Part shown: one piece after another, positions 1 through 64,000 of the stretch | Layout of the letters: every line of letters starts with the position of its first letter | How positions within the stretch are numbered: position 1 is the stretch's first letter | NCBI GenBank assembly: GCA_018335575.1 | Contig: JAGXRT010000035.1 | Coordinates: forward strand, 1-64,000 | Reading direction: 5' to 3' | DNA from: Bacteroidota bacterium | GTDB taxonomy: Bacteria; Bacteroidota; Bacteroidia; Flavobacteriales; Flavobacteriaceae | Length of the DNA stretch: 64,000 nucleotides | Translations under genes and position numbers: made by a program | The notes under the pieces: model-generated | What the model was told of the DNA's origin: nothing | Databases searched by the model: none | The model's input: only the letters and a program-made list of their open reading frames with translations

Positions 1-1410
1 AATAACACTTAAAACTCCAGCCACTCTAAACACTGCACTATCTCTTCCCCAAGCTCTATCAGATAAGGAAGTACCCATAGCAACCATAAAAGTAACATAG
101 GTTGTAGATAAAGGTAATTTTAATGAAGTTGCAAAAGCAATTAAAACCCCAGCTACCATTAAGTTTGTTGAAGCTCTTACCATATCAAATGCAGGCATTT
201 CGTAGGTTTTATTTTTAGGTAAGTCTACTACTGGTTTTTCAAACTTGCTTTCGATCCAATTAGTAATAGGTTTAGGCATAATTTTATCAGATAATTTAGC
301 CATCATAACAAAGAAACGTACAATTCCTCTTGCAAGCATGTTAGGTTCAAATCGTTCTGATCCATGGTCTTGTCTGGCTAAATTTACTTCAGTTGCGGCT
401 ACAGAACGTGCTTTTTTAGAAAACCACAACGTTAATACCATTACAATACCAGCCAAAAATAATAATAAGGTTGGGGTAGGAACTTTTTTACCTAATGCTT
501 CCATACTAAATTGTGTGGCATCTATACCAGATCCAACCCAAATTTCATAGGAGTTATATGCAGCAATTGGCACCCCAATAAAGTTTACCAAATCATTACC
601 CGCAAAAGCCATTGCTAAAGAGAAAGTACCAAATATGATAATTACTTTATAGATATTAACTTTAAAGAAACGAATTAATAGAAATGATATTAGAGTCCAA
701 ATTATAAAACCACCACCAAAAATCATCATTTTATTGTGTTCAAATGCATCGCCAAAAACATCAAATGAAGTGTCTTTAAAGCTTTTAAGCACAATAAAGT
801 AAGTAATTGAAATTAGTGATAAACCGCCAAATACCGAAGCATAAATTTTAGGTTTTTTCTCAAAGTTAAATGTTAGTAGTAAACGTGTTATGTATTGAAC
901 AAGCATACCCGCTGTAAAAGCTACTACTACTGATGCCAAAATACCAAAAATAATTTCAGTAGCTTTTTCTGTATTGATGTAATTTAAGATATTGGCAGCT
1001 GTTTCTGAATCTGTTGCAGAAATTTTTATTAACGCCATAATTACTGCTGCTCCTAATAGCTCAAATACAATTGATACTGTTGTAGAAGTAGGTAAGCCAA
1101 GAGTATTGAATAAATCGAGCAGAATAATATCTGTTAACATTACTGCCATGAAAATTATCATGATTTCATTAAAGTAAAATTCGCCAGGAACAAAAATTCC
1201 TTTTCTTGCAACTTCCATCATTCCGCTAGAAGTTGCTGCTCCTAGAAATATACCAATACTTGCTACAATTAATATTGTACGCATTGAAACTGCTTTAGAG
1301 CCAATAGCCGAGTTTAAAAAGTTAACAGCATCGTTACTAACGCCTACTACTAAATCTAAAACTGCCAAAAGTCCCAAGGCAATAATTAACATATAATAAA
1401 AATTATCCAT
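1..1410 (-). CDS. PiT-family inorganic phosphate transporter (partial, C terminus off the left edge)
   Basis: Inner-membrane phosphate permease of the PiT family, cation coupled in characterised members. The first 470 residues are visible, and the reading frame is still open at base 1. The paired PiT signatures are present: GVSNDAVNF at residues 23-31 and AGNDLVNFIG near 268, each followed by a conserved threonine/serine loop (LPTSTT near 105, LPLSTTYV near 430). About ten hydrophobic helices alternate with a charged cytoplasmic loop around residues 310-400. The ATG at 1410 is chosen because a well-formed promoter ends just upstream at 1436-1464. The C-terminal part and the downstream neighbour cannot be seen. 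The family call is firm; the transported ion is inferred from the family. Confidence 0.93.
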   Translation of the reverse strand, partial: MDNFYYMLIIALGLLAVLDLVVGVSNDAVNFLNSAIGSKAVSMRTILIVASIGIFLGAATSSGMMEVARKGIFVPGEFYFNEIMIIFMAVMLTDIILLDLFNTLGLPTSTTVSIVFELLGAAVIMALIKISATDSETAANILNYINTEKATEIIFGILASVVVAFTAGMLVQYITRLLLTFNFEKKPKIYASVFGGLSLISITYFIVLKSFKDTSFDVFGDAFEHNKMMIFGGGFIIWTLISFLLIRFFKVNIYKVIIIFGTFSLAMAFAGNDLVNFIGVPIAAYNSYEIWVGSGIDATQFSMEALGKKVPTPTLLLFLAGIVMVLTLWFSKKARSVAATEVNLARQDHGSERFEPNMLARGIVRFFVMMAKLSDKIMPKPITNWIESKFEKPVVDLPKNKTYEMPAFDMVRASTNLMVAGVLIAFATSLKLPLSTTYVTFMVAMGTSLSDRAWGRDSAVFRVAGVLSVI

Positions 1411-1435
1411 AAAAATGTATTTTCAAATTATGGTG

Positions 1436-1464
1436 CAAAATTACAATTCCTAATGTTAAGCCAA
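1436..1464 (-). promoter_or_regulatory. Promoter of the PiT gene
   Basis: On the minus strand TTG (1464-1462) is followed after 18 bases by TAATTTTGC (from 1443), matching the Bacteroidota housekeeping pattern TTG-N(17-23)-TAnnTTTG. Transcription should begin near 1429, leaving a leader of about 20 bases before the ATG at 1410. Confidence 0.65.
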
Positions 1465-1519
1465 TATTAAGTTTTGGCTATTGTATATTTTTTGTAAATT
1501 AACTTTTTAAACAAAATTT

Positions 1520-2344
1520 ATGGAAGATTATCAACAATACATTGATTTAACGGCTACAATGCTAATTGAATACACCCCTAAGATTTTAACTGCCTTAATT
1601 TTATTGGTTGTTGGATTATGGTTAATTAAAAAGACAGATGCCTTTAGTCATACCTTAATGAGAAAGAGAGGTTTAGATAAAACCTTGGAAAAATTTTTGG
1701 CTGATTTAATTAATTGGACCTTGAAAATTTTATTATTTATAACTGTTATTTCTCAATTAGGTGTTGCAACAACATCATTAGTTGCTATGTTGGGTGCAGC
1801 TGGGTTAGCTGTAGGTTTAGCCTTACAAGGCTCTTTGGGAAATTTTGCTGGAGGAGCCTTAATTATGATGTTTAAACCGTTCAGAGTAGGAGATTTAATA
1901 GAGGCTCAAGGTAAATTAGGAGTAGTAAAAGAGATTCAAATTTTTGTAACACGCATAATATCACCTGATAATAAAGCAATTATAATTCCTAATGGAATTT
2001 TATCCAATGGCACCATTGTAAATTATACAGATGAAGGAAAAATAAGGGTTGATTTAATTATAGGGGTGAGCTATAAAGCAGATTTAAATAAATCTAGGGA
2101 AGTTTTATTGGATGCTATGCGTAAAAACCCTGATGTTATGACAAATCCAGCACCAAGCGTTAATGTTCTAGAATTAGCCGATAGTTCTGTAAATTTAGCA
2201 GTAAGACCGTGGACAGAGCCTGAAAAATATTGGGATGTTTATTTTAAAACTATGGAAGATTGTAAGTTGGTACTCGATGAAAATGGTATTGAGATTCCAT
2301 TTCCGCAACGCGATGTGCATATTTTTAATAAAAGCATTAGTTAA
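1520..2344 (+). CDS. MscS-type small-conductance mechanosensitive channel
   Basis: Inner-membrane channel that opens under membrane tension to release solutes on osmotic downshock. At 274 residues it has the minimal MscS length: hydrophobic segments near 18-37 and 67-88, then the pore helix near 88-112 rich in Ala and Gly (GLAVGLALQGSLGNFAGG), followed by the conserved beta-domain start FKPFRVGDLIE at about 118-128 and IPNGILSNGTIVNY near 156-169. The final eight bases overlap the end of the convergent tsaB, so the two genes share no intergenic terminator. E. coli MscS is the nearest characterised relative; physiological gating is inferred from the family. Confidence 0.92.
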   Translation: MEDYQQYIDLTATMLIEYTPKILTALILLVVGLWLIKKTDAFSHTLMRKRGLDKTLEKFLADLINWTLKILLFITVISQLGVATTSLVAMLGAAGLAVGLALQGSLGNFAGGALIMMFKPFRVGDLIEAQGKLGVVKEIQIFVTRIISPDNKAIIIPNGILSNGTIVNYTDEGKIRVDLIIGVSYKADLNKSREVLLDAMRKNPDVMTNPAPSVNVLELADSSVNLAVRPWTEPEKYWDVYFKTMEDCKLVLDENGIEIPFPQRDVHIFNKSIS

Positions 2345-3011
2345 GTTGTTTAGCAGTTGTAACGAAATCTTTTAAATAAAAAGGTTCGAAATAAGCAACA
2401 TCTTCAAATTCTTTAATTTTATACTTTTCTTCGGCTAGTTTTCCCATTTCATTAGCCGAAGGAAATTTTCCTAATATAAAAGTTGCATTAGGATGTTTAA
2501 TTAGGGTTTTACATTTTTCAGCTCCATCTCCTAAAAAGTAAACGCTCTGATTTTTTAAAAAGGATTCAAATGAGTTTTCAGTAATAATTTCAGCATCTAT
2601 TGCTCTAACTAGTTGTAATTGTTTGTCATAAACTGCTGAATATACTTCCATTCTTCTAGCATCAATTAAAGGAATAATCAAGCCCTCTTGATCACTAACT
2701 TGTTTGGCTAATACTTTTAAAGTGTCAACACTAATTAATGGTTTATCTATTGCGTAACTAATACCTTTTGCGGCAGATACACCTATTCGTAATCCCGTAT
2801 AAGAACCAGGACCTTTGCTTACTGCTACAGCATCAATATCATGTAGTTTTAATTTTGCCAGCATCAAAACATCTTCAATAAAAGCATGTAAATTTTCGGC
2901 ATGGGTATAACTTCCATTATTCACTTCTTTAAGTGCAATTGTCTCGCCATTTAAAGAGATGCTTACAGAACAGTTTTTAGAAGCAGTTTCTATATTTAAT
3001 AGTATTCCCAA
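2337..3011 (-). CDS. tsaB: tRNA threonylcarbamoyladenosine biosynthesis protein TsaB
   Basis: Cytoplasmic partner of the TsaD/TsaE complex that makes the t6A modification of ANN-decoding tRNAs; TsaB itself is a non-catalytic ASKHA-fold dimerisation partner. The N terminus reads MGILLNIETASKNCSVS and the family hallmark KGPGSYTGLRIG follows near residues 66-77. I start it at TTG 3011 (224 residues). The frame is open back to 3065, but that stretch runs through the tolC terminator hairpin and through a TATATTTG promoter element at 3028-3035, so a longer form is unlikely. Its 3' end overlaps mscS by eight bases. Confidence 0.9.
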   Translation of the reverse strand: MGILLNIETASKNCSVSISLNGETIALKEVNNGSYTHAENLHAFIEDVLMLAKLKLHDIDAVAVSKGPGSYTGLRIGVSAAKGISYAIDKPLISVDTLKVLAKQVSDQEGLIIPLIDARRMEVYSAVYDKQLQLVRAIDAEIITENSFESFLKNQSVYFLGDGAEKCKTLIKHPNATFILGKFPSANEMGKLAEEKYKIKEFEDVAYFEPFYLKDFVTTAKQLN

Positions 3012-3027
3012 TAATTTAAATTTTATG

Positions 3028-3035
3028 CAAATATA
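3028..3035 (-). promoter_or_regulatory. Minus-7 element of tsaB
   Basis: Minus-strand TATATTTGC fits TAnnTTTG. No clear TTG lies at the usual distance upstream. A start near 3021 would give a leader of about ten bases before the TTG start codon. Confidence 0.45.
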
Positions 3036-3056
3036 AGATTTGCAATAGCTATAAAT

Positions 3057-3086
3057 AAAAAACATTCGATTTTTCGAATGTTTTTT
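3057..3086 (-). terminator. Rho-independent terminator of the TolC gene
   Basis: AAAAAACATTCGA (3057-3069) pairs with TCGAATGTTTTTT (3074-3086) around a TTTT loop, 19 bases after the tolC stop. It ends in a T-run on the minus strand. Confidence 0.75.
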
Positions 3087-3104
3087 ATTTGAAAAGAGTT
3101 TATC

Positions 3105-4430
3105 TTAATTTAAAACAATTGGAATACCGTAATAATATTCAAGTAGCTTGGTTTTAAATACATAGTTGTATTTGGCGTTAATATAGCTTGATTGAGCTGC
3201 GACTAAACGCGCTCTTACTTGTTCAAAATCAAAAGAAGTCAAAGCGCCCAAATCAAATCTGATCTGAGCATTGTTAAATGATTCTTGCTGTGTTGTAACT
3301 GATTTTTCTGAAGCAATATATTGATTTAGTGCAGCTTTGGCATCGGCGTATGCACGTTCTATACTTTCTCGTAGTTTTAATTTTTCATTATCCAATGTGT
3401 AAGAAGCCAATTGGGTATTGATTGCCGCTTTGGCGATACCTGATTTTGTTCTAAATCCGTTAAAGATTGGAATATTTAATGATAAATTTATATTATGACT
3501 CTTATTATCTTCAAACTGATCTAAGAAACTGTCTTGATTTGGTAAGCCATTGGTATGTCCGTAAAATGTGCTAAAACTATAACCCATTGAAAGGCTAGGG
3601 TAGTTAAACGATTTTGCAATATTTACCCCCAATTCAGCATTTTTTACCTCTAATTCAGCGCTTTTAATTTCTGGTTTTTCTGCTACAGCCTTAGAAAATA
3701 TGGCATCGGTATCATTGTATTTTAGATTTGGTGCTCCAATTGAAAACTTTACATCTTCTATGTCTATATTTCTATGAGAAATTTGAAGTAATTGAGCAAA
3801 ACTTAACAGTGAAAGATCTAAGCTGTTTTGAGCAGTTACTAGTTTTTCTTCATCACTTGCAACAGTTGCTTCGGCTTCTAATTGTTCGCTTTTTGCTCTA
3901 GCACCTTCTGCTACTAATTGTTTAACTTTTGATAATTGTAACTTGCTTATTTTTAGCTGGTCTTGTGCTACTTTTAAATTTTCTTTATTAAAAAGAATGT
4001 TTAAATATGAGTTTACTATGTATAAAGAAATATCATTCTTCATTTTTTCCAAGTCAAGAATACTGGCTTCATGCCCTAGTTCTGCTTGTTTAATAGTATT
4101 TAAATTTCTAAAACCATTAAACAAAGTTACAGATGAAGAAACTCCAAAACTAGTAGAGTTTCTGTTTCCAGATATTCTGATATTTCCATTATCTATTGAA
4201 GATCCAAATGAAAACGACTCTGAAGCAGATGCATTTAATGACGGTAATCTATTGCCTTTTGCAGTAATTATATCTTCATTTTTTAAGTCAGTTGTTAACT
4301 CTGCTTGTTTTACAGATAAATTGTTGGTTAATGCATAATTAACAGCTTCTTCTAAACTCCATATTTTATTTTGAGCAGTTAAACTGATTGAAAAACTGAG
4401 TAAAATGAAAAGTATATTTAGTTTTTTCAT
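3105..4430 (-). CDS. TolC-family outer-membrane efflux protein
   Basis: Outer-membrane exit duct for a tripartite exporter. The 441-residue protein opens with a signal peptide (MKKLNILFILLSFSISLTAQ) and shows two OEP repeats. Each has long amphipathic helices typical of the periplasmic tunnel (roughly residues 30-220 and 240-430), with beta-strand-like stretches such as SFGVSSSVTLFNGFRN and LSLNIPIFNGFRT that mark the barrel strands of each half. No membrane-fusion protein or inner-membrane pump lies next to it, so its transport partner must be elsewhere. It is divergent from the carotenoid regulator, and the phased ATTAA repeats lie 56-115 bases upstream of its start. Confidence 0.92.
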   Translation of the reverse strand: MKKLNILFILLSFSISLTAQNKIWSLEEAVNYALTNNLSVKQAELTTDLKNEDIITAKGNRLPSLNASASESFSFGSSIDNGNIRISGNRNSTSFGVSSSVTLFNGFRNLNTIKQAELGHEASILDLEKMKNDISLYIVNSYLNILFNKENLKVAQDQLKISKLQLSKVKQLVAEGARAKSEQLEAEATVASDEEKLVTAQNSLDLSLLSFAQLLQISHRNIDIEDVKFSIGAPNLKYNDTDAIFSKAVAEKPEIKSAELEVKNAELGVNIAKSFNYPSLSMGYSFSTFYGHTNGLPNQDSFLDQFEDNKSHNINLSLNIPIFNGFRTKSGIAKAAINTQLASYTLDNEKLKLRESIERAYADAKAALNQYIASEKSVTTQQESFNNAQIRFDLGALTSFDFEQVRARLVAAQSSYINAKYNYVFKTKLLEYYYGIPIVLN

Positions 4431-4485
4431 GTTTGAAATTTTTGTTTCGACGAATAAAAGTACAATTTGTTACGGAAACATATCT

Positions 4486-4546
4486 ATTAAATTATATTAA
4501 AATTGTATTAAATGTAATTAATCTATTAAACAACTACTTTATTAAC
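4486..4546. repeat. Helically phased ATTAA repeats, candidate operator
   Basis: ATTAAA occurs at 4486, 4496 and 4507, ATTAAT at 4517, ATTAAA again at 4525 and ATTAAC at 4541. The first four steps are 10, 11 and 10 bases, so they lie on one face of the helix. They sit between the divergent tolC and the CarH-like gene. Known CarH proteins bind tandem direct repeats of about 11 bases as tetramers, so these are operator candidates. The region is very AT-rich and chance phasing is possible. Confidence 0.4.
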
Positions 4547-4588
4547 CTTTATTTACAGAATGTAAACTAAATTATTAATTTAATACAT

Positions 4589-4596
4589 TAGTTTTG
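4589..4596 (+). promoter_or_regulatory. Minus-7 element of the carotenoid operon
   Basis: TAGTTTTG fits TAnnTTTG and lies 21 bases before the ATG at 4618. I see no TTG at the usual distance upstream; that position is instead close to the ATTAA repeats. Confidence 0.4.
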
Positions 4597-4617
4597 TTTA
4601 AGTAATACATAAAAACT

Positions 4618-5514
4618 ATGAACAATATTATAAAAATATTTTCTATAAAAGATTTAGAAAGTTTTTCTGGTATAAAGGCACATACAATTAGAATTTGGGA
4701 AAAAAGATATAATTTGTTACAACCGTTTAGATCAGATTCTAACATTAGATATTATGATGAAGTGAATTTTATTAAGTTACTTAATATCGCATCCTTGTAC
4801 CAAGAGGGTATAAAAATATCTAAAATTGCAAGGTTATCTAATGAGCAAATAGAAGATAAAGTTAAAGAACTTAAAGTTGCTAATAACAATCCCATCGTCA
4901 ATAGGTTTTTAATCTCAATGTTGCAGTTTGATGTAAATCAGTTTAATGGAATTTATAATGAATTGCGTTTAACAACATCGTTGAGAGAAATTTTTATTGA
5001 GATTTTTGTTCCGCTTCTTGATAAGATTGGATTTTTATGGCAAACTAAATCAATAGTTCCGGCACATGAACATTTTATATCCAATTTAATAATGCAAAAA
5101 ATTTATGCTGCTGTAGATCAGGTAAATAAAACTAATTCAAATAAAGATCAGGAAACCTTTGTGTTATTTTTGCCATTAAATGAAATTCATGAATTAGGAT
5201 TATTATTTTTATATTATGAATTGTCTCAATTAAACAAAAATACTATTTATTTAGGTAGAGATATTGAGGTTGAGCACCTTGTAAAGATTAATTCAATTTA
5301 TCCTAAAGTTCACTATATTACGTATGTAACGGTAGAGTCTAATGAGGTAGGTTTAGGGGATTATGTTAAAAATATAGATGAAAAGCTTTTAAAAGGAACT
5401 TCAAATAAATTTTCAATTTTGGGAAAAATTAATAAAAATGATTTTAACAGGTTGATTTCTAACAACATTTCATATTTTTTATCAATAGATCAATTGTTAA
5501 AAGCTATTAAATAA
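4618..5514 (+). CDS. CarH/LitR-like MerR-family regulator with cobalamin-binding domain
   Basis: Predicted regulator of the carotenoid operon it heads. Residues 6-75 form a MerR winged helix (FSIKDLESFSGIKAHTIRIW, then EKRYNLLQP and the NIRYYDE wing). The C-terminal part resembles the B12-binding region of CarH. The helical-bundle motif W-x9-EH is intact (W141, E151, H152), and the cobalamin fold carries E-x-H-x-x-G (E189, H191, G194), where the His is the lower axial ligand in characterised CarH. The residue after W141 is Gln142, at the place where Thermus CarH has the His that forms the light-state adduct. CarH proteins repress carotenoid genes in the dark with adenosylcobalamin; light control here is inference. 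Confidence 0.85.
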   Translation: MNNIIKIFSIKDLESFSGIKAHTIRIWEKRYNLLQPFRSDSNIRYYDEVNFIKLLNIASLYQEGIKISKIARLSNEQIEDKVKELKVANNNPIVNRFLISMLQFDVNQFNGIYNELRLTTSLREIFIEIFVPLLDKIGFLWQTKSIVPAHEHFISNLIMQKIYAAVDQVNKTNSNKDQETFVLFLPLNEIHELGLLFLYYELSQLNKNTIYLGRDIEVEHLVKINSIYPKVHYITYVTVESNEVGLGDYVKNIDEKLLKGTSNKFSILGKINKNDFNRLISNNISYFLSIDQLLKAIK

Positions 5515-5564
5515 CCTGCAATTTTATTGTTTTGTTTAATAAATTTACAAAAAGATTAAACAAA

Positions 5565-7052
5565 ATGAATAAAGTAATTGTAATTGGCTCGGGTTTTTCT
5601 TCTCTAGCAGCCTCTTGTTATTTAGCTAAAGCGGGTCATAAGGTAGTCCTTTTAGAGAAAAATAACACTGTTGGCGGTAGGGCAAGAATATATAAAACAG
5701 AAGGCTTTAAATTTGATTTAGGTCCAACATGGTATTGGATGCCTGATGTTTTTGAGCGATTTTTTGCTGATTTTGGTAAAAAGCCAGAAGATTATTATGA
5801 TTTAGAAAAATTAAATCCTGCCTATCAGGTATATTTTGATAAGTTAGATTCAATCAAAATACCTGATAATTTACAAGCAATTTATGAAGTTTTTGAAAGC
5901 CATGAAAAAGGAAGTTCTGTGCATCTTAGAAACTTTATTAACGAAGCGCAAGATAATTACAACATTGCTATAAAAGAATTGGTATATAAACCTGGAAACT
6001 CAATTTTAGAATTAATAACACCTAAAACCATTAGTAAAATTTCATCATTTTTCACAAACATCTCTCAAGACATACGCAGAAATATTAAAAATGAAAGATT
6101 AAGACAACTATTAGAATTTCCCGTGTTGTTTTTAGGTGCAAAACCAAGTCAAACTCCGGCATTTTATAATTTTATGAATTATGCCGATTTTGGTTTAGGC
6201 ACATGGCATCCGAAAGGAGGAATGAATGAGGTAGTAACCGCCATTGAAAAGTTAGCAAAAAGCTTAGGAGTAGAAATTAAAACTGGGCAGACGGTATCAA
6301 AGATAATTGTTGAGCAAAATGTAGCAAAAGGAGTTGTTGTAAATGACAAATTAATAAAAGCTGATTTTATTTTAAGCGGTGCCGATTATCATCATACAGA
6401 AAGTTTGTTGATACCAAAGTATAAGCAATATTCAGAAAAGTATTGGGAAAATAGAATATTTGCGCCTTCGGCTTTACTTTTTTATGTCGGGTTTAATAAA
6501 AAATTAGAAAATGTTTCGCATCATACATTGTTTTTTGATACGTCATTTAAAGATCATTCTGAAGCAATTTACGATATTCCATCTTGGCCTAAAAGACCTC
6601 TTTTCTATGCCAGTTTTCCTTCAATAACTGATAATACTTTTGCTCCAGAAAATAAAGAAGCGGGGATATTTTTAATTCCATTGGCTCCAGGTATTGAAGA
6701 CACCGCTATAGCACGAGAATTTTATTTTGATCAACTAATTAATAGGTTAGAGCAACTTACTAATCAACAAGTCAAAAACTCAATTTTATTTAAAGAATCT
6801 TATTGTGTTAATGATTTTATTAAAGATTACAATTCGTACAAGGGAAATGCGTATGGTTTAGCAAATACACTAATGCAAACTGCTTTTTTAAGACCAAAAA
6901 TTAAAAGTAAAAAAGTTAACAATTTATATTTTACCGGACAATTAACAGTACCTGGTCCAGGTGTTCCACCGGCACTTATATCTGGTAAAATTGCAGCGAA
7001 TTTAATTAACAATCAAATAAAAAAAAATAATTATTATGAAACAGCTGTTTGA
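5565..7052 (+). CDS. crtI: Phytoene desaturase CrtI
   Basis: FAD-dependent desaturase converting phytoene to lycopene, peripheral on the inner membrane. The 495-residue protein starts with an N-terminal dinucleotide fold (VIVIGSGFSSLAAS, residues 4-17) and the GGRAR motif at 38-42. It ends with the CrtI signature YFTGQLTVPGPGVPPALISG. I chose ATG 5565; the frame opens 33 bases earlier at a TTG, but the Rossmann strand begins right after this ATG. The gene lies 50 bases after the regulator and overlaps crtB by 17 bases, so coupled translation is likely. Four-step desaturation is the usual activity but the step number cannot be read from sequence. Confidence 0.95.
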   Translation: MNKVIVIGSGFSSLAASCYLAKAGHKVVLLEKNNTVGGRARIYKTEGFKFDLGPTWYWMPDVFERFFADFGKKPEDYYDLEKLNPAYQVYFDKLDSIKIPDNLQAIYEVFESHEKGSSVHLRNFINEAQDNYNIAIKELVYKPGNSILELITPKTISKISSFFTNISQDIRRNIKNERLRQLLEFPVLFLGAKPSQTPAFYNFMNYADFGLGTWHPKGGMNEVVTAIEKLAKSLGVEIKTGQTVSKIIVEQNVAKGVVVNDKLIKADFILSGADYHHTESLLIPKYKQYSEKYWENRIFAPSALLFYVGFNKKLENVSHHTLFFDTSFKDHSEAIYDIPSWPKRPLFYASFPSITDNTFAPENKEAGIFLIPLAPGIEDTAIAREFYFDQLINRLEQLTNQQVKNSILFKESYCVNDFIKDYNSYKGNAYGLANTLMQTAFLRPKIKSKKVNNLYFTGQLTVPGPGVPPALISGKIAANLINNQIKKNNYYETAV

Positions 7053-7872
7053 TACTGTATCGGTTAGCTGTAGTAAGTTAGTAACCAAATCTTACAGTAC
7101 TTCATTTACACTTGCTGTAAAAATGTTGGCGCCTTCTATTAGAAATCCAATATATAGTATTTATGGATTTGTTAGACTGGCAGATGAAATTGTAGATAGT
7201 TTTCATGAATTTGACAAAGAACAATTATTAAATGAGTTTGAAGCAGATTATTATAAAGCTTATAATACAGGAATTAGCCTTAATCCAATTTTAAATGCAT
7301 TTCAACAAACAGTAAAAACATATAATATTGAAGATAATTTAGTCCAAGCATTTTTAGCTAGTATGAGACAAGATCTAAAAAAGGTAAGCTATACAAATGA
7401 AGAATTAAATCAGTATATTTATGGATCTGCAGATGTTGTTGGATTAATGTGTTTAAAAGTTTTTGTCAATGGTGATGAAGAAAAATATAATGAATTAAAA
7501 GACGCTGCTATGAGTTTAGGCTCGGCTTTTCAAAAAGTTAACTTTTTACGCGATTTAAAGGATGATGTAGAACATTTAGACAGAATGTATTTTCCAAATA
7601 TTGATCTTTTAAATTTAGACATCAAATCTAAAAATGATATTATAAATGAAATTGAAGCTGATTTTCAAAAAGCTTATGATGGAATTAAAAAATTACCAAC
7701 TGTAGCAAAATTTGGAGTGTATACAGCATATGTATATTATAAATGTTTGTTGAATAAATTAAAGAAAACACCATTTAACAAATTAATAAATACAAGAATT
7801 AGAGTCTCGAATCCTCATAAAATTAGTTTGCTTACAAGATCATTTTTAATATATAAATTTAATTTACTGTAA
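7036..7872 (+). CDS. crtB: Phytoene synthase CrtB
   Basis: Head-to-head condensation of two geranylgeranyl diphosphates to phytoene, the entry step of the pathway. At 278 residues it has normal length and both Mg-diphosphate-binding DxxxD motifs: DEIVD near residues 50-54 in the context RLADEIVDSF, and DLKDD near 174-178 in NFLRDLKDD. The substrate-loop SYSTSFTLA is near 19-27. The start lies inside the end of crtI. No crtE-like GGPP synthase is in the window, so that supply comes from elsewhere. Confidence 0.95.
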   Translation: MKQLFDTVSVSCSKLVTKSYSTSFTLAVKMLAPSIRNPIYSIYGFVRLADEIVDSFHEFDKEQLLNEFEADYYKAYNTGISLNPILNAFQQTVKTYNIEDNLVQAFLASMRQDLKKVSYTNEELNQYIYGSADVVGLMCLKVFVNGDEEKYNELKDAAMSLGSAFQKVNFLRDLKDDVEHLDRMYFPNIDLLNLDIKSKNDIINEIEADFQKAYDGIKKLPTVAKFGVYTAYVYYKCLLNKLKKTPFNKLINTRIRVSNPHKISLLTRSFLIYKFNLL

Positions 7873-7875
7873 ATC

Positions 7876-8322
7876 ATGATTTTATTTTTTATAGGCATTA
7901 CTCTTGTTACATTTGTATTGATGGAGGGCGTTACTTGGTTTACCCATAAATATGTTATGCATAAATTTATGTGGTATTTTCACCAAGATCATCATCAACC
8001 AAAATATCAAAATGCTTTTGAAAAAAATGACATCTTTTTTGTGATTTTTGCTATTCCAAGCATTATCTTATTTTATTTTGGAGTCAATGAAGGGTTAAAT
8101 TTTATGTTCTTTATTGGGTTGGGAATTCTATTTTATGGGATTTCTTATTTTTTAATACACGATGTGCTAATTCATCAAAGGTTTAAATGGTTTAAAAACA
8201 CTAAAAACAAATATTTAATAGGGTTGAGAAAAGCTCATAAAGTCCATCATAAGTATTTAGATAAAGAAGATGGAGAGTGTTTTGGAATGTTATTAGTACC
8301 ATTTAAATATTTCAACATCTAG
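7876..8322 (+). CDS. crtZ: Beta-carotene 3-hydroxylase CrtZ
   Basis: Di-iron integral-membrane hydroxylase that adds the 3 and 3' hydroxyls to beta-carotene, giving zeaxanthin. The 148-residue protein carries the histidine clusters of the fatty-acid-hydroxylase-like superfamily: HKYVMH near residues 23-28, HQDHH near 36-40, HDVLIHQ near 96-102 and HKVHHKY near 117-123, spread over four hydrophobic segments. It begins three bases after crtB. The position between crtB and the lycopene cyclase supports zeaxanthin or a derivative as the end product. Confidence 0.93.
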   Translation: MILFFIGITLVTFVLMEGVTWFTHKYVMHKFMWYFHQDHHQPKYQNAFEKNDIFFVIFAIPSIILFYFGVNEGLNFMFFIGLGILFYGISYFLIHDVLIHQRFKWFKNTKNKYLIGLRKAHKVHHKYLDKEDGECFGMLLVPFKYFNI

Positions 8323-8324
8323 AA

Positions 8325-9002
8325 ATGTCTTCACTTTATTTAATAGTAAATATTGCTTCCCTAAGTGTTCCTCTTATTTATAGTTTTGAAAAGCGGATGC
8401 ATTTTATACAATGGTGGAAAGAGGTATTTTTATCAATTCTTATTGTTGGCACATTTTTTATTTTATGGGATGTTATATTTACAGATTTAGGAGTTTGGGG
8501 ATTTAACAGAAAGTATTTAGTAGGTATTACAGCTATTAATTTGCCTATAGAAGAATGGTTATTTTTTATATGCATACCATATGCCAGTATATTTACACAC
8601 TACGCCGTAATTTATTTTTACCCTCAATTTAAATTAGAAACTACAGCTATCAAAATTATTTCTGGTGTGTTGATTACATTTTTACTAATGGTAGTAATTT
8701 TTAATGTTGATAAGAAATACACATTTTACAATTTTACGTTATTAATAGTGCTGCTACTTTATGGATTTTTTAAAAATGATAAATCCATTAAAATTTTTTA
8801 TTTAACATTTTGTATAATATTAATTCCGTTCTTTTTAGTTAATGGTATTTTAACAGGTAGTTTTATTGATGAACAAATTGTTTGGTATAACGATGCAGAA
8901 AATTTAGGAATACGACTATTTACTATTCCAATTGAAGATGTTGGATACGCTTTTAATTTATTGTACATGAATATTTTATTAATTGAAAAATTAAAAAAAT
9001 GA
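8325..9002 (+). CDS. Fused heterodimer-type lycopene beta-cyclase (CrtYc-CrtYd)
   Basis: Membrane lycopene cyclase producing beta-carotene. The 225-residue protein is a tandem of two lycopene-cyclase domains, each with three predicted helices: the first ends around LPIEEWLFF (near residues 75-83) and the second around IPIEDVGYAF (near 201-210). The paired acidic PIEE and PIED motifs are those of CrtYc and CrtYd, which are separate genes in actinobacteria and one polypeptide in archaea and Bacteroidota. It is unrelated to the FAD-type CrtY. It overlaps the next gene by ATGA, indicating translational coupling. Confidence 0.9.
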   Translation: MSSLYLIVNIASLSVPLIYSFEKRMHFIQWWKEVFLSILIVGTFFILWDVIFTDLGVWGFNRKYLVGITAINLPIEEWLFFICIPYASIFTHYAVIYFYPQFKLETTAIKIISGVLITFLLMVVIFNVDKKYTFYNFTLLIVLLLYGFFKNDKSIKIFYLTFCIILIPFFLVNGILTGSFIDEQIVWYNDAENLGIRLFTIPIEDVGYAFNLLYMNILLIEKLKK

Positions 9003-9463
9003 AAGTTTATTCGTACCAAACCCAACAGTTAATTTATACTTCTTTAGAAACATGTTGGGAATTTTTTTCAAGTCCTTTAAATTTAGAAAAAATAACACCT
9101 CACAAATTAGGATTTAAAATTATTGGTAAAAGACCAGACAAAATGTTTCCAGGTCAATTAATACAGTATACTGTTTCGCCAATTTTAGGATTAAAATTAA
9201 ACTGGTTAACAGAGATAACTCAAGTAAAAGAACATCAATACTTTATAGATGAACAACGATTTGGTCCCTACAAATTGTGGCATCATCAACATAGATTTAA
9301 AGAAACAGAGCAGGGTATTGAAATGATTGATATCGTGGAATATGCACTACCTTTTGGATTTCTTGGTAGAATTTTACACAAGATTTTTATAAGAAAGCAA
9401 ATTGAAGAAATTTTTATCTATAGAAAAAAGGTAATAGAAGAATTGTTTCCAAAAAAAACTTAG
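8999..9463 (+). CDS. SRPBCC-family protein in the carotenoid operon
   Basis: A 154-residue START/Bet v1-like hydrophobic-ligand fold: YSYQTQQLIYTSLETCWEFF at the N terminus, then SSPLNLEKITP, a central beta-sheet with GPYKLWHHQHRFKE and a C-terminal long helix ending in basic residues. The fold usually encloses a lipophilic ligand. It is the last gene of the operon and its ATG overlaps the cyclase stop, so a role in binding or handing on a carotenoid, or in colour modification, is a fair guess, but no activity can be read from the sequence. Its TAG stop overlaps the stop codon of the convergent neighbour. Confidence 0.8.
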   Translation: MKVYSYQTQQLIYTSLETCWEFFSSPLNLEKITPHKLGFKIIGKRPDKMFPGQLIQYTVSPILGLKLNWLTEITQVKEHQYFIDEQRFGPYKLWHHQHRFKETEQGIEMIDIVEYALPFGFLGRILHKIFIRKQIEEIFIYRKKVIEELFPKKT

Positions 9464-9927
9464 TTAAGGTTTTCTTTATTTAAAACATAATTTATGTTCT
9501 TTAGCATTAAATTTTGGTAAGAAATTGGAAGTTGTGAAGTTGCAATTTTTGATTTAATAACATTTATATCGCTTTGGATGTTTTTAGTATAACCTAAAAA
9601 AGAAGGAGATTCACTTTGAACCAAGACACGTACATACCTTGCTTCAATGTGATTCGGATTTTCTTCAATGAATGATTCCAGTAATTTTTTCCCTTGATTG
9701 AAGTACTTTAGTTTTTTTAATGGTGAAAAGGCATACGGAGCTTTTTGCATTATAGCAGATGCTACATACGGTTTAAAATCTACACAAGAAGAATTGCTGT
9801 ATTTAATTATAAATTCATCTATACTTTTTTCTGATGTAAAATTATGATACTCATTGCGTACGTTATTTATTGATTCGCAACTTGTATTATTAAAAAGCAT
9901 TAATAAAACTATTTTAAATAAAATCAT
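9460..9927 (-). CDS. Hypothetical protein, possible lipoprotein
   Basis: I do not recognise a family. The 155-residue product starts with a hydrophobic stretch (MILFKIVLLMLFNNTSCES) whose Cys17 follows a lipobox-like NTS, so it may be a lipoprotein. The remainder is helical and polar, with a stretch near 87-110 (FIEENPNHIEARYVRVLVQS) that resembles a single TPR-like helix pair. It is convergent with the carotenoid operon, sharing four bases at the stop codons. Codon use looks like that of its neighbours. Confidence 0.65.
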   Translation of the reverse strand: MILFKIVLLMLFNNTSCESINNVRNEYHNFTSEKSIDEFIIKYSNSSCVDFKPYVASAIMQKAPYAFSPLKKLKYFNQGKKLLESFIEENPNHIEARYVRVLVQSESPSFLGYTKNIQSDINVIKSKIATSQLPISYQNLMLKNINYVLNKENLN

Positions 9928-10015
9928 AGAAATTAAATAACAAAAATTAATAAATTGAATTTAAAGTTATTAATTATTTATCTAAAAATCTTTTGAAAAA
10001 AAGACAAAAAATAGT

Positions 10016-10044
10016 TTGAATTATGAAGTTTTATATTAAATTTG
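10016..10044 (+). promoter_or_regulatory. Promoter of the tRNA-Gly/tRNA-Leu unit
   Basis: TTG (10016-10018), an 18-base spacer and TAAATTTGC (from 10037) match the Bacteroidota consensus. The predicted start near 10051 is 20 bases before tRNA-Gly. Confidence 0.75.
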
Positions 10045-10070
10045 CACTCGCATTTGAAAGCAATATCAAT

Positions 10071-10142
10071 GCGAAAATAGCTCAGCGGTAGAGCATCACC
10101 TTGCCAAGGTGAGGGTCGCGGGTTCGATCCCCGTTTTTCGCT
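10071..10142 (+). tRNA. tRNA-Gly (GCC)
   Basis: Complete cloverleaf of 72 bases. Acceptor GCGAAAA pairs with TTTTCGC, D arm GCTC/GAGC, anticodon stem TCACC/GGTGA around loop TTGCCAA with anticodon GCC, and T arm GCGGG/CCCGT (last pair G-T) around TTCGATC. The discriminator is T and CCA is not encoded. It is cotranscribed with the Leu tRNA seven bases downstream. Confidence 0.97.
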
Positions 10143-10149
10143 CAGTCGC

Positions 10150-10235
10150 GCTCGAGTGGCGGAACTGGTAGACGCGCTGGACTTAAAATCCAGTAAACAG
10201 AAATGTTTGTATGGGTTCAAGTCCCATCTCGAGTA
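10150..10235 (+). tRNA. tRNA-Leu (TAA)
   Basis: Class II tRNA of 86 bases with a long variable arm. Acceptor GCTCGAG pairs with CTCGAGT (first pair G-T), the anticodon stem CTGGA/TCCAG surrounds CTTAAAA with anticodon TAA, the variable arm contains AACAGAAATGTTT, and the T stem is ATGGG/CCCAT. The discriminator is A, as expected for leucine. CCA is not encoded. Confidence 0.97.
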
Positions 10236-10236
10236 C

Positions 10237-10274
10237 AAAAATCCTTGTTAATCATCAGATTTTCAAGGGTTTTT
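10237..10274 (+). terminator. Terminator of the tRNA unit
   Basis: AAAAATCCTTG (10237-10247) pairs with CAAGGGTTTTT (10264-10274), with one G-T pair, and the T-run continues beyond. It lies immediately after tRNA-Leu. Confidence 0.65.
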
Positions 10275-10363
10275 TGTTTTTGCAAACTTCCTATTTCAAA
10301 CCGATTTCAAATTGTTTTAAAATCATTGTTATTTATAGTTGCGACTTTAACTATTTGCAAAAA

Positions 10364-10393
10364 AAATAACCTGACATTGCTATCAGGTTATTT
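10364..10393 (-). terminator. Terminator of the NfnAB-like operon
   Basis: Perfect 11-base inverted repeat AAATAACCTGA (10364-10374) and TCAGGTTATTT (10383-10393), followed on the minus strand by a T-run. It sits 20 bases beyond the stop at 10414. Confidence 0.8.
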
Positions 10394-10413
10394 GAAAATA
10401 AAATTTTTATATT

Positions 10414-11907
10414 TTAAGCTTCTACAATTGCATTAGCTTGTACATATTTATGCATTCCTTTAGCTGCATTTCGTCCATCGCCCATGGCAAGAATTACAGT
10501 AGCACCACCACGAACAATATCGCCACCGGCAAACAGTCCCGGTATAGAGGTCATCATATTATCATCAGTCTTAATGGTGTTCCACTTGGTTACCTCCAAT
10601 TCTGGCATACTTTGCTGGATAATTGGGTTTGGAGAAACACCAACTGCTATAACAACAGTATCTACCTCAATGTCGTATTCAGAGCCTTCAATTGGCACAG
10701 GTCTTCTTCTTCCAGAGGCATCTGGTTCGCCGAGCCCCATTTTCTGAACACGCATTTTGGTTACATTACCTTTATTATCAGCAAAATACTGAATAGGAGT
10801 AGTTAAATTAATAAACTCAATACCCTCTTCAATGGCATGTTTTATTTCTTCTGCTCTGGCAGGCATTTCTTCCATAGATCGGCGGTAGATAATCATAGCG
10901 CGTTCTGCACCCAAGCGTTTAGCGGTGCGAACAGAATCCATAGCTGTATTTCCACCACCAATAATGGCTACATTTTTACCTGAATGTACTGGTGTGTCGA
11001 ATCCAGATTGTGAACCAGACATTAAGTTTACACGGGTTAAATATTCGTTGGCACTTTGTATACCGTTGAAGTTTTCACCTGGAATTTCCATAAAGTTAGG
11101 TAGTCCGGCACCACTTCCAACAAAGAATGCCTGAAATCCTTCATTTCTTAAGTCATCAATAGTAGCTGTTTTTCCAACAATAAAGTTGGTTACAAATTTT
11201 ACTCCCAGCATTTTTACGTTATTAATCTCAAAATCTACAATAGATTTTGGCAACCTAAATTCCGGAATTCCGTAGCGTAATACGCCTCCCAAATCGTGCA
11301 GTGCTTCAAAAACAGTTACGTCATAACCATATTTTGCTAATTCACCAGCAACGGTTAGACCCGCAGGTCCAGAGCCAATAACGCCCATTTTAATGCCGTT
11401 TGGCGGGGCCATTGGAGGTAAGCTGGTGTGTCCGTTTTCTCTTTCATAATCGGCTACATAACGCTCTAAATGACCAATAGCTGCACCTTCCGATTTAAGT
11501 TTCTGTACATACACACATTGTTTTTCGCACTGAATTTCTTGCGGACAAACCCTTCCGCAAATGGCTGGTAATGAGTTATTTTCTTTTAATACTTTAGCCG
11601 CTTCTAAAATTTCACCTGCTTCCAGGTATTTGATAAACTTAGGAATATTTGTTCCTACAGGACATCCCGAAACACAGGTTGGCGTAACACAGTCTAAACA
11701 ACGTCTTGCCTCACTCATAGCCAATTCATAAGTAAGTCCTTTATTAACCTCCATGTTGCATGTACTTCTCAGTAAAGGGTCTTCCTCTGGCATGTGCACT
11801 TTAGGGATATCGGTACGGTCTTTACTTTTTATCTCTTTGCGTAATTTGTCGCGCCAATCGGCTTTGCGCTCTATTTTATAAAATTCTTCGTTAAAATCTA
11901 ATTCCAT
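10414..11907 (-). CDS. nfnB: NfnB-like large subunit (GltD/SudA family NADPH oxidoreductase)
   Basis: Flavin and iron-sulfur oxidoreductase subunit. In the Nfn complex it holds the NADP(H) site and two [4Fe-4S] clusters and couples NADH, ferredoxin and NADP by electron bifurcation. The 497-residue chain has an N-terminal two-cluster domain with ligands C70, C73, C78, C82 and C117, C121, C127, C131, then the FAD motif VIGSGPAG at 176-183 and the NADP motif IIGGGNTAMD near 315. It is often annotated as the glutamate synthase small chain, but no large GltB chain is nearby and the upstream partner is an NfnA-like protein, which favours Nfn/Sud. It starts 19 bases after that partner. Confidence 0.85.
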   Translation of the reverse strand: MELDFNEEFYKIERKADWRDKLRKEIKSKDRTDIPKVHMPEEDPLLRSTCNMEVNKGLTYELAMSEARRCLDCVTPTCVSGCPVGTNIPKFIKYLEAGEILEAAKVLKENNSLPAICGRVCPQEIQCEKQCVYVQKLKSEGAAIGHLERYVADYERENGHTSLPPMAPPNGIKMGVIGSGPAGLTVAGELAKYGYDVTVFEALHDLGGVLRYGIPEFRLPKSIVDFEINNVKMLGVKFVTNFIVGKTATIDDLRNEGFQAFFVGSGAGLPNFMEIPGENFNGIQSANEYLTRVNLMSGSQSGFDTPVHSGKNVAIIGGGNTAMDSVRTAKRLGAERAMIIYRRSMEEMPARAEEIKHAIEEGIEFINLTTPIQYFADNKGNVTKMRVQKMGLGEPDASGRRRPVPIEGSEYDIEVDTVVIAVGVSPNPIIQQSMPELEVTKWNTIKTDDNMMTSIPGLFAGGDIVRGGATVILAMGDGRNAAKGMHKYVQANAIVEA

Positions 11908-11926
11908 AATACTTCATTTTGGGAGG

Positions 11927-12766
11927 TTAGTTAGTTACAGCATTTAATGTTTCCAGGTATTCTTCATAGCCTTCAGCTTCTTTGGCTTTGTAGGAATTTA
12001 ACCTGTTAATCATTTCGTCAAAATTAACTTTGTGTGCATCAAACTCAGGTCCGTTTACACAAACAAACTCGGTTTTTCCGCCAACTGTTACACGACACGC
12101 TCCGCACATTCCTGTTCCGTCTACCATAATGGTATTTAAACTTGCTAAAGTTGGAATGTTATATTTTTGAGTGGTTAAAGCGGCAAATTTCATCATCACT
12201 GCTGGTCCAATTACTATGGATTCGTTGATGGTTTCACGAGCAATTACTTCTTCCATTCCTTGAGTAACCAATCCTTTATTTCCATAAGAGCCATCATCTG
12301 TCATAATGATTAGTTCATCAGAATACTTACGCATTTCATCTTCAAGAATAATTAAATCTTTGTTTCTTGCTGCAATTACGGTAATTACTTTATTACCCGC
12401 CAATTTCATCGCCTGAACAATTGGGAACAAGGGAGCTACACCAACACCACCACCGGCACAAAGTACAGTACCCACGTTTTCAATATGAGTGGCTTTTCCA
12501 AGCGGACCTACCACATCTAGTATTGTATCACCGGCATTCATATCACATAATTTATGAGATGAAACACCAACGCGTTGCACAATTAATGTTATAGTACCTT
12601 TTTCGGTATCTGCATCCGAAATAGTTAAGGGTATTCTTTCTCCCTTTTCATCGATACGTAAAATGATGAAATGACCTGCTTTTCGGCTTTTGGCAATATA
12701 GGGTGCTTCAACCACAAGTCGGGCAACATTTTCTGAGAGAAATTCTTTTTCTATTATTTTAAACAT
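11927..12766 (-). CDS. nfnA: NfnA-like small subunit (sulfide/dihydroorotate dehydrogenase-like FAD/NAD-binding protein)
   Basis: Partner of the NfnB-like protein; a ferredoxin-reductase-type module binding FAD, NAD(H) and one [2Fe-2S] cluster. The 279-residue protein has the flavin-binding RIPLTISD near 44-51, the nucleotide motif CAGGGVGVAPLFPI at 103-116, and the cluster region near 216-236 with D216, C221, C224 and C236. One Asp plus three Cys is the arrangement I recall for Thermotoga NfnA. The downstream gene begins 19 bases later on the same transcript. Sulfide dehydrogenase activity is an alternative assignment for the same family. Confidence 0.87.
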   Translation of the reverse strand: MFKIIEKEFLSENVARLVVEAPYIAKSRKAGHFIILRIDEKGERIPLTISDADTEKGTITLIVQRVGVSSHKLCDMNAGDTILDVVGPLGKATHIENVGTVLCAGGGVGVAPLFPIVQAMKLAGNKVITVIAARNKDLIILEDEMRKYSDELIIMTDDGSYGNKGLVTQGMEEVIARETINESIVIGPAVMMKFAALTTQKYNIPTLASLNTIMVDGTGMCGACRVTVGGKTEFVCVNGPEFDAHKVNFDEMINRLNSYKAKEAEGYEEYLETLNAVTN

Positions 12767-13062
12767 CTGTAGAAATAGTTAAAGTTATTATGTTTTGTAT
12801 GTATATGTTTTTTAAAACCGATGCGAAATTACTAATTAAATAATTAAAAAATGCAAAGCATGCTACATAGAAAAGCAATTTTTTTATTTTTCTATTGGTT
12901 TAGTAATCAATATTTTAGAGGTTTAAAAATTGAAGTTGACAATTCCTGAATTAAAAAAATAATGAATCCTAAAAAAGGCAGTTAATTAAGTGTTGATATC
13001 ATAAAATTAATATCAAAATATTGTGATATTGAAATAAATAAAAAAAGAGTTCTAAAAAATAG
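12767..13062. other. 296-base gap with competing hairpins
   Basis: No gene could be supported here on either strand. It contains the leader of the NfnA-like gene and, near its right end, two mutually exclusive inverted repeats: TTGATAT (12993-12999) with ATATCAA (13010-13016), and AATATCA (13009-13015) with TGATATT (13024-13030). Neither is followed by a convincing T-run. Confidence 0.5.
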
Positions 13063-13578
13063 TTAATGTTTATTTTTTTTGAGTTTTTCTTTATAAAAAA
13101 TTTTATTTGCTATGTAAATTGTTTTGTCAAGTTCTGTATAAACTACTTCATTTTCATCTTTTAATTCAATGGTTTTAACAATATCTATTTCATTTTTTTT
13201 GGCAATCTGATTTTTTATAGATGCAATTTCATCTTCAGAAAATTCAAAAGTAACTGTTACACTTTTAAATACTGGTTTTTTGTATCGTATGCACGAAGCT
13301 TTATCCCAAACAACATAGTCATCACCTAAAATATGTATAAGTTGAATCATAAAGATTGGATCGGTTGCAGCATATAAACTTCCTCCAAAAATGCTACCAA
13401 CGTAGTTTTTGTTTTTATAGCTGATGGGTATTTTTACGACAATTTTATGAAGGTTATCAGAAACATATGTTAATTTACCTGTACTTCTTCTGTACATAGG
13501 AGACAAGTTAAACCCATATTTAAAAATAAATGCATCGCTAAAAAAATGCCTCAAAATCTTGGTAGCTTGTTGATACAT
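13063..13578 (-). CDS. DUF4442 hotdog-fold protein
   Basis: A 171-residue single-domain protein of the DUF4442 group, related to hotdog-fold acyl-CoA thioesterases. The family-like core is visible as NYVGSIFGGSLYAATDPIFM near 65-84, with the GG-xx-A-x-x-D helix start typical of hotdog proteins, followed by the strand VVWDKASCIRYKKP. No substrate can be assigned from the sequence. It is transcribed alone from the minus strand, 296 bases before the NfnAB operon and divergent from deoC. Cytoplasmic, with no signal peptide. Confidence 0.8.
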   Translation of the reverse strand: MYQQATKILRHFFSDAFIFKYGFNLSPMYRRSTGKLTYVSDNLHKIVVKIPISYKNKNYVGSIFGGSLYAATDPIFMIQLIHILGDDYVVWDKASCIRYKKPVFKSVTVTFEFSEDEIASIKNQIAKKNEIDIVKTIELKDENEVVYTELDKTIYIANKIFYKEKLKKNKH

Positions 13579-13757
13579 GAAATGTATATTTGATAAATTT
13601 TAATGGTTTCAAACTTACCATAATTTTTTAAAGTTTACATACTATTTTGTTATTATACTCTTCTTCAATATAAAAAACTTTGTTGCTATTTTAAATAGTT
13701 TAAATGCTGTAATCATAATATTTAAATGCCGTTATACAGAAATACTTAGGATATTTA

Positions 13758-13765
13758 TATCTTTG
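13758..13765 (+). promoter_or_regulatory. Minus-7 element of the deoC operon
   Basis: TATCTTTGC matches TAnnTTTG, 47 bases before the deoC ATG. No TTG is found 17-23 bases upstream, so the promoter may need an activator or use a poor -33 element. Confidence 0.5.
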
Positions 13766-13812
13766 CTGATATCTTAATAAATTAAAACATCCTAATTAGA
13801 AAATACGTTTAA

Positions 13813-14715
13813 ATGAAAAATTATAATTTTTCGGATACTCCAAGAGTAGATCAGGTAGGTATTGGAGATCGAATTAACAGAATAACTGCGCGTAGTATTA
13901 AACATGATGCTAAAATGCAAGGATTATTTATGGCACTTAATATGATAGACCTAACTACTTTAGAAGGGGCTGATACAGAAGATAAAGTTAGACAACTTTG
14001 TTACAAGGCACATCATTTAGCAGATGATATTGAAGGATTGCCAACAACAGCTGCTGTTTGTGTATATCCAAATTTCGTAAAACTTGCTGTTAATGAACTT
14101 AAAGGAACTAATGTAAAAGTAGCATCGGTTGCTACAGCATTTCCAAGTGGTCAGTCAAGTGCTGAAATCAAATTATTAGACACTAAAATTGCTGTTGATA
14201 ATGGTGCTCATGAAGTTGATATGGTAATTAGTCGTGGTAAATTTCATAGCGGAGAATACAATTTTGTTTTTGATGAGATTGCTATGATAAAGGAAGCATG
14301 TGGTAAAGATGTGCGTTTAAAAGTTATTTTGGAAACTGGTGAAATAGGAACCTTAGATAAAGTTCGTCAAGCAAGTGATATAGCTATGTATGCTGGGGCC
14401 GATTTTATTAAAACATCAACCGGTAAAATTAAACCCGCTGCAACCTTGCCTGTTACGTTGGTAATGCTAGAAGCCATTAGAGATTATTATTACGAAACAG
14501 GAATTATGATTGGAATGAAACCAGCCGGCGGAATTTCAAGTGCTAAATTAGCCTTACAATATTTACTAATGGTTAAAGAAACCTTGGGAGGTAAGTGGCT
14601 TACCAATGAATATTTTAGATTTGGAGCCAGTAGCTTAGCAAACGATGTTTTAATGCAAATTGCTAAACAAAAATCAGGTATTTACCAATCCAACGATTAT
14701 TTTTCTAAAGTTTAA
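13813..14715 (+). CDS. deoC: Deoxyribose-phosphate aldolase
   Basis: Class I aldolase cleaving 2-deoxyribose 5-phosphate to glyceraldehyde 3-phosphate and acetaldehyde. The 300-residue protein is of the longer DERA type seen in eukaryotes and many Bacteroidota. The Schiff-base strand is seen in DFIKTSTGK near residues 197-205, the second lysine region in GMKPAGGIS near 238-246, and the KVILETGEI strand near 176-184. It heads an operon with two aldehyde dehydrogenase-family genes, three bases from the first, which suggests they oxidise the acetaldehyde or a related aldehyde product. Confidence 0.95.
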   Translation: MKNYNFSDTPRVDQVGIGDRINRITARSIKHDAKMQGLFMALNMIDLTTLEGADTEDKVRQLCYKAHHLADDIEGLPTTAAVCVYPNFVKLAVNELKGTNVKVASVATAFPSGQSSAEIKLLDTKIAVDNGAHEVDMVISRGKFHSGEYNFVFDEIAMIKEACGKDVRLKVILETGEIGTLDKVRQASDIAMYAGADFIKTSTGKIKPAATLPVTLVMLEAIRDYYYETGIMIGMKPAGGISSAKLALQYLLMVKETLGGKWLTNEYFRFGASSLANDVLMQIAKQKSGIYQSNDYFSKV

Positions 14716-14718
14716 GAC

Positions 14719-16185
14719 ATGAAAAAAGAACACAAAATAGATTTTAGTTCTGACTGGAAATTAAACCCAGCTCCAGAAAGTACATCAACTATAAAATTAA
14801 AAGAAAAGTACGATTTATTTATCAATGGTAAATTTGTTGTTCCTTCAACCGGAGAATATTTTAATACCATAAATCCTGCAAATGAAAATGTGTTAGCAAA
14901 AGTTGCAGTGGCAAGTGAGTCTGATGTTGATTTAGCAGTAAAATCTGCTAAAAATGCATTAGATAAAACTTGGGGGAAACTATCGGGTAAAGAACGTGGA
15001 AAATACATTTACAGAATTGCACGAATAATACAAGAACGCTCAAGAGAATTTGCAATTATTGAATCTATGAATGGAGGAAAAGCAATTCGCGAATCTCGTG
15101 ATGTAGACGTGCCTTTAGCTGCCGCCCATTTCTTTTATTATGCAGGATGGGCCGATAAATTAGATTATGCCTTTCCAAACAGAAAACCAAAAGCATTGGG
15201 TGTTGTAGGACAAATTATTCCTTGGAACTTCCCGTTACTAATGGGAGCATGGAAAATTGCTCCTGCATTAGCTGCCGGAAATACAATTGTAATTAAAGCA
15301 TCATCATCAACTCCATTAACATTGTATTTATTAGCAGAAGTAATTGCAGAAGCTGGTTTACCGGCAGGGGTTGTAAATGTTGTATCAGGAAGTGGTAAAG
15401 TAGGAATGCATATAGTAGAACATCCAGAAGTTAAAAAGATAGCTTTTACGGGTTCAACTGGAGTAGGAAAAATTATTATGAGAGCTATAGCTGGAACTGA
15501 TAAAAAATCTACTATGGAATTAGGCGGGAAAGCGGCCAACATCATTTTTGAAGATGCTGCCTTAGACCAGGCTGTTGAAGGTATTATAAACGGAATCTTT
15601 TTTAACCAAGGACATGTTTGCTGTGCAGGATCAAGATTGTATGTGCAAGAATCGGTTTATGAAAAGGTGTTGCGAAAATTAAAAGACAGGATGGGAGCCT
15701 TAATTATTGGCGATCCGCTGGATAAAAATACCGATATCGGGGCCATCAATTCCAAAGGTCAGTTAGACACTATAAATGAATATATTGAGATTGGTTTAAA
15801 AGAAGGCGCTGAAATTTATCAACCTGAATGTAGTTTACCTGAAAAAGGTTTTTGGTGTAAACCAACCATTTTTACCAATGTTTCCCAAGCTAACAGAATT
15901 ACTCAGGAAGAAATTTTTGGTCCAGTTTTAGCCATCCAAACATTTAGAACAGTAGAAGAAGTAATAGATAAAGCTAACAATACGCCTTACGGTTTATCGG
16001 CTGGTGTATGGACAGATAAAGGTTCAAAAATATTTAACATGACTACACAAATGAAAGCTGGAGTAGTTTGGGCAAATACCTTTAATAAATTTGATCCTGC
16101 TTCGCCATTTGGTGGTTATAAAGAAAGTGGATTTGGTAGAGAAGGAGGAATACATGGTATGGAACCGTATTTAAAATTTGATTAA
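14719..16185 (+). CDS. Aldehyde dehydrogenase, catalytically complete (ALDH16-like N half)
   Basis: NAD(P)-dependent aldehyde dehydrogenase of 488 residues. It keeps the PWNFPLLMGAWKIAPALA region near 167-184, the cofactor-binding FTGSTGVGK near 236-244, the general-base Glu in MELGGKAAN near 261-269, and the nucleophilic Cys in NQGHVCCAGSRLYVQ near 291-305. The usual KPAE motif reads KASS. It follows deoC by three bases and precedes a shortened homologue by twelve. The two ALDH genes together encode 781 residues, close to the length of a single-chain bacterial ALDH16, so they may form a two-subunit enzyme. Confidence 0.92.
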   Translation: MKKEHKIDFSSDWKLNPAPESTSTIKLKEKYDLFINGKFVVPSTGEYFNTINPANENVLAKVAVASESDVDLAVKSAKNALDKTWGKLSGKERGKYIYRIARIIQERSREFAIIESMNGGKAIRESRDVDVPLAAAHFFYYAGWADKLDYAFPNRKPKALGVVGQIIPWNFPLLMGAWKIAPALAAGNTIVIKASSSTPLTLYLLAEVIAEAGLPAGVVNVVSGSGKVGMHIVEHPEVKKIAFTGSTGVGKIIMRAIAGTDKKSTMELGGKAANIIFEDAALDQAVEGIINGIFFNQGHVCCAGSRLYVQESVYEKVLRKLKDRMGALIIGDPLDKNTDIGAINSKGQLDTINEYIEIGLKEGAEIYQPECSLPEKGFWCKPTIFTNVSQANRITQEEIFGPVLAIQTFRTVEEVIDKANNTPYGLSAGVWTDKGSKIFNMTTQMKAGVVWANTFNKFDPASPFGGYKESGFGREGGIHGMEPYLKFD

Positions 16186-16197
16186 AAAATTAGTATT

Positions 16198-17079
16198 ATG
16201 TCAAGAATAGAAATTTTGAAAACATACAAAATATACATCGGCGGAAATTTTCCAAGAACAGAATCGGGGCGTTTTTATCAGTTAAAAAATAAAGATAAAG
16301 CTATTGCAAATATGTGTTTATCATCTGTTAAAGATTTCAGAAATGCGGTTGTTGCTGCAAGAAGCGCACAAGGTTCATGGGCAGGTAAAACTGCATATAA
16401 TCGCAGTCAGATTTTATACCGTATTGCTGAGGTATTAGAAGGAAGAAGAGCTCAGTTTATAGCTGAATTAGAGTTGATGGGAAGCACTAAAGTAAATGCA
16501 ACAAAAGAAGTTGATTTAAGTATAGATCGATTGATTTATTACGCTGGATGGTGTGATAAATACACTCAAATGTACAGCACCGTAAACCCAGTTTCTGGAA
16601 GCTATTTTAACTTTTCGGTACCAGAACCAATGGGCGTTGTTGCTGTTTTTGCACCACAAAAAAGCGCATTGTTAGGATTGATAACTCAAATTGCTACCAT
16701 AATTGCTGGTGGAAATACCTGTGTGGTTTTAGCATCAGAGCAATTGGCATTATGCGCGGTAACTTTTGCTGAGGTACTTGCTACTTCTGATGTTCCAGGT
16801 GGTGTTGTTAATATTTTAACTGGTAAACAAACAGAACTATTAGCACAGTTTTCATTACACAAAGACGTAAATGCAATTTTATATTGCGGAACTGATGAAG
16901 AAGTTAAGAAAACAGTTCGATTTAATGCTATCGAAAACTTTAAACGTGCATTTATTCGTGAAGATGGAAATTATTTTGATGAGAAACACGAAACACCGTA
17001 TTATATATTTGATTTCCAAGAAACAAAAACAACGTGGCATCCAATTGAAGTAATTGGTGGTTCAGGAAGTGGATATTAA
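16198..17079 (+). CDS. Shortened aldehyde dehydrogenase homologue without catalytic residues
   Basis: A 293-residue ALDH-fold protein that resembles the N-terminal part of its neighbour: KIYIGGNFPRTESGRFY near 11-27, AGWCDKYTQM near 117-126, and PEPMGVVAVFAPQKSALLG near 142-160. The chain then stops before the catalytic half. There is no FTGS nucleotide loop (LYCGTDEE stands there), no ELGG glutamate and no active-site cysteine, so it cannot be a dehydrogenase alone. This is not a recent frameshift: the frame is clean and codon use is normal. It may be a structural partner of the preceding enzyme, as in the pseudo-ALDH domain of ALDH16. Confidence 0.85.
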   Translation: MSRIEILKTYKIYIGGNFPRTESGRFYQLKNKDKAIANMCLSSVKDFRNAVVAARSAQGSWAGKTAYNRSQILYRIAEVLEGRRAQFIAELELMGSTKVNATKEVDLSIDRLIYYAGWCDKYTQMYSTVNPVSGSYFNFSVPEPMGVVAVFAPQKSALLGLITQIATIIAGGNTCVVLASEQLALCAVTFAEVLATSDVPGGVVNILTGKQTELLAQFSLHKDVNAILYCGTDEEVKKTVRFNAIENFKRAFIREDGNYFDEKHETPYYIFDFQETKTTWHPIEVIGGSGSGY

Positions 17080-17098
17080 AAGATTAAAAAATTAAAAG

Positions 17099-17122
17099 GC
17101 GCTGAAAATCAGCGCTTTTTTT
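17099..17122. terminator. Bidirectional terminator between the deoC operon and remB
   Basis: GCGCTGA (17099-17105) pairs with TCAGCGC (17109-17115) around AAA, flanked by A-rich and T-rich runs on opposite sides. It serves the deoC operon and probably the convergent gene that stops at 17126. Confidence 0.8.
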
Positions 17123-17125
17123 GTT

Positions 17126-19207
17126 TTAAAAATCAAAATACCAATTAAATAAATCTGTTCTAAAACCAAAGTTAAACCAGGTAGTATTTGTTTTATCAAA
17201 AGTATTCGTTGGTGTTGTTGGATTAAAATTTCTATAGGTTATACCACCAAAGACTTTTAAGTTTGTTGCCGGATTTATAAGATATCCAAGTTGTAAATCG
17301 CTAATAAAAATTTTAGCTGTATTGCCTTGTCCAATTTTATTTCCATAATCTGCAGCGCGGTCATCATTGTCTTTTAACACATCACTTCCATAGCTTTTTT
17401 TATCAGCAGTAGTATTAAAATCAAATCCTTTTTTGCCCATTACAACTTTTGCATTCGCAAACCAACGTTCTTTACTATAACGTGCAATACCTATTAATTC
17501 TCTAAAATTAGCACCCCATAAATGTGCCATTGGCTGATTGTTGTGGCTATAATTTAACAATAACTCGTCATGAGAATAAGTGTATGGATTTATGGCATTG
17601 TACTCTGCTTGTAAATGTAAATTATCAATTTTAAATGCATTAAAATAGTTGGCTCCGAGTTGAATTCCAAATTTGTTTGACCAATAGCCATTTCCATTGG
17701 CTATTTCACCCACCTTAAAATCATCAATAATCAGTTGTGAATATAAATTTATGGAGGAATTAAGTTTGTATTTTGCACTTAAGCCCAACATGGTATTTCC
17801 AGATCTTGAGCCTGTTTCAAACTCTATATTGGTTAATAAAATGATAGGATTTAAGAAGTTTACATCCAAACCTCGGTTATTGCTTTTATCCCAAATTGCC
17901 GCTTCAAAAAGTCCGACATTTAGTTTTTTACTCAGATTTAAACTGAGGTAATGTATAGCCACATATTTTTGAGCATAAGCGCCATTAACGGTTGCTTCTC
18001 GCCTTACATCTTGCGTCCACATCCACAGATTGGTGTATTTTAATTTCCAAAAAGTAGTATTAACTTTTAGGTATGGATAAGGCGATGAAATATCAGACAA
18101 AAATAAGGATCGATATCCGTCACCAATAATGTTTTTTCCATGTCCAAACTGAATGTTGAAAGTTTTATTGGGTGTATAGGATAAATAACCTTCAGTTACT
18201 GGGTAATCGTATCCGTCTTCTTTAAATGGTTTAGCAATGCCACGGGCAGGAATAATAGCTGGGTTTCCGCCATCTGGTTTAATTGATTCGGCATATTCAT
18301 TGAAATAATTTGCAAATCTTCCTTGACTCTCATAAACAGTTGCAGAAAAATTGAAATTTTTGCCAATGCCACCGTTGGCAATTACAGCTCTTGTGTTGTT
18401 GTAAGTATAGTTAAAATCGGCATCATTTACTTTACCTAGCTGCAAATCTGCAGCAGGATCAAGCGTTAACCAGTAATCATCTCCTTTTATTTGTACCATA
18501 TGTTCATTCCAGAACTTACGCCCCCACCAGCCTTTTTTCTCTTTTAATAACTCTTTTTTTTGCTGATTTAAATTAACAAACTTGGTGGTTTCTGAATAAA
18601 TAAATGGTTTAACAGATGAGTGGGCATTCTCTGCATTGTGGTAATAAAAACTAAGCGTACTATAATCCTGTGAAGTAAATGGAATATTTAACTGACTTTG
18701 ATGTTCTAAAAACTCTTTATTGTCGGTAGTGTATTTCAGTCCTTCCTGATTTTTTACCTCATATTTTTGATCTAAATAAAGTTGTTTTGATTTTTTTGTA
18801 TCTGTTATTTCTGATGCTCCCAATGGAAAATTTAAGGGCATTACAAATTGCATTTCAGTGTTTAAATTGTTATAAGTTGAAGGTGTTATAACTGGAAACG
18901 AATCAAAAACTCGTGTTACTTCGGCCTTTAATTCGGGATATGGGGAGTTAACATACAACACTTTAAATTGTCCAGAAGTGTTTACAATAAAAGTTATGGT
19001 TACATTTCCGTTAAACGATTCATCAACTAATTTCTGAGGAATTTTAAAAGTTGATAAGAAAGATTTGTTTACCTGCTCGTAAAAACACGTTTCTAAATCT
19101 TCTACTGCAACCGATTTACAATTATTGAAAACTGGAAATTTTTCAACCTGTGCATTTGAGATTTGAAAAATCAACAAAGAAGTTAATAAAGCTAGATACT
19201 TTTTCAC
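17126..19207 (-). CDS. RemB-like gliding/outer-membrane protein: TonB-like N domain plus Wzi-type beta-barrel
   Basis: A 693-residue outer-membrane protein with a signal peptide (MKKYLALLTSLLIFQISNAQ). Residues 21-130 look like a TonB C-terminal domain (FPVFNNC, NVTITFIVNTSGQF and a closing MQFVMPLNFPL), parallel to the tandem TonB genes just upstream. From about 240 to the end the chain is beta-barrel-like with Wzi/capsule-assembly features (FGHGKNIIGDGYRSLFLS, YPYLKVNTTFWKLKY), ending in an aromatic residue. It resembles RemB, required for normal gliding in Flavobacterium johnsoniae; that name is inference from architecture. It lies 23 bases after an acetyltransferase on the same strand. 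Confidence 0.78.
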   Translation of the reverse strand: MKKYLALLTSLLIFQISNAQVEKFPVFNNCKSVAVEDLETCFYEQVNKSFLSTFKIPQKLVDESFNGNVTITFIVNTSGQFKVLYVNSPYPELKAEVTRVFDSFPVITPSTYNNLNTEMQFVMPLNFPLGASEITDTKKSKQLYLDQKYEVKNQEGLKYTTDNKEFLEHQSQLNIPFTSQDYSTLSFYYHNAENAHSSVKPFIYSETTKFVNLNQQKKELLKEKKGWWGRKFWNEHMVQIKGDDYWLTLDPAADLQLGKVNDADFNYTYNNTRAVIANGGIGKNFNFSATVYESQGRFANYFNEYAESIKPDGGNPAIIPARGIAKPFKEDGYDYPVTEGYLSYTPNKTFNIQFGHGKNIIGDGYRSLFLSDISSPYPYLKVNTTFWKLKYTNLWMWTQDVRREATVNGAYAQKYVAIHYLSLNLSKKLNVGLFEAAIWDKSNNRGLDVNFLNPIILLTNIEFETGSRSGNTMLGLSAKYKLNSSINLYSQLIIDDFKVGEIANGNGYWSNKFGIQLGANYFNAFKIDNLHLQAEYNAINPYTYSHDELLLNYSHNNQPMAHLWGANFRELIGIARYSKERWFANAKVVMGKKGFDFNTTADKKSYGSDVLKDNDDRAADYGNKIGQGNTAKIFISDLQLGYLINPATNLKVFGGITYRNFNPTTPTNTFDKTNTTWFNFGFRTDLFNWYFDF

Positions 19208-19230
19208 ATGTGTAATTTTAATACTGAAAT

Positions 19231-19806
19231 TTAGGAAATTTTAGTAACCTTTCCATCGTTTAGAATATATACTTGCTTACTTTCTTTACAAATTGCTTTT
19301 CCATCGGCATTAAAATCCAATCGATGTCCGTACTCACTAACCCAACCAATTTGTTTTGATGGATTTCCTACAACCAACGCATACGGTTTTACTTCTTTAG
19401 TAACCACAGCTCCTGCGCCTATTAAGGCATATTCGCCAATGGTATTTCCGCAAACTATTGTGGCATTGGCACCAATACTCGCTCCTTTTTTAACCAAGGT
19501 TTGTTGGTATTCGTCTTTTCGAATAATGGCGCTTCGCGGATTAATAACATTGGTAAAAACCATTGAAGGGCCTAAAAAAACATCGTCTTCACAATAAACC
19601 CCAGTGTATATAGATACGTTGTTTTGGACTTTAACATTTTTTCCTAAAGTTACTTTTGGAGATACAACAACATTTTGTCCTAAATTGCAGTTTTCACCTA
19701 TAATACAATTGGGCATTACATGACTAAAGTGCCATATTTTTGTTCCTTTACCAATGATGCAACCTTCGTCAATTACGGCTGTTTCGTGAGCAAAATATTC
19801 TTTCAT
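19231..19806 (-). CDS. Hexapeptide-repeat N-acetyltransferase (WbpD/WlbB-like)
   Basis: Left-handed beta-helix acetyltransferase of 191 residues, most like enzymes that N-acetylate UDP-3-amino sugars for surface polysaccharide. Hexapeptide repeats run from about residue 8 to 160 (IIGKGTKIW, CIIGENCNLGQNV, LGKNVKVQNNVSIYTG), the acetyl-CoA loop follows NVINPRSAI near 86-94, and VVGNPSKQIGWVSEYGHRL closes the coil. It is upstream of the RemB-like gene with only 23 bases between them. Role in surface sugar synthesis is inference; no other glycan genes are adjacent. Confidence 0.85.
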   Translation of the reverse strand: MKEYFAHETAVIDEGCIIGKGTKIWHFSHVMPNCIIGENCNLGQNVVVSPKVTLGKNVKVQNNVSIYTGVYCEDDVFLGPSMVFTNVINPRSAIIRKDEYQQTLVKKGASIGANATIVCGNTIGEYALIGAGAVVTKEVKPYALVVGNPSKQIGWVSEYGHRLDFNADGKAICKESKQVYILNDGKVTKIS

Positions 19807-19850
19807 AAATTGTATTTATGTTCACGAAAGTACTAAATATTAACTAAAAA

Positions 19851-19871
19851 AATCCTGAATAGATCAGGATT
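19851..19871 (-). terminator. Terminator of the first TonB gene
   Basis: AATCCTGA (19851-19858) and TCAGGATT (19864-19871) form an eight-base stem around ATAGA, then a T-run on the minus strand, 20 bases after the stop at 19891. Confidence 0.75.
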
Positions 19872-19890
19872 AAAGTATAGACTTGTTATT

Positions 19891-20640
19891 TTACTCTACA
19901 TTAAATGTTATCGGAAGTGAGTATTTTACGCCAACAGGTCTGTTTCGTTGCTTGCCTGGCGACATAACTGGGAGCATTTCAATGACCCTAATGGCCTCTT
20001 TTTCTAAGCTTTTATGGGGTGCTCTTGCCATTACATCAGTAATATTTCCATTTTTATTAACTGTAAATATTACAAATATTCGTTGTTTTCCTGGAGACAA
20101 CCCTAGTTCTTGTGCCAATTCTGAATTAAAATGTTTATGTACGTGGGCACTTACTTTTTCAGAAAAGCACAATTTTTTATCTTCTTTACTACCAACACAT
20201 CCCGGAAAAACAGGTGATTCTTCTATAATTGCGAAAGGCACATCTTCTATAACCTCTTCTTTGTCAATTATTTCTACAATTTCACTTGTTAACCGGTTAT
20301 CTTTTACATAAATAGCTGCCCGCTCATCAATCTCTGTCGATTTTAATACTGTTTCTACAATTTTCTTTTCATTTTTTACAATCTCAATTTTATCCATTAT
20401 AGATTGCGGCTGTTGAGGTTCAGGCGGAGGAGTAACTTCTGGCGGTTTAGTGATTGGAATGTTTTCAGCCTCAAGATCAGCATTAGAATATGAAAATGAA
20501 TTGTAAAAACTGTTAACAGTGTCAGCAGTTTTATGCTCTAATCCTACATAAACTATAAGCATAGATAAGGTTAAACCTAAAAGCATAAAAAGTCTACTGT
20601 AATTTTCTAGCGTTACTATGGGCGATTTTTTAATTTCCAT
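19891..20640 (-). CDS. TonB-family energy transducer (copy 1)
   Basis: Links the proton-motive force to outer-membrane transporters. The 249-residue protein has one N-terminal anchor helix (RLFMLLGLTLSMLIVYVGLE near 16-35), a proline-rich linker with TKPPEVTPPPEPQQP near 64-78, and a TonB C-terminal domain from about 145, starting PVFPGCVG and ending KYSLPITFNVE. The family cysteine pair (PGC and KLCFSE) is present. The next gene upstream is a paralogue of the same layout. No ExbB or ExbD gene is near. Confidence 0.9.
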   Translation of the reverse strand: MEIKKSPIVTLENYSRLFMLLGLTLSMLIVYVGLEHKTADTVNSFYNSFSYSNADLEAENIPITKPPEVTPPPEPQQPQSIMDKIEIVKNEKKIVETVLKSTEIDERAAIYVKDNRLTSEIVEIIDKEEVIEDVPFAIIEESPVFPGCVGSKEDKKLCFSEKVSAHVHKHFNSELAQELGLSPGKQRIFVIFTVNKNGNITDVMARAPHKSLEKEAIRVIEMLPVMSPGKQRNRPVGVKYSLPITFNVE

Positions 20641-20791
20641 TTGTCAAAGTATTAGGTTACTAATTCAATTGGATACTATTTAAAATTTACTTGGTGGGAT
20701 ACGGAGCGTTTATTATTATAATCAACTTAAACCAGTTGGGTTTACAACCTTTAATGTACAAAAATTATGCCGGATAATCAATAAAAAATAC

Positions 20792-20821
20792 AAAAAACCG
20801 CTCTAAATGAAGCGGTTTTTT
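20792..20821 (-). terminator. Terminator of the second TonB gene
   Basis: AAAAAACCGCT (20792-20802) pairs with AGCGGTTTTTT (20811-20821) around an eight-base loop, ten bases after the stop at 20831, so the two TonB genes are separate transcription units. Confidence 0.8.
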
Positions 20822-20830
20822 TTTAGCGTT

Positions 20831-21559
20831 TTACTCAACATTAAATGAAATTGGCAGCGAATATTTTACATTAACTGCTCTGTCTCGCTGTTTGCCTGGT
20901 GTCATTTTTGGAAGTAATGATACAATACGAATTGCTTCTTTCTCAAGTCTAACGTGTGGTGCTCTTGCCTGTATATCTGTAATATCTCCATTTTTATTGA
21001 TGGTAAATAATACTATAATGCGTTGTTTTCCAGGGGATAAACCTAAGGCTTGACCTAATTCTGCATTAAATTCTTTGGCAACAAACTTTGATATTTTTGC
21101 TGAAAAACATTCTTTTTTCTCAATTTTACTCCCTGTACATCCCGGAAAAGTTGGAGCTTCTTCTATTAAAATAAATGGAACATCTTCTTCTCCTGGGTCT
21201 ACAATTTTAACTTCATGTAATGCGTTGAAATTTCCTTTTTCAACGGGGTCATCAAAATTAAAATCAGTTGGTTTTATTGTTGATTCTTGCAAATCTGAAT
21301 TGTCAATAACTTTATTAATATTATCAAGTATTATCTCTTGTTTAGGTGTAGTTAATGGCTTAATAACAGTTGTAATTGGCACATGTATGTCATTCTCTGT
21401 TAAATGACTATTGTACTCTGCAAATGCAAAATTGTTAGGACGTTCATTTTTATACTCTATTGCTAAAAAAGTAATCAACAAGGCCCAGAATAGACCTAAT
21501 GATAAAAACAGTTTAGAATAATTTTCTAGCGTTGCTCTGGTGTTTTTTTTGATTTCCAT
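20831..21559 (-). CDS. TonB-family energy transducer (copy 2)
   Basis: Tandem paralogue of the preceding TonB gene, 242 residues. Same order of parts: anchor helix LFLSLGLFWALLITFLAIEY near 17-36, a linker with less proline than copy 1 (ITTVIKPLTTPKQE near 62-75), then the C-terminal domain from about 137 with APTFPGCTGSKIEKKECF and a closing VKYSLPISFNVE. The C-terminal domains are much more alike than the linkers, as expected for proteins that must span the same gap but serve different receptors. Each copy has its own terminator. Confidence 0.9.
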   Translation of the reverse strand: MEIKKNTRATLENYSKLFLSLGLFWALLITFLAIEYKNERPNNFAFAEYNSHLTENDIHVPITTVIKPLTTPKQEIILDNINKVIDNSDLQESTIKPTDFNFDDPVEKGNFNALHEVKIVDPGEEDVPFILIEEAPTFPGCTGSKIEKKECFSAKISKFVAKEFNAELGQALGLSPGKQRIIVLFTINKNGDITDIQARAPHVRLEKEAIRIVSLLPKMTPGKQRDRAVNVKYSLPISFNVE

Positions 21560-21719
21560 ATGATTTTGTTTTAGAGTTACTTAGCAATTAATAAGGTAGC
21601 ATGCTTTCATTGAGATTAGCAACAATGCGATTGATTACTAATCAAATCATATCAATTTTTTGGATTACAAAAATTATACCATCTTAAATTTCAAATTTAA
21701 GTAGCGTTTATACTAATAA

Positions 21720-21750
21720 AAAAACCGTTCCGAGAATCGGGACGGTTTTT
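21720..21750 (-). terminator. Terminator of the OmpA-family gene
   Basis: Stem from 21720-21733 (AAAAACCGTTCCGA) pairing with 21737-21750 (TCGGGACGGTTTTT) around GAA, 21 bases after the stop at 21771. Confidence 0.8.
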
Positions 21751-21770
21751 ATAATTTTTATTACAAGTAA

Positions 21771-22619
21771 TTACTCTTGTTTTTGTTCTAAGATTGTAAA
21801 GAACTGATCTAATTTAGGCAATAACACAATTCTTGTACGTCTGTTTTTAGCTCTACCTGCTTCAGTGTTGTTTGTATCTAAAGGTAAGAACTCACTTCTA
21901 CCTGCAGCTACTAATCTCTTAGGATCAATTTTGTGATCTTTTTGTAACACTCTTACAACAGAAGTTGCACGTTTTACAGATAAATCCCAGTTGTCAGAAA
22001 TACAATCCGTGCTAATTGGTTTGCTATCAGTATAGCCTTCTACCATTACTTCAACATCTGGTTTTGCAGCAATTACTTGAGCAACTTTTCCTAATACATT
22101 TTTAGCTTTATCACTTACAACATGGCTTCCGCTTTTGAATAATAACTTATCAGCAATTGAAATGTAAACAACTGTTTTTTCAACATTAATTTCTATATCT
22201 TCATCATCTAAACCATCTTTTAAAACTTTTTTCAAGTTTACAGCCAGTGCAAGGTTTAATGAATCTTTAGCGGTCATAGCTTTGCGTATATGTTTAATAT
22301 ACTCGTCTTTTTTGCTTAGTTGAGCTAAGGTTTCTTTAATATTATCAGACGCAGCTTTTGTTAAAACAGTTAAATCACCAACTTGTTCTAAAGATCTGGC
22401 TTTGTCTTTTTGTAGTTCAGCAATACGTTCTTCTAATGAAGTTACTTTAAAGTCGTTTTTTTCTTTCTCAACTAAACATTTCATTAAGTTAGCTTTTGTG
22501 TCAACTAACTCTTGAGAAGTTTGTTTGTATTTCGTTTCTAACTCAGTATATTGTTTCTTTGAAACACAAGAACTTAACAATACTGATGAAACAATTACTA
22601 ATGCAAATAATTTTTTCAT
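21771..22619 (-). CDS. OmpA-family peptidoglycan-binding lipoprotein
   Basis: Outer-membrane lipoprotein of 282 residues that tethers the envelope to peptidoglycan. The signal sequence MKKLFALVIVSSVLLSSC ends at the acylated Cys18. A coiled coil rich in Lys, Glu and Leu covers about 20-110. The OmpA C-terminal domain occupies about 140-270, with GYTDSKPI, the binding-site region DNWDLSVKRATSVVRVL and NRRTRIVLLP. I start at ATG 22619; the frame extends ten codons further to a TTG, but a TAGATTTG promoter element (22647-22654) overlaps that codon. There is no beta-barrel domain, unlike E. coli OmpA. Confidence 0.9.
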   Translation of the reverse strand: MKKLFALVIVSSVLLSSCVSKKQYTELETKYKQTSQELVDTKANLMKCLVEKEKNDFKVTSLEERIAELQKDKARSLEQVGDLTVLTKAASDNIKETLAQLSKKDEYIKHIRKAMTAKDSLNLALAVNLKKVLKDGLDDEDIEINVEKTVVYISIADKLLFKSGSHVVSDKAKNVLGKVAQVIAAKPDVEVMVEGYTDSKPISTDCISDNWDLSVKRATSVVRVLQKDHKIDPKRLVAAGRSEFLPLDTNNTEAGRAKNRRTRIVLLPKLDQFFTILEQKQE

Positions 22620-22768
22620 GATCTTTTGATGTTTTATATTTTTTAGCAAATCTATTAAATATAGGGCTTTTTGCCAGATTGAAAAATTAATTTTATGATA
22701 ATTTTAAGACTGATTTATGCTTAATTTTGTCTAGATCAACTAAAAAGTAACTCTAAACTGTTAAATGG

Positions 22769-23761
22769 ATGAAAAATTTTCTAATTATACTCACCTTTTT
22801 TATTGCAATTTCTTGTGATGATACTCTTAAAAAAGAACCAATACATCTTGAAGGGTTTGCCTTAGGAACAACTTTTTCGATTAAATATTTAGATGAGAAC
22901 AATACAAAATACGAAAAATCTATTGATAGTTTAATTCACGCAATTAATAAATCACTCTCAACTTATATTCCTGATTCCGATATTTCAAAAATAAACAAAG
23001 GTGATTCTTTATTGATTGTTGATGAGTTTTTTATAGAAGTTTTTAATAAATCAAAAAACATTTATAAAGAAACCAATGCAGAATTTGATCCAACAATCGG
23101 AATTTTGGTAAACGCTTGGGGTTTTGGTCCGGGTGAAGCAATTCCGAATTTAGATTCTGTGAAGGTTAAGGAGTTAATGAAATATGTGGGGTTTGATAAA
23201 GTCGCACTCAATGAAAACAATCAAGTAAATAAGAAATACCCAGAAATATATTTAGATTTTAATGCTATTGCTAAAGGATATACAGTTGACGTAATTGGCA
23301 GGTTTTTAGAATCCAAAAATATAAACAATTATATGGTTGAAATTGGTGGTGAAATTAGAACCCGAGGGAAAAATCAGGAAAATAATTTGTGGAAAATTGC
23401 CATTGAAAATCCCAATACAGATGGTTCACGTTCCTTTGCAACATTTATATCTTTAAACAATGAAGCTATTGCAACATCAGGTAATTATAGAAAGTTTAAA
23501 GTGGATGAAAACGGACAAAAATTTGCACACACATTAAGTTCAAAAACTGGTTTTTCTAGTAAGACCGATTTGTTAAGTGTATCTGTAATATCTTCTAAAG
23601 ATTGTGCCGATGTTGATGCTTATGCTACTGCATTTATGTCGATGGGATATGCTAAAACTCTTGAGTTTTTAAAAAACAGAACCGATTTAAAAGTATTTCT
23701 AATCTATTCAAAACCTGATGGTACTATTGAAACATATGCAACGATAAAACTTGAAAATTAA
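22769..23761 (+). CDS. apbE: ApbE-family FAD:protein FMN transferase
   Basis: Periplasmic enzyme that attaches FMN covalently to threonine of target proteins such as NqrB, NqrC or RnfG. At 330 residues it has a lipoprotein signal (MKNFLIILTFFIAISCDD, Cys16) and the ApbE landmarks ALGTTFSIKY near 31-39, DPTIG near 109-113, LDFNAIAKGYTVDV near 165-178, GGEIRTRGKN near 193-202 and the metal-site motif DVDAYATAFMSMG near 281-293. It stands alone on the plus strand; a TAATTTTG element at 22722-22729 is a plausible promoter. Its stop codon overlaps that of the convergent norB-like gene. No obvious flavinylation target is in the window. Confidence 0.92.
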   Translation: MKNFLIILTFFIAISCDDTLKKEPIHLEGFALGTTFSIKYLDENNTKYEKSIDSLIHAINKSLSTYIPDSDISKINKGDSLLIVDEFFIEVFNKSKNIYKETNAEFDPTIGILVNAWGFGPGEAIPNLDSVKVKELMKYVGFDKVALNENNQVNKKYPEIYLDFNAIAKGYTVDVIGRFLESKNINNYMVEIGGEIRTRGKNQENNLWKIAIENPNTDGSRSFATFISLNNEAIATSGNYRKFKVDENGQKFAHTLSSKTGFSSKTDLLSVSVISSKDCADVDAYATAFMSMGYAKTLEFLKNRTDLKVFLIYSKPDGTIETYATIKLEN

Positions 23762-25119
23762 GTCGACATAACTGTTTTTATATACGATTTTAGGAATGTT
23801 TTGAACAGCGGAATAGACAATAATAAAATACCTATAAACATTACAATTCCCGATGAAAGAAATACAAAATAGTTATTTGCCAATGATATTTTCATTTCTC
23901 CAAACGGAACATTTTTAGAAAAATACATCCACTCGCTTCGTTTTAATCCTGCGGCAATTAATGCACCAAAAAAAACGGCTAGTGACCCATTAAACAAGTA
24001 AAATGCTTTAATTAGTTTAGTTTGTTTTATATCAATAGTATTATCAATTCTTGAAGCAATATAAAAAAGTGAAGCAAACAAAATCATCGTATTAATACCA
24101 ATGGTAGTTCCCATAGAATGTGCAACAGTAATGTGTGTTCCGTGGCTAAAGAAGTTTATAATCGGTATGGATATTAATAAGGCTAATAACAAGTTTATAA
24201 ATACCCAAAAATCGGTTGCAATTAAAAATTTGTACGCTAAAGAATTGGATTCTTTTTTTTCTATTGATAAAGATTTCCGCCAATCATAAATCATATATCC
24301 TAAAATAATCCATTCGGTCATGCTAATACCATAAGCTGCATAGCGTATCCAAGCTTGCATAGGAATTATGTATGTGTGATGCGCCCATCCAAACATTAAA
24401 TTGCTTAACCCTAAAAAGTAAAAGAAAAAAGCCAATTTACCTCTTCCTACATTGTCATCATTTTTAATTTTTGCCATGATGTATATAGATAAACCATAAA
24501 CTAACTGATTCCATGAGCCTACAAAAGATCCGTATGATTTCCACTGTACTGTTAAATCACGCACGAAATTTTCTCTGAAATATGGCGAAAACCAAAAATG
24601 AGCTTCGGCTAAGTGGAAAATCATAAAAACAATTCCGGTTCCCCACATCCAATAATAAACAGGCCAGTTTTTAACTTGTTTTAAAACAGTTTTAAAATAA
24701 TTTACTCCAAATAAAGCCCATCCAAGAAGTATCGGAACAATTAAAATTGGAATAAAAGCCACATATTCTCTTCCGCCCATATAACCAGATCCAATAGAGA
24801 TGTATATAATTACACCGATAATTAGAAAAAGGTAAAAATGTAATTTTGTTAGCTTGGTAGAGTATATTGTTAAGCCTTCAAGGTTTGAAATGGCATAATA
24901 TATACTTCCGGTAGCGGCTAAAATTATCCACGAAATAACAGTAGAATCGTGAAAGGGACGTATTTTTGTAAAGGGTAATAAGTCTTTTAAAAAATCTGGG
25001 ATTATGTATTGAAATCCTGCTAAAATTCCGAAAAGGTTGCCAATAATTAAGGCAACTAGTGCAAATAATATAAATTGAAGAGAAAATTTGTTTAAGGTAA
25101 TTTGTTCCTTAGTTTGCAT
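23758..25119 (-). CDS. NorB-like heme-copper oxidase superfamily subunit I with non-canonical ligands
   Basis: Polytopic inner-membrane subunit (453 residues, about twelve helices), commonly annotated as cbb3-type or nitric oxide reductase subunit I, and paired with a NorC-like cytochrome. Conserved are H57 (RPFHDST, low-spin heme side), H247-H248 (GWAHHTY, non-heme iron) and H334 (GTHITVAHSMG, heme b3). Aligned without gaps from ENFVRD (183-188) against my memory of Pseudomonas NorB, the third non-heme-iron His is Gly197, the two functional Glu are Gly201 and Gln205, and the second low-spin-heme His is Met336. So the family is clear but NO reduction is not. It begins 11 bases after norC. Confidence 0.82.
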   Translation of the reverse strand: MQTKEQITLNKFSLQFILFALVALIIGNLFGILAGFQYIIPDFLKDLLPFTKIRPFHDSTVISWIILAATGSIYYAISNLEGLTIYSTKLTKLHFYLFLIIGVIIYISIGSGYMGGREYVAFIPILIVPILLGWALFGVNYFKTVLKQVKNWPVYYWMWGTGIVFMIFHLAEAHFWFSPYFRENFVRDLTVQWKSYGSFVGSWNQLVYGLSIYIMAKIKNDDNVGRGKLAFFFYFLGLSNLMFGWAHHTYIIPMQAWIRYAAYGISMTEWIILGYMIYDWRKSLSIEKKESNSLAYKFLIATDFWVFINLLLALLISIPIINFFSHGTHITVAHSMGTTIGINTMILFASLFYIASRIDNTIDIKQTKLIKAFYLFNGSLAVFFGALIAAGLKRSEWMYFSKNVPFGEMKISLANNYFVFLSSGIVMFIGILLLSIPLFKTFLKSYIKTVMST

Positions 25120-25130
25120 GTTAAGGCAGT

Positions 25131-25598
25131 TTAGTTATTTGGAAGTTTTTTAAGCGAATCGTTATTTTTGTAGTCTAGTTGTACCCATCCGTTAGGTTGT
25201 AAATCTGCATTATAACTAGGAAAATAACCTGTTTGGTCTACTGCTTTTAAAAACGCTATTAGTTCTTCTTTTTCGGTTTCGCTAAAATTGTATTTTGGCA
25301 TTGATTTAACGCCACTGTTAATAAACCCCTTAATATAATTTTCGCCTTTTAAAGGATTTGAAGTGATGTTGGTTAAATCGGGCCCTAAATAACCACCTAA
25401 ACCATAAAGCTGATGACAGGTCCAGCAATTGTTTTCTTGCCATAAGGTTTGCCCTTTTAAAGCTTTCGCAGAAAGATTGGGGCCGGTATTTTCAGTTCCA
25501 ATAGAGTAAACAAAGTAATTGTAAATAATAAAGGTAAAAACCAACACTGAAATAATAACTCTGTTTCTATGTTTGTTTTCAAGTTTGGTAAGTTTCAT
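25131..25598 (-). CDS. NorC-like membrane-anchored cytochrome c
   Basis: Electron-donor subunit for the NorB-like protein. The 155-residue protein has one N-terminal membrane anchor (RVIISVLVFTFIIYNYFVYS near 13-32) and a single mono-heme domain. The heme motif CWTCH lies near 58-62 in the context GQTLWQENNCWTCHQLYG, and the probable axial Met is in SMPKYNF near 99-105. Length and layout match NorC. It precedes the NorB-like gene by 11 bases and has its own promoter upstream. Confidence 0.88.
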   Translation of the reverse strand: MKLTKLENKHRNRVIISVLVFTFIIYNYFVYSIGTENTGPNLSAKALKGQTLWQENNCWTCHQLYGLGGYLGPDLTNITSNPLKGENYIKGFINSGVKSMPKYNFSETEKEELIAFLKAVDQTGYFPSYNADLQPNGWVQLDYKNNDSLKKLPNN

Positions 25599-25623
25599 AA
25601 ATAAAGTGCTTAAAACACGATCA

Positions 25624-25652
25624 CAAAAATACTAGAAAATAAGTTACTTCAA
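25624..25652 (-). promoter_or_regulatory. Promoter of the NorCB-like operon
   Basis: Minus-strand TTG (25652-25650), 18-base spacer and TATTTTTG (25631-25624) fit the housekeeping consensus. The predicted start near 25617 leaves about 19 bases of leader. I see no NnrR/Fnr-type TTGAT palindrome here. Confidence 0.65.
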
Positions 25653-25712
25653 AATAATTAAACTGTTAAAATGTTAGAAACAAATGGTTATTTTAACATA
25701 TTATTTGTGTAA

Positions 25713-26477
25713 TTATAATTTTTCACAATACGGAAGTAATTCATTTTCAGTTAATCGAAACTGATTTATTTCTTTTTTAGAAAATGAAAGACTAAGGTTT
25801 ATTGGCGTTACTTTAAATCCAACATTTTCCAATCGATTAAAATAATCGAGTCCGTATATCCTGACATGATCGTATTGTCCAAAATGTTTTGCACGTTCAT
25901 TAGGATTTGTAATAGTAGAGTCTTCATAGGTTTTTTGCAAAGTTAAATCTTGCGGTACCTGAAAAATGCCATAACCGCCTTTTTTCATTATACGATACAA
26001 TTCTGACATGGCTTTTTGATCATCAACAATATGTTCTAACACATGGTTGCAAAAAACAACATCAAAGGTTTCATTTTCAAAAGGTAAATTAAGAATATCA
26101 GCTTTTACATCTGCAATTGGCGAGTGTAAATCGGCTGTTATATAATCTAAATTTGGTTGATTTTTAAAGATTTTAATAAAACATTGCTCAGGTGCAATAT
26201 GAAGTACTTTTTTAGGTGCTGAAAAAAAGTCGGTATTGTTTTTTAAAAACAACCACATCAACCGATGACGTTCTAGCGACAAACTGCTGGGAGATAAAAC
26301 ATTGTAACGTATTTTTCCATATCCGTAGGGTAAAAAATAACGGAAGCGTTTTCCGTCTATTGGATCTGTAAAACGATTTCCTTTTAGCAAGAATGCAATT
26401 ATAGGTCTTATAAACAAGCTAATTTTAATTAGCGTTGGACGCGGAAAAGAATTTAGAATTAATTTGGTTATGTTCAT
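25713..26477 (-). CDS. Class I SAM-dependent methyltransferase
   Basis: A 254-residue methyltransferase of the Methyltransf_11 type. The SAM-binding fold runs from about 88 (KKVLHIAPEQCF) through the acidic strand DYITADLHSP near 110-119, DILNLPFENETFDVVFCNHV near 126-145 and the helix LEHIVDDQKAMSELYRIM. The usual GxGxG loop is replaced by HIAPEQ, as in a subgroup of such enzymes that act on lipids or sugars. The N-terminal region has a hydrophobic stretch (IKISLFIRPIIAFLL) that may touch the membrane. It directly follows map, two bases apart. Substrate unknown. Confidence 0.85.
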   Translation of the reverse strand: MNITKLILNSFPRPTLIKISLFIRPIIAFLLKGNRFTDPIDGKRFRYFLPYGYGKIRYNVLSPSSLSLERHRLMWLFLKNNTDFFSAPKKVLHIAPEQCFIKIFKNQPNLDYITADLHSPIADVKADILNLPFENETFDVVFCNHVLEHIVDDQKAMSELYRIMKKGGYGIFQVPQDLTLQKTYEDSTITNPNERAKHFGQYDHVRIYGLDYFNRLENVGFKVTPINLSLSFSKKEINQFRLTENELLPYCEKL

Positions 26478-26479
26478 GT

Positions 26480-27286
26480 TTATTTTGCTCTAAACTCGTC
26501 TTCTTCATCACTAACAATTCCCAATGCATCGTACACGTATTTAAAAGTAGATAACAATTCTGGTTTTCCATTTACAATAGCTACATCATGTTCAAAATGG
26601 GCACTTGGTTTAAGATCAGCAGTTTTTATGGTCCAGCCATCTTTAAACTGAATTATTTTGTGAGTTCCCATATTAATCATGGGTTCAATAGCTACTACCA
26701 TACCTTCAGAAAATCGTTTACCACTTCCTCTTTTGCCGTAATTTGGCATTTCTGGTTCTTCGTGCATTTTTTTGCCCAATCCATGACCAACTAATTCGCG
26801 TACAACGCCATAGCCGTGTTTTTCGACATAATTTTGAATGGCATAGCCAACATCGCCAACCCTATTCCCAGATCTAAATTCGCGAATTCCTACATACAAA
26901 CTTTCCTTGGTAATTTGAAGCAGTTTTTTGGTTTCAGTTGCGACTTCGCCCACTTCAAAAGTATAAGCATGATCGCCATAAAAATCATTTTTTAAAACTC
27001 CGCAATCAATTGAAATGATATCTCCTTCTTTTAATGGTGTATTGGTAGGAATACCATGCACAATTTGTTCATTAGGGCTTGCGCATAAAGTGTTTGGAAA
27101 ACCATACATTCCGAGAAAGGCTGGAATTCCGCCATGATCGCGAATAAATTCTTCAGCTAGTTTATCCAAGTATAAAGTGTTGACTCCTGGTTTTATTTCT
27201 CTAGCCATTAATCCTAGGGTTTTTGAAACTAATAAAGCACTTTCGCGCATTAGTTCAATTTCTTCCAGTGATTTAAGTTTTATCAT
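26480..27286 (-). CDS. map: Methionine aminopeptidase, type I
   Basis: Removes the initiator methionine from nascent proteins. The 268-residue protein carries the five metal ligands in the usual order: the two Asp in IDCGVLKNDFYGD near 93-105, His in VGHGLGKKMHEEPEMPNYG near 167-185, Glu in IEPMINMG and Glu in HFEHDVAIV. I start at ATG 27286; the open frame reaches TTG 27307, but that codon lies inside the TAACTTTG promoter element, so it would not be in the mRNA. Confidence 0.95.
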   Translation of the reverse strand: MIKLKSLEEIELMRESALLVSKTLGLMAREIKPGVNTLYLDKLAEEFIRDHGGIPAFLGMYGFPNTLCASPNEQIVHGIPTNTPLKEGDIISIDCGVLKNDFYGDHAYTFEVGEVATETKKLLQITKESLYVGIREFRSGNRVGDVGYAIQNYVEKHGYGVVRELVGHGLGKKMHEEPEMPNYGKRGSGKRFSEGMVVAIEPMINMGTHKIIQFKDGWTIKTADLKPSAHFEHDVAIVNGKPELLSTFKYVYDALGIVSDEEDEFRAK

Positions 27287-27304
27287 AACATTGAAATCAG
27301 TTGA

Positions 27305-27312
27305 CAAAGTTA
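27305..27312 (-). promoter_or_regulatory. Minus-7 element of map
   Basis: Minus-strand TAACTTTG fits TAnnTTTG and lies about 19 bases before the chosen ATG. It fixes the start codon by overlapping the alternative TTG at 27307. Confidence 0.55.
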
Positions 27313-27390
27313 CATTAAAAAAAACAAAATATTTTGATGAAAAACATATGAAATTTTAAGGATAAATTTTTTTAAAGTATGTTTTGGTTG

Positions 27391-27398
27391 TAATTTTG
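27391..27398 (+). promoter_or_regulatory. Minus-7 element of the CoA-transferase gene
   Basis: TAATTTTGC fits TAnnTTTG, 28 bases before the ATG at 27426. The upstream -33 region lacks an obvious TTG. Confidence 0.5.
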
Positions 27399-27425
27399 CA
27401 TAAATTTTAAACATTTCAAATATAT

Positions 27426-28697
27426 ATGTATAAATCAGTTACGCCTCAAGAGGCAGTAAAAGTAATAAAATCGAATGACAGGGTTTACATTCAAGCGGCT
27501 GCTGCAGCACCTCAAGCGTTAATAAACGCAATGTCTGCACGACACGAAGAATTACGGAATGTTGAGGTTTGTCACCTTCATATTGAAGGAAATGCACCTT
27601 ATGCCGATCCGCAGTATAGAGAAAGTTTTCATGTTAATTCGTTCTTTATTGGTCCTAATGTTAGGCACACCATAAAAGCAGGAAACGGATCGTATACCCC
27701 TGTATTTTTAAGCGAAGTACCGCTTTTGTTTAAAAGAAATATTGTTAATATAGATGTTGCATTAATACAAGTTTCTCCGCCTGATAAACACGGATATTGT
27801 TCATTGGGAGTATCGGTTGAGGCAACGTTAGCAGCCATCGATAATGCTAAACATGTAATTGCTCAAATTAACCCAAGAATGCCAAGACTTCACGGAGAAG
27901 GAATTATTCATATTTCAGAACTAAATACTTTGGTAGAATATGAAGAGCCTATTCACGAACATTTAATGAGCAACCCTTCTGATATTGAAATTAAAATAGG
28001 TAATTATGTAGCTGAATTGATTGATGACAAAAGTACCTTACAAATGGGTATTGGAAGTATTCCAAATGCTGTGTTACGAAATTTAACCAATCATAAAAAC
28101 TTAGGGTTACATACTGAGATGTTTTCGGATGGCGTAATCGATTTGATATTAAATGATGTTATTAATGGAAACTTTAAAAAAGTAAGTCCGGGAAGAACGA
28201 TGGCCACTTTTTTAATGGGCTCTAAAAGATTGTATGAATATGTAGACGATAATCCGTTTATTGAATTACGTGCTTCCAATTATGTAAACGATGTTTCGGT
28301 AATTCGTAAAAATCCTAAAATGGTTGCGATAAATTCGGCCATTGAAGTAGATGTAACCGGACAAGTTTGTGCAGATTCTATAGGAACCAAAATGTACTCG
28401 GGTGTAGGTGGGCAAATGGATTTTATACGAGGCGCCTCTTTAAGTGAAGGTGGAAAAGCCATCATTGCATTACCATCTACAACGTCAAAAGGAATTAGCC
28501 GCATTGTTCCGTATTTAAAACAAGGAGCCGGTGTTGTAACTACACGCGCACATGTGCATTATGTAGTTACAGAAAATGGAGTGGCTAATTTATATGGTAA
28601 AACTATCAATCAACGTGTTAAGGAATTGGTAAAAATAGCACATCCAGACCATCAAGAAATGGTTGAAAAAGCCTATTTTGAAGCAACTAAAGGTTAA
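27426..28697 (+). CDS. Acetyl-CoA hydrolase/transferase family protein
   Basis: Class I CoA-transferase of the acetyl-CoA hydrolase/4-hydroxybutyrate CoA-transferase type, 423 residues, cytoplasmic. The substrate-binding loop GIGSIPNAVL is near 199-208, the catalytic Glu is in GLHTEMFSDG near 217-226, and the C-terminal domain contains VGGQMDFIRGA near 326-336 and SRIVPYL near 358-364. Flanking genes give no pathway hint, so the acyl group could be acetate, propionate or succinate. It stands alone between map (divergent) and a shared terminator. Confidence 0.9.
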   Translation: MYKSVTPQEAVKVIKSNDRVYIQAAAAAPQALINAMSARHEELRNVEVCHLHIEGNAPYADPQYRESFHVNSFFIGPNVRHTIKAGNGSYTPVFLSEVPLLFKRNIVNIDVALIQVSPPDKHGYCSLGVSVEATLAAIDNAKHVIAQINPRMPRLHGEGIIHISELNTLVEYEEPIHEHLMSNPSDIEIKIGNYVAELIDDKSTLQMGIGSIPNAVLRNLTNHKNLGLHTEMFSDGVIDLILNDVINGNFKKVSPGRTMATFLMGSKRLYEYVDDNPFIELRASNYVNDVSVIRKNPKMVAINSAIEVDVTGQVCADSIGTKMYSGVGGQMDFIRGASLSEGGKAIIALPSTTSKGISRIVPYLKQGAGVVTTRAHVHYVVTENGVANLYGKTINQRVKELVKIAHPDHQEMVEKAYFEATKG

Positions 28698-28710
28698 CAG
28701 AATTATAAAA

Positions 28711-28734
28711 AAAAGCCACTTTTAAGTGGCTTTT
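28711..28734. terminator. Bidirectional terminator
   Basis: AAAAGCCACTT and AAGTGGCTTTT form a strong stem with a T-run on one side and an A-run on the other, between the convergent CoA-transferase and thioredoxin-like genes. Confidence 0.85.
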
Positions 28735-28735
28735 T

Positions 28736-29263
28736 TTATTCTTGATATGAATGTTTATAAGGTTGACCGCTTGCGATTTTCAAAAAATCAGCTTCCATAG
28801 TTTCTCTTGGATATTCTACAAAGCGCCCAATTTCTTTATTGTTTCTAAATAAAATTATGGTAGGAACCCGTTGAATGTCAAATCCTTGTTGATCATTGTC
28901 TGGAGTCGATTTTTTTCTGTCTACAGTAATTAACTCAACATTTTTTTCATCGTATTGTAAAGCATCGATTACTTTGTAAAATTGAGGCGTAGCAACTTTA
29001 CTATCACCACACCAAGTGCCTAAAAATACTTTTATTTTAACGTCTTTCATATGAGGTTTTAATTGCGCAATAACAGTTTCATCTACTTGGTAATCTTTAT
29101 AAAACATATCAAACCATGCATTGAAAGGGGCTTCTTGTAACATGGATCTGTTGGCAATACCAACCAAGTTTCCATCAATTAATTGAGCATTTACTTTTTT
29201 TTGTTGGGCATTACAACTTGAAAATACCATAAGTACAGCGATTAAAATTAACGAGTGTTTCAT
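28736..29263 (-). CDS. Thioredoxin-family lipoprotein with a single active-site cysteine
   Basis: A 175-residue exported protein with a lipobox (LMVFSSC, Cys17) and a thioredoxin fold from about 70. The active-site region reads GTWCGDSKVATPQF near 82-95, so the second cysteine of CxxC is Ser. The cis-proline motif RVPTIILF is intact near 132-139. Without the second cysteine it cannot cycle as a normal dithiol oxidoreductase, and may act by mixed disulfides or as a binding protein. It follows gpmI by ten bases. Confidence 0.85.
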   Translation of the reverse strand: MKHSLILIAVLMVFSSCNAQQKKVNAQLIDGNLVGIANRSMLQEAPFNAWFDMFYKDYQVDETVIAQLKPHMKDVKIKVFLGTWCGDSKVATPQFYKVIDALQYDEKNVELITVDRKKSTPDNDQQGFDIQRVPTIILFRNNKEIGRFVEYPRETMEADFLKIASGQPYKHSYQE

Positions 29264-29273
29264 TTTTAAAAAA

Positions 29274-30791
29274 TTAAACTAATGATTCTTGATTCATAAT
29301 TGGTGGCTTTTCAACTCCCATCAGTTTTAAAATGGTTGGCGCCACATCTGCTAAGATACCATTTTTAATAGATTTTAAATCGTTGTCAATTAAAATAATT
29401 GGTACCGGATTTGTAGTATGTGCCGTATTAGGCGTTCCGTCTTCATTAATCATAGTTTCGCAATTTCCGTGATCTGCTATAATAATTGTGGAATAATTGT
29501 TTTTATTTGCAGCATCTACAATTTCCTGAACACAAGCATCAACGGTTTCACAAGCCTTGATAGCCGCATTTAAATCGCCGGTATGGCCTACCATATCACC
29601 ATTAGCAAAGTTAAGACAGATAAAATCTGCCGATTGTTGATTGATTTCAGGAATGATGGCATCTTTTATTTCGTAAGCACTCATTTCTGGCTGTAAATCA
29701 TAGGTAGCTACTTTTGGCGATGGGCACAAAATGCGTTTTTCGCCAATAAACTCTTTTTCTCTTCCACCAGAAAAGAAAAAAGTGACATGCGGATACTTTT
29801 CTGTTTCGGCTATTCTGATTTGAGATTTATTGTTTTTCTCTAGTACTTCACCTAAAGTTTCAGTTAAGTTATCTTTTTCGTATACCACTTTAATATTTTC
29901 AAAAGTTTCATCATAATTAGTTAAAGTAACATAGTACAAAGGCATTTTTTGCATGCCATACTCTTTGAAATCTTTTTGCGATAAAACTTCTGTTAATTCA
30001 CGACCTCTGTCTGTTCTGAAGTTATAGAAAATAATAACATCCTCAGGTTTTATAGTTGCCAGTGGGTCGTGTTTTTCATCAACCATCACTATAGGTTTAA
30101 TAAACTCATCAGTAACGCCATTAGCATAGCATTTTTGTAACGATTCTACAGCGTCGAAACTAGCTTCCCCAATACCATTAACTAATAAATCGTACGCCTC
30201 TTTAACACGTTCCCAGCGTTTATCTCTGTCCATTGCAAAGTAACGACCTACTACGGAAGCTAATTTTCCAGTAGTTGATTGCATATACGATTCGATTTCC
30301 TTTATAAATCCAATTCCTGATTTTGGATCCACATCACGTCCATCCATAAAAGCATGTACAAACACATCGGTTAATTGATGATGTTGACAAATATCAAGCA
30401 ATCCTTTTAAATGATTAATATGAGAGTGAACGCCTCCATTAGACAACAATCCCAATAAGTGCACTTTTTTATGATTCGATTTTGCATAGTTTAGGGCATC
30501 AACCAACACCTGTTCTTGTTGAAGTGTTTTATTTTCAACGGCTAAATTTATTTTTACAAAATCTTGGTAAACAATTCGACCGGCTCCTAAGTTCATATGA
30601 CCAACTTCGCTGTTTCCCATTTGACCTTCAGGTAAACCAACGTGTAAGCCGTCAGTGCGAAGCTGTGCATTTGGATATTTTGTATACAAAGAATCTATAA
30701 ATGGAGTTTTGGCTAAATCAACCGCAGAAACTTTTGGATTGGGAGCTTTTCCCCATCCGTCTAATATCATTAAAAGGACTTTTTTATTCAT
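29274..30791 (-). CDS. gpmI: 2,3-bisphosphoglycerate-independent phosphoglycerate mutase
   Basis: Glycolytic interconversion of 3- and 2-phosphoglycerate, Mn-dependent. The 505-residue protein begins MNKKVLLMILDGWGKAPNPK, holding the first metal ligands, and the phosphoserine nucleophile is in GQMGNSEVGHMNLGAGR near 55-71. Later metal ligands are seen in VDACVQ, ADHGNCE and TAHTTNPVPI. Length is normal for the alkaline-phosphatase superfamily mutase. A TATCTTTG element at 30818-30825 lies just upstream. Confidence 0.96.
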   Translation of the reverse strand: MNKKVLLMILDGWGKAPNPKVSAVDLAKTPFIDSLYTKYPNAQLRTDGLHVGLPEGQMGNSEVGHMNLGAGRIVYQDFVKINLAVENKTLQQEQVLVDALNYAKSNHKKVHLLGLLSNGGVHSHINHLKGLLDICQHHQLTDVFVHAFMDGRDVDPKSGIGFIKEIESYMQSTTGKLASVVGRYFAMDRDKRWERVKEAYDLLVNGIGEASFDAVESLQKCYANGVTDEFIKPIVMVDEKHDPLATIKPEDVIIFYNFRTDRGRELTEVLSQKDFKEYGMQKMPLYYVTLTNYDETFENIKVVYEKDNLTETLGEVLEKNNKSQIRIAETEKYPHVTFFFSGGREKEFIGEKRILCPSPKVATYDLQPEMSAYEIKDAIIPEINQQSADFICLNFANGDMVGHTGDLNAAIKACETVDACVQEIVDAANKNNYSTIIIADHGNCETMINEDGTPNTAHTTNPVPIILIDNDLKSIKNGILADVAPTILKLMGVEKPPIMNQESLV

Positions 30792-30817
30792 TTTTATGGT
30801 GTGAAATTAATTCGGTG

Positions 30818-30825
30818 CAAAGATA
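30818..30825 (-). promoter_or_regulatory. Minus-7 element of gpmI
   Basis: Minus-strand TATCTTTGC fits TAnnTTTG, with about 20 bases of leader before the gpmI ATG at 30791. Confidence 0.5.
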
Positions 30826-30876
30826 AAACCGAAAATAGTATTGGCGTAGTTTTTAGCTAAATAATTAACGAAAACG

Positions 30877-31818
30877 TTAGAATTGGATACCGTATTTTAA
30901 AGCTAATTCGGCCTTCTTCTGATTTAAGTTTTTTAAAAATTGCTGATGTTTTTCAGTGTTTTCATTAAAAGGCCTGTGCATTAGTCCCTTTTGAATTGCT
31001 CCCACTTCATCCATGACAGGAAGTAACTTATCATCAATCCAACATTTTTTAAACTTTTCCCAGATATAGTTTACTGCTAATTCGTTGGGGTGAATTAAAT
31101 CATCTTTATAAAACCGATAATCGCGTAAATCATCCATCATAATTTCAAAAGACGGAAAGTAATAGCAGTTTTTAGAAGTTATAATTTTATGAATTGCCGT
31201 TAATAAAAGTGCTTTACTATGACTGTTTTCAGCTATTCCATTGCTCAAATGCCTAACCGGACTTACTGTAAAAATAAGCTGAATTTCAGGATTAAATTGA
31301 GAGATTAACGCAATAATATTTTGTAAACTTTGTTCAATATCATTAGATGTTAGCAATCGTTTATTAAATTTTTTTTGCGAAATTTTATGGCAATTGGCAA
31401 CGGTTTTGTTAGTATCTAAAAAATCGTAAACCCAAGCTGTTCCTAGCGAAATAACAACATGTGTAGCTTTTTTTAACGATTCAAAAGCAATTGAATTAGC
31501 ATTATTTATGGTCTGTAAAATAACATCTGTATTTTCAGAAGTTAATTTAGAATGATGACTGAAACTTTGCCATAAATCATTATGAAAATACAAGTCTTCC
31601 TGAGTGTAAATTTTTTTATTTAAAATTTCACTAAGGGCATTTTCAATGGCTAAAGGATGAAATAAAATTCCGTACGGATTTAACAAATAGTTAAATCGGT
31701 AATATGCTAATTTTGTACTAATATTTTCGGCAAAACACGAACCAAATAACACTAAATTGGAATCGTAATTTATTAAATATGATTCTTTATTTAGTTGTAT
31801 TTCAGTTCGTAATTTCAT
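30877..31818 (-). CDS. GSCFA-domain protein (SGNH hydrolase-like)
   Basis: A 313-residue protein of the GSCFA family, found mainly in Bacteroidota and related to SGNH/GDSL esterases. The name-giving motif GSCFAENIS is near residues 27-35 and holds the presumed serine nucleophile, and later blocks include VVISLGTAWVYDF near 122-134, LIFTVSPVRHLSNG near 179-192 and DLIHPNELAVNYIW near 241-254, which supplies the Asp-x-x-His pair. The substrate is unknown; surface sugar deacylation is a guess. It begins directly after the alaS stop codon. Confidence 0.88.
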   Translation of the reverse strand: MKLRTEIQLNKESYLINYDSNLVLFGSCFAENISTKLAYYRFNYLLNPYGILFHPLAIENALSEILNKKIYTQEDLYFHNDLWQSFSHHSKLTSENTDVILQTINNANSIAFESLKKATHVVISLGTAWVYDFLDTNKTVANCHKISQKKFNKRLLTSNDIEQSLQNIIALISQFNPEIQLIFTVSPVRHLSNGIAENSHSKALLLTAIHKIITSKNCYYFPSFEIMMDDLRDYRFYKDDLIHPNELAVNYIWEKFKKCWIDDKLLPVMDEVGAIQKGLMHRPFNENTEKHQQFLKNLNQKKAELALKYGIQF

Positions 31819-34428
31819 TTACAAATTGCTTTTGGCTTGTTGCAATGCTTGGTTTATTCCTTCTGGATTCTTCCCTCCGGCTGTAGCAAAAAATGGTTGA
31901 CCACCGCCACCGCCGTTAATAAATTTACCTAATTCACGTACAATTTTTGAGGCATCCAATCCTCTTTCCTCTACCAAATTTTTAGCAATGGAAACAGTTA
32001 ATGAAGGTTTATCTCCGAAATTGCTTCCAGCAATAAAGAATAAATTTGGTACTTGATCTTGTAGTTCAAAAGTTAAGCCTTTAAGGGTGTTTGGGTCTAA
32101 ATCAACCGTAGCTCCAATAAAATTAATTCCATTAATTATTTCAATCTTAGCAATTAAATCTTGTTTTAAGTTGCTTGCTTTTTCTTTGAATAACTGTTCA
32201 ACTTGTTTTTTAAGCAAGATGTTTTCTTCCTGTAGTGATTCTATTGCTTTTAATGTATCAGGTGCATTTTTAAGTTGAAGTTTAATTTGATTTAATTCTG
32301 CTTCATTCGACAAGAAAAAGTTCTTAGCTTCAGCGCTTGTTATCGCTTCAATTCTTCTCATGCCAGCTGCAATAGCAGTTTCTGTGGTAATTTTAAAATA
32401 CCATATATCAGCAGTATTTTGAACGTGAGTTCCTCCACATAATTCAATTGAATCTCCAAATTCTATTGTTCTAACTTCATCACCATATTTTTCACCAAAA
32501 AGTGCCATTGCTCCTTTATTCATCGCTTCTTTGATAGGTAATTTTCTGTTTTCTTCTAAATCAATTTTCGCTTGTATTTTATCATTTACAAATTGCTCTA
32601 CAGCTAAAACCTCTTCAGTAGTTAACTTAGAAAAGTGTGAAAAGTCGAAACGTAAATTTTTTGGACCAACTGCTGACCCTTTTTGCTCTACATGCGTACC
32701 TAATACAGCTCGTAGTGCTTGATGCAATAAATGTGTAGCCGTGTGATTGGCCATAGTTTTGGTTCGTGCAATTTTATCTACACTCAAAATAAATGTATCT
32801 TCAAGAGCAGAAGGTAATTCTTTAGTAAAGTGGATAATTAAATTGTTTTCTTTTTTAGTATCAATAACACTTATTGTTTTACCTAAGGCATTTTTAAGAA
32901 TTCCAACATCACCAACTTGTCCACCGCCTTCTGGGTAAAACGGAGTTTTGTTAAATACTAATTGAAATAAAGTTCCGTCTTTTTTAGAGTTAACTTTTCT
33001 ATAACGAACCAGTTGAGCAACTTCTTCAAGAGAATCATATCCAACAAACCCAATGGGCTCATCATTGCTTAATAAAACCCAATCATCGGTATCTACTTCT
33101 GCGGCTGCTCTGGAGCGCGATTTTTGTTTTTCCATTTCAACAGCAAAACCTTCTTCGTCTAAAAGCAAGCCTTTTTCTCTTAAAATGAGCGCAGTTAAAT
33201 CGATTGGAAAACCAAAAGTATCGTACAATTCAAATGCCTTTTTACCTTCCAAGGTGTTACTTTTCATTTCAGAAATGAGGTTGTCTAACAATACCAAACC
33301 TTGTCCTAGAGTTCTTAAGAATGAATTTTCTTCTTCCTGAATAACGCGTGCTATTAAGGTTTTCTGATGATTTAGTTCAGGGAAAGCTGTTCCCATTTGG
33401 TTACTTAAAACTTCAACAAGTTTATGAATAAATGCTTCTTTTTGATTTAAGAATGTAAAACCGTAACGGATGGCGCGTCTTAATATTCTTCTAATTACGT
33501 AACCTGCTCCAGTGTTGGATGGCAATTGACCATCGGCAATTGAAAAAGACACGGCTCTAATATGATCTGCAATTACACGGATAGCGATATCGGTTTGTGC
33601 TGATTTTCCGTATGTAGAATCAGTAATTCTAACAATCTCCTGAATTAAAGGTTGGAAAACATCAGTATCGTAATTTGATTTTTTTCCTTGCAACGCCATA
33701 CATAATCGCTCAAATCCCATGCCTGTATCTACGTGTTGTTCGGGTAGTTTTTCTAAAGAACCATCGGCTTTACGATTAAATTCCATAAAAACTAAGTTCC
33801 AAATTTCTACCACCTGAGGATGATCATTATTAACCAAATCTTTTCCTGCTACTTTTGCTTTTTCTTCCTCCGAACGTAAATCTATATGGATTTCAGAACA
33901 CGGACCACATGGACCCTGATTGCCCATTTCCCAGAAATTATCTTTCTTATTACCTAAAATGATTCGGTCTTCTGGAACTATTTGCTTCCATAAATCATAA
34001 GCATCTTGATCAAAGGACAGGTTTTCATCCTTATAGCCCTCAAAAACTGAAACATATAAATTGTTTTTATCTAGTTTATAAACTTCCGTCAACAATTCCC
34101 ACGCCCATTCGATAGCTTCCTTTTTAAAATAATCTCCAAAACTCCAGTTGCCTAACATTTCAAACATGGTATGGTGGTAAGTATCAATACCAACTTCTTC
34201 CAAATCATTGTGTTTACCAGATACTCTTAAACATTTTTGTGTATCAGCTATGCGTTTTACCTCGGCAAATTTCTGGCCTAAAAAGAATTCTTTAAACTGA
34301 TTCATGCCGGCATTGGTAAACATTAAGGTAGGGTCATCTTTGATAACCATTGGAGCCGATGCAACTATTTTATGTTGTTTAGATAGGAAAAAATCTAAAA
34401 ATTGTTGTCTGATTTCTTGTGATGTCAT
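31819..34428 (-). CDS. alaS: Alanine-tRNA ligase
   Basis: Charges tRNA-Ala; 869 residues, full length. The class II core starts [19 protein letters not shown] and includes [15 protein letters not shown] and [16 protein letters not shown]-like motif 1 and 2 blocks. The editing domain has the zinc-type [12 protein letters not shown] and IELCGGTH motifs, and the C-Ala domain ends with a poly-Gly run ([17 protein letters not shown]) typical of the family. The GSCFA gene follows without a gap, so the two are likely on one transcript. Confidence 0.97.
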
Positions 34429-34565
34429 ATACTTTTTAATAAAAATCTAACACTTGTTAGGGAAGTTAAGTTGGAAAACATTTTGTATTTTTGTTTGCCA
34501 ACATACTAAAAATGGCCCAAAAGAGTTAAACACTTTAGGTGCAAAAATAGTATATTTTTAGGATT

Positions 34566-35534
34566 ATGAGGAGAGTAAAATATTATTACGATGTAGAATC
34601 GTTATCATACAAAAAAATTAAATCGCGTTTAATTAGTTTTAGAGGAACCTTTCTTTTTTTACTAGCGGCTGCGCTGTTTGGATTGTTCTTTGTATACATG
34701 GCTTACAAGTTTTTAGAGTCGCCCAACGAAAAGTACTTAAAGCGCGAAGTTGATAAAATGAAGTTGGAGTACGGTTTATTGACTAAAAAAATGAAACAAG
34801 TCGAAGAGGTATTGGCCGAGGTTCAAGAACGTGATAACAATATATACCGTTTGTATTTTGAAGCCAACCCAATTCCTGAGGATCAACGTAAAGCAGGTTT
34901 TGGTGGCGTAAACCGATATAAATCACTGGAAGGATTTGATAACTCTAAAATGATTTCTGATGCGGCAAAACGTATGGATATAATATCTAAACAACTTTAT
35001 ATTCAATCAAAATCGCTGGATGAAATTGTAAAATTAGCCGAAAATAAAGAACAACTTTTGGTTGCAATTCCCGCCATTCAACCCGTTCGTGTAGATTTCT
35101 TAAAGCGCATGGCATCGGGTTATGGTTGGCGTAAGGATCCGTTTACTAAAGTTCGAAAGATGCATCAAGGGATGGATTTTACCGCAAAAACCGGGACTCC
35201 TGTTTACGCAACTGGAAATGGCGTCGTAAGGAAAGCAGATAACTCTGTATCTGGTTTTGGTAGGCATATTGAAATCTCGCATGGATATGGTTACACTACT
35301 ATTTATGCCCATTTAAGTAATTATAATGTAAGACCGGGACAGCGAGTAAAACGCGGTGATTTAATTGGTTTTGTAGGAAACTCTGGAAGATCTACAGGAC
35401 CTCATTTACATTACGAGGTTCATAAAAACGGAAGACCAGTTAATCCAATTAACTATTATTACGGAAGTTTAACTCCTCAACAGTATGCTGCTTTACAAAA
35501 ACTGGCTGAATACGAAGGACAATCTTTAGACTAA
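34566..35534 (+). CDS. M23-family peptidoglycan endopeptidase, membrane anchored
   Basis: LytM-type zinc endopeptidase of 322 residues. One transmembrane helix (TFLFLLAAALFGLFFVYMAY near 29-48) is followed by a periplasmic coiled coil near 58-100. The M23 domain spans about 175-300 with the zinc ligands His and Asp in MHQGMDFTAKTG near 199-210, and HLHYEVHKNG near 279-288 supplying the His-x-His pair. Predicted to cleave peptide cross-links during growth, or to activate amidases if inactive; all key residues are present. Its stop codon TAA overlaps the next ATG by one base. Confidence 0.93.
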   Translation: MRRVKYYYDVESLSYKKIKSRLISFRGTFLFLLAAALFGLFFVYMAYKFLESPNEKYLKREVDKMKLEYGLLTKKMKQVEEVLAEVQERDNNIYRLYFEANPIPEDQRKAGFGGVNRYKSLEGFDNSKMISDAAKRMDIISKQLYIQSKSLDEIVKLAENKEQLLVAIPAIQPVRVDFLKRMASGYGWRKDPFTKVRKMHQGMDFTAKTGTPVYATGNGVVRKADNSVSGFGRHIEISHGYGYTTIYAHLSNYNVRPGQRVKRGDLIGFVGNSGRSTGPHLHYEVHKNGRPVNPINYYYGSLTPQQYAALQKLAEYEGQSLD

Positions 35535-35866
35535 TGCAGATAGATTTACCAGAAAAACGATATTATAAAATTGGAGAAGTCTCTAAAGCATTTAATGTGA
35601 ATGCATCACTAATTCGATTTTGGGAAAAGGAATTTGATGTGTTGAAACCAAAAAAAAACAGTAAAGGAAACAGACTTTTTACATCAGATGACATTAGTAA
35701 TCTTAAAATAATTTACCATTTACTAAAAGAAAAAGGGTTTACCATTGAAGGGGCAAAAAAGAAGATGAAAGAAAAAGCTCCTTCAACACTCCATAAAAAT
35801 CAAGAAATTATTGATAAATTAGAATCAATAAAAGATGAATTACTAAAAATTAAAAATTATTTATAA
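35534..35866 (+). CDS. Small MerR-family transcriptional regulator
   Basis: A 110-residue regulator made of the MerR winged helix only: YYKIGEVSKAFNVNASLIRF near 10-29, then EKEFDVLKPKKNSKGNRLFT and a helix to about 75, followed by a short coiled tail for dimerisation (KNQEIIDKLESIKDELLKIK). There is no effector domain or metal-binding Cys, so the signal is unknown. It is translationally coupled to the M23 peptidase and lies 14 bases before lemA. Confidence 0.9.
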   Translation: MQIDLPEKRYYKIGEVSKAFNVNASLIRFWEKEFDVLKPKKNSKGNRLFTSDDISNLKIIYHLLKEKGFTIEGAKKKMKEKAPSTLHKNQEIIDKLESIKDELLKIKNYL

Positions 35867-35880
35867 TTAATTTTAAAACT

Positions 35881-36471
35881 ATGAGAAATGTACTTATTGC
35901 CCTAGGGGTTATCGGATTGTTGGTTTTCTTAATATTCCAATGGGGTATTGGAATTAATAATCAAATTATAGAAAAAGAAGGATTAACACTGGCTCAATGG
36001 GCCAATGTAGAGAGCTCTTACCAACGCAGAGCTGATTTAATTCCAAATTTAGTTGCAACAGTAAAAGGGTATGCTGAGCATGAGCAAGAGACTTTAGAAG
36101 GTGTTATCAAAGCTCGTTCTGAAGCAACCAAAACTATCATTGACCCTTCCAATATTACAGAAGAGCAAATGGCTCAATTTCAACAAGCACAGCAAGGATT
36201 ATCGGGGGCGCTATCCAGATTGTTAGTTACTGTTGAAAGATATCCAGATTTAAAAGCGAATCAAAACTTTTTAGAATTGCAAGCGCAACTGGAAGGTACA
36301 GAGAATAGAATTAATGTAGAACGTAATAGGTATAATGAATTAGCAGGGGCTTATAAAATATTTATTTCAAAGTTTCCTACAAGTATCATTGCCGGATTTA
36401 TCAATAAAAAAGAATTACCATTATACAAATCTGCCGAAGGAAGCGATGTAGCTCCTAAAGTAGAATTTTAA
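35881..36471 (+). CDS. LemA-family protein
   Basis: A 196-residue member of the LemA family: one N-terminal transmembrane helix (VLIALGVIGLLVFLIFQWGI near 4-23) with a short outside segment, then a four-helix bundle starting NVESSYQRRADLIPNLVATV near 43-62 and containing LLVTVERYPDLKANQNFLEL near 119-138 and ENRINVERNRYNELAGAYK, all typical. The biochemical role of the family is unresolved. It starts the conserved LemA-TPM-TPM order. Confidence 0.93.
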   Translation: MRNVLIALGVIGLLVFLIFQWGIGINNQIIEKEGLTLAQWANVESSYQRRADLIPNLVATVKGYAEHEQETLEGVIKARSEATKTIIDPSNITEEQMAQFQQAQQGLSGALSRLLVTVERYPDLKANQNFLELQAQLEGTENRINVERNRYNELAGAYKIFISKFPTSIIAGFINKKELPLYKSAEGSDVAPKVEF

Positions 36472-36484
36472 AACCTTCAAAATA

Positions 36485-36922
36485 ATGCCACATAACGAAT
36501 GTATTTTATCAGAAGTTGATGAGCAAATAGTTGTTGATGCAATTAGAAGAGCCGAAAAAAATACATCGGGCGAAATAAGAGTACATATTGAGAAGAAAAC
36601 TGAAATACCTCCAATGGAGAGAGCATTGGAGGTGTTCTATTTTTTAAATATGCAAGAAACAGAACAAAAAAATGGTGTTTTAATTTATGTAGCATATGAA
36701 TCAAAAAAAGTGGCTATTATTGGTGATAAAGGAATACATGCAGTAACTGGAAATGATTTTTGGGATGCCGAAAAAGAGCTGTTAATTCATCATTTTAAAC
36801 AAGAAAAATATTGCGATGGAATTGTAAAGGCCATTGAACAAATTGGTGGCAAGTTAAAACAATATTTTCCATTCAGAAGTGATGATACGAATGAATTAAC
36901 AGATGAAATATCAAAAGGATAA
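36485..36922 (+). CDS. TPM-domain protein (soluble)
   Basis: A 145-residue protein consisting essentially of one TPM domain (TLP18.3/Psb32/MOLO-1). Diagnostic segments are AEKNTSGEIRVHIEKK near 24-39, QKNGVLIYVAYESKKVAIIG near 58-77 and GDKGIHAVTGNDFW near 77-90. It has no signal peptide or membrane helix, unlike the next gene. TPM proteins often accompany LemA; a role in membrane or photosystem repair is known only for plant relatives. Its stop is one base before the next ATG. Confidence 0.9.
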   Translation: MPHNECILSEVDEQIVVDAIRRAEKNTSGEIRVHIEKKTEIPPMERALEVFYFLNMQETEQKNGVLIYVAYESKKVAIIGDKGIHAVTGNDFWDAEKELLIHHFKQEKYCDGIVKAIEQIGGKLKQYFPFRSDDTNELTDEISKG

Positions 36923-36923
36923 C

Positions 36924-37724
36924 ATGAATTTGATTAAAAAATGTATAGGGATATTCTTTTTACTACTTAGTGTAAGTAATTCATTACATGCACAACTGCA
37001 AATTCCTGAAAAGCCATCACTACAAACCAGTGTATACGAAAAAGTAGAAATCCTTTCTTCTGAAGAAAAAGTGCGTTTAGAACAAAAATTAATAAAATAC
37101 TATGATTCTACTTCAACTCAAATTGTAATAGCGGTTATTCCTAGTTTAGAAGGTGAAGACATTTCGATTTTTGCAACAGAATGGGCACATAAATGGGGTA
37201 TAGGACAGGCGAAAGAAGATAACGGTGTCTTTATTTTAGTGGCTACATCCGATAGAAAAATTACCATTAGAACTGGCTATGGAGTTGAACACTTATTAAC
37301 GGATGCTTTGTCTAAAAGAATTATAAGTAACATAATAACACCGGAATTTAAGCAGGGAAATTATTTTGCTGGATTGGATAAAGGGACCGATGTAATTATT
37401 CAAATTTTACAAGGTGAATATAAAAACAATCGAAAGGATGAGGGTAAAAGAGGTAATTTTTCAATGTTACCCATTATTATCATTATTATAATATTACTGA
37501 TAGCCTTTTCTTCTAAAAAAGATAACGGTAGCGGCCCATTTAACAACAGAGGAAGAAAAAGAAATGCCGCGGATGGATTGTTAGAAGCAATAATACTTAG
37601 TAGCTTAGGCAGAAGCGGAGGTGGTTTTGGAAGCAGTTCTGGAGGGGGCTTTGGCAGTGGAGGCTTCGGCGGTGGTTTCGGTGGAGGGGGCTTTGGCGGC
37701 GGCGGCGCAAGCGGTGGATGGTAA
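36924..37724 (+). CDS. TPM-domain membrane protein with glycine-rich tail (YgcG-like)
   Basis: Starting at ATG 36924 the product has 266 residues: signal peptide (IGIFFLLLSVSNSLHAQ), an extracytoplasmic TPM domain about 30-165 (TQIVIAVIPSLEGEDISIFA, DNGVFILVATSDRKITIRTG, GYGVEHLLTDALSKRII), a transmembrane helix near 180-195 (MLPIIIIIIILLIAF), and a tail after 230 made almost only of Gly, Phe and Ser (GGGFGSGGFGGGFGGG). A longer reading from ATG 36903 would overlap the previous gene and hide the signal peptide. The glycine-rich tail is common in this family. Confidence 0.9.
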   Translation: MNLIKKCIGIFFLLLSVSNSLHAQLQIPEKPSLQTSVYEKVEILSSEEKVRLEQKLIKYYDSTSTQIVIAVIPSLEGEDISIFATEWAHKWGIGQAKEDNGVFILVATSDRKITIRTGYGVEHLLTDALSKRIISNIITPEFKQGNYFAGLDKGTDVIIQILQGEYKNNRKDEGKRGNFSMLPIIIIIIILLIAFSSKKDNGSGPFNNRGRKRNAADGLLEAIILSSLGRSGGGFGSSSGGGFGSGGFGGGFGGGGFGGGGASGGW

Positions 37725-37732
37725 TAAATTAT

Positions 37733-37763
37733 AAAAAAAGCAGCTTTAATAGCTGCTTTTTTT
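37733..37763. terminator. Bidirectional terminator between the TPM gene and der
   Basis: AAAAAAAGCAGCT (37733-37745) and AGCTGCTTTTTTT (37751-37763) with a five-base loop, between two genes that converge. Confidence 0.85.
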
Positions 37764-37770
37764 ATCCTAT

Positions 37771-39078
37771 TTATTTTTGACGAATATAAACCGATACTGG
37801 AACTCCTGTAAAATCAAAGTTTTCTCTTAGCTTATTTTCTAAAAATCGTTTGTACGGATCTTTTACATACTGCGGTAAATTGGCAAAAAATACAAATTGA
37901 GGAACTTGAGTTGGAAGCTGAGTACAATACTTAATTTTTACAAACTTTCCTTTTAAAGAAGGAGGAGGATAGTTTTGAATAAGTTCCAACATAACCTCAT
38001 TTAATTTGCTGGTTGGGATTCTTTTGGTTTTGTTTTTATACACTTCAACCGCTATTTCCATTGCTTTGTAAATGCGTTGTTTGGTTAAAACTGAAGTGAA
38101 AATAATTGGAACATCAGTAAAAGGAGCTATTTCATTTCTAAGGGCTTCCTCAAATTTTTTAGCGGTATTGGTTTCCTTTTCTATTAAATCCCATTTGTTA
38201 ACTAAAATAACGATGCCTTTATTATTTTTCTGGGCCAACCAAAAAATATTTTGGTCTTGTCCTTCAAACCCTCGAGTAGCATCTATCAATAAAATTGCAA
38301 CGTCACAATTTTCAATAGCACGAACAGCTCGCATGACGGAGTAAAATTCTAAATCTTCTTTTACCCTATTTTTTTTACGTATTCCTGCCGTATCAACTAA
38401 GGTAAAATCGAAACCAAACTGATTGTAATCAATATTGATGGTATCACGTGTTGTGCCTGCAATATCTGTTACAATATTGCGATCTTCACCAATCAACGCG
38501 TTAATAAATGATGATTTTCCGGCGTTGGGTCTTCCCACAACAGCAAATTTTGGACGCGTAATTTCTTCTACAATAACTTCCTTTTCAGGTAACACTTCAA
38601 CTACTGCATCGAGCAATTCACCGGTTCCACTACCATTCATTGAGGATATTGAGAAATAATCGCCCAATCCTAAATTGTAAAACTCTAGGGCTTCGGTTTC
38701 ACGCATCGAGTTATCTACTTTATTTACTACTAAGAATACTGGTTTTTTGACTTGACGTAAAATCTTAGCAACTTCCTCATCCATTCCTGTAACTCCGTTT
38801 TCTACATCAACTACAAATAAAATAACATCAGATTCATCAATAGCTAACTGAACTTGCTTTCTAATTTCTCCTTCAAAAATATCATCAGAACCTATAACGT
38901 ACCCACCGGTATCAATTACAGAAAAGTCCCTCCCGTTCCAATCCGATTTGCCATAATGACGATCACGAGTAACTCCACTAACGGCATCTACAATGGCCTC
39001 TCTTTTTTTTACCAACCTGTTAAAAAGGGTTGATTTTCCAACGTTTGGTCGTCCAACTATGGCTATAATATTACTCAT
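37771..39078 (-). CDS. der: Ribosome-assembly GTPase Der (EngA)
   Basis: Tandem GTPase for maturation of the 50S subunit, 435 residues. Two G domains are evident: GRPNVGKST near 8-16 with DTGGY near 56-60, and GRPNAGKSS near 181-189 with DTAGI near 227-231; the NKVD and NKWD specificity motifs follow in each. A KH-like C-terminal domain ends at [20 protein letters not shown] element at 39096-39103 is the likely promoter. Confidence 0.97.
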
Positions 39079-39178
39079 TCTGGTTTAATTTTTTGCAAAG
39101 ATAGCTAATCTGTTATTAATTAACAGTTTTGCATTTAAATTAAAAAATTATACTATTTTAGTTTTTAAATTATTTAGA

Positions 39179-39679
39179 ATGATTATAGATAACAATGAAA
39201 TCATTTTGCGTCCTCGTTTTAAAGTTGAGGTTAACAAAAGTCAGTCCTTACTTATCGATACATTTGAAGAACTTAAAAAAGATGAAAGCAATATATATAT
39301 CAGCAGAGTTCGGCATAATTATATTTTGCTTGATATTCCAGAGGATAAGAATAAATTTTGGTCGCCTCAATTGGAATTACGCATTGAAAAGATAGATGAA
39401 AATAATTCAGAAATAAACTGTTTGTTTGGTCCAAAGGGTATTGTTTGGACATTTTTTATGTTTTTACATTTTATATGTGCAGCTGTTTTTACACTTTTTT
39501 TTGTAGTTGGCTACTCAAACTGGTCGTTAAATAAGCCGTTTGGCTGGTCTTTAACCATATGTATAGCCATGATTGTAGTTTGGTTTGCCTTTTATTTTTT
39601 AGGAAGAATAGGCAAACGTTTAGCTAAAAATCAGATGCAAGAGTTGAATGCTTATGTGCAAAATGTGCTTAAAAACTAA
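39179..39679 (+). CDS. Hypothetical membrane protein with two transmembrane helices
   Basis: I do not recognise a named family. The 166-residue protein has a polar N-terminal half of about 85 residues (FKVEVNKSQSLLIDTFEELK) that looks like a small alpha/beta domain, then two membrane helices (VWTFFMFLHFICAAVFTLFF near 89-108 and LTICIAMIVVWFAFYFLG near 124-141) and a short basic tail. Flavobacterial genomes carry similar genes between der and era. It overlaps the end of era by four bases at the stop codons. Confidence 0.75.
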   Translation: MIIDNNEIILRPRFKVEVNKSQSLLIDTFEELKKDESNIYISRVRHNYILLDIPEDKNKFWSPQLELRIEKIDENNSEINCLFGPKGIVWTFFMFLHFICAAVFTLFFVVGYSNWSLNKPFGWSLTICIAMIVVWFAFYFLGRIGKRLAKNQMQELNAYVQNVLKN

Positions 39680-40557
39680 TCTAAATAACCAAATCTGCGC
39701 AACTGTCGTTGATTGTTTCGCCAGTCTTTATTGACTTTCACATAAAGTTCTAAGAATATCTTTTTATCAAAGAATTTTTCTAAATCTTTTCGGGCTTCTG
39801 TACCAACTCTTTTAAGTGCATCCCCTTTATGCCCAATTATGATCCCTTTTTGTGAATCGCGCTCCACCATAATAATGGATCTAATTTTTATAAGGGTATC
39901 ATCTTCAAAAAATTCTTCCGTTTCAATTTCTACTGAATATGGGATTTCTTTTTTATAGTGTTGTAGAATTTTTTCACGGATTGTTTCATTAACAAAGAAA
40001 CGTTCTGGTTTGTCAGTTAACTGATCTTTAGGATAGTAAGGTGGTGATTCAGGTAATAATTCTAAAATTCGGGTAAATACCGATTGAATATTGAAATTTT
40101 CTAGGGCCGAAATGGCGTGAATCTCTGCTTTTGGAACTTGCTCTTTCCAATAAACTATTTTTGATTCAACAGCTTCTTGATTAGAAGTGTCGATCTTGTT
40201 AATTAAAATCAAGACAGGCACAGTAGCATTTTTAAATTTCTCGAAATACCGAGCATCTTTAAGAGCCATTTCATTAATTTCAACCATGTAAAGCAATATA
40301 TCAGCATCTTCAAAAGCTGATTTTACAAAATCCATCATTGATTCCTGTAACTGATAGGCAGGTTTAATGATTCCAGGAGTATCAGAAAATAAGATTTGAA
40401 AATCATCCCCATTGACAATACCTAAGATACGATGACGTGTAGTTTGAGCTTTTGAAGTAATTATAGACAAGCGTTCACCTACTATAGCATTCATAAATGT
40501 TGATTTTCCAACATTTGGATTTCCAATAATATTAACATATCCGGCCTTGTGCGTCAT
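39676..40557 (-). CDS. era: GTPase Era
   Basis: Binds 16S rRNA and assists 30S maturation. The 293-residue protein shows G1 GNPNVGKST near 12-20, G3 DTPG near 59-62, G4 NKID near 120-123 and a C-terminal KH domain with the Era hallmark GIIIGHKGDALKRVGTEARK near 234-253. A TACCTTTG element at 40577-40584 precedes it. Der and Era are close neighbours here, separated only by the hypothetical membrane gene. Confidence 0.97.
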   Translation of the reverse strand: MTHKAGYVNIIGNPNVGKSTFMNAIVGERLSIITSKAQTTRHRILGIVNGDDFQILFSDTPGIIKPAYQLQESMMDFVKSAFEDADILLYMVEINEMALKDARYFEKFKNATVPVLILINKIDTSNQEAVESKIVYWKEQVPKAEIHAISALENFNIQSVFTRILELLPESPPYYPKDQLTDKPERFFVNETIREKILQHYKKEIPYSVEIETEEFFEDDTLIKIRSIIMVERDSQKGIIIGHKGDALKRVGTEARKDLEKFFDKKIFLELYVKVNKDWRNNQRQLRRFGYLD

Positions 40558-40657
40558 AACAATTATATATTTACCGCAAAGGTATTATTTTAAATTGAGA
40601 CATAGGTATCTGATGCTGAAAAGGATAGTATTTACAGTAAAAAATAAAAGATAAGAG

Positions 40658-40689
40658 TTGTGTAAAACTAAAAAATAGTAGTATATTTG
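40658..40689 (+). promoter_or_regulatory. Promoter of the initiator tRNA
   Basis: TTG (40658-40660), 21-base spacer and TATATTTGC (from 40682). The predicted start near 40696 is four bases before the tRNA. Confidence 0.75.
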
Positions 40690-40699
40690 CACCACAAAT

Positions 40700-40772
<73 letters not shown>

Positions 40773-40795
40773 CTAGCATAAAATCCAACAAAATT

Positions 40796-40827
40796 AACGG
40801 TTTAGTTCACTCTAAACCGTTTTTTTA
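40796..40827 (+). terminator. Terminator of the initiator tRNA
   Basis: AACGGTTTAG (40796-40805) and CTAAACCGTT (40812-40821) with a six-base loop and a T-run to 40827. Confidence 0.8.
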
Positions 40828-40995
40828 TGGTTATTATTTTATTTTGTTTACCTAAGGGTTTTCAATCTTAATTTTCTACTTTCCTGTCCTTAAATTTATT
40901 AAGAGTATATACAGTTTAAACAACCTTCTACAAATTAATGTTAACACCTTAATTTTTTTTGTATTTTTATAAGTTGAATTTCCTCACAATTGAAT

Positions 40996-43653
40996 ATGAA
41001 TAATACTTCGTATAAAAATTTAATACTACCCTTTTCTATTCTGCTTGTTGGTTTAGTAATTTCTATTGTAATTGCTATTAAGTTGTATAAAGCTGACCTT
41101 AAAGTTCAGCAACAAGAACTTGAGTTGAAAGCAAACGACCTTAAGTTTAACATTCAAAACAGGTTAAATGTTTTTCAGCAGTTTTCAAAAAGCAGTGCCT
41201 CTTTTTTTATGTCTTCCGATACCATAACTCGAGAAGAATGGAAAGAATTTATTACGTACAGTCAAGTGAATCAGAATTTAAAAGGTTTTCAAGGTGTTGC
41301 TTTTATAGCCAATGTATCCGCAAAGCATATCGATGCTCATATAGCAAGATTTATAAATGAATTCTCAACAAGCTATCAGGTATACCCTAAATCTTTTACA
41401 AATCAATACACCCCTATATTATATATCGAACCGTTAGATGTTAAAAACACAAAGGCTGTAGGTTTTAATATCAGTTCAAATCCGGTAATGCGAAAAGCTA
41501 TTGAAGAAGCCCGTGATTTTAACGAAACAGTTTTAACAGGAAAGGTAACTCTAATACAAGATGTAGAAAACGGAGATCAAATTGGGAGCATCATTTATTC
41601 TCCTGTTTATAAAGTAAATAAAACCTTAAATTTAAAAGAAAATAAAAGAGATAAAATTATAGGATGGTCTGCTATATCGTTTAGAATCAACGATTTTATA
41701 AAAGATTTAGTTGCCTTAAAAAATCTTAATCAGGAAAATTCGATCCAAATTAAAATTTATGACGGAACACTTATAAATGAAGAATCCTTAATGTATAACA
41801 GTATAGCAGAGACAAATGCCTATCCAACTACTACATCGCTTATTTCATTTGCGTTGCCTGTTGAGTTAAACAGAAAAACATGGACCTTACTAGTAACTCA
41901 GCCATCAATAGTTTTTTTAGAAAGCAAAAGTATGATACTGCTCCTTTTTGGTACGATATTAAGCTTTTTGTTGAGCTATTTAGTTTATACATATCAAAAT
42001 ACGGCTAGAATAGCAAATGAAATTGCTAAAAAACTCACGCTTGATTTATCAGATAAAAACAAAGAGCTAATTAATAAGAATGTACTCTTAAATGAAAGTT
42101 ATAACCGTCTTGAACAAGCGAAAGAAAAAGCTGAAGCACGTGAGTTACAGTTGAAAACGATTGCTGATAACTTTGTTAATGGTATGATTTATCAAGCTGT
42201 AGCCATCGATGAAAACCAGAGAAAATTTAGCTATGTAAGTGAAACGGTCAATAAATTATACGGTTGTTCGGTAGATGATGCCTTAAATAATCCCAATTTA
42301 ATTTACAGTAAAATACATCCTGATGACAAAGAAAAGGTTTTAAGATCCGAACGAGAAGCATTGCGTAAAATGACTGTTTTTAATATAGAAACACGAATAA
42401 TGAATCCGGATGGGAGCATACGCTGGTCTTATCTCATATCAAAACCACGCATAATTAGTGGATTGGTGTGTTGGGACGGATTGGAAATAGATATCACAGA
42501 ACGTAAAAATATCGAGTTGGAACTTATCGAAGCAAAGGAGTTGGCTGAAGAAAGTGAAAGACTTAAGTCAGCTTTCCTTGCTAATATGAGTCATGAAATT
42601 CGCACACCTATGAACTCTATCCTAGGATTTACTGAGTTGCTGATGAACGATAACTTGGCCTATGAAAAAAAGAAACAGTACCACGAAATAGTTCATAACA
42701 GTGGAAAGCGATTGATGGGACTTATTTCTGACATCATCGATATTTCTAAAATTGATTCACATCAGTTAAATCTTCATTATACTAATTTTAATCTAAACAA
42801 GCTAATAGACAATCTGTATACCCAGTTTAAAATTTCACCAAAATTAAAAAATTTGGAACTTACAAGCTTTAAATCATTGACAGACAGTGCAAGTTTTATA
42901 AACTCCGACGAAAATCGTCTTGTTCAGGTGCTTTCTAACTTGTTAGAAAACGCTATGAAATTTACTCTTAAAGGCAGTATAACTTTTGGATATCAGCATA
43001 CCGAAAACGAACTTAAGTTTTTTGTAAAAGATACTGGAGTTGGTATTAAAGAACAAGATTTGAAGTTGATTTTTGACCGCTTTGGTCAATCAGAAAATCA
43101 CATCAACGCTATAGAAGGAACAGGTCTTGGACTTTCTATTTCAAAGGGGATAGTTGAAAACTTAGGTGGTAAAATTTGGGTAGAATCAAAAATAAACCAA
43201 GGTTCAACATTTTTCTTTAACATCCCTCATATTAAAGCCGATAGTAAAGAAATAGACCATATTGAAAAGGAGTTAGTAAAAATTGAGAATTGGCAAACCA
43301 AGACCCTATTAATTGCAGAAGATGAAGAGTCAAACTTTTTGTACCTAGAAGCTATTTTAGAAGAGCAGAATTTAACGATTTTACATGCTCAAAATGGTAA
43401 AGAAGCAGTTGACTTGTTTAAAAATAATCCTGTTGATATGGTGTTGATGGATTTTAACATGCCTATTATGAGTGGACTGGAAGCAACTGAAAAAATAAGA
43501 AAAATAAATCAACAGGTTCCCATTATTGCACTAACAGCATATGTTATGGCCGAAGATAAAAATAAAGCCTTAGAAGTGGGATGTAACGGTTTTCTGTCAA
43601 AACCAATAGAAAAGCATCAACTTTTAGAAACTATTAATTCCTTTTTAGCTTAA
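40996..43653 (+). CDS. CHASE-PAS hybrid histidine kinase with receiver domain
   Basis: Membrane sensor kinase of 885 residues counted from ATG 40996. Order of parts: first membrane helix near 8-30, extracytoplasmic CHASE domain near 75-245 (DTITREEWKEFITYSQ, LKGFQGVAFIANV), second helix near 312-332, coiled coil, PAS/PAC near 388-503 (YLISKPRI, WDGLEIDITERK), HisKA with phospho-acceptor His533 in ANMSHEIRTPMNSILGF, HATPase with SDENRLVQVLSNLLENA and DTGVGIKEQD, and a receiver domain with acceptor Asp819 in VLMDFNMP and Lys869. The ligand is unknown; CHASE domains often bind small adenine-like or peptide ligands. No separate response regulator is adjacent. Confidence 0.93.
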   Translation: MNNTSYKNLILPFSILLVGLVISIVIAIKLYKADLKVQQQELELKANDLKFNIQNRLNVFQQFSKSSASFFMSSDTITREEWKEFITYSQVNQNLKGFQGVAFIANVSAKHIDAHIARFINEFSTSYQVYPKSFTNQYTPILYIEPLDVKNTKAVGFNISSNPVMRKAIEEARDFNETVLTGKVTLIQDVENGDQIGSIIYSPVYKVNKTLNLKENKRDKIIGWSAISFRINDFIKDLVALKNLNQENSIQIKIYDGTLINEESLMYNSIAETNAYPTTTSLISFALPVELNRKTWTLLVTQPSIVFLESKSMILLLFGTILSFLLSYLVYTYQNTARIANEIAKKLTLDLSDKNKELINKNVLLNESYNRLEQAKEKAEARELQLKTIADNFVNGMIYQAVAIDENQRKFSYVSETVNKLYGCSVDDALNNPNLIYSKIHPDDKEKVLRSEREALRKMTVFNIETRIMNPDGSIRWSYLISKPRIISGLVCWDGLEIDITERKNIELELIEAKELAEESERLKSAFLANMSHEIRTPMNSILGFTELLMNDNLAYEKKKQYHEIVHNSGKRLMGLISDIIDISKIDSHQLNLHYTNFNLNKLIDNLYTQFKISPKLKNLELTSFKSLTDSASFINSDENRLVQVLSNLLENAMKFTLKGSITFGYQHTENELKFFVKDTGVGIKEQDLKLIFDRFGQSENHINAIEGTGLGLSISKGIVENLGGKIWVESKINQGSTFFFNIPHIKADSKEIDHIEKELVKIENWQTKTLLIAEDEESNFLYLEAILEEQNLTILHAQNGKEAVDLFKNNPVDMVLMDFNMPIMSGLEATEKIRKINQQVPIIALTAYVMAEDKNKALEVGCNGFLSKPIEKHQLLETINSFLA

Positions 43654-43750
43654 TAATTATAGTATTTATTGATTTTGAACACTTAAACATTAGGTAATAG
43701 GTACATTTATAAATCAAAACCATACGCTTATCAAATGGTTTGTTATTTGC

Positions 43751-43781
43751 TTGATTTCAAGTTTGTAATAGGATATATTTG
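43751..43781 (+). promoter_or_regulatory. Promoter of the 74-residue gene
   Basis: TTG (43751-43753), 20-base spacer and TATATTTG (43774-43781), a complete Bacteroidota promoter. The predicted start near 43788 is 11 bases before the ATG at 43799. Confidence 0.6.
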
Positions 43782-43798
43782 TGTTTTATTTTACTGCT

Positions 43799-44023
43799 AT
43801 GAAATCAATTGTTTATTCTATCATAAATGAATCGTTATTCAATTCCAAAATATGCGAAGTTGATACCACAAAATTAACATCATCAACAAAATCATTTAAA
43901 GGACAGCTAGTAATTAAGACAAAAGAAGACGAGACCATAAATTATTATGGAGATTTTGATGTCTTTGATTTTTTAAAAGAGTATGGTTTTATACTTCACT
44001 CAAAATTGTTTTTAAAACCATAA
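43799..44023 (+). CDS. Small hypothetical protein, 74 residues
   Basis: I do not recognise a family. The peptide is soluble, with mixed alpha/beta character: an N-terminal helix, then STKSFKGQLVIKTKEDETIN and YYGDFDVFDFLKEYGFILH, which ends in a Lys-rich tail. A full promoter ends 18 bases before its ATG, and its length and codon use suit a real gene. An in-frame GTG at 43781 would overlap the promoter and is unlikely. The hybrid kinase gene ends 145 bases upstream. Confidence 0.6.
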   Translation: MKSIVYSIINESLFNSKICEVDTTKLTSSTKSFKGQLVIKTKEDETINYYGDFDVFDFLKEYGFILHSKLFLKP

Positions 44024-44026
44024 TAA

Positions 44027-44125
44027 TTACAAGTTTTGGTTGTATACCTTTTTGATATATTTAAAAACCGCGTACACCAATAAACCTATTAATAAGGCTG
44101 TAATAATAATTGTAAATACTTTCAT
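44027..44125 (-). CDS. Very small membrane protein, 32 residues
   Basis: A short frame on the minus strand that encodes one hydrophobic helix (MKVFTIIITALLIGLLVYAV) followed by a positively charged end FKYIKKVYNQNL. This is a typical single-pass layout with positive-inside orientation. It is divergent from the PorP/SprF gene and shares its regulatory region with two Crp/Fnr-like boxes. A TAnnnTTTG-like element, one base longer than consensus, lies near 44165-44175. Function unknown; being this short it could also be chance. Confidence 0.45.
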   Translation of the reverse strand: MKVFTIIITALLIGLLVYAVFKYIKKVYNQNL

Positions 44126-44190
44126 AGTTCAAGTATTTTTAATGCATCCATTTGATTTATTAAGGTACAAAATTTAAGCAAATTGTACAA

Positions 44191-44256
44191 TGATGTAAAT
44201 CATCTTCTAAAATGATAGGTATCAACCTATTATTTCGCTTAGTTTTTATACATTTG
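44191..44256 (+). promoter_or_regulatory. Tandem Crp/Fnr-like boxes and minus-7 element of the PorP/SprF gene
   Basis: Two TGAT-N4-ATCA palindromes, TGATGTAAATCA (44191-44202) and TGATAGGTATCA (44213-44224), are 22 bases apart, exactly two helical turns. A TACATTTGC element follows at 44249-44256 with no TTG at -33. For a start near 44263 the centres are about -66 and -44, positions suited to Crp/Fnr activation. The second box overlaps another inverted repeat, ATAGGT-ATCA-ACCTAT (44215-44230). Confidence 0.45.
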
Positions 44257-44284
44257 CCGACATAATTAAACTAAAGGGGTTTAG

Positions 44285-45262
44285 GTGTTAAAATCGTATA
44301 AAGCATATTTTACAATAATTGGTATTTTAGTTAGTTCTTATCTAAATGCTCAAGAAACCTTACCTATTTATTCCGATTATCTTTCTGACAATGTTTATTT
44401 AGTACATCCAGCTGCTGCAGGAATTGGTAATTGTGGTAAATTGCGTTTAACGGCACGTAATCAATGGGCAGATGTTTCGGGAGCACCAGAGTTACAAACA
44501 CTAAGTTTTCATACACGCGTAAACGATAAAGCCGCTGTAGGGGGGATAGTTTTTAATGATAAAAACGGTTATCACTCGCAATTAGGAATTCAGGGAACGT
44601 ATGCTTATCACCTCGATTTTGGAACGCGTTCGGATGAAATAAATCAGCTTTCATTGGCATTCTCATTAATGGTAGTTGAAAATAAAATTGATGAAACCAA
44701 TTTTACCATTTATGATCCGGTTATCCATGGCGGAGTTTTAGCTAAAAATTATTTTAATGCAGATATTGGAGCAGCCTATCATTTAGGTGGATTTTTTTCG
44801 TATTTAACAGCTAAAAATGTTTTATTAACGGCACGTAACCTGTACAATGATAACTTTGAATCCTTAAATTTAAGAAGGTACTTATTAACCTTAGGATATT
44901 ATTTTGGCGAAGATTTCACAGTGCAGTTTGAACCTTCAATTATGACTCAGTTGATTGAACGTACAGGAGAAAAATTTATGGATGTAAACTTAAAAATATA
45001 TAAAGACTTACCTACAGCACAACTTTGGGGAGGTTTATCGTACCGTCGCGGGTTTGATGGAAACGAACTTGAAGAGTTGCAGTATATCACTCCAATTATA
45101 GGTATTAATTTCAATAAATTAATGTTCTCCTATACATATACCAAACAAAGTGGCTCTATAGTTTTTGAAAACGGCGGATTTCATCAAATTAGTTTAGGAT
45201 TTAATTTATTGTGTAGACCACAACGTTTGTCTGGCTGTCCAAATATTAACGCATCCTTTTAA
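44285..45262 (+). CDS. PorP/SprF-family type IX secretion outer-membrane protein
   Basis: Outer-membrane beta-barrel of 325 residues with a signal peptide ending at LNAQ (near 23). Family features are the repeated YHPAAAG-like start (YSDYLSDNVYLVHPAAAGIG), AVGGIVFNDKNGYHSQLGIQ near 81-100, and LSLAFSLMV. PorP/SprF proteins usually work with the type IX system or help place adhesins such as SprB on the surface. Start is GTG 44285, preceded by AAGGGG. It stands alone without the usual large cell-surface partner gene. Confidence 0.85.
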   Translation: MLKSYKAYFTIIGILVSSYLNAQETLPIYSDYLSDNVYLVHPAAAGIGNCGKLRLTARNQWADVSGAPELQTLSFHTRVNDKAAVGGIVFNDKNGYHSQLGIQGTYAYHLDFGTRSDEINQLSLAFSLMVVENKIDETNFTIYDPVIHGGVLAKNYFNADIGAAYHLGGFFSYLTAKNVLLTARNLYNDNFESLNLRRYLLTLGYYFGEDFTVQFEPSIMTQLIERTGEKFMDVNLKIYKDLPTAQLWGGLSYRRGFDGNELEELQYITPIIGINFNKLMFSYTYTKQSGSIVFENGGFHQISLGFNLLCRPQRLSGCPNINASF

Positions 45263-45272
45263 ATTTATAACT

Positions 45273-45782
45273 ATGGTTGTTAAGGAACTTAATGGTAAAA
45301 AACCTCAGTTTGGAGACAATTGCTTTATTGCAGAAACAGCTGTAATAATAGGTGATGTAGTAATGGGGGATGATTGTAGTGTTTGGTATCATGCCGTTAT
45401 TAGAGGCGATGTACATTACATTAAAATGGGCAATAAGGTTAATGTCCAGGACGGGGCAGTTATACATGCTACCTATCAAAAAAGTCCAACCAATATTGGT
45501 AATAATGTTTCAATTGCGCATAAAGCCATTGTTCATGGATGTACCATTCATGACAATGTGTTAATTGGCATGGGAGCCATAATTATGGATGATTGTATAA
45601 TAGAAAGTAATTCTATAATTGCTGCAGGCGCTGTTTTAGCAAAGGGAACACATGTGGTATCAGGTAGTGTGTATGCGGGCATACCAGCAAAGAAAATCAA
45701 GGATATAAATACTGAATTATCTGAAGGTGAAATAAAAAGAATTGCAGATAATTACGTGCACTACGCTAAGTGGTATCAATAG
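45273..45782 (+). CDS. Gamma-class carbonic anhydrase-like protein (YrdA/PaaY type)
   Basis: Left-handed beta-helix protein of 169 residues. Hexapeptide repeats run through AVIIGDVVMGDDCSVWYHAV, VNVQDGAVIHAT and SIAHKAIVHGCTI. The zinc-site histidines are recognisable as H65 (VIHAT), H86 (IAHKA) and H91 (IVHGC). The flexible acidic loop of Cam is absent, as in YrdA and PaaY. It may hydrate CO2 or hydrolyse acyl-CoA; sequence does not decide. It follows the PorP/SprF gene by ten bases, then converges on murI. Confidence 0.9.
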   Translation: MVVKELNGKKPQFGDNCFIAETAVIIGDVVMGDDCSVWYHAVIRGDVHYIKMGNKVNVQDGAVIHATYQKSPTNIGNNVSIAHKAIVHGCTIHDNVLIGMGAIIMDDCIIESNSIIAAGAVLAKGTHVVSGSVYAGIPAKKIKDINTELSEGEIKRIADNYVHYAKWYQ

Positions 45783-45786
45783 TTTA

Positions 45787-46575
45787 TTAAAAATCTTCGT
45801 ACTTAATAAGCATTTCAGGTGTTAAGGGTTCTAATATAGTGCTTAAAACATCAATAGTTCCATTGGTAAAAAAATGATGCCTACTTTTTGTCTTATCAGA
45901 ATTTAACATGGAGTATTGCGACAAAATATTTTTAGTTTGTAGTGCAACGGCGTTACCAGAATCAATAATTGTTACTTCCGGGCCAACAATTTCTTTAATT
46001 TGAGGAATTAAGTAAGGATAATGTGTACAACCTAAAACAATGTAATCTGTTTTTAGAGCTAACATGGTACCGATATATTTTTTTAGCAGTTTTTTTGTTT
46101 CTGTAGAATTTAATTTGCCAGATTCTATCAATTCAACCAGTCCTTCACCAACTTGCTCTACAACAGTAATATGAGAAGCAAATTTTTCGGAGGTTCTGGT
46201 AAACAACTCACTGCTTAAGGTTCCTTTAGTTGCTAATATGCCTATAGCATTTGTTTTAGAATTTAAAGCAGCAGGTTTAATGGCTGGCTCAATCCCTATA
46301 AAGGGAACATCAAACATAGACCTTAATTCTTTTATAGCATTGGTAGTCGCCGTATTACATGCTACAACAATTAATTTACACCCTTTATTAAGTAAAAATT
46401 CTGTGTTTTTTATACTGTAAGAAAGTATGGTTTCTTTTGATTTTTCTCCGTATGGAGCGTTTTTACTATCGGCTAAATATATAGTATGTTCAAAAGGCAA
46501 TAATTGATGTACTTCTTTCCAGATGGAAGTGCCACCAACGCCCGAATCAAAAAAACCTATGGGTTGATTGCTCAT
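45787..46575 (-). CDS. murI: Glutamate racemase
   Basis: Supplies D-glutamate for peptidoglycan. The 262-residue protein has both catalytic cysteines in their motifs: VACNTATTNA near 71-80 and LGCTHYPYL near 182-190, plus the N-terminal substrate loop FFDSGVGGTSIW near 8-19. Length is standard. It is divergent neither from the skp gene nor coupled to it: a strong hairpin lies between murI and the gene upstream. Confidence 0.96.
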   Translation of the reverse strand: MSNQPIGFFDSGVGGTSIWKEVHQLLPFEHTIYLADSKNAPYGEKSKETILSYSIKNTEFLLNKGCKLIVVACNTATTNAIKELRSMFDVPFIGIEPAIKPAALNSKTNAIGILATKGTLSSELFTRTSEKFASHITVVEQVGEGLVELIESGKLNSTETKKLLKKYIGTMLALKTDYIVLGCTHYPYLIPQIKEIVGPEVTIIDSGNAVALQTKNILSQYSMLNSDKTKSRHHFFTNGTIDVLSTILEPLTPEMLIKYEDF

Positions 46576-46593
46576 GTATCAAAAGTAAAAAAA

Positions 46594-46613
46594 AACCCCG
46601 ATTAATCGGGGTT
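46594..46613 (-). terminator. Terminator of the bamA-skp operon
   Basis: Perfect palindrome AACCCCGATTAATCGGGGTT followed on the minus strand by a run of nine T, 21 bases after the stop at 46634. Confidence 0.85.
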
Positions 46614-46633
46614 CCATTTTTGATTTTATCAAC

Positions 46634-47137
46634 TTACTTAATTCCTAATTTGGCTTTTACATCAGCCATTAAATCAGTACCATCTGCTACTAATAATGTA
46701 GAGGCATCAATAACATAAGCAAATCCCTTTTCTTTTGCTACAGCGGTAACAGCTTTACGAGCTTCTTCAATAATAGGATTCAACCCTTCTACTTTACGTT
46801 GTTGTAAATCTTCATTGGCAGCTTGAATTGAAGAATATATTTTTTGCTCTTCTGCTTGTACCTCTTGTGCTCTTTTTTGATTTTCAGCTTGTGTTTGAGA
46901 TTTAGCCTCTTCGTTATATTTTGTTAATTTAGTTTTTAAAGCAGCATCTGCAACTTTAATTTCTTCGTCATAATTCTTTTTAAGTTTTTCTAAATCAGCT
47001 TCTAATGCTTTTGTTTTTGGCATTATTGAAATTAATTCGTCAAAATTTAAATGAGCAACTTTAGTTTGAGCTTGAGTTACACTATTAAAACCTAAGGTTA
47101 AAATTGCTACTAATAAAAGTGATTTTAAATGTTTCAT
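46634..47137 (-). CDS. OmpH/Skp-family periplasmic chaperone (short copy)
   Basis: Periplasmic holdase for unfolded outer-membrane proteins, 167 residues. Signal peptide ends at TQAQ (near 24), followed by the beta-strand core KVAHLNFDELISIMPKTKAL, a long coiled-coil tentacle rich in Lys, Glu and Gln near 50-130, and the returning strand KGFAYVIDASTLLVA. Length matches E. coli Skp. It is the last gene of the uppS-bamA-skp-skp run, 36 bases after the long paralogue. Confidence 0.93.
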   Translation of the reverse strand: MKHLKSLLLVAILTLGFNSVTQAQTKVAHLNFDELISIMPKTKALEADLEKLKKNYDEEIKVADAALKTKLTKYNEEAKSQTQAENQKRAQEVQAEEQKIYSSIQAANEDLQQRKVEGLNPIIEEARKAVTAVAKEKGFAYVIDASTLLVADGTDLMADVKAKLGIK

Positions 47138-47173
47138 TGGAATCTTTCTATTTAATATTAATTATTTCTGTTA

Positions 47174-48214
47174 TTAATTGTTGTTCTTTTTTCTTAATGC
47201 TTCGCGTTCTTTTAATGCTTTTTCGCGTTGTTCTTGTATAGCTTTTTGCTGCGCTTCCTTCTTTTGTTGACGATCTAAAATAGCTCGTTGTTGAGGTGTT
47301 AATGAATCTTTTTCAACTTTTAAAGTATCTGTTAAAGCTACTTTTATACTGTCGGCTGGTTGTTTAATTTTTTTAGTTATTTTAGAATCAGTAGTTTTAG
47401 TGGCTGATTCTGTTTCTTTTTTCTTTAAAGCGGCTTGTTTAGCTTCTTCGCGTTTTTTTAAATTTTCTTCGCGTTGTGCAATAACTTTTTGACGTTGCTC
47501 TTCGCGTTGTTTTTGTTTTTCTGCGATTATGGCTTTTTGTTGTTCTTCGCGTGCTATTTTTGCTGCTTCACGATCTTCTGCAACGGTTGATTTTACTTCT
47601 TCATCAGATTCTTCAGCAACTTGATTATTAGGTCTTGTAGAAGCTTGATTACCGCTTATAACAGCCCTACGGGTTTCCATTTCATCTTTACGTTTAGAAC
47701 GGCTAATGCTATTTAGCACCAATTCGCTAATGTCATAGGCATTGTTAGAGTATAGCATAATTAAATCGCTTGTTTTATCAAATACAAAATCGTATTTTTT
47801 AGAATCAGCAATTTCTTTAACGGCATTGTACATCTGATCTTGAATAGGTTTTACTAATTGTTTACGCATAAAAAACAAATCGCCATTAGGGCCAAAGTAC
47901 GTTTTTTGCAATTCTTGTAATTCGGTTTCTTTGATACTGATGTCTTCTTCTTTGTCAAGGATTAACTCTTTAGTCAACAATGCTTTCTGATTGTTTAAAT
48001 CTGCTTTTAATTGCTCAACTTCATTCTTTTTAGCGTTGAGTACTTGTTGCCATTTTGAAATCTTTTCATTTAAATTAGCCTGAGCTTCAACATATTCAGG
48101 CATATTTTCTAAAATATATTCAGAATCTATGTATGCGATGCGTTGTGATTTTTGGGCAAATAACAAACTGAGTGTCAATGAACTTATTAGGACTGTAAGA
48201 ATTATTTTTTTCAT
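47174..48214 (-). CDS. OmpH/Skp-family protein with long charged tail
   Basis: A 346-residue Skp-like protein, twice the usual length. Residues 1-175 match the chaperone: signal peptide MKKIILTVLISSLTLSLLFA, core QRIAYIDSEYILENMPEYVE, coiled-coil tentacles, and the closing strand YDFVFDKTSDLIMLYSNN. After about 195 the chain is a highly charged low-complexity helix of Lys, Glu, Arg and Gln, with repeated units such as EEQRQKVIAQREENLKKREE and REKALKEREALRK. No known domain is seen in the tail. It lies between bamA and the short skp copy, consistent with a role in outer-membrane protein assembly. Confidence 0.9.
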   Translation of the reverse strand: MKKIILTVLISSLTLSLLFAQKSQRIAYIDSEYILENMPEYVEAQANLNEKISKWQQVLNAKKNEVEQLKADLNNQKALLTKELILDKEEDISIKETELQELQKTYFGPNGDLFFMRKQLVKPIQDQMYNAVKEIADSKKYDFVFDKTSDLIMLYSNNAYDISELVLNSISRSKRKDEMETRRAVISGNQASTRPNNQVAEESDEEVKSTVAEDREAAKIAREEQQKAIIAEKQKQREEQRQKVIAQREENLKKREEAKQAALKKKETESATKTTDSKITKKIKQPADSIKVALTDTLKVEKDSLTPQQRAILDRQQKKEAQQKAIQEQREKALKEREALRKKNNN

Positions 48215-48279
48215 AACGCCTGTTTTTAGTTGAGAAAAAATCGTGCCAAATTTTAAATCATAACAAATATAGCATTTTA

Positions 48280-50754
48280 TTAGAATTGTTGCCCTATGAT
48301 AAAATGTGTTTGCCAGCCAGATTTTTGATTAGTGCCCGGTAAGGTGTCGAGTCCGTTACCAAAATCAATTCCTAACACCCCAAATGCAGGCATAAATATT
48401 CGCATACCCAACCCTAATGATCGCTTCATTTCAAAAGGATTGTACTTCTTAAATCCATCGTACGAGTTACCGCCTTCCATAAATCCTAATAAATATATTG
48501 ATGCACTTGGTTTTAATGATACCGGATAGCGTAATTCCATAGAAAACTTATTGTAAATTGTTCCTCCTTCTATGGAAGATAAGCGGTTATTTTCATAACC
48601 TCTTAAAGCAATAGTTTCCCTTCCGTCCATTTGAAAAGCGGCCATACCATCACCTCCAACAAAATAGCGTTCAAAAGGAGAATCGCCTAAATCAGAGTTG
48701 TAATTACCTAAGAAACCAAACTCTAAATTAGACATCAAAACAAATTTTGCTGGTAAAGAAGTATACCAACGGCCTTTAAAGTTTAGCTTATAGTATTCTA
48801 ACCACTTGTACTTTTCTTTGTCTTCTAAAGCGGAATAATCTTTATTGTTTACTAATGAATACGGGAAGGTAAATTTACCACCAATGCTGAACTCAGATCC
48901 GTATTTAGGAAAAATAGGACTTGGACCAGCTGAATTTCGACCAAATGAAATACCGTATGATAGATTGTTCGAAGTACCAGTACTAAACGAAAAAGTTGCT
49001 ATTGGGTAATCTTGTAAATCGTATTGTTGATAGGAAATATTTTGAGATAACATAAAATAGTCATCAGGCCAGCTTAAACGTTGTCCTAAGCCTAACGATA
49101 GCCCCATGATATTTACACGCTGACTTTTATCAACCGATCCGGTATAATAATCGTAACGATACTGACGCGAATTGTAAATAGAGTACGACAATGATTTTGG
49201 TCTTCTACCACCTAACCACGGTTCTGAAAATGAAAAGCTATAGGTGCTGTAATATTTACTGGTTTGTAATCGTAACGATAGTTTTTGACCATCACCCATA
49301 GGTAATGGCTTATAGGCATCTTTATCAAATAATCCTTTAAATGAAAAGTTGTTAAACGATAAACCTAACGTACCTATGAAAGCACCGCCTCCGTAACCAC
49401 CTTGCAATTCTATTTGACTTGATCCTTTTTCAGTAACAGAATAATCAATATCAACGGTTTTATCTTGGTAATTTGGTTTTACATCCGGAGAAATAGTTTC
49501 GGCATCAAAAAAGCCTAATTGTCCAATTTCGCGTATCGAACGGATAATGTCTTCCTTACTGAATAAATTACCTGGCCGCGTTCTTAACTCGCGATAAATA
49601 ACGCGGTCATTGGTTCTGTCGTTACCTGTAACACTTACTTTTCTGATGGTAGCTTGTTCATCTTCATGAATACGTACTTCAATTTCAATCTTGTCATCTT
49701 CAATTTTAGTTTCTACAGGGTTTACCTGAGAAAATAAATAACCGGTGTTTAAGTACAACGTTTGAATGTCGTCAGAATCGGGTTTGCCGTTTCCTTTGAT
49801 GCGTTCTTTTAGTATTTTACCGTTGTAAACATCGCCTTTTTCAATTTTTAAAATTGATTGTAGTTGTTCATCGGTATAATTTTTATTACCGATAAATTTA
49901 ATATCACCAAAGAAATATTTTTTACCTTCTTCTAAATTGATATTTACATTAATGGTATTGTCATCATTCCAAGAAATGGATTCGTCAATAATTCGGGCAT
50001 CGCGATGTCCTTTTTCGGAATATTTTGTAATGATGTTGTCTAAATCTTCTTTGTAATCTTTTTCGATATATTTTGATGCTTTCCAAAATCGTCCTAAAAA
50101 CGATTGCTTGGTTTTCTTCATTGCTTTTTTAACCGCTTTATCTGAAAAAGCATCGTTGCCGTTGATAACAATTTTTTTAATTTTAATACGCTCGCCACGG
50201 TCTACTAATACCATCATATCAACAGAGTTGGTGTTTGAGGTGTCAACCTTAGTATCAATGGTAACTTTAGTTTTTAAGAATCCTTTTTTCTGATACTTGT
50301 TTTTGATATAATTTTCAGTAGTAATTAGTAAGTTATCGGTTACCATTACCCCTTTGTTAAGTTCGGTTTCTTTTTGTAATTCTTTGGCTTTGTTCTTTTT
50401 AACGCCTTTAAAAACTACCGAGTTTAACTGTGGTAATTCAATAACATTAAATTCAAGGTATACTCTGTCGCCATCAATTTTAGTTACATACACATCAATT
50501 TCACTAAATTGCTTGGTGTCGTATAGCTTTTTAATAGCGCTACTTAGTTTATCACCCGGCAAACTTATTTCTTGATCTACCCTAAGTCCGGTATATACTT
50601 TAACTGTTTGTTCGCTAAATTTTTGTAATCCAACAACAGTAAAATCACCTAATATATATTTTTTATCTGGTTGTAATGTAATGGTGTCTTGTGATTTAGC
50701 TGTAAAGCTTGTAAAAACTATAAGAACTAACAGCACTAATCTTAATTTATTCAT
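48280..50754 (-). CDS. bamA: Outer-membrane protein assembly factor BamA
   Basis: Essential insertase for outer-membrane beta-barrel proteins, 824 residues. Signal peptide near 1-21, then five POTRA-like repeats to about 440 (VGLQKFSEQTVKVYTGLRVD begins the first; VTGNDRTNDRVIYRELRTRP the last), and a C-terminal barrel to the terminal Phe. The lid-lock motif VGGDGMAAFQ and the LRGYENN segment (R-G-[FY] type) near 698-726 are typical. The uppS-bamA-skp order is the same as in proteobacteria except for the missing rseP. Confidence 0.95.
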   Translation of the reverse strand: MNKLRLVLLVLIVFTSFTAKSQDTITLQPDKKYILGDFTVVGLQKFSEQTVKVYTGLRVDQEISLPGDKLSSAIKKLYDTKQFSEIDVYVTKIDGDRVYLEFNVIELPQLNSVVFKGVKKNKAKELQKETELNKGVMVTDNLLITTENYIKNKYQKKGFLKTKVTIDTKVDTSNTNSVDMMVLVDRGERIKIKKIVINGNDAFSDKAVKKAMKKTKQSFLGRFWKASKYIEKDYKEDLDNIITKYSEKGHRDARIIDESISWNDDNTINVNINLEEGKKYFFGDIKFIGNKNYTDEQLQSILKIEKGDVYNGKILKERIKGNGKPDSDDIQTLYLNTGYLFSQVNPVETKIEDDKIEIEVRIHEDEQATIRKVSVTGNDRTNDRVIYRELRTRPGNLFSKEDIIRSIREIGQLGFFDAETISPDVKPNYQDKTVDIDYSVTEKGSSQIELQGGYGGGAFIGTLGLSFNNFSFKGLFDKDAYKPLPMGDGQKLSLRLQTSKYYSTYSFSFSEPWLGGRRPKSLSYSIYNSRQYRYDYYTGSVDKSQRVNIMGLSLGLGQRLSWPDDYFMLSQNISYQQYDLQDYPIATFSFSTGTSNNLSYGISFGRNSAGPSPIFPKYGSEFSIGGKFTFPYSLVNNKDYSALEDKEKYKWLEYYKLNFKGRWYTSLPAKFVLMSNLEFGFLGNYNSDLGDSPFERYFVGGDGMAAFQMDGRETIALRGYENNRLSSIEGGTIYNKFSMELRYPVSLKPSASIYLLGFMEGGNSYDGFKKYNPFEMKRSLGLGMRIFMPAFGVLGIDFGNGLDTLPGTNQKSGWQTHFIIGQQF

Positions 50755-50762
50755 TCTATCTT

Positions 50763-51503
50763 TTATTTTATTTGATCGCTTGTTTTTCCAAAACGACGTT
50801 CTCTTTTTTGATACTCAATTATAGCGCGGTAAAAATCGTCTTTTTTAAAGTCTGGCCAAAGTGTTTCTGTAAAATAAAATTCAGAATACGCAATTTGCCA
50901 TAATAAAAAGTTAGAAATGCGCTTTTCTCCGCTGGTTCTAATAATTAAATCTACCTCTGGCAAAGAAAATGTATATAAATGATTATTAATAACATTTTCA
51001 TTAATTTCTTCGATAGTTAATTCATTATTAACAACTTTTTTAGAAATATTTTGAATTGCCTTAACAATCTCTTCACGACTTCCGTAACTTAAGGCTAATG
51101 TTAAAATAAAATCGGTATTCCCACTGGTTTTTTCTATGACTTCTAGGAGTTCTTTTTGTGCAGTTAAGGGAAGTGATTCTAAATTTCCAATAGCATTTAA
51201 TTTGATGTTGTTCTTTTGCAGTGTTTTTAGTTCGCGCTTTAAAGAGGAAGCCAAAAGTTTCATTAAGGTATCTACTTCCGTTTTTGGGCGGTTCCAATTT
51301 TCTGTTGAAAACGCATAAAGAGTCAATGCTTTTATTCCAAGTTCGGATGCTGCTTTAAGTGTTTCTTTTACGGCATTAACACCATTTTTATGTCCAAAAA
51401 CACGGTCTTTACCTTTTAATTGAGCCCAACGTCCATTCCCATCCATAATAACAGCAACATGCTGCGGAAGTTTAGCTACATCTATTTGGTCTTTTAAATT
51501 CAT
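50763..51503 (-). CDS. uppS: Isoprenyl transferase (undecaprenyl diphosphate synthase)
   Basis: Makes the C55 carrier lipid for cell-wall synthesis. The 246-residue protein starts MNLKDQIDVAKLPQHVAVIM with the catalytic Asp region DGNGRWAQ directly after, then STENWNRPKTEVDTLM near 84-99, and SGEKRISNFLLWQIAYSEFY near 199-218. I start at ATG 51503, whose A overlaps the last base of the preceding stop codon (TAATG); the open frame to 51578 lies inside the upstream gene. It precedes bamA by eight bases. Confidence 0.96.
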   Translation of the reverse strand: MNLKDQIDVAKLPQHVAVIMDGNGRWAQLKGKDRVFGHKNGVNAVKETLKAASELGIKALTLYAFSTENWNRPKTEVDTLMKLLASSLKRELKTLQKNNIKLNAIGNLESLPLTAQKELLEVIEKTSGNTDFILTLALSYGSREEIVKAIQNISKKVVNNELTIEEINENVINNHLYTFSLPEVDLIIRTSGEKRISNFLLWQIAYSEFYFTETLWPDFKKDDFYRAIIEYQKRERRFGKTSDQIK

Positions 51504-52186
51504 TAATAAGTAGGTGGTATATAACAAGATGGTCGTCCAAAAGAGTAAACCAATGAAACGCCCGAAAAGACGTACCAATCATTACTATCTGGATTTCCAA
51601 ACTTTAATCGTTGTATGCTTGAATTGTTGTAATCTAAATTATCCACAAAAGTGTAGCGTGCTTTAATTTCTGCAGCCACTGCAAATTTATCAAAAAGTTT
51701 TGCTTTATAGCCAATTCCAATTGGAATTGCAAAAGAAGTTTTTGATTTGTATTCGTAGTTATTGGGAGACACCTCTGCTGATACAACATTATAATTAAAA
51801 GCCACAATCTCAAACAGTAAGTAAGGTGTGTGTGATTCTTCTGAATATGTAATGTCGTAATTAAAATAATTAAACTCCATACCTATGCCCAATTCATTAA
51901 TCGTATTGGTAAAGCTATAATTACGCAATTGTCTTATGGCATTTTCAGAATCGGCATCATTTGCTGATAAACTTAGCCGGGTAAAGGCGGCTCTAAGAGC
52001 TATACGGGTATTTATATTTCGTTTGTATAAAATTCCTCCTCCAAGTTGGTTTGGATTGATGTACGTTTCGTTTCCGATATCGCCAATGTAGTTGCCCCCT
52101 CCAATAAAGAATCCTACTTCATGCATTTGGGCCCAAAAACTAGTGGTGATAAACATTAGTATATAAAAAACGATGTGTTTACTCAT
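51503..52186 (-). CDS. DUF6089-family outer-membrane beta-barrel protein
   Basis: A 227-residue exported protein with a signal peptide (MSKHIVFYILMFITTSFWAQ) and a barrel-like alternating sequence: EVGFFIGGGNYIGDIGNETY near 23-42, LGGGILYKRNINTRIALRAA near 48-67, GIGMEFNYFNYDI and FAIPIGIGYKAKLFDKFAVA, ending YSFGRPSCYIPPTY. DUF6089 is Bacteroidota-specific and of unknown role. It heads the uppS-bamA-skp run and is translationally coupled to uppS, so involvement in envelope assembly is a reasonable guess. Start at ATG 52186 follows the promoter. Confidence 0.85.
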   Translation of the reverse strand: MSKHIVFYILMFITTSFWAQMHEVGFFIGGGNYIGDIGNETYINPNQLGGGILYKRNINTRIALRAAFTRLSLSANDADSENAIRQLRNYSFTNTINELGIGMEFNYFNYDITYSEESHTPYLLFEIVAFNYNVVSAEVSPNNYEYKSKTSFAIPIGIGYKAKLFDKFAVAAEIKARYTFVDNLDYNNSSIQRLKFGNPDSNDWYVFSGVSLVYSFGRPSCYIPPTY

Positions 52187-52202
52187 AAAATTCGATAGCG
52201 TG

Positions 52203-52210
52203 CAAATATA
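52203..52210 (-). promoter_or_regulatory. Minus-7 element of the DUF6089-uppS-bamA-skp operon
   Basis: Minus-strand TATATTTGC, about 17 bases before the ATG at 52186. No TTG at the usual distance. It excludes the longer frame that starts at 52219. Confidence 0.5.
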
Positions 52211-52293
52211 AAAAAACAAATTGCTTTAAATCGTTAAACCGTTAGATAATAACCATTAAAAGCAATAAAAATTGTGTTTAGTTTGTATATTTT

Positions 52294-53178
52294 TTAATTT
52301 CTTGGGTCTTCTCCCCACATTAATTTATTTCGTAATGTTTTTAAAAATGATTGATGATTAAGTTCAACTGTACTAATAGTAAATGGAGCTTTTTCAATAG
52401 ATATCTCGGTTTCATTTTTTAGCGTATAAGTTTTAGAGTCTAAAGACATCATAAAGGTTTTTTCTCTACCAGAAACGGTTATCATAATTTTTACTTCATC
52501 TTCTATTATTAACGATCGAACATTTAAATTGTGTGGAGCGATGGGTGTTAAGGCAATTGTTTTAGAACTCGGTGTAATAATCGGACCACCACAACTTAAT
52601 GAATAGCCGGTTGAACCGGTAGGTGTGGCAACTATCAATCCATCGGCCCAATATGAGGTTAAATAATTTGAATTGATAAAAGTAGTAATTTTAATCATCG
52701 AAGTAGTATTTTTTCTGCCAATGGCTACTTCGTTGAGGGCAAAATTTAACTGAGTTAAATCGTTGGTTTTAGGTTTTGTTGAAACGGTTAATAACGATCG
52801 TTCTTTTAATGAGTATTCTTTATTAATTAACATTGTTAAAGCATCATTAAACTCATGACGTTTAACAATAGCTAAAAAACCCAGTCTTCCGGTGTTGATA
52901 CCCAATATTGGTATCCCTAAATTGCGCACGTATGCAATAGAACGCAACATGGTACCATCACCCCCAAAGGAAAAAAAGTAATCGAACGAATTGTTTAAAT
53001 CTGTATTGGAATCAAACGTTTTAAAAGGCAAAGGAATAGATAAATATTTTTTAAGTTTGTTGTAGAACTTCTTCTCAAAGATCATTTCAACTTTCTTTTC
53101 TTGAAGTATTTGTATGTACTCTTCAAACAAATGGTTAGTTTCATCTTTACAACAATATCCATACATGGCTACTTTCAT
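52294..53178 (-). CDS. nadK: NAD kinase
   Basis: Phosphorylates NAD to NADP, cytoplasmic, 294 residues. The active-site loop FGGDGTMLRS is near 72-81, followed by LGINTGRLGFLA near 97-108, the glycine-rich ATPTGSTGYSLSCGGPI near 180-196 and the SLII-EDEV core strand. The start overlaps nothing and lies three bases after the CBS gene. There is one promoter for this pair, upstream of the CBS gene. Confidence 0.96.
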   Translation of the reverse strand: MKVAMYGYCCKDETNHLFEEYIQILQEKKVEMIFEKKFYNKLKKYLSIPLPFKTFDSNTDLNNSFDYFFSFGGDGTMLRSIAYVRNLGIPILGINTGRLGFLAIVKRHEFNDALTMLINKEYSLKERSLLTVSTKPKTNDLTQLNFALNEVAIGRKNTTSMIKITTFINSNYLTSYWADGLIVATPTGSTGYSLSCGGPIITPSSKTIALTPIAPHNLNVRSLIIEDEVKIMITVSGREKTFMMSLDSKTYTLKNETEISIEKAPFTISTVELNHQSFLKTLRNKLMWGEDPRN

Positions 53179-53181
53179 GAG

Positions 53182-53841
53182 CTACATATTTAAGTATTTT
53201 TGGAGGTATTCTGATCGTTCTTTAAGGTTTTCTAAAAACTCATCGTCATGAAAATTCGTAAGCAAATTGTATCCATAACGGTTAAAGGTTTCTACAATAG
53301 AACTTATGTTGCAATACCCCATTTTTAAGGTGATCTGAACTTTGTCATCTTTAACATCCGATATAAACAGTCCCAATAAATTACAGTCGTTAGATTCTAC
53401 TATTTGAGAAATCTCACTAAATGAATACCCTTTGATGTCTTTTTGTACAATAATTATGGCACCAAGTTGATTTAAAAATGGAGTTTCATAAAACAAATGT
53501 AAAATAGTATTGAGTTCATAATATCCAATATATACCTTATCTTTGTTTAGAACAGGCAATAAATTAGCATCATTTGTTGCAAAAATACTTAACAGTTCAA
53601 GCCAACTCATAGACTCTTCTGCAAAAAACGATTCATACAAATAGCTTAAATTAGCAAGTGTTTCATCTTGGTTTTCTTGAAACTGAATATCTTTTTCATT
53701 TATTGACCCAATAAACTGATTATCTTTTACAATAGGTAAATGCGTGTAGGTTAAATACTTAAAAAGTTGTTTAACTTCTTTAACAGTGCTCAATGGTGAA
53801 AGTGCACTAACGTCTGTAGATAAGCATTTAAAAGCGTTCAT
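53182..53841 (-). CDS. CBS-domain protein
   Basis: A 219-residue cytoplasmic protein with two CBS motifs: the first in LSPLSTVKEVKQLFKYLTYT near 14-33 with LPIVKDNQFIGSINEKDI, the second in the region NDANLLPVLNKDKVYIGYYE near 90-109. The C-terminal part (QLGAIIIVQKDIKGYSFSEI onward) looks like an ACT domain. Such a pair usually senses nucleotides or amino acids. It is the first gene of the nadK unit, three bases from it. Ligand unknown. Confidence 0.88.
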   Translation of the reverse strand: MNAFKCLSTDVSALSPLSTVKEVKQLFKYLTYTHLPIVKDNQFIGSINEKDIQFQENQDETLANLSYLYESFFAEESMSWLELLSIFATNDANLLPVLNKDKVYIGYYELNTILHLFYETPFLNQLGAIIIVQKDIKGYSFSEISQIVESNDCNLLGLFISDVKDDKVQITLKMGYCNISSIVETFNRYGYNLLTNFHDDEFLENLKERSEYLQKYLNM

Positions 53842-53865
53842 TTCTATACGAATATAGGGTATTTA

Positions 53866-53897
53866 TTGATATAATTGATTCAAATAAATTATTTTTG
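53866..53897 (+). promoter_or_regulatory. Promoter of the pdxJ unit
   Basis: TTG (53866-53868), 21-base spacer and TATTTTTGC (from 53890), about 57 bases before the pdxJ ATG. Confidence 0.55.
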
Positions 53898-53953
53898 CAA
53901 GTAAAATAATTCGATTTTTAACTTAAAAAATAAGTTTAAATAACTCAAAATAG

Positions 53954-54679
53954 ATGACAAAATTAAGTGTAAATATAAATAAAATTGCAACTCTCAGAAA
54001 TTCAAGAGGCGGCAATACTCCCAATTTAGTTAAAGCAGCTATTGATATTCAAGAATTTGGCGCACAAGGAATTACAATTCATCCAAGACCCGATGAACGT
54101 CATATTCGTTATCAAGATGTTTATGATTTAAAACCAATTGTTACTACAGAATACAATATAGAAGGAAACCCCATTGAAGATTTTATTAAAATTGTGCTGG
54201 ATGTAAAACCAACGCAAGTTACCTTGGTGCCAGATGCTATAGATGCCATTACTTCAAATGCTGGTTGGGATACACTAAAAAACAAAGACTTTCTATCCGA
54301 AGTAATCAACGAGTTTAAACGAAACGGTATTCGTACATCTATTTTTATTGAAACTGATTTAAAAATGATTGAAGGTGCCATTAAAACAGGTGCTGATAGG
54401 GTTGAGTTATACACCGAAGAATTTGCTAAACAATACGATTTAGGAAACAAAAAAGCAATAGAACCCTACATAAAAGCAGCAGAATTAGCCAATTCTTTGG
54501 GACTGGGCATAAATGCCGGCCATGATTTAAGTTTAGATAATATTGAGTTTTTTGCTAATAATATCCCTAATTTATTAGAGGTTTCTATTGGTCATGCACT
54601 TATCTCAGAATCGTTGTACTTAGGATTTGAAAATGTAATAAATATGTATATCCACAAATTAACAAAAACAAATGTGTAG
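53954..54679 (+). CDS. pdxJ: Pyridoxine 5'-phosphate synthase
   Basis: Final ring-closing step of DXP-dependent vitamin B6 synthesis. The 241-residue TIM-barrel protein carries [20 protein letters not shown] near 5-24 with the substrate Asn/Arg, the catalytic loop [18 protein letters not shown] near 39-56, the Glu in the VTLVPD strand near 91-96 and the closing GHDLSLDN and IGHALISES near 190 and 216. Its TAG stop overlaps the GTG start of the next gene by one base. Confidence 0.96.
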
Positions 54680-55458
54680 TGAACCCGATACTTCATTCTA
54701 AAATTGTAGGTAAAGGAAATCCATTATTGGTGTTGCACGGAGTTTTTGGACTGAGCGATAATTGGATGTCGTTTGCAAAAGTAGCTGCTGAAAATTTTCA
54801 AGTTCATTTAATAGATTTAAGAAATCACGGAAGAAGTTTTCATTCAGATGAATTTAATTTTGACCTTATGGCTGCAGATGTATACAGATACCTGATGCAT
54901 CATACACTGGAAAAAGTTTCGTTGTTGGGACATTCTTTGGGCGGAAAAGTAACCATCGCTTTTGCCAATAAATACCCACATTTAATAAATAAATTAGTAA
55001 TTGTAGATATTGCTCCAAAAGCATATCCAGTGCATCATCAAGAAATAATAAATGCACTAAAATCAGTTAATTTTAGGGAAATAAAATCAAGAATTGAAGT
55101 TGAAAAAATATTGCTCGATTCTATAAACGATAAAGAAGTTATACAGTTTTTAGCCAAAAATGTTTACAGAAAAAATGAAACAGAATTGGCGTTTAGGTTT
55201 AATATTAATGCCATAGCTGCAAATGTAGATCAAATAGTGGCTGAAAGTAAGTTAGATGATGTTATTGAAATTGATACCCTATTTATTAAAGGAGCCAACT
55301 CAAATTATATTACAAAAGATGATTTTGATGATATTGGTAAAAAATTTTCATCTGTAACAATAGAAACGATTTCCAATGCGGGTCATTGGGTTCATGCTCA
55401 GAATCCATCCGATTTTAATAATACTGTATTAAATTTCTTACTTTTGGATAACAACTAA
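54679..55458 (+). CDS. Alpha/beta-hydrolase (YbfF-like esterase)
   Basis: A 259-residue hydrolase starting at GTG 54679. The oxyanion-hole HGVFGLSDNWM is near 20-30, the substrate strand LIDLRNHGRSFHS near 45-57, the nucleophile elbow GHSLGGK near 87-93 and the catalytic His in NAGHWVHAQNP near 235-245; the Asp is in the IDTLFIKGANS strand. It resembles the small esterase YbfF. It is coupled to pdxJ, but no functional link is known. Confidence 0.9.
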   Translation: MNPILHSKIVGKGNPLLVLHGVFGLSDNWMSFAKVAAENFQVHLIDLRNHGRSFHSDEFNFDLMAADVYRYLMHHTLEKVSLLGHSLGGKVTIAFANKYPHLINKLVIVDIAPKAYPVHHQEIINALKSVNFREIKSRIEVEKILLDSINDKEVIQFLAKNVYRKNETELAFRFNINAIAANVDQIVAESKLDDVIEIDTLFIKGANSNYITKDDFDDIGKKFSSVTIETISNAGHWVHAQNPSDFNNTVLNFLLLDNN

Positions 55459-55471
55459 TAAATTATAAACA

Positions 55472-55822
55472 ATGTTTAAAACCATATTACGTATATTTTT
55501 TACAGCTTTTGTAACCATGTTATTGGCGTATTTTTTACCCGGAATTTATGTAGAGTCGGCCGAGGCAGCTTTAATTGTAGCCATTGTTTTAGGCCTACTC
55601 AGAGTCTTTGTAAAACCAGTATTAATTTTGTTAACGCTGCCTGTTACCGTATTTACTTTAGGGCTATTCTTACTTGTTATCAACGCCTTAATTATTCTAA
55701 TGGCAGACAATTTAGTAAAAGGATTTGATGTGTCTGGATTTTGGTATGCGCTGCTGTTTAGTATTTTACTGTCTATGTTTCAATCAGCATTTAATCAAGC
55801 ACTCGAAAATAAAAAGCAATAG
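55472..55822 (+). CDS. Phage-holin family 4 (superfamily IV) membrane protein
   Basis: A 116-residue protein with four hydrophobic helices in the layout of this family: LRIFFTAFVTMLLAYFLPGI near 6-25, AALIVAIVLGLLRVFVKPVL near 32-51, ILLTLPVTVFTLGLFLLVINA and FWYALLFSILLSMFQSAFNQ near 90-109. The family name derives from mycobacteriophage holins, but such genes are common and chromosomal in Bacteroidota, and there is no phage gene here. Function unknown. Confidence 0.87.
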   Translation: MFKTILRIFFTAFVTMLLAYFLPGIYVESAEAALIVAIVLGLLRVFVKPVLILLTLPVTVFTLGLFLLVINALIILMADNLVKGFDVSGFWYALLFSILLSMFQSAFNQALENKKQ

Positions 55823-55851
55823 AAGTTAGTTGAAATTGAAGTCTTTAATGG

Positions 55852-55882
55852 TTGGAAGTACGGTTTTAAATTACTAATTTTG
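55852..55882 (+). promoter_or_regulatory. Promoter of tig
   Basis: TTG (55852-55854), 20-base spacer and TAATTTTGC (from 55875). Predicted start near 55889 gives a 31-base leader. Confidence 0.7.
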
Positions 55883-55919
55883 CACCCAATTTTAAGAAAA
55901 AAGATTTAATCAGATACAA

Positions 55920-57242
55920 ATGAACATAACAAAACAGTCTATTGATGCGTTAAATGCCCTTATCAAAATTGATATTGTTGCTGCAGATTACCAAGAAAAA
56001 GTTGAAAAAGGACTAAAAGATTACCGCCAAAAAGCAAATATTCCAGGTTTTAGAAAAGGTCAAGTTCCGATGGGACTTATTAAAAAGCAATATGGTAAAG
56101 CAATGTTGGCCGATGAAATCAATAAATTAATTCAAGAATCGTTAAATAAATTTATTACCGAAGAAAAATTAGATTTATTAGGAAATCCGGTTCCTAAAGA
56201 ACAAGCAGATTTTTCTTGGGATAACGAAGATTTTACTTTTGAATTTGAAGTGGGATTAGCACCTGTTTTTGAAATCGATTTGAAAGCTAAAAATAACATC
56301 GTTCATTATCAAATTGAGGCCGATGAAAAAATGATAAATTCTGAAATTGACAGCGTTTTAAGTAGATACGGAAAAATGTCAACCTTGGATGAGGTTACAG
56401 AAGAAGCTACAATTACAGGTAAATTTACCAACGAAGAAAGAAACATCGACAAAACATCAACCATACAAATGGCCGATATCAAAGGTAAAGTAAACCTTAA
56501 AAAGTTCTTAGGTAAAAAAGTAGGTGATGTTATTGAGCTTAAAACCAAAGGCTTGTTTGAAGATGACCATAAGATAGGGTATGTTTTAGGAGTTAAGCAT
56601 GACGAAATTCACGATTTAGATATTGTAGTAACACTTACTATTGATACTATTACTAAATTAGATAAAGCAGAATTAAACCAAGAATTGTTTGATAAAATGT
56701 TTGGCGAAGGCGTTATTTCATCAGTAGAAGAGTTAAAAGAACGTATTAAAAAAGATGCTGAACTTCAGTTTTCATCGCACAGCGACCAACAATTACTGAA
56801 TGATGTAACCGAGTACTTAATTGACAACACCAAATTCGATTTACCAAAAGAATTCCTAATTAAATGGCTCCAAACTGCAGGAGAAAAAACATTGACATTA
56901 GAAGAAGCAACGGCAGAATACGAGCGTTCTGAAAAAGGATTGCGTTACCAATTAATCGAAAGCAAGTTAATTACCGATAATAAAATACAGGTAAGTTTTG
57001 ATGATTTAAAGAACTTTACGGTTGATTTAATTAAAGCACAAATGGCTCAGTATGGCCAAATGAATCCAACAGAAAAAGAATTGGATGAAATAGCGTATAA
57101 AGTTTTAACTAATGAAGATGAGCGCAAACGCTTATCAGCACAAATGATGAGTACTAAATTGCTCGATTTCTTCAAAGGAAACTTAAAATTAAAAGCTAAA
57201 AAAGTTTCTTTCGAAGATTTTGTAAAAGAAGTTTATAAGTAG
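55920..57242 (+). CDS. tig: Trigger factor (ribosome-associated chaperone)
   Basis: First chaperone to meet nascent chains at the ribosome exit. The 440-residue protein has the ribosome-binding signature GFRKGQVPMGLIKKQYG near 41-57, a middle FKBP-like region that is much diverged and may be inactive as a prolyl isomerase, and a long helical C-terminal domain from about 250 (LKERIKKDAELQFSSHSDQQ). Length is normal. It has its own promoter and terminator. Confidence 0.93.
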   Translation: MNITKQSIDALNALIKIDIVAADYQEKVEKGLKDYRQKANIPGFRKGQVPMGLIKKQYGKAMLADEINKLIQESLNKFITEEKLDLLGNPVPKEQADFSWDNEDFTFEFEVGLAPVFEIDLKAKNNIVHYQIEADEKMINSEIDSVLSRYGKMSTLDEVTEEATITGKFTNEERNIDKTSTIQMADIKGKVNLKKFLGKKVGDVIELKTKGLFEDDHKIGYVLGVKHDEIHDLDIVVTLTIDTITKLDKAELNQELFDKMFGEGVISSVEELKERIKKDAELQFSSHSDQQLLNDVTEYLIDNTKFDLPKEFLIKWLQTAGEKTLTLEEATAEYERSEKGLRYQLIESKLITDNKIQVSFDDLKNFTVDLIKAQMAQYGQMNPTEKELDEIAYKVLTNEDERKRLSAQMMSTKLLDFFKGNLKLKAKKVSFEDFVKEVYK

Positions 57243-57273
57243 TATTAAATCCGAATTAGCAATAATTTCAATT

Positions 57274-57304
57274 AAAAAACTCCCGAGAAATCAGGAGTTT
57301 TTTT
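57274..57304. terminator. Terminator between tig and the CNNM/CorC gene
   Basis: AAAAAACTCC (57274-57283) and GGAGTTTTTT pair around a ten-base loop, with T-runs on both strands; it can serve both convergent genes. Confidence 0.75.
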
Positions 57305-57322
57305 AATTATGGATATATACTT

Positions 57323-58399
57323 TTAATCAGAAAAATCTGGTTTTTTATCCTCGTCTTCCAATTCGATATTTAATTTCTTTGCACGAATTTTCCATTTTTC
57401 ACGTGCCAACAGTTGTAAATCTATTTGATCGTCTTTTTCATCGGTAATTTCTAAACCAAGTAAGGTTTCAATAATATCTTCCATGGTTGCAATTCCTTCC
57501 ATTCCGCCATATTCATCAACAATTAAGGCAATGTGTTCTTTTTTAGCCAACAACAATTCAAAAAGTTTAGGTAAGGAAAAGTTTTCATAACATACTATAA
57601 TAGGACGTTTAATATCCTTAAGTTTTAGTTCGGTTTCGCTAAGTGCCAGTTTTTCTAACACATCATATTTTAAAACGTAACCGGTAACATGGTCTTTTTG
57701 ATTGGCATAAATCGGAATTCTCGAATACACCAAAAATTCTTTATTAGTAAAGAACTCTTGCAACGACATATCTTCTTGAGCTGCTTTTACAACCATTCTG
57801 GGAGTCATCACATTTTTAATTTTGATGGTTTTAAGCAACATCAAATTGTGAATAATTTTTCCTTCTTGTTCGTCAAAAACACCTTCTTCTGTACCGATAT
57901 GTGTTAAAGCAGATATTTCTTCTCGGCTAACCGTATGAACTTTCTTGTTTTTAGAAATTATTTTGGTAATAAACTCTGAAAAAACCACTAATGGATATGT
58001 AACTACAATCATCAACCTAATAAGTTTTGTTGTAGAAAAAGCCAATTCTCTCCAATATATGGCACCAATGGTTTTAGGTAAAATTTCAGAAAAAACTAAA
58101 ATTAAAATAGTAAGTACCGCAGAGATAATTCCAAAATACTCATTACCAAAAACAAGAGTTGCTTGTGCTCCAACACCCGCTGCGCCAATAGTATGAGCAA
58201 TTGTATTTAATGATAAGATGGCAGATAAAGGTCTGTCTATATCCGTTTTTAAGTTTCGTAATTGTGTAGCAGCTTTTTTGCCTTCGCGTTCTTTGGTTTT
58301 AATAAAAGGCATGGAAACAGTAAGTAATACAGCTTCTGCAATAGAACAAATAAAAGAAATTCCTATTGCTAGAAGTAAATAAATAATTAAGAGTGTCAT
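57323..58399 (-). CDS. CNNM/CorC-family transporter-associated protein (DUF21 plus CBS)
   Basis: Integral membrane protein, 358 residues from ATG 58399. The DUF21/CNNM domain has helices near 1-23 (LLIIYLLLAIGISFICSIAE), 58-80 and 90-110, and the acidic start EAVLLTVSMPF. Two CBS domains follow, the first near 195-250 (VMTPRMVVKAAQEDMSL), the second near 260-320 (IALIVDEYGGMEGIATMEDI). The CorC-HlyC domain that usually follows is cut short. Such proteins are linked to Mg or Co export or homeostasis. The frame opens at TTG 58420, but this lies in a TATATTTG promoter element. Confidence 0.88.
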   Translation of the reverse strand: MTLLIIYLLLAIGISFICSIAEAVLLTVSMPFIKTKEREGKKAATQLRNLKTDIDRPLSAILSLNTIAHTIGAAGVGAQATLVFGNEYFGIISAVLTILILVFSEILPKTIGAIYWRELAFSTTKLIRLMIVVTYPLVVFSEFITKIISKNKKVHTVSREEISALTHIGTEEGVFDEQEGKIIHNLMLLKTIKIKNVMTPRMVVKAAQEDMSLQEFFTNKEFLVYSRIPIYANQKDHVTGYVLKYDVLEKLALSETELKLKDIKRPIIVCYENFSLPKLFELLLAKKEHIALIVDEYGGMEGIATMEDIIETLLGLEITDEKDDQIDLQLLAREKWKIRAKKLNIELEDEDKKPDFSD

Positions 58400-58417
58400 A
58401 TATGAATTTATAGATAG

Positions 58418-58425
58418 CAAATATA
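58418..58425 (-). promoter_or_regulatory. Minus-7 element of the CNNM/CorC gene
   Basis: Minus-strand TATATTTGC, about 19 bases before the ATG at 58399. It overlaps the alternative TTG start at 58420. Confidence 0.5.
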
Positions 58426-58499
58426 CAGAAAATCAATAGCTATTTCATATTCCTAAAAGTTGTTATCTTTACAAATTAAAACTCAAAAAAAACAACCCA

Positions 58500-59159
58500 A
58501 TGAATTACGGTAAAGAATTTCAGCAATATGCTACTAAGCATCACGGCATCAGTAGTATGCATTACGATAAATTAATAAGTAGTCTAACGCCTTATATAAT
58601 GGAAGAACGTCAGATGAATATCACTCAGATGGATGTGTTCTCACGGTTGATGATGGATCGAATTATATTCATGGGCACTGCTATTAATGATCATGTTGCT
58701 AATATAATTCAGGCCCAATTGTTATTTTTAGAAAGTGTAGATTCTTCTAAAGACATTTCTATTTACATCAATTCTCCAGGTGGTGGTGTATATGCCGGAT
58801 TGGGAATTTACGACACCATGCAGTTTATTAAACCGCACGTAGCAACTATATGTACCGGTATGGCAGCATCTATGGCAGCAGTTATTATGTGTGCCGGTGA
58901 AAAAGGAAAGCGATCTGCATTGCCACATTCGCGTATTATGATTCATCAGCCATTGGGAGGTGCGCAAGGTCAGGCAAGCGATATCGAAATTACAGCGCGA
59001 GAGATTTTAAAGTTAAAAGATGAACTGTATCAAATTATAGCTAAACACAGCGGACAAACAGTTGAAAAAGTAAATTCGGACTCCGACCGTGACTACTGGA
59101 TGAAAGCCGAAGAAGCTAAATCATACGGAATGATTGATGAAATTTTAGTAAGAAAATAA
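58500..59159 (+). CDS. clpP: ATP-dependent Clp protease, proteolytic subunit
   Basis: Serine protease of the ClpXP and ClpAP complexes. The 219-residue protein has the catalytic Ser in GMAASMAAVIMCAGEKGKRS near 119-138, His in SRIMIHQPLGG near 144-154 and the Asp in SDRDYWMKAEEAKSYGMIDE near 194-213. Substrate-binding INSPGGGVYAGLGIYDTM near 87-104. It is 19 bases upstream of clpX, the usual order. Confidence 0.97.
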   Translation: MNYGKEFQQYATKHHGISSMHYDKLISSLTPYIMEERQMNITQMDVFSRLMMDRIIFMGTAINDHVANIIQAQLLFLESVDSSKDISIYINSPGGGVYAGLGIYDTMQFIKPHVATICTGMAASMAAVIMCAGEKGKRSALPHSRIMIHQPLGGAQGQASDIEITAREILKLKDELYQIIAKHSGQTVEKVNSDSDRDYWMKAEEAKSYGMIDEILVRK

Positions 59160-59178
59160 AGGATAATAAAAAGCGAGG

Positions 59179-60420
59179 ATGGCAAAAAAAGAGGAGCAAT
59201 TAGAATGTTCATTTTGTGGACGTAAAAAAGCAGAAACCGATTTGTTAATTGCGGGAATGGATGCCCACATTTGTGATAAATGTATAGAACAGGCACATGG
59301 TATCGTATTGGAAGAAATGAGCGAATTGGCTTCCAAAAAGCTATTGCCCGATTTTAAACTAAAAAAACCAAAAGAAATAAAAGAGTTTTTAGATCAATAC
59401 ATTATTGGTCAGGACGATACTAAAAAAGCCATGTCTGTTGCTGTTTATAACCATTACAAACGGATTTTTCAAAAAACCGATGATGAAAATGAAGTTGAAA
59501 TTGAAAAGAGCAACATTGTATTGGTAGGCGATACAGGTACCGGTAAAACGCTGGTAGCAAGAACCATTGCTAAAATGCTGAGCGTTCCGTTTGCCATTGT
59601 CGATGCTACTGTTTTAACACAGGCAGGTTATGTTGGAGAAGATGTTGAAAGTATTCTCACCCGATTATTACAAGCCGCCGATTACGATTTGAAAAAGGCA
59701 GAAAAGGGCATCGTTTTTATTGATGAAATAGATAAAATTGCCCGTAAAGGCGATAATCCGTCTATAACCCGCGATGTGTCTGGTGAAGGCGTTCAACAAG
59801 CATTACTGAAATTGTTAGAAGGTACGGTTGTTAATGTTCCGCCAAAAGGGGGACGCAAACATCCAGAGCAAAAATTTATAGAAGTCGATACTAAAGATAT
59901 TTTATTTATTGCCGGTGGTGCATTTTCAGGTATCGATAGAATCATCAGTAAACGTTTAAACATGCAAGCAGTAGGTTACAGCGCATCCATCAGTGAAGAC
60001 AAAATTGATGAAGACAACTTATTGCAATACATCGTTCCAGCCGACTTAAGAGCTTTTGGGTTAATTCCGGAAATAATTGGCCGTTTACCGGTATTGAGTT
60101 ATATGAATCCGTTGGATGCCAAAACCTTACGCGCCATCTTAACCGAGCCTAAAAACTCCATCATTAAACAATACACCAAACTTTTTGCTATAGACGGAGT
60201 TGCATTTACCATTGATAAAAAAGCCTTGGATTTTATAGTAGAAAAAGCGGTTGAATACAAATTGGGTGCTCGCGGTTTGCGATCACTTTGTGAAGTTATT
60301 TTAACCGATGCCATGTACGAATTGCCGAGTTCTGATGAAAAGAAATTACACGTAACTAAGTCTTATGCAGAAGGCCGACTCACTAAAACAACACTTAAAA
60401 AACTGAGAGCAGCATCGTAA
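59179..60420 (+). CDS. clpX: ATP-dependent Clp protease, ATPase subunit ClpX
   Basis: Unfoldase that feeds ClpP. The 413-residue protein has the N-terminal zinc-binding domain with [17 protein letters not shown] and [12 protein letters not shown] (four Cys), Walker A GDTGTGKT near 116-123, Walker [15 protein letters not shown] near 178-191, the [20 protein letters not shown] loop and sensor region [13 protein letters not shown] near 363-375. Complete with a ClpP-binding IGF-like loop. Confidence 0.97.
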
Positions 60421-60445
60421 ATTACTATACAAACTTCCTTGTTAA

Positions 60446-62413
60446 ATGATTTCCAAACACACCATTGACCTTATTTTTGAAACCGCTCGGGTAGAAGAGG
60501 TCATTGGCGATTTTGTACAGCTTAAAAAATCGGGAAGTAATTACAAAGGTTTAAGTCCGTTTTCAGATGAGCGTACTCCATCGTTTATGGTGTCACCTGC
60601 AAAACAGATTTGGAAGGATTTCAGTTCGGGAAAAGGCGGTAATGCCGTATCGTTCTTAATGGAACACGAACATTTTTCGTATCCGGAAGCACTTCGCTTT
60701 TTAGCCAAAAAATACAATATTGAAATTGAAGAAACCGAAGTTTCGGTAGAACAACAACAAGAAATAGATCAACGCGAAAGTTTATTTGTAGTATCTGATT
60801 ACGCCAACAAGTATTTTCAAGAAATCTTGTTTACCAATCCTAAAGGGATTGCCATTGGCTTATCGTATTTTAAAGAACGTGGGTATCGCGAAGAAATAAT
60901 TAAAAAATTTCAGCTGGGTTATTGTTTAGACGAGTGGGATAATTTTACTATAACTGCTCTGGCAAACGGATTTGAAAAGGAGTATCTGGAGAAAACCGGA
61001 CTTACAATTGTTAAAGATGATAAACAATTCGACCGTTTTAAAGGACGTGTGATGTTTCCAATTCACAGCATGAGTGGGCGTGTTTTAGGATTTGGAGGCA
61101 GAACACTTTCTTCAGAAAAAAACATAGCTAAATACGTTAATTCTCCTGAAAGTGAAATTTACCATAAAAGCCATATTTTATACGGAATTTTTCAGGCTAA
61201 AAAAGAAATTGTTAAAGAAGACACCTGTTATTTAGTAGAAGGTTATACCGATGTAATTTCATTGCATCAAGCAGGAATTGAAAATGTGGTTGCATCATCC
61301 GGAACGGCATTAACTCCTGAACAAATAAGACTTATCCGAAGATTAACAAACAATATAACCGTACTTTTTGACGGTGATGCAGCCGGAATTAAAGCAGCCA
61401 TACGAGGTATTGATTTAATTTTAGAAGAAGGAATGAATGTAAGGGTATTGATGTTTCCTGATGGCGATGATCCGGACAGTTTTGCTAAAAAAGTTTCTAC
61501 CGACGAACTTAAATCATTTTTGATTGAAAACGCTAAAGATTTCATCAATTTTAAAGTGGCTTTATTACTGGAAGATGCTAAAAGCGATCCGGTTAAAAAA
61601 GCAGCATTAATTCGTGATATAGTTTCGAGTATTGCAAAAATTCAAGACAATATTCAACGTGAAATATACGTGCAAGAATGTGCACATTTAATGCATATTT
61701 CTGAAGAGGTGTTGTTCAATGAGTTGGCACAATTGCATAAAAAAGAACTTAAAGAATTGCATGGCGTATCTATACCAGACAAAAAGCAGTTTAAGGTTTT
61801 AAAAGCACCAACATCCGAAGAGACCCAAGAAACCTACCTGCAATTTTTAGAACGTGAAATTGTTAAATTATTACTGTTGCACGGAAACACCAAACTCGAT
61901 TTTATCGATTGGATTGACCATCACGATGAAAACGGAAAATACATTCAGAAAGAAGTAGTTAATAATAATACCGTTTTTGAAGAGATTTACCTACAACTTC
62001 AAACCGATGAAATTGAGTTTACACACGAACTTTTTAGAATGATATATTTTGAAATTATTCGATTGTTTCAAGAGAATGAAAAAATTCAAAGTGAGGCGTT
62101 GGTAAACCATGAAATACTTGAAATTGCTCGCGAAGTAACGAACATATTGATGGAAGACGAAAAGTACATCATTGGCGATTGGAACAAAAGAGAAGTGTAT
62201 GTAAAGCCCAAAACCCACGATAAAGAAGTGGTAAAATCAGTAACCGACTGTATTTTAAACCTGCGCAGAAATCTAGTAAACAAAAAGATTACCGAACTAA
62301 AAAATCAGTTAAAGGAAATTGAACTTGATAACAATCAAGAGCATATTGAAATGATCATGAAGTACAAAGGATTGGAAATGATGCTTTCTGATAAATTAGG
62401 TCGCGAAGTTTAA
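60446..62413 (+). CDS. dnaG: DNA primase DnaG with zinc-ligand-free N-terminal domain
   Basis: RNA primase for lagging-strand replication, 655 residues. The N-terminal domain keeps the fold of the CHC2 zinc-binding domain (YKGLSPFSDERTPSFMVS near 33-50, DFSSGKGGNAVSFL near 58-71), but the zinc ligands are all replaced: S37, S40, D58 and S61. The TOPRIM domain is normal, with LVEGYTDVISL near 262-272 and VLFDGDAAGIKAAIRGIDL near 309-327, and DPDSFAKK near 348-355. The C-terminal helicase-binding part is present. Loss of these ligands is, to my knowledge, common in flavobacteria. The stop overlaps that of nadE. Confidence 0.95.
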   Translation: MISKHTIDLIFETARVEEVIGDFVQLKKSGSNYKGLSPFSDERTPSFMVSPAKQIWKDFSSGKGGNAVSFLMEHEHFSYPEALRFLAKKYNIEIEETEVSVEQQQEIDQRESLFVVSDYANKYFQEILFTNPKGIAIGLSYFKERGYREEIIKKFQLGYCLDEWDNFTITALANGFEKEYLEKTGLTIVKDDKQFDRFKGRVMFPIHSMSGRVLGFGGRTLSSEKNIAKYVNSPESEIYHKSHILYGIFQAKKEIVKEDTCYLVEGYTDVISLHQAGIENVVASSGTALTPEQIRLIRRLTNNITVLFDGDAAGIKAAIRGIDLILEEGMNVRVLMFPDGDDPDSFAKKVSTDELKSFLIENAKDFINFKVALLLEDAKSDPVKKAALIRDIVSSIAKIQDNIQREIYVQECAHLMHISEEVLFNELAQLHKKELKELHGVSIPDKKQFKVLKAPTSEETQETYLQFLEREIVKLLLLHGNTKLDFIDWIDHHDENGKYIQKEVVNNNTVFEEIYLQLQTDEIEFTHELFRMIYFEIIRLFQENEKIQSEALVNHEILEIAREVTNILMEDEKYIIGDWNKREVYVKPKTHDKEVVKSVTDCILNLRRNLVNKKITELKNQLKEIELDNNQEHIEMIMKYKGLEMMLSDKLGREV

Positions 62414-63198
62414 ACCTTCATTTGGTCGGGTATTAAACACACGGGTATCGGATTCATTTTGTGTTGATTGGCTTTGTTTAAACGTGTATAAATCTCAATA
62501 ACTTCCTTTTCGCGATTTACAAAATCACTGCTTTTTTTGCCCTTGTTTACTTGTACCATTGCCCATTCTAACTCATCGTAGGATGCGCCAAGCTGATCTT
62601 CATCGCTTCGGTTATCGCCAAATAAACCATCGGTAGGTTTGGCTTCTAAAATAGATTTAGGGACTTTTAAAAACCTTCCCAATTCAAATACTTCCGATTT
62701 TACCAAATCAGCAATCGGACTGATATCAACACCGCCATCGCCGTATTTGGTGTAAAATCCAACGCCAAAATCTTCTATTTTATTGCCGGTTCCAACAACC
62801 AAATAGTTATAAGTACCCGCTAAATAATACAAGGTAGTCATACGCAAACGGGCACGAGAATTGGCCAATGGCAATTCTACATTGTCAGATAGTATGGTAG
62901 GAAACAAATCTTTAAACGAATCAAAAGTAGCAGTTAAATCAACCTTGGTACTATCGACATTAGAGAAATTCTTTTTAAGTTGATTGATGTGTTCTTTACC
63001 TCTTTTAACCTGATTCTCTGCTTGATGTATCGGCATTTCAACGCATAAAGTTGGTAAGCCGGTTAAAGCACATAACGAAGAAGTTACAGCAGAATCAATA
63101 CCGCCAGAAATCCCCACCACAAATCCTTTTACAGCTGCTTTTTCTGCATAATCTTTTAACCATTGGCTGATGTGTTTTGAAACCTTATCTGAATTCAT
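62410..63198 (-). CDS. nadE: NAD synthetase, ammonia-dependent
   Basis: Final step of NAD synthesis, 262 residues, cytoplasmic. The PP-loop signature GISGGIDSAVTSSLCA is near 28-43, the second nucleotide loop GTGNKIEDFGVGFYTKYGDG near 136-155 and the P2 loop KPTDGLFGDNRSDEDQLGAS near 186-205. Like others without a glutaminase domain it would use free ammonia. It is divergent from gldB, an arrangement also known in Flavobacterium. Confidence 0.95.
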   Translation of the reverse strand: MNSDKVSKHISQWLKDYAEKAAVKGFVVGISGGIDSAVTSSLCALTGLPTLCVEMPIHQAENQVKRGKEHINQLKKNFSNVDSTKVDLTATFDSFKDLFPTILSDNVELPLANSRARLRMTTLYYLAGTYNYLVVGTGNKIEDFGVGFYTKYGDGGVDISPIADLVKSEVFELGRFLKVPKSILEAKPTDGLFGDNRSDEDQLGASYDELEWAMVQVNKGKKSSDFVNREKEVIEIYTRLNKANQHKMNPIPVCLIPDQMKV

Positions 63199-63214
63199 AA
63201 CTAACTATTTTTAC

Positions 63215-63233
63215 TACTTTTGTAACAAATATA
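63215..63233. promoter_or_regulatory. Face-to-face minus-7 elements of gldB and nadE
   Basis: On the plus strand TACTTTTG (63215-63222) points to gldB (ATG 63243); on the minus strand TATATTTG (63233-63226) points to nadE (ATG 63198). They lie within 19 bases, so the two promoters overlap and could interfere. Confidence 0.45.
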
Positions 63234-63242
63234 CAAATAAAA

Positions 63243-64000
63243 ATGAGGTCGCTTATATCGGTAATTTTAATAACAACAATACTGTTTTCATGTAAAAAGG
63301 ATGCAATTAAAGTAGACAACCCAAGTACTACAGAAGCAATTGAGGTAGTTAGGTTTGATCAGCTTTTTTATCATAAAACTGCCGAAGAATTACTTCCGCT
63401 AAAACAGCAATTCCCGTATTTGTTTCCAACACAGGTGCCTGGAGAGCTATGGGTTTCTAAATCAAATAATGCTGAAGAAATTAAATTACAGCAATTTGCA
63501 CAGCAAGTTTTTGGCGATTTTAAATCCGAAGAGAAACAATTATCAGCCTTATTTGATAAGGTAAAAAAATCGTTTCCAACCTTTAAATCGCCCAAGGTAA
63601 TTACACTAATAACTGATCTTGATTACGAATCCAACGTTATTTATGCCGATAGTTTATTATTTATTTCATTGGATATGTATTTAGGAAAGAAGCATGAAGT
63701 ATATCAAGATTTTCCCGAATATCTGGCTGAGCGTTACGATAAAAAAATGCTGGTTGTGGATGTGGCAAGTGCCATAGCCAATAAATCATTTACAGCATCA
63801 GGAAGAACTAATTTTTTGGAACACCTCATAAACGAAGGTAAAAAAATGAGTTTGGTTGATGCCTTTTTACCCAATACACCCAGTTATTTAAAAATGGGGT
63901 ATACCCAAGAACAGTATGAGTGGGCAGAAGTTAATGAATTTTTAATTTGGCAGTACTTTATGGAGCATCAAATGATCTACAGTTATGATATTGATTTACT
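63243..64000 (+). CDS. gldB: Gliding-motility lipoprotein GldB (partial, C terminus off the right edge)
   Basis: Essential component of gliding and linked to the type IX secretion apparatus; membrane lipoprotein. 252 residues are visible. The lipobox ILFSC gives Cys17, after which ELLPLKQQFPYLFPTQVPGE (near 47-66) and SLLFISLDMYLGKKHEVYQD near 137-156 match the conserved DUF2268-like core seen in GldB, with EYLAERYDKKMLVVDVASAI after it. It runs off the window before its end; gldC would be expected to follow. Context (nadE-gldB) matches Flavobacterium. Confidence 0.88.
   Translation, partial: MRSLISVILITTILFSCKKDAIKVDNPSTTEAIEVVRFDQLFYHKTAEELLPLKQQFPYLFPTQVPGELWVSKSNNAEEIKLQQFAQQVFGDFKSEEKQLSALFDKVKKSFPTFKSPKVITLITDLDYESNVIYADSLLFISLDMYLGKKHEVYQDFPEYLAERYDKKMLVVDVASAIANKSFTASGRTNFLEHLINEGKKMSLVDAFLPNTPSYLKMGYTQEQYEWAEVNEFLIWQYFMEHQMIYSYDIDL

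Follow-up and report, generated by a model that had tools for sequence, protein, structure and literature searches.

A CarH-like regulator gene and a conserved inverted repeat at a flavobacterial carotenoid operon: a candidate operator class and a proposed light regulon

Organization of the carotenoid locus

The window, which is the whole stretch of 64,000 nucleotides analysed here (contig JAGXRT010000035.1 of the Flavobacteriaceae assembly GCA_018335575.1), contains a carotenoid operon on the forward strand with a MerR-type regulator gene at its head. This gene, merR (4618-5514), encodes a protein of 298 residues and is followed by crtI (5565-7052), a phytoene desaturase that scores 723.7 bits against the NCBIfam model NF058655 (CrtID, cut-off 640). 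Downstream lie crtB (7036-7872), a phytoene synthase matched by Pfam SQS_PSY with an E-value of 3e-47, a crtZ-like carotenoid hydroxylase gene (7876-8322, Pfam FA_hydroxylase), which is also present in the crt cluster of many relatives, and a lycopene cyclase gene of the CarR/CrtY type (8325-9002, Pfam Lycopene_cyc and TIGR03462). The last gene of this tightly packed operon encodes an SRPBCC-fold protein (8999-9463) that is 51% identical to the product of a gene at another operator-linked locus, L101. In other genomes the homologous gene stands alone and has an operator copy to itself, of the kind described below, and six operator-linked loci have a member of the family.

The divergent neighbour of merR encodes a TolC-family outer membrane protein (3105-4430, reverse strand, Pfam OEP). 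In many relatives, the place of this gene is taken by a tRNA gene that looks like tRNA-Leu and lies directly before merR, 60-170 bases upstream of it (L009, L013, L016, L034, L047 and others).

Two candidate operators, both on the forward strand, lie at or near the two ends of the merR reading frame. Operator P (4594-4625) is an exact TTGTTTA-N18-TGAACAA inverted repeat which lies on the merR promoter and start codon, and its left half overlaps the predicted -7 element TAGTTTTG (4589-4596, forward strand), a match to the Bacteroidota TAnnTTTG consensus. Operator I (5532-5563) is a symmetric inverted repeat, TTGTTTAAT-N14-ATTAAACAA, located between merR and crtI, immediately ahead of the crtI ATG at 5565; it matches the pattern exactly on both strands.

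The regulator protein

The product of merR is composed of a winged helix, a four-helix bundle and a Rossmann domain, as judged from Pfam matches, sequence matches to the PDB, an AF2 model and fold comparison. Pfam identifies MerR_1 (residues 8-75) and B12-binding_2 (95-163), while the Pfam search gave no match to the Rossmann model B12-binding (PF02310). In the AF2 model, which has a pLDDT of 88.8, the Rossmann domain (180-297) is intact. CarH is the top PDB match by sequence, and the cobalamin domain of Thermus thermophilus CarH can be superimposed on the predicted fold with a Z-score of 20.3 and a deviation of 2.2 Å over 195 residues; the next-closest structures are a photocobilin and then CtMerR. 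The gene is the single CarH-like copy in the 2.2-Mb genome, which is 88.9% complete. The first-pass annotation had described it as a CarH-like MerR gene heading the crt operon, and domain matches, PDB match and fold all agree with that assignment.

Both cobalamin motifs recognized in that annotation, W141-x9-E151-H152 and E189-x-H191-x-x-G194, occur at exactly these residues and are highly conserved. W141, E151 and H152 are present in all 65 aligned loci and in 73 of the 74 loci of a held-out set, E189 and H191 are invariant in the 65, and G194 is found in 62 of them. The motifs are kept in about 140 flavobacterial relatives, nearly all of which have crtI beside the regulator gene (within 150 bases of merR in 68 of 74 held-out loci). 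In three small-genome flavobacteria (L056, L057 and L061), crtB directly follows merR and the Gly of the ExHxxG motif is replaced by Ser or Ala; this is perhaps a decaying or B12-independent form of the regulator. The recognition helix, RIWEKRY, is invariant across the 42 sequences of one alignment (A2) and differs from RxWERRY by a single Arg to Lys replacement.

Other features of the protein depart from CarH. The rest of the classic B12 motif, x41-SxT/V-x22-27-GG, is incomplete in the 65-locus alignment: the SxT/V position is T-Y-V (235-237) in the window and mostly S-Y-F in relatives, and only one glycine of the GG end, G269, is conserved. Against the NCBIfam CarH model (NF052513) the protein scores 57.1 bits, below the cut-off of 400. 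Because the defining motif is incomplete and this cut-off is missed, the protein is CarH-like rather than a strict CarH. The position of CarH His132, the residue after the Trp that serves as upper ligand in the light state, is occupied by Gln142 in 63 of 65 loci. According to one study, His132 is needed for dissociation of the CarH tetramer in light, and the H132A variant remains mostly tetrameric when illuminated (PMC10442372). Since this residue is replaced, another ligand may serve if the flavobacterial protein responds to light. His150, which immediately precedes E151-H152 in 61 of 65 loci and is a Glu in T. thermophilus CarH, would be a candidate for such an alternative cobalt ligand, judging from the alignment.

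These departures speak for an alternative in which regulator and palindrome are as above but the light switch does not depend on cobalamin, repression being B12-free and relieved by a partner protein or by another signal, for instance singlet oxygen or redox. The incomplete motif, the missing PF02310 match and the Gln at the position whose replacement leaves CarH mostly tetrameric in light (PMC10442372) would all fit such a protein, and there are precedents in CarA of Myxococcus xanthus and in the class II LitR proteins. Weighing on the other side, the four residues that contact adenosylcobalamin (AdoCbl), namely the Trp, Glu, His and lower His, are invariant, while CarA has no such Trp, and the model shows a complete Rossmann domain, which class II LitR does not have. 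A B12-free switch is accordingly regarded as possible but rather unlikely.

Control of the carotenoid genes by B12 and light, as the first-pass annotation proposed, is supported as far as a CarH-like regulator at the head of the operon goes; the cobalamin and light steps are inferred. Genes for a PduO-type cobalamin adenosyltransferase and for other B12-binding proteins are present in the genome, so that AdoCbl can be made, given a supply of cobalamin.

A conserved inverted repeat at merR and crtI

The CarH half-site TnnACA and its complement were scanned upstream of 65 loci in all orientations and at all spacings. One pair stands out, TGTYYA followed by TRRACA, 24 bases from start to start. 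This spacing occurs upstream of merR in 46 of 65 loci and between merR and crtI in 29 of 65; any other spacing occurs in at most four. From a second set of 80 loci, the 74 with proteins absent from the first set were used as the held-out set; in it, spacing 24 was found at merR in 61 of 73 and at crtI in 27 of 74, with a few pairs at 25 and almost none otherwise. The general pattern is TTGTTTA-N18-TRRACAA, in which each half is a TnnACA half-site and the two halves are inverted, 24 bp apart. The consensus of the merR sites is TAnnTTTGTTTAA-N16-TGAACAA and that of the crtI sites is TTTTGTTTAAC-N14-GTTAAACAA. Apart from operators P and I, neither the window, where 0.22 matches would be expected, nor the whole 2.2-Mb assembly has an exact match. 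When one mismatch is allowed, the window genome gives 41 matches compared with 40 for a reversed-pattern control, and further targets there are not claimed.

The site has a characteristic position relative to the promoter. In 56 of the 61 held-out merR sites its left half overlaps, in the same register, a TAnnTTTG box, which is predicted to be the -7 element from its match to the consensus, and 23 of the 27 held-out crtI sites contain such a box. Location over and around TAnnTTTG boxes fits a repressor. The crtI site is found chiefly with merR-crtI gaps of 45-90 bases, where 46 of 54 loci have it, and in none of the 27 loci with a gap shorter than 20 bases, a pattern to be anticipated if transcription of such closely placed crtI genes starts at the merR promoter. 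Some merR promoters have a degenerate site or none.

Usually, the right half of the site at merR shares bases with ATGAACAA. A coding constraint on this half was considered and rejected, since at L014, L047, L054, L058, L259 and L304 the site precedes the ATG and the spacing is kept. Where the site lies before the ATG, its right half is TAAACA or TAGACA. The two arms sometimes co-vary, as in TGTCTA/TAGACA at L058 and TGTTCA/TGAACA at L245.

Distribution of the site across genomes

Exact sites, whose counts were collated by hand, average 3.00 in 46 genomes with the MerR protein (reversed-pattern control 0.65) and 0.77 in 57 genomes lacking it (control 0.49). Phylogeny and genome size are confounding factors in this comparison, and presence or absence of the protein is set by a single search threshold. 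A stricter pattern has matches in 37 of 120 genomes, and its control has none. Two nearly complete genomes lacking MerR, G183 and G230, were rejected as counter-examples, all seven of their examined sites being deep in coding frames. Another genome with sites and no MerR, G082, is 81% complete.

A site lies within 200 bases upstream of 31 of 55 flavobacterial proteorhodopsin genes; shuffles give an expectation of 0.07, and of 256 other genes five have a site. Here too the spacing is 24 and hardly any other. Within genomes that have MerR, 29 of 45 proteorhodopsin genes carry an exact site and 35 of 45 carry one that matches at 11 of the 12 half-site positions; within genomes that lack it, the figure is 2 of 10, both in incomplete assemblies. 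At about a third of the proteorhodopsin genes in MerR genomes, the site is missing or degenerate. The sites lie 30-110 bases upstream, often as two copies 34-35 or 43-45 bases apart. In the window genome no proteorhodopsin was found at the cut-off used, so that the targets indicated there are merR and crtI only.

The gene families repeatedly found at sites are CrtI, MerR, fasciclin lipoproteins, SRPBCC proteins, TetR_C_23 regulators opposite HtpG, GHMP (mevalonate-type) kinases and GLPGLI proteins. Single cases include a photolyase, a desaturase-like carotenoid enzyme and a proteorhodopsin-blh gap. In the last of these (L148, at about 80294 on contig 3 of genome G037), the operator copy lies between the divergently transcribed proteorhodopsin and blh genes, and would couple the opsin to the enzyme that makes its retinal.

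Apart from the crt genes, no operator-linked family is larger than that of the fasciclin-domain lipoproteins (L085, L106, L114, L124, L129, L133, L143, L157, L163 and L164), whose genes are often divergent from a conserved gene of tRNA-modifying type. Some of them have double operators 43 bases apart (L114, L124 and L158), as the proteorhodopsin promoters L181-L205 do at 34-35 and 43-45 bases. These spacings, about one helical turn apart, suggest phased, cooperative binding.

The TetR_C_23 regulator gene also carries an operator, and is usually divergent from htpG (L099, L141, L154, L155 and L175), hinting that a downstream cascade or control of the chaperone may be involved. The six operator-linked loci of this family, several of them divergent from htpG, could mean instead that the palindrome belongs to a different light or stress regulator, such as the TetR_C_23 protein itself, and that merR is just one of its targets. 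Such an assignment appears improbable, since the enrichment of sites follows the presence and absence of MerR across genomes, the seven examined sites of G183 and G230 are chance matches in coding sequence, the half-sites match that of CarH, and the only exact sites in the window genome are at merR and crtI.

It is more doubtful still that the repeat acts at the level of promoter or RNA, for example as a hairpin or a compositional bias at the start site, instead of as a protein operator: it does overlap the -7 box and often the start codon, but the spacing of 24 is kept at three kinds of promoter despite differing registers to box and start codon, the proteorhodopsin sites are often doubled and lie far enough upstream to be partly outside any transcript, and the repeat depends on the presence of MerR.

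The ATTAA repeats and tolC

The first-pass annotation had placed the operator further upstream, at four ATTAA words spaced 10, 11 and 10 bases (4486-4521, forward strand). The words are indeed present, starting exactly at 4486, 4496, 4507 and 4517, and more of them occur at 4525, 4541 and 4574. A chain of four 5-mers at steps of 10 or 11 bases arises in 0.1% of dinucleotide shuffles of the gap, a figure that applies to a word picked after looking at the sequence, and such a chain is also present in 3 of 82 AT-rich segments of 187 bases from the same window. No chain of four is found in any of 64 relatives, and the longest in 73 held-out loci has two words, so that the phasing is absent from all 137 relatives, including one from the same genus. 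On the evidence of the shuffles and the relatives, the ATTAA words were rejected as an operator; they are not conserved and are outside the mechanism proposed below. The conserved signals, the inverted repeats at 4594-4625 and 5532-5563, had escaped that annotation. A short inverted repeat, TTTACA-GAA-TGTAAA (4553-4567), lies between the ATTAA words and the operator, and its halves fit TnnACA.

The accompanying suggestion of a tetramer on 11-base direct repeats is not borne out by the held-out set, where TnnACA pairs at 11 bp occur before merR in 0 of 73 loci. Joint control of the divergent tolC was likewise rejected for want of synteny: among 65 loci a TolC homologue is found beside merR in the window's own locus only, and the conserved operator, which covers the -7 box of merR itself, is separated by at least 164 bases from the start of tolC. 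A tetramer that reads the ATTAA repeats and controls both crt and tolC is therefore hardly credible: shuffled versions of the gap seldom show the phasing, but it is missing in 137 of 137 relatives, ATTAA does not contain the TnnACA core, and the relatives have no tolC beside merR.

Comparison with known systems

The closest relatives of the flavobacterial regulator are the CarH proteins (class I LitR) of T. thermophilus, Bacillus megaterium and M. xanthus, with which it shares the domain order, the fold, the Wx9EH and ExHxxG motifs, the recognition helix, linkage to crt genes, the TnnACA half-site and a site over promoter elements. CarH operators consist of three to four 11-bp direct repeats, nnnnTnnACAn (PMC9304148), whereas the halves of the flavobacterial site are inverted and 24 bp apart. 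Further differences are the Gln in place of His132, a residue that is frequent though not universal in CarH, the incomplete SxT/V...GG motif, the score of 57 bits relative to the 400-bit NCBIfam cut-off, and proposed targets that include proteorhodopsin.

CarA of M. xanthus is also a MerR regulator with a B12-type fold that acts on crt genes. Its operator was first described with two inverted repeats, and later work favours recognition of direct repeats. CarA has no Trp in the Wx9EH motif and works without B12, whereas W141 is invariant in the present family.

The class II LitR proteins of Pseudomonas (PmlR2 and PplR1) are LitR/CarH-family repressors whose site likewise has two halves and whose regulon takes in photolyase among other light genes. 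Their site, TGTACA-N12-TGTACA, has an 18-bp period (PMC9758184), as opposed to 24 for TGTTTA-N18-TAAACA here, and the class II form T(G/A)TACA-N12-TGTA(C/T)A is not matched in the 65 and 73 loci, where the conserved spacing is 24 and not 18. These proteins have the helical B12 subdomain only and a LOV partner, while the flavobacterial protein has a Rossmann domain. The B12-binding domain of CtMerR (8jbs) and the photocobilins (8j2w) are cobalamin photosensors with CarH-like folds (Z 17-19), but differ from the flavobacterial protein in effector or DNA-binding context.

In Flavobacteriaceae strain GF1, a MerR gene with a B12-binding domain before the zeaxanthin genes has been noted as a hint of photo-oxidative control (PMC6974559). 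The gene arrangement is the same, and the GF1 locus (L270) carries the P operator; the relevant passages of the GF1 paper describe no operator, regulon or mechanism.

Proposed mechanism

The interpretation that best accounts for these features, and that is probably correct in outline, is a CarH-like dark repressor with an inverted-repeat operator and, in relatives, a wider light regulon. In the dark, AdoCbl-bound MerR would assemble on the TTGTTTA-N18-TRRACAA inverted repeat. On operator P (4594-4625) it would cover the -7 box and the start codon, and on the second copy, before crtI (5532-5563), it would cover the start of that gene, so that RNA polymerase would be blocked at both operators. 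Light would break the Co-C bond, loosen MerR and free the operon. The outcome would be autoregulation and induction of crtI, crtB, crtZ, crtY and the SRPBCC gene. In relatives, the reach of the same pair of protein and operator would extend to proteorhodopsin, blh, photolyase and other light genes. The evidence for this regulon comes entirely from comparison of genomes.

The way in which CarH recognizes 11-bp direct repeats cannot serve for inverted halves with a spacing of 24 bp. One possibility is that the protein would bind as a two-fold symmetric dimer of head-to-tail dimers.

Significance for flavobacterial light responses

The kind of regulator is known; the operator architecture and the proposed regulon appear to be new. 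In the literature searched, from which subscription papers were mostly absent, no description was found of the inverted 24-bp site or of control of proteorhodopsin by a CarH-like or MerR protein. Expression of proteorhodopsin increases in the light in Dokdonia MED134 and in microcosms that contain flavobacteria, but not in all strains (PMC3380642), and no regulator of this induction was found in the same literature. The broadest form of the proposal is a unified flavobacterial light regulon, in which a CarH-like B12 photoreceptor with its own class of operator (TTGTTTA-N18-TAAACAA, inverted) would directly repress in the dark the genes for proteorhodopsin, retinal, carotenoids, photolyase and photoprotection; it is about as likely as not.

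If true, such a regulon would supply the switch behind light-induced proteorhodopsin expression, and this switch would depend on the supply of cobalamin. The 32-bp site before proteorhodopsin, where a CarH-like gene is present, leads to the prediction that the response to light of abundant marine photoheterotrophs is governed by the availability of B12. A further consequence would be that CarH-type proteins are able to recognize both inverted and direct repeats, a point of interest for their evolution and for optogenetic applications. For the flavobacteria themselves, the distribution of the operator suggests that one regulator may switch pigments, light repair and light-driven energy capture together.
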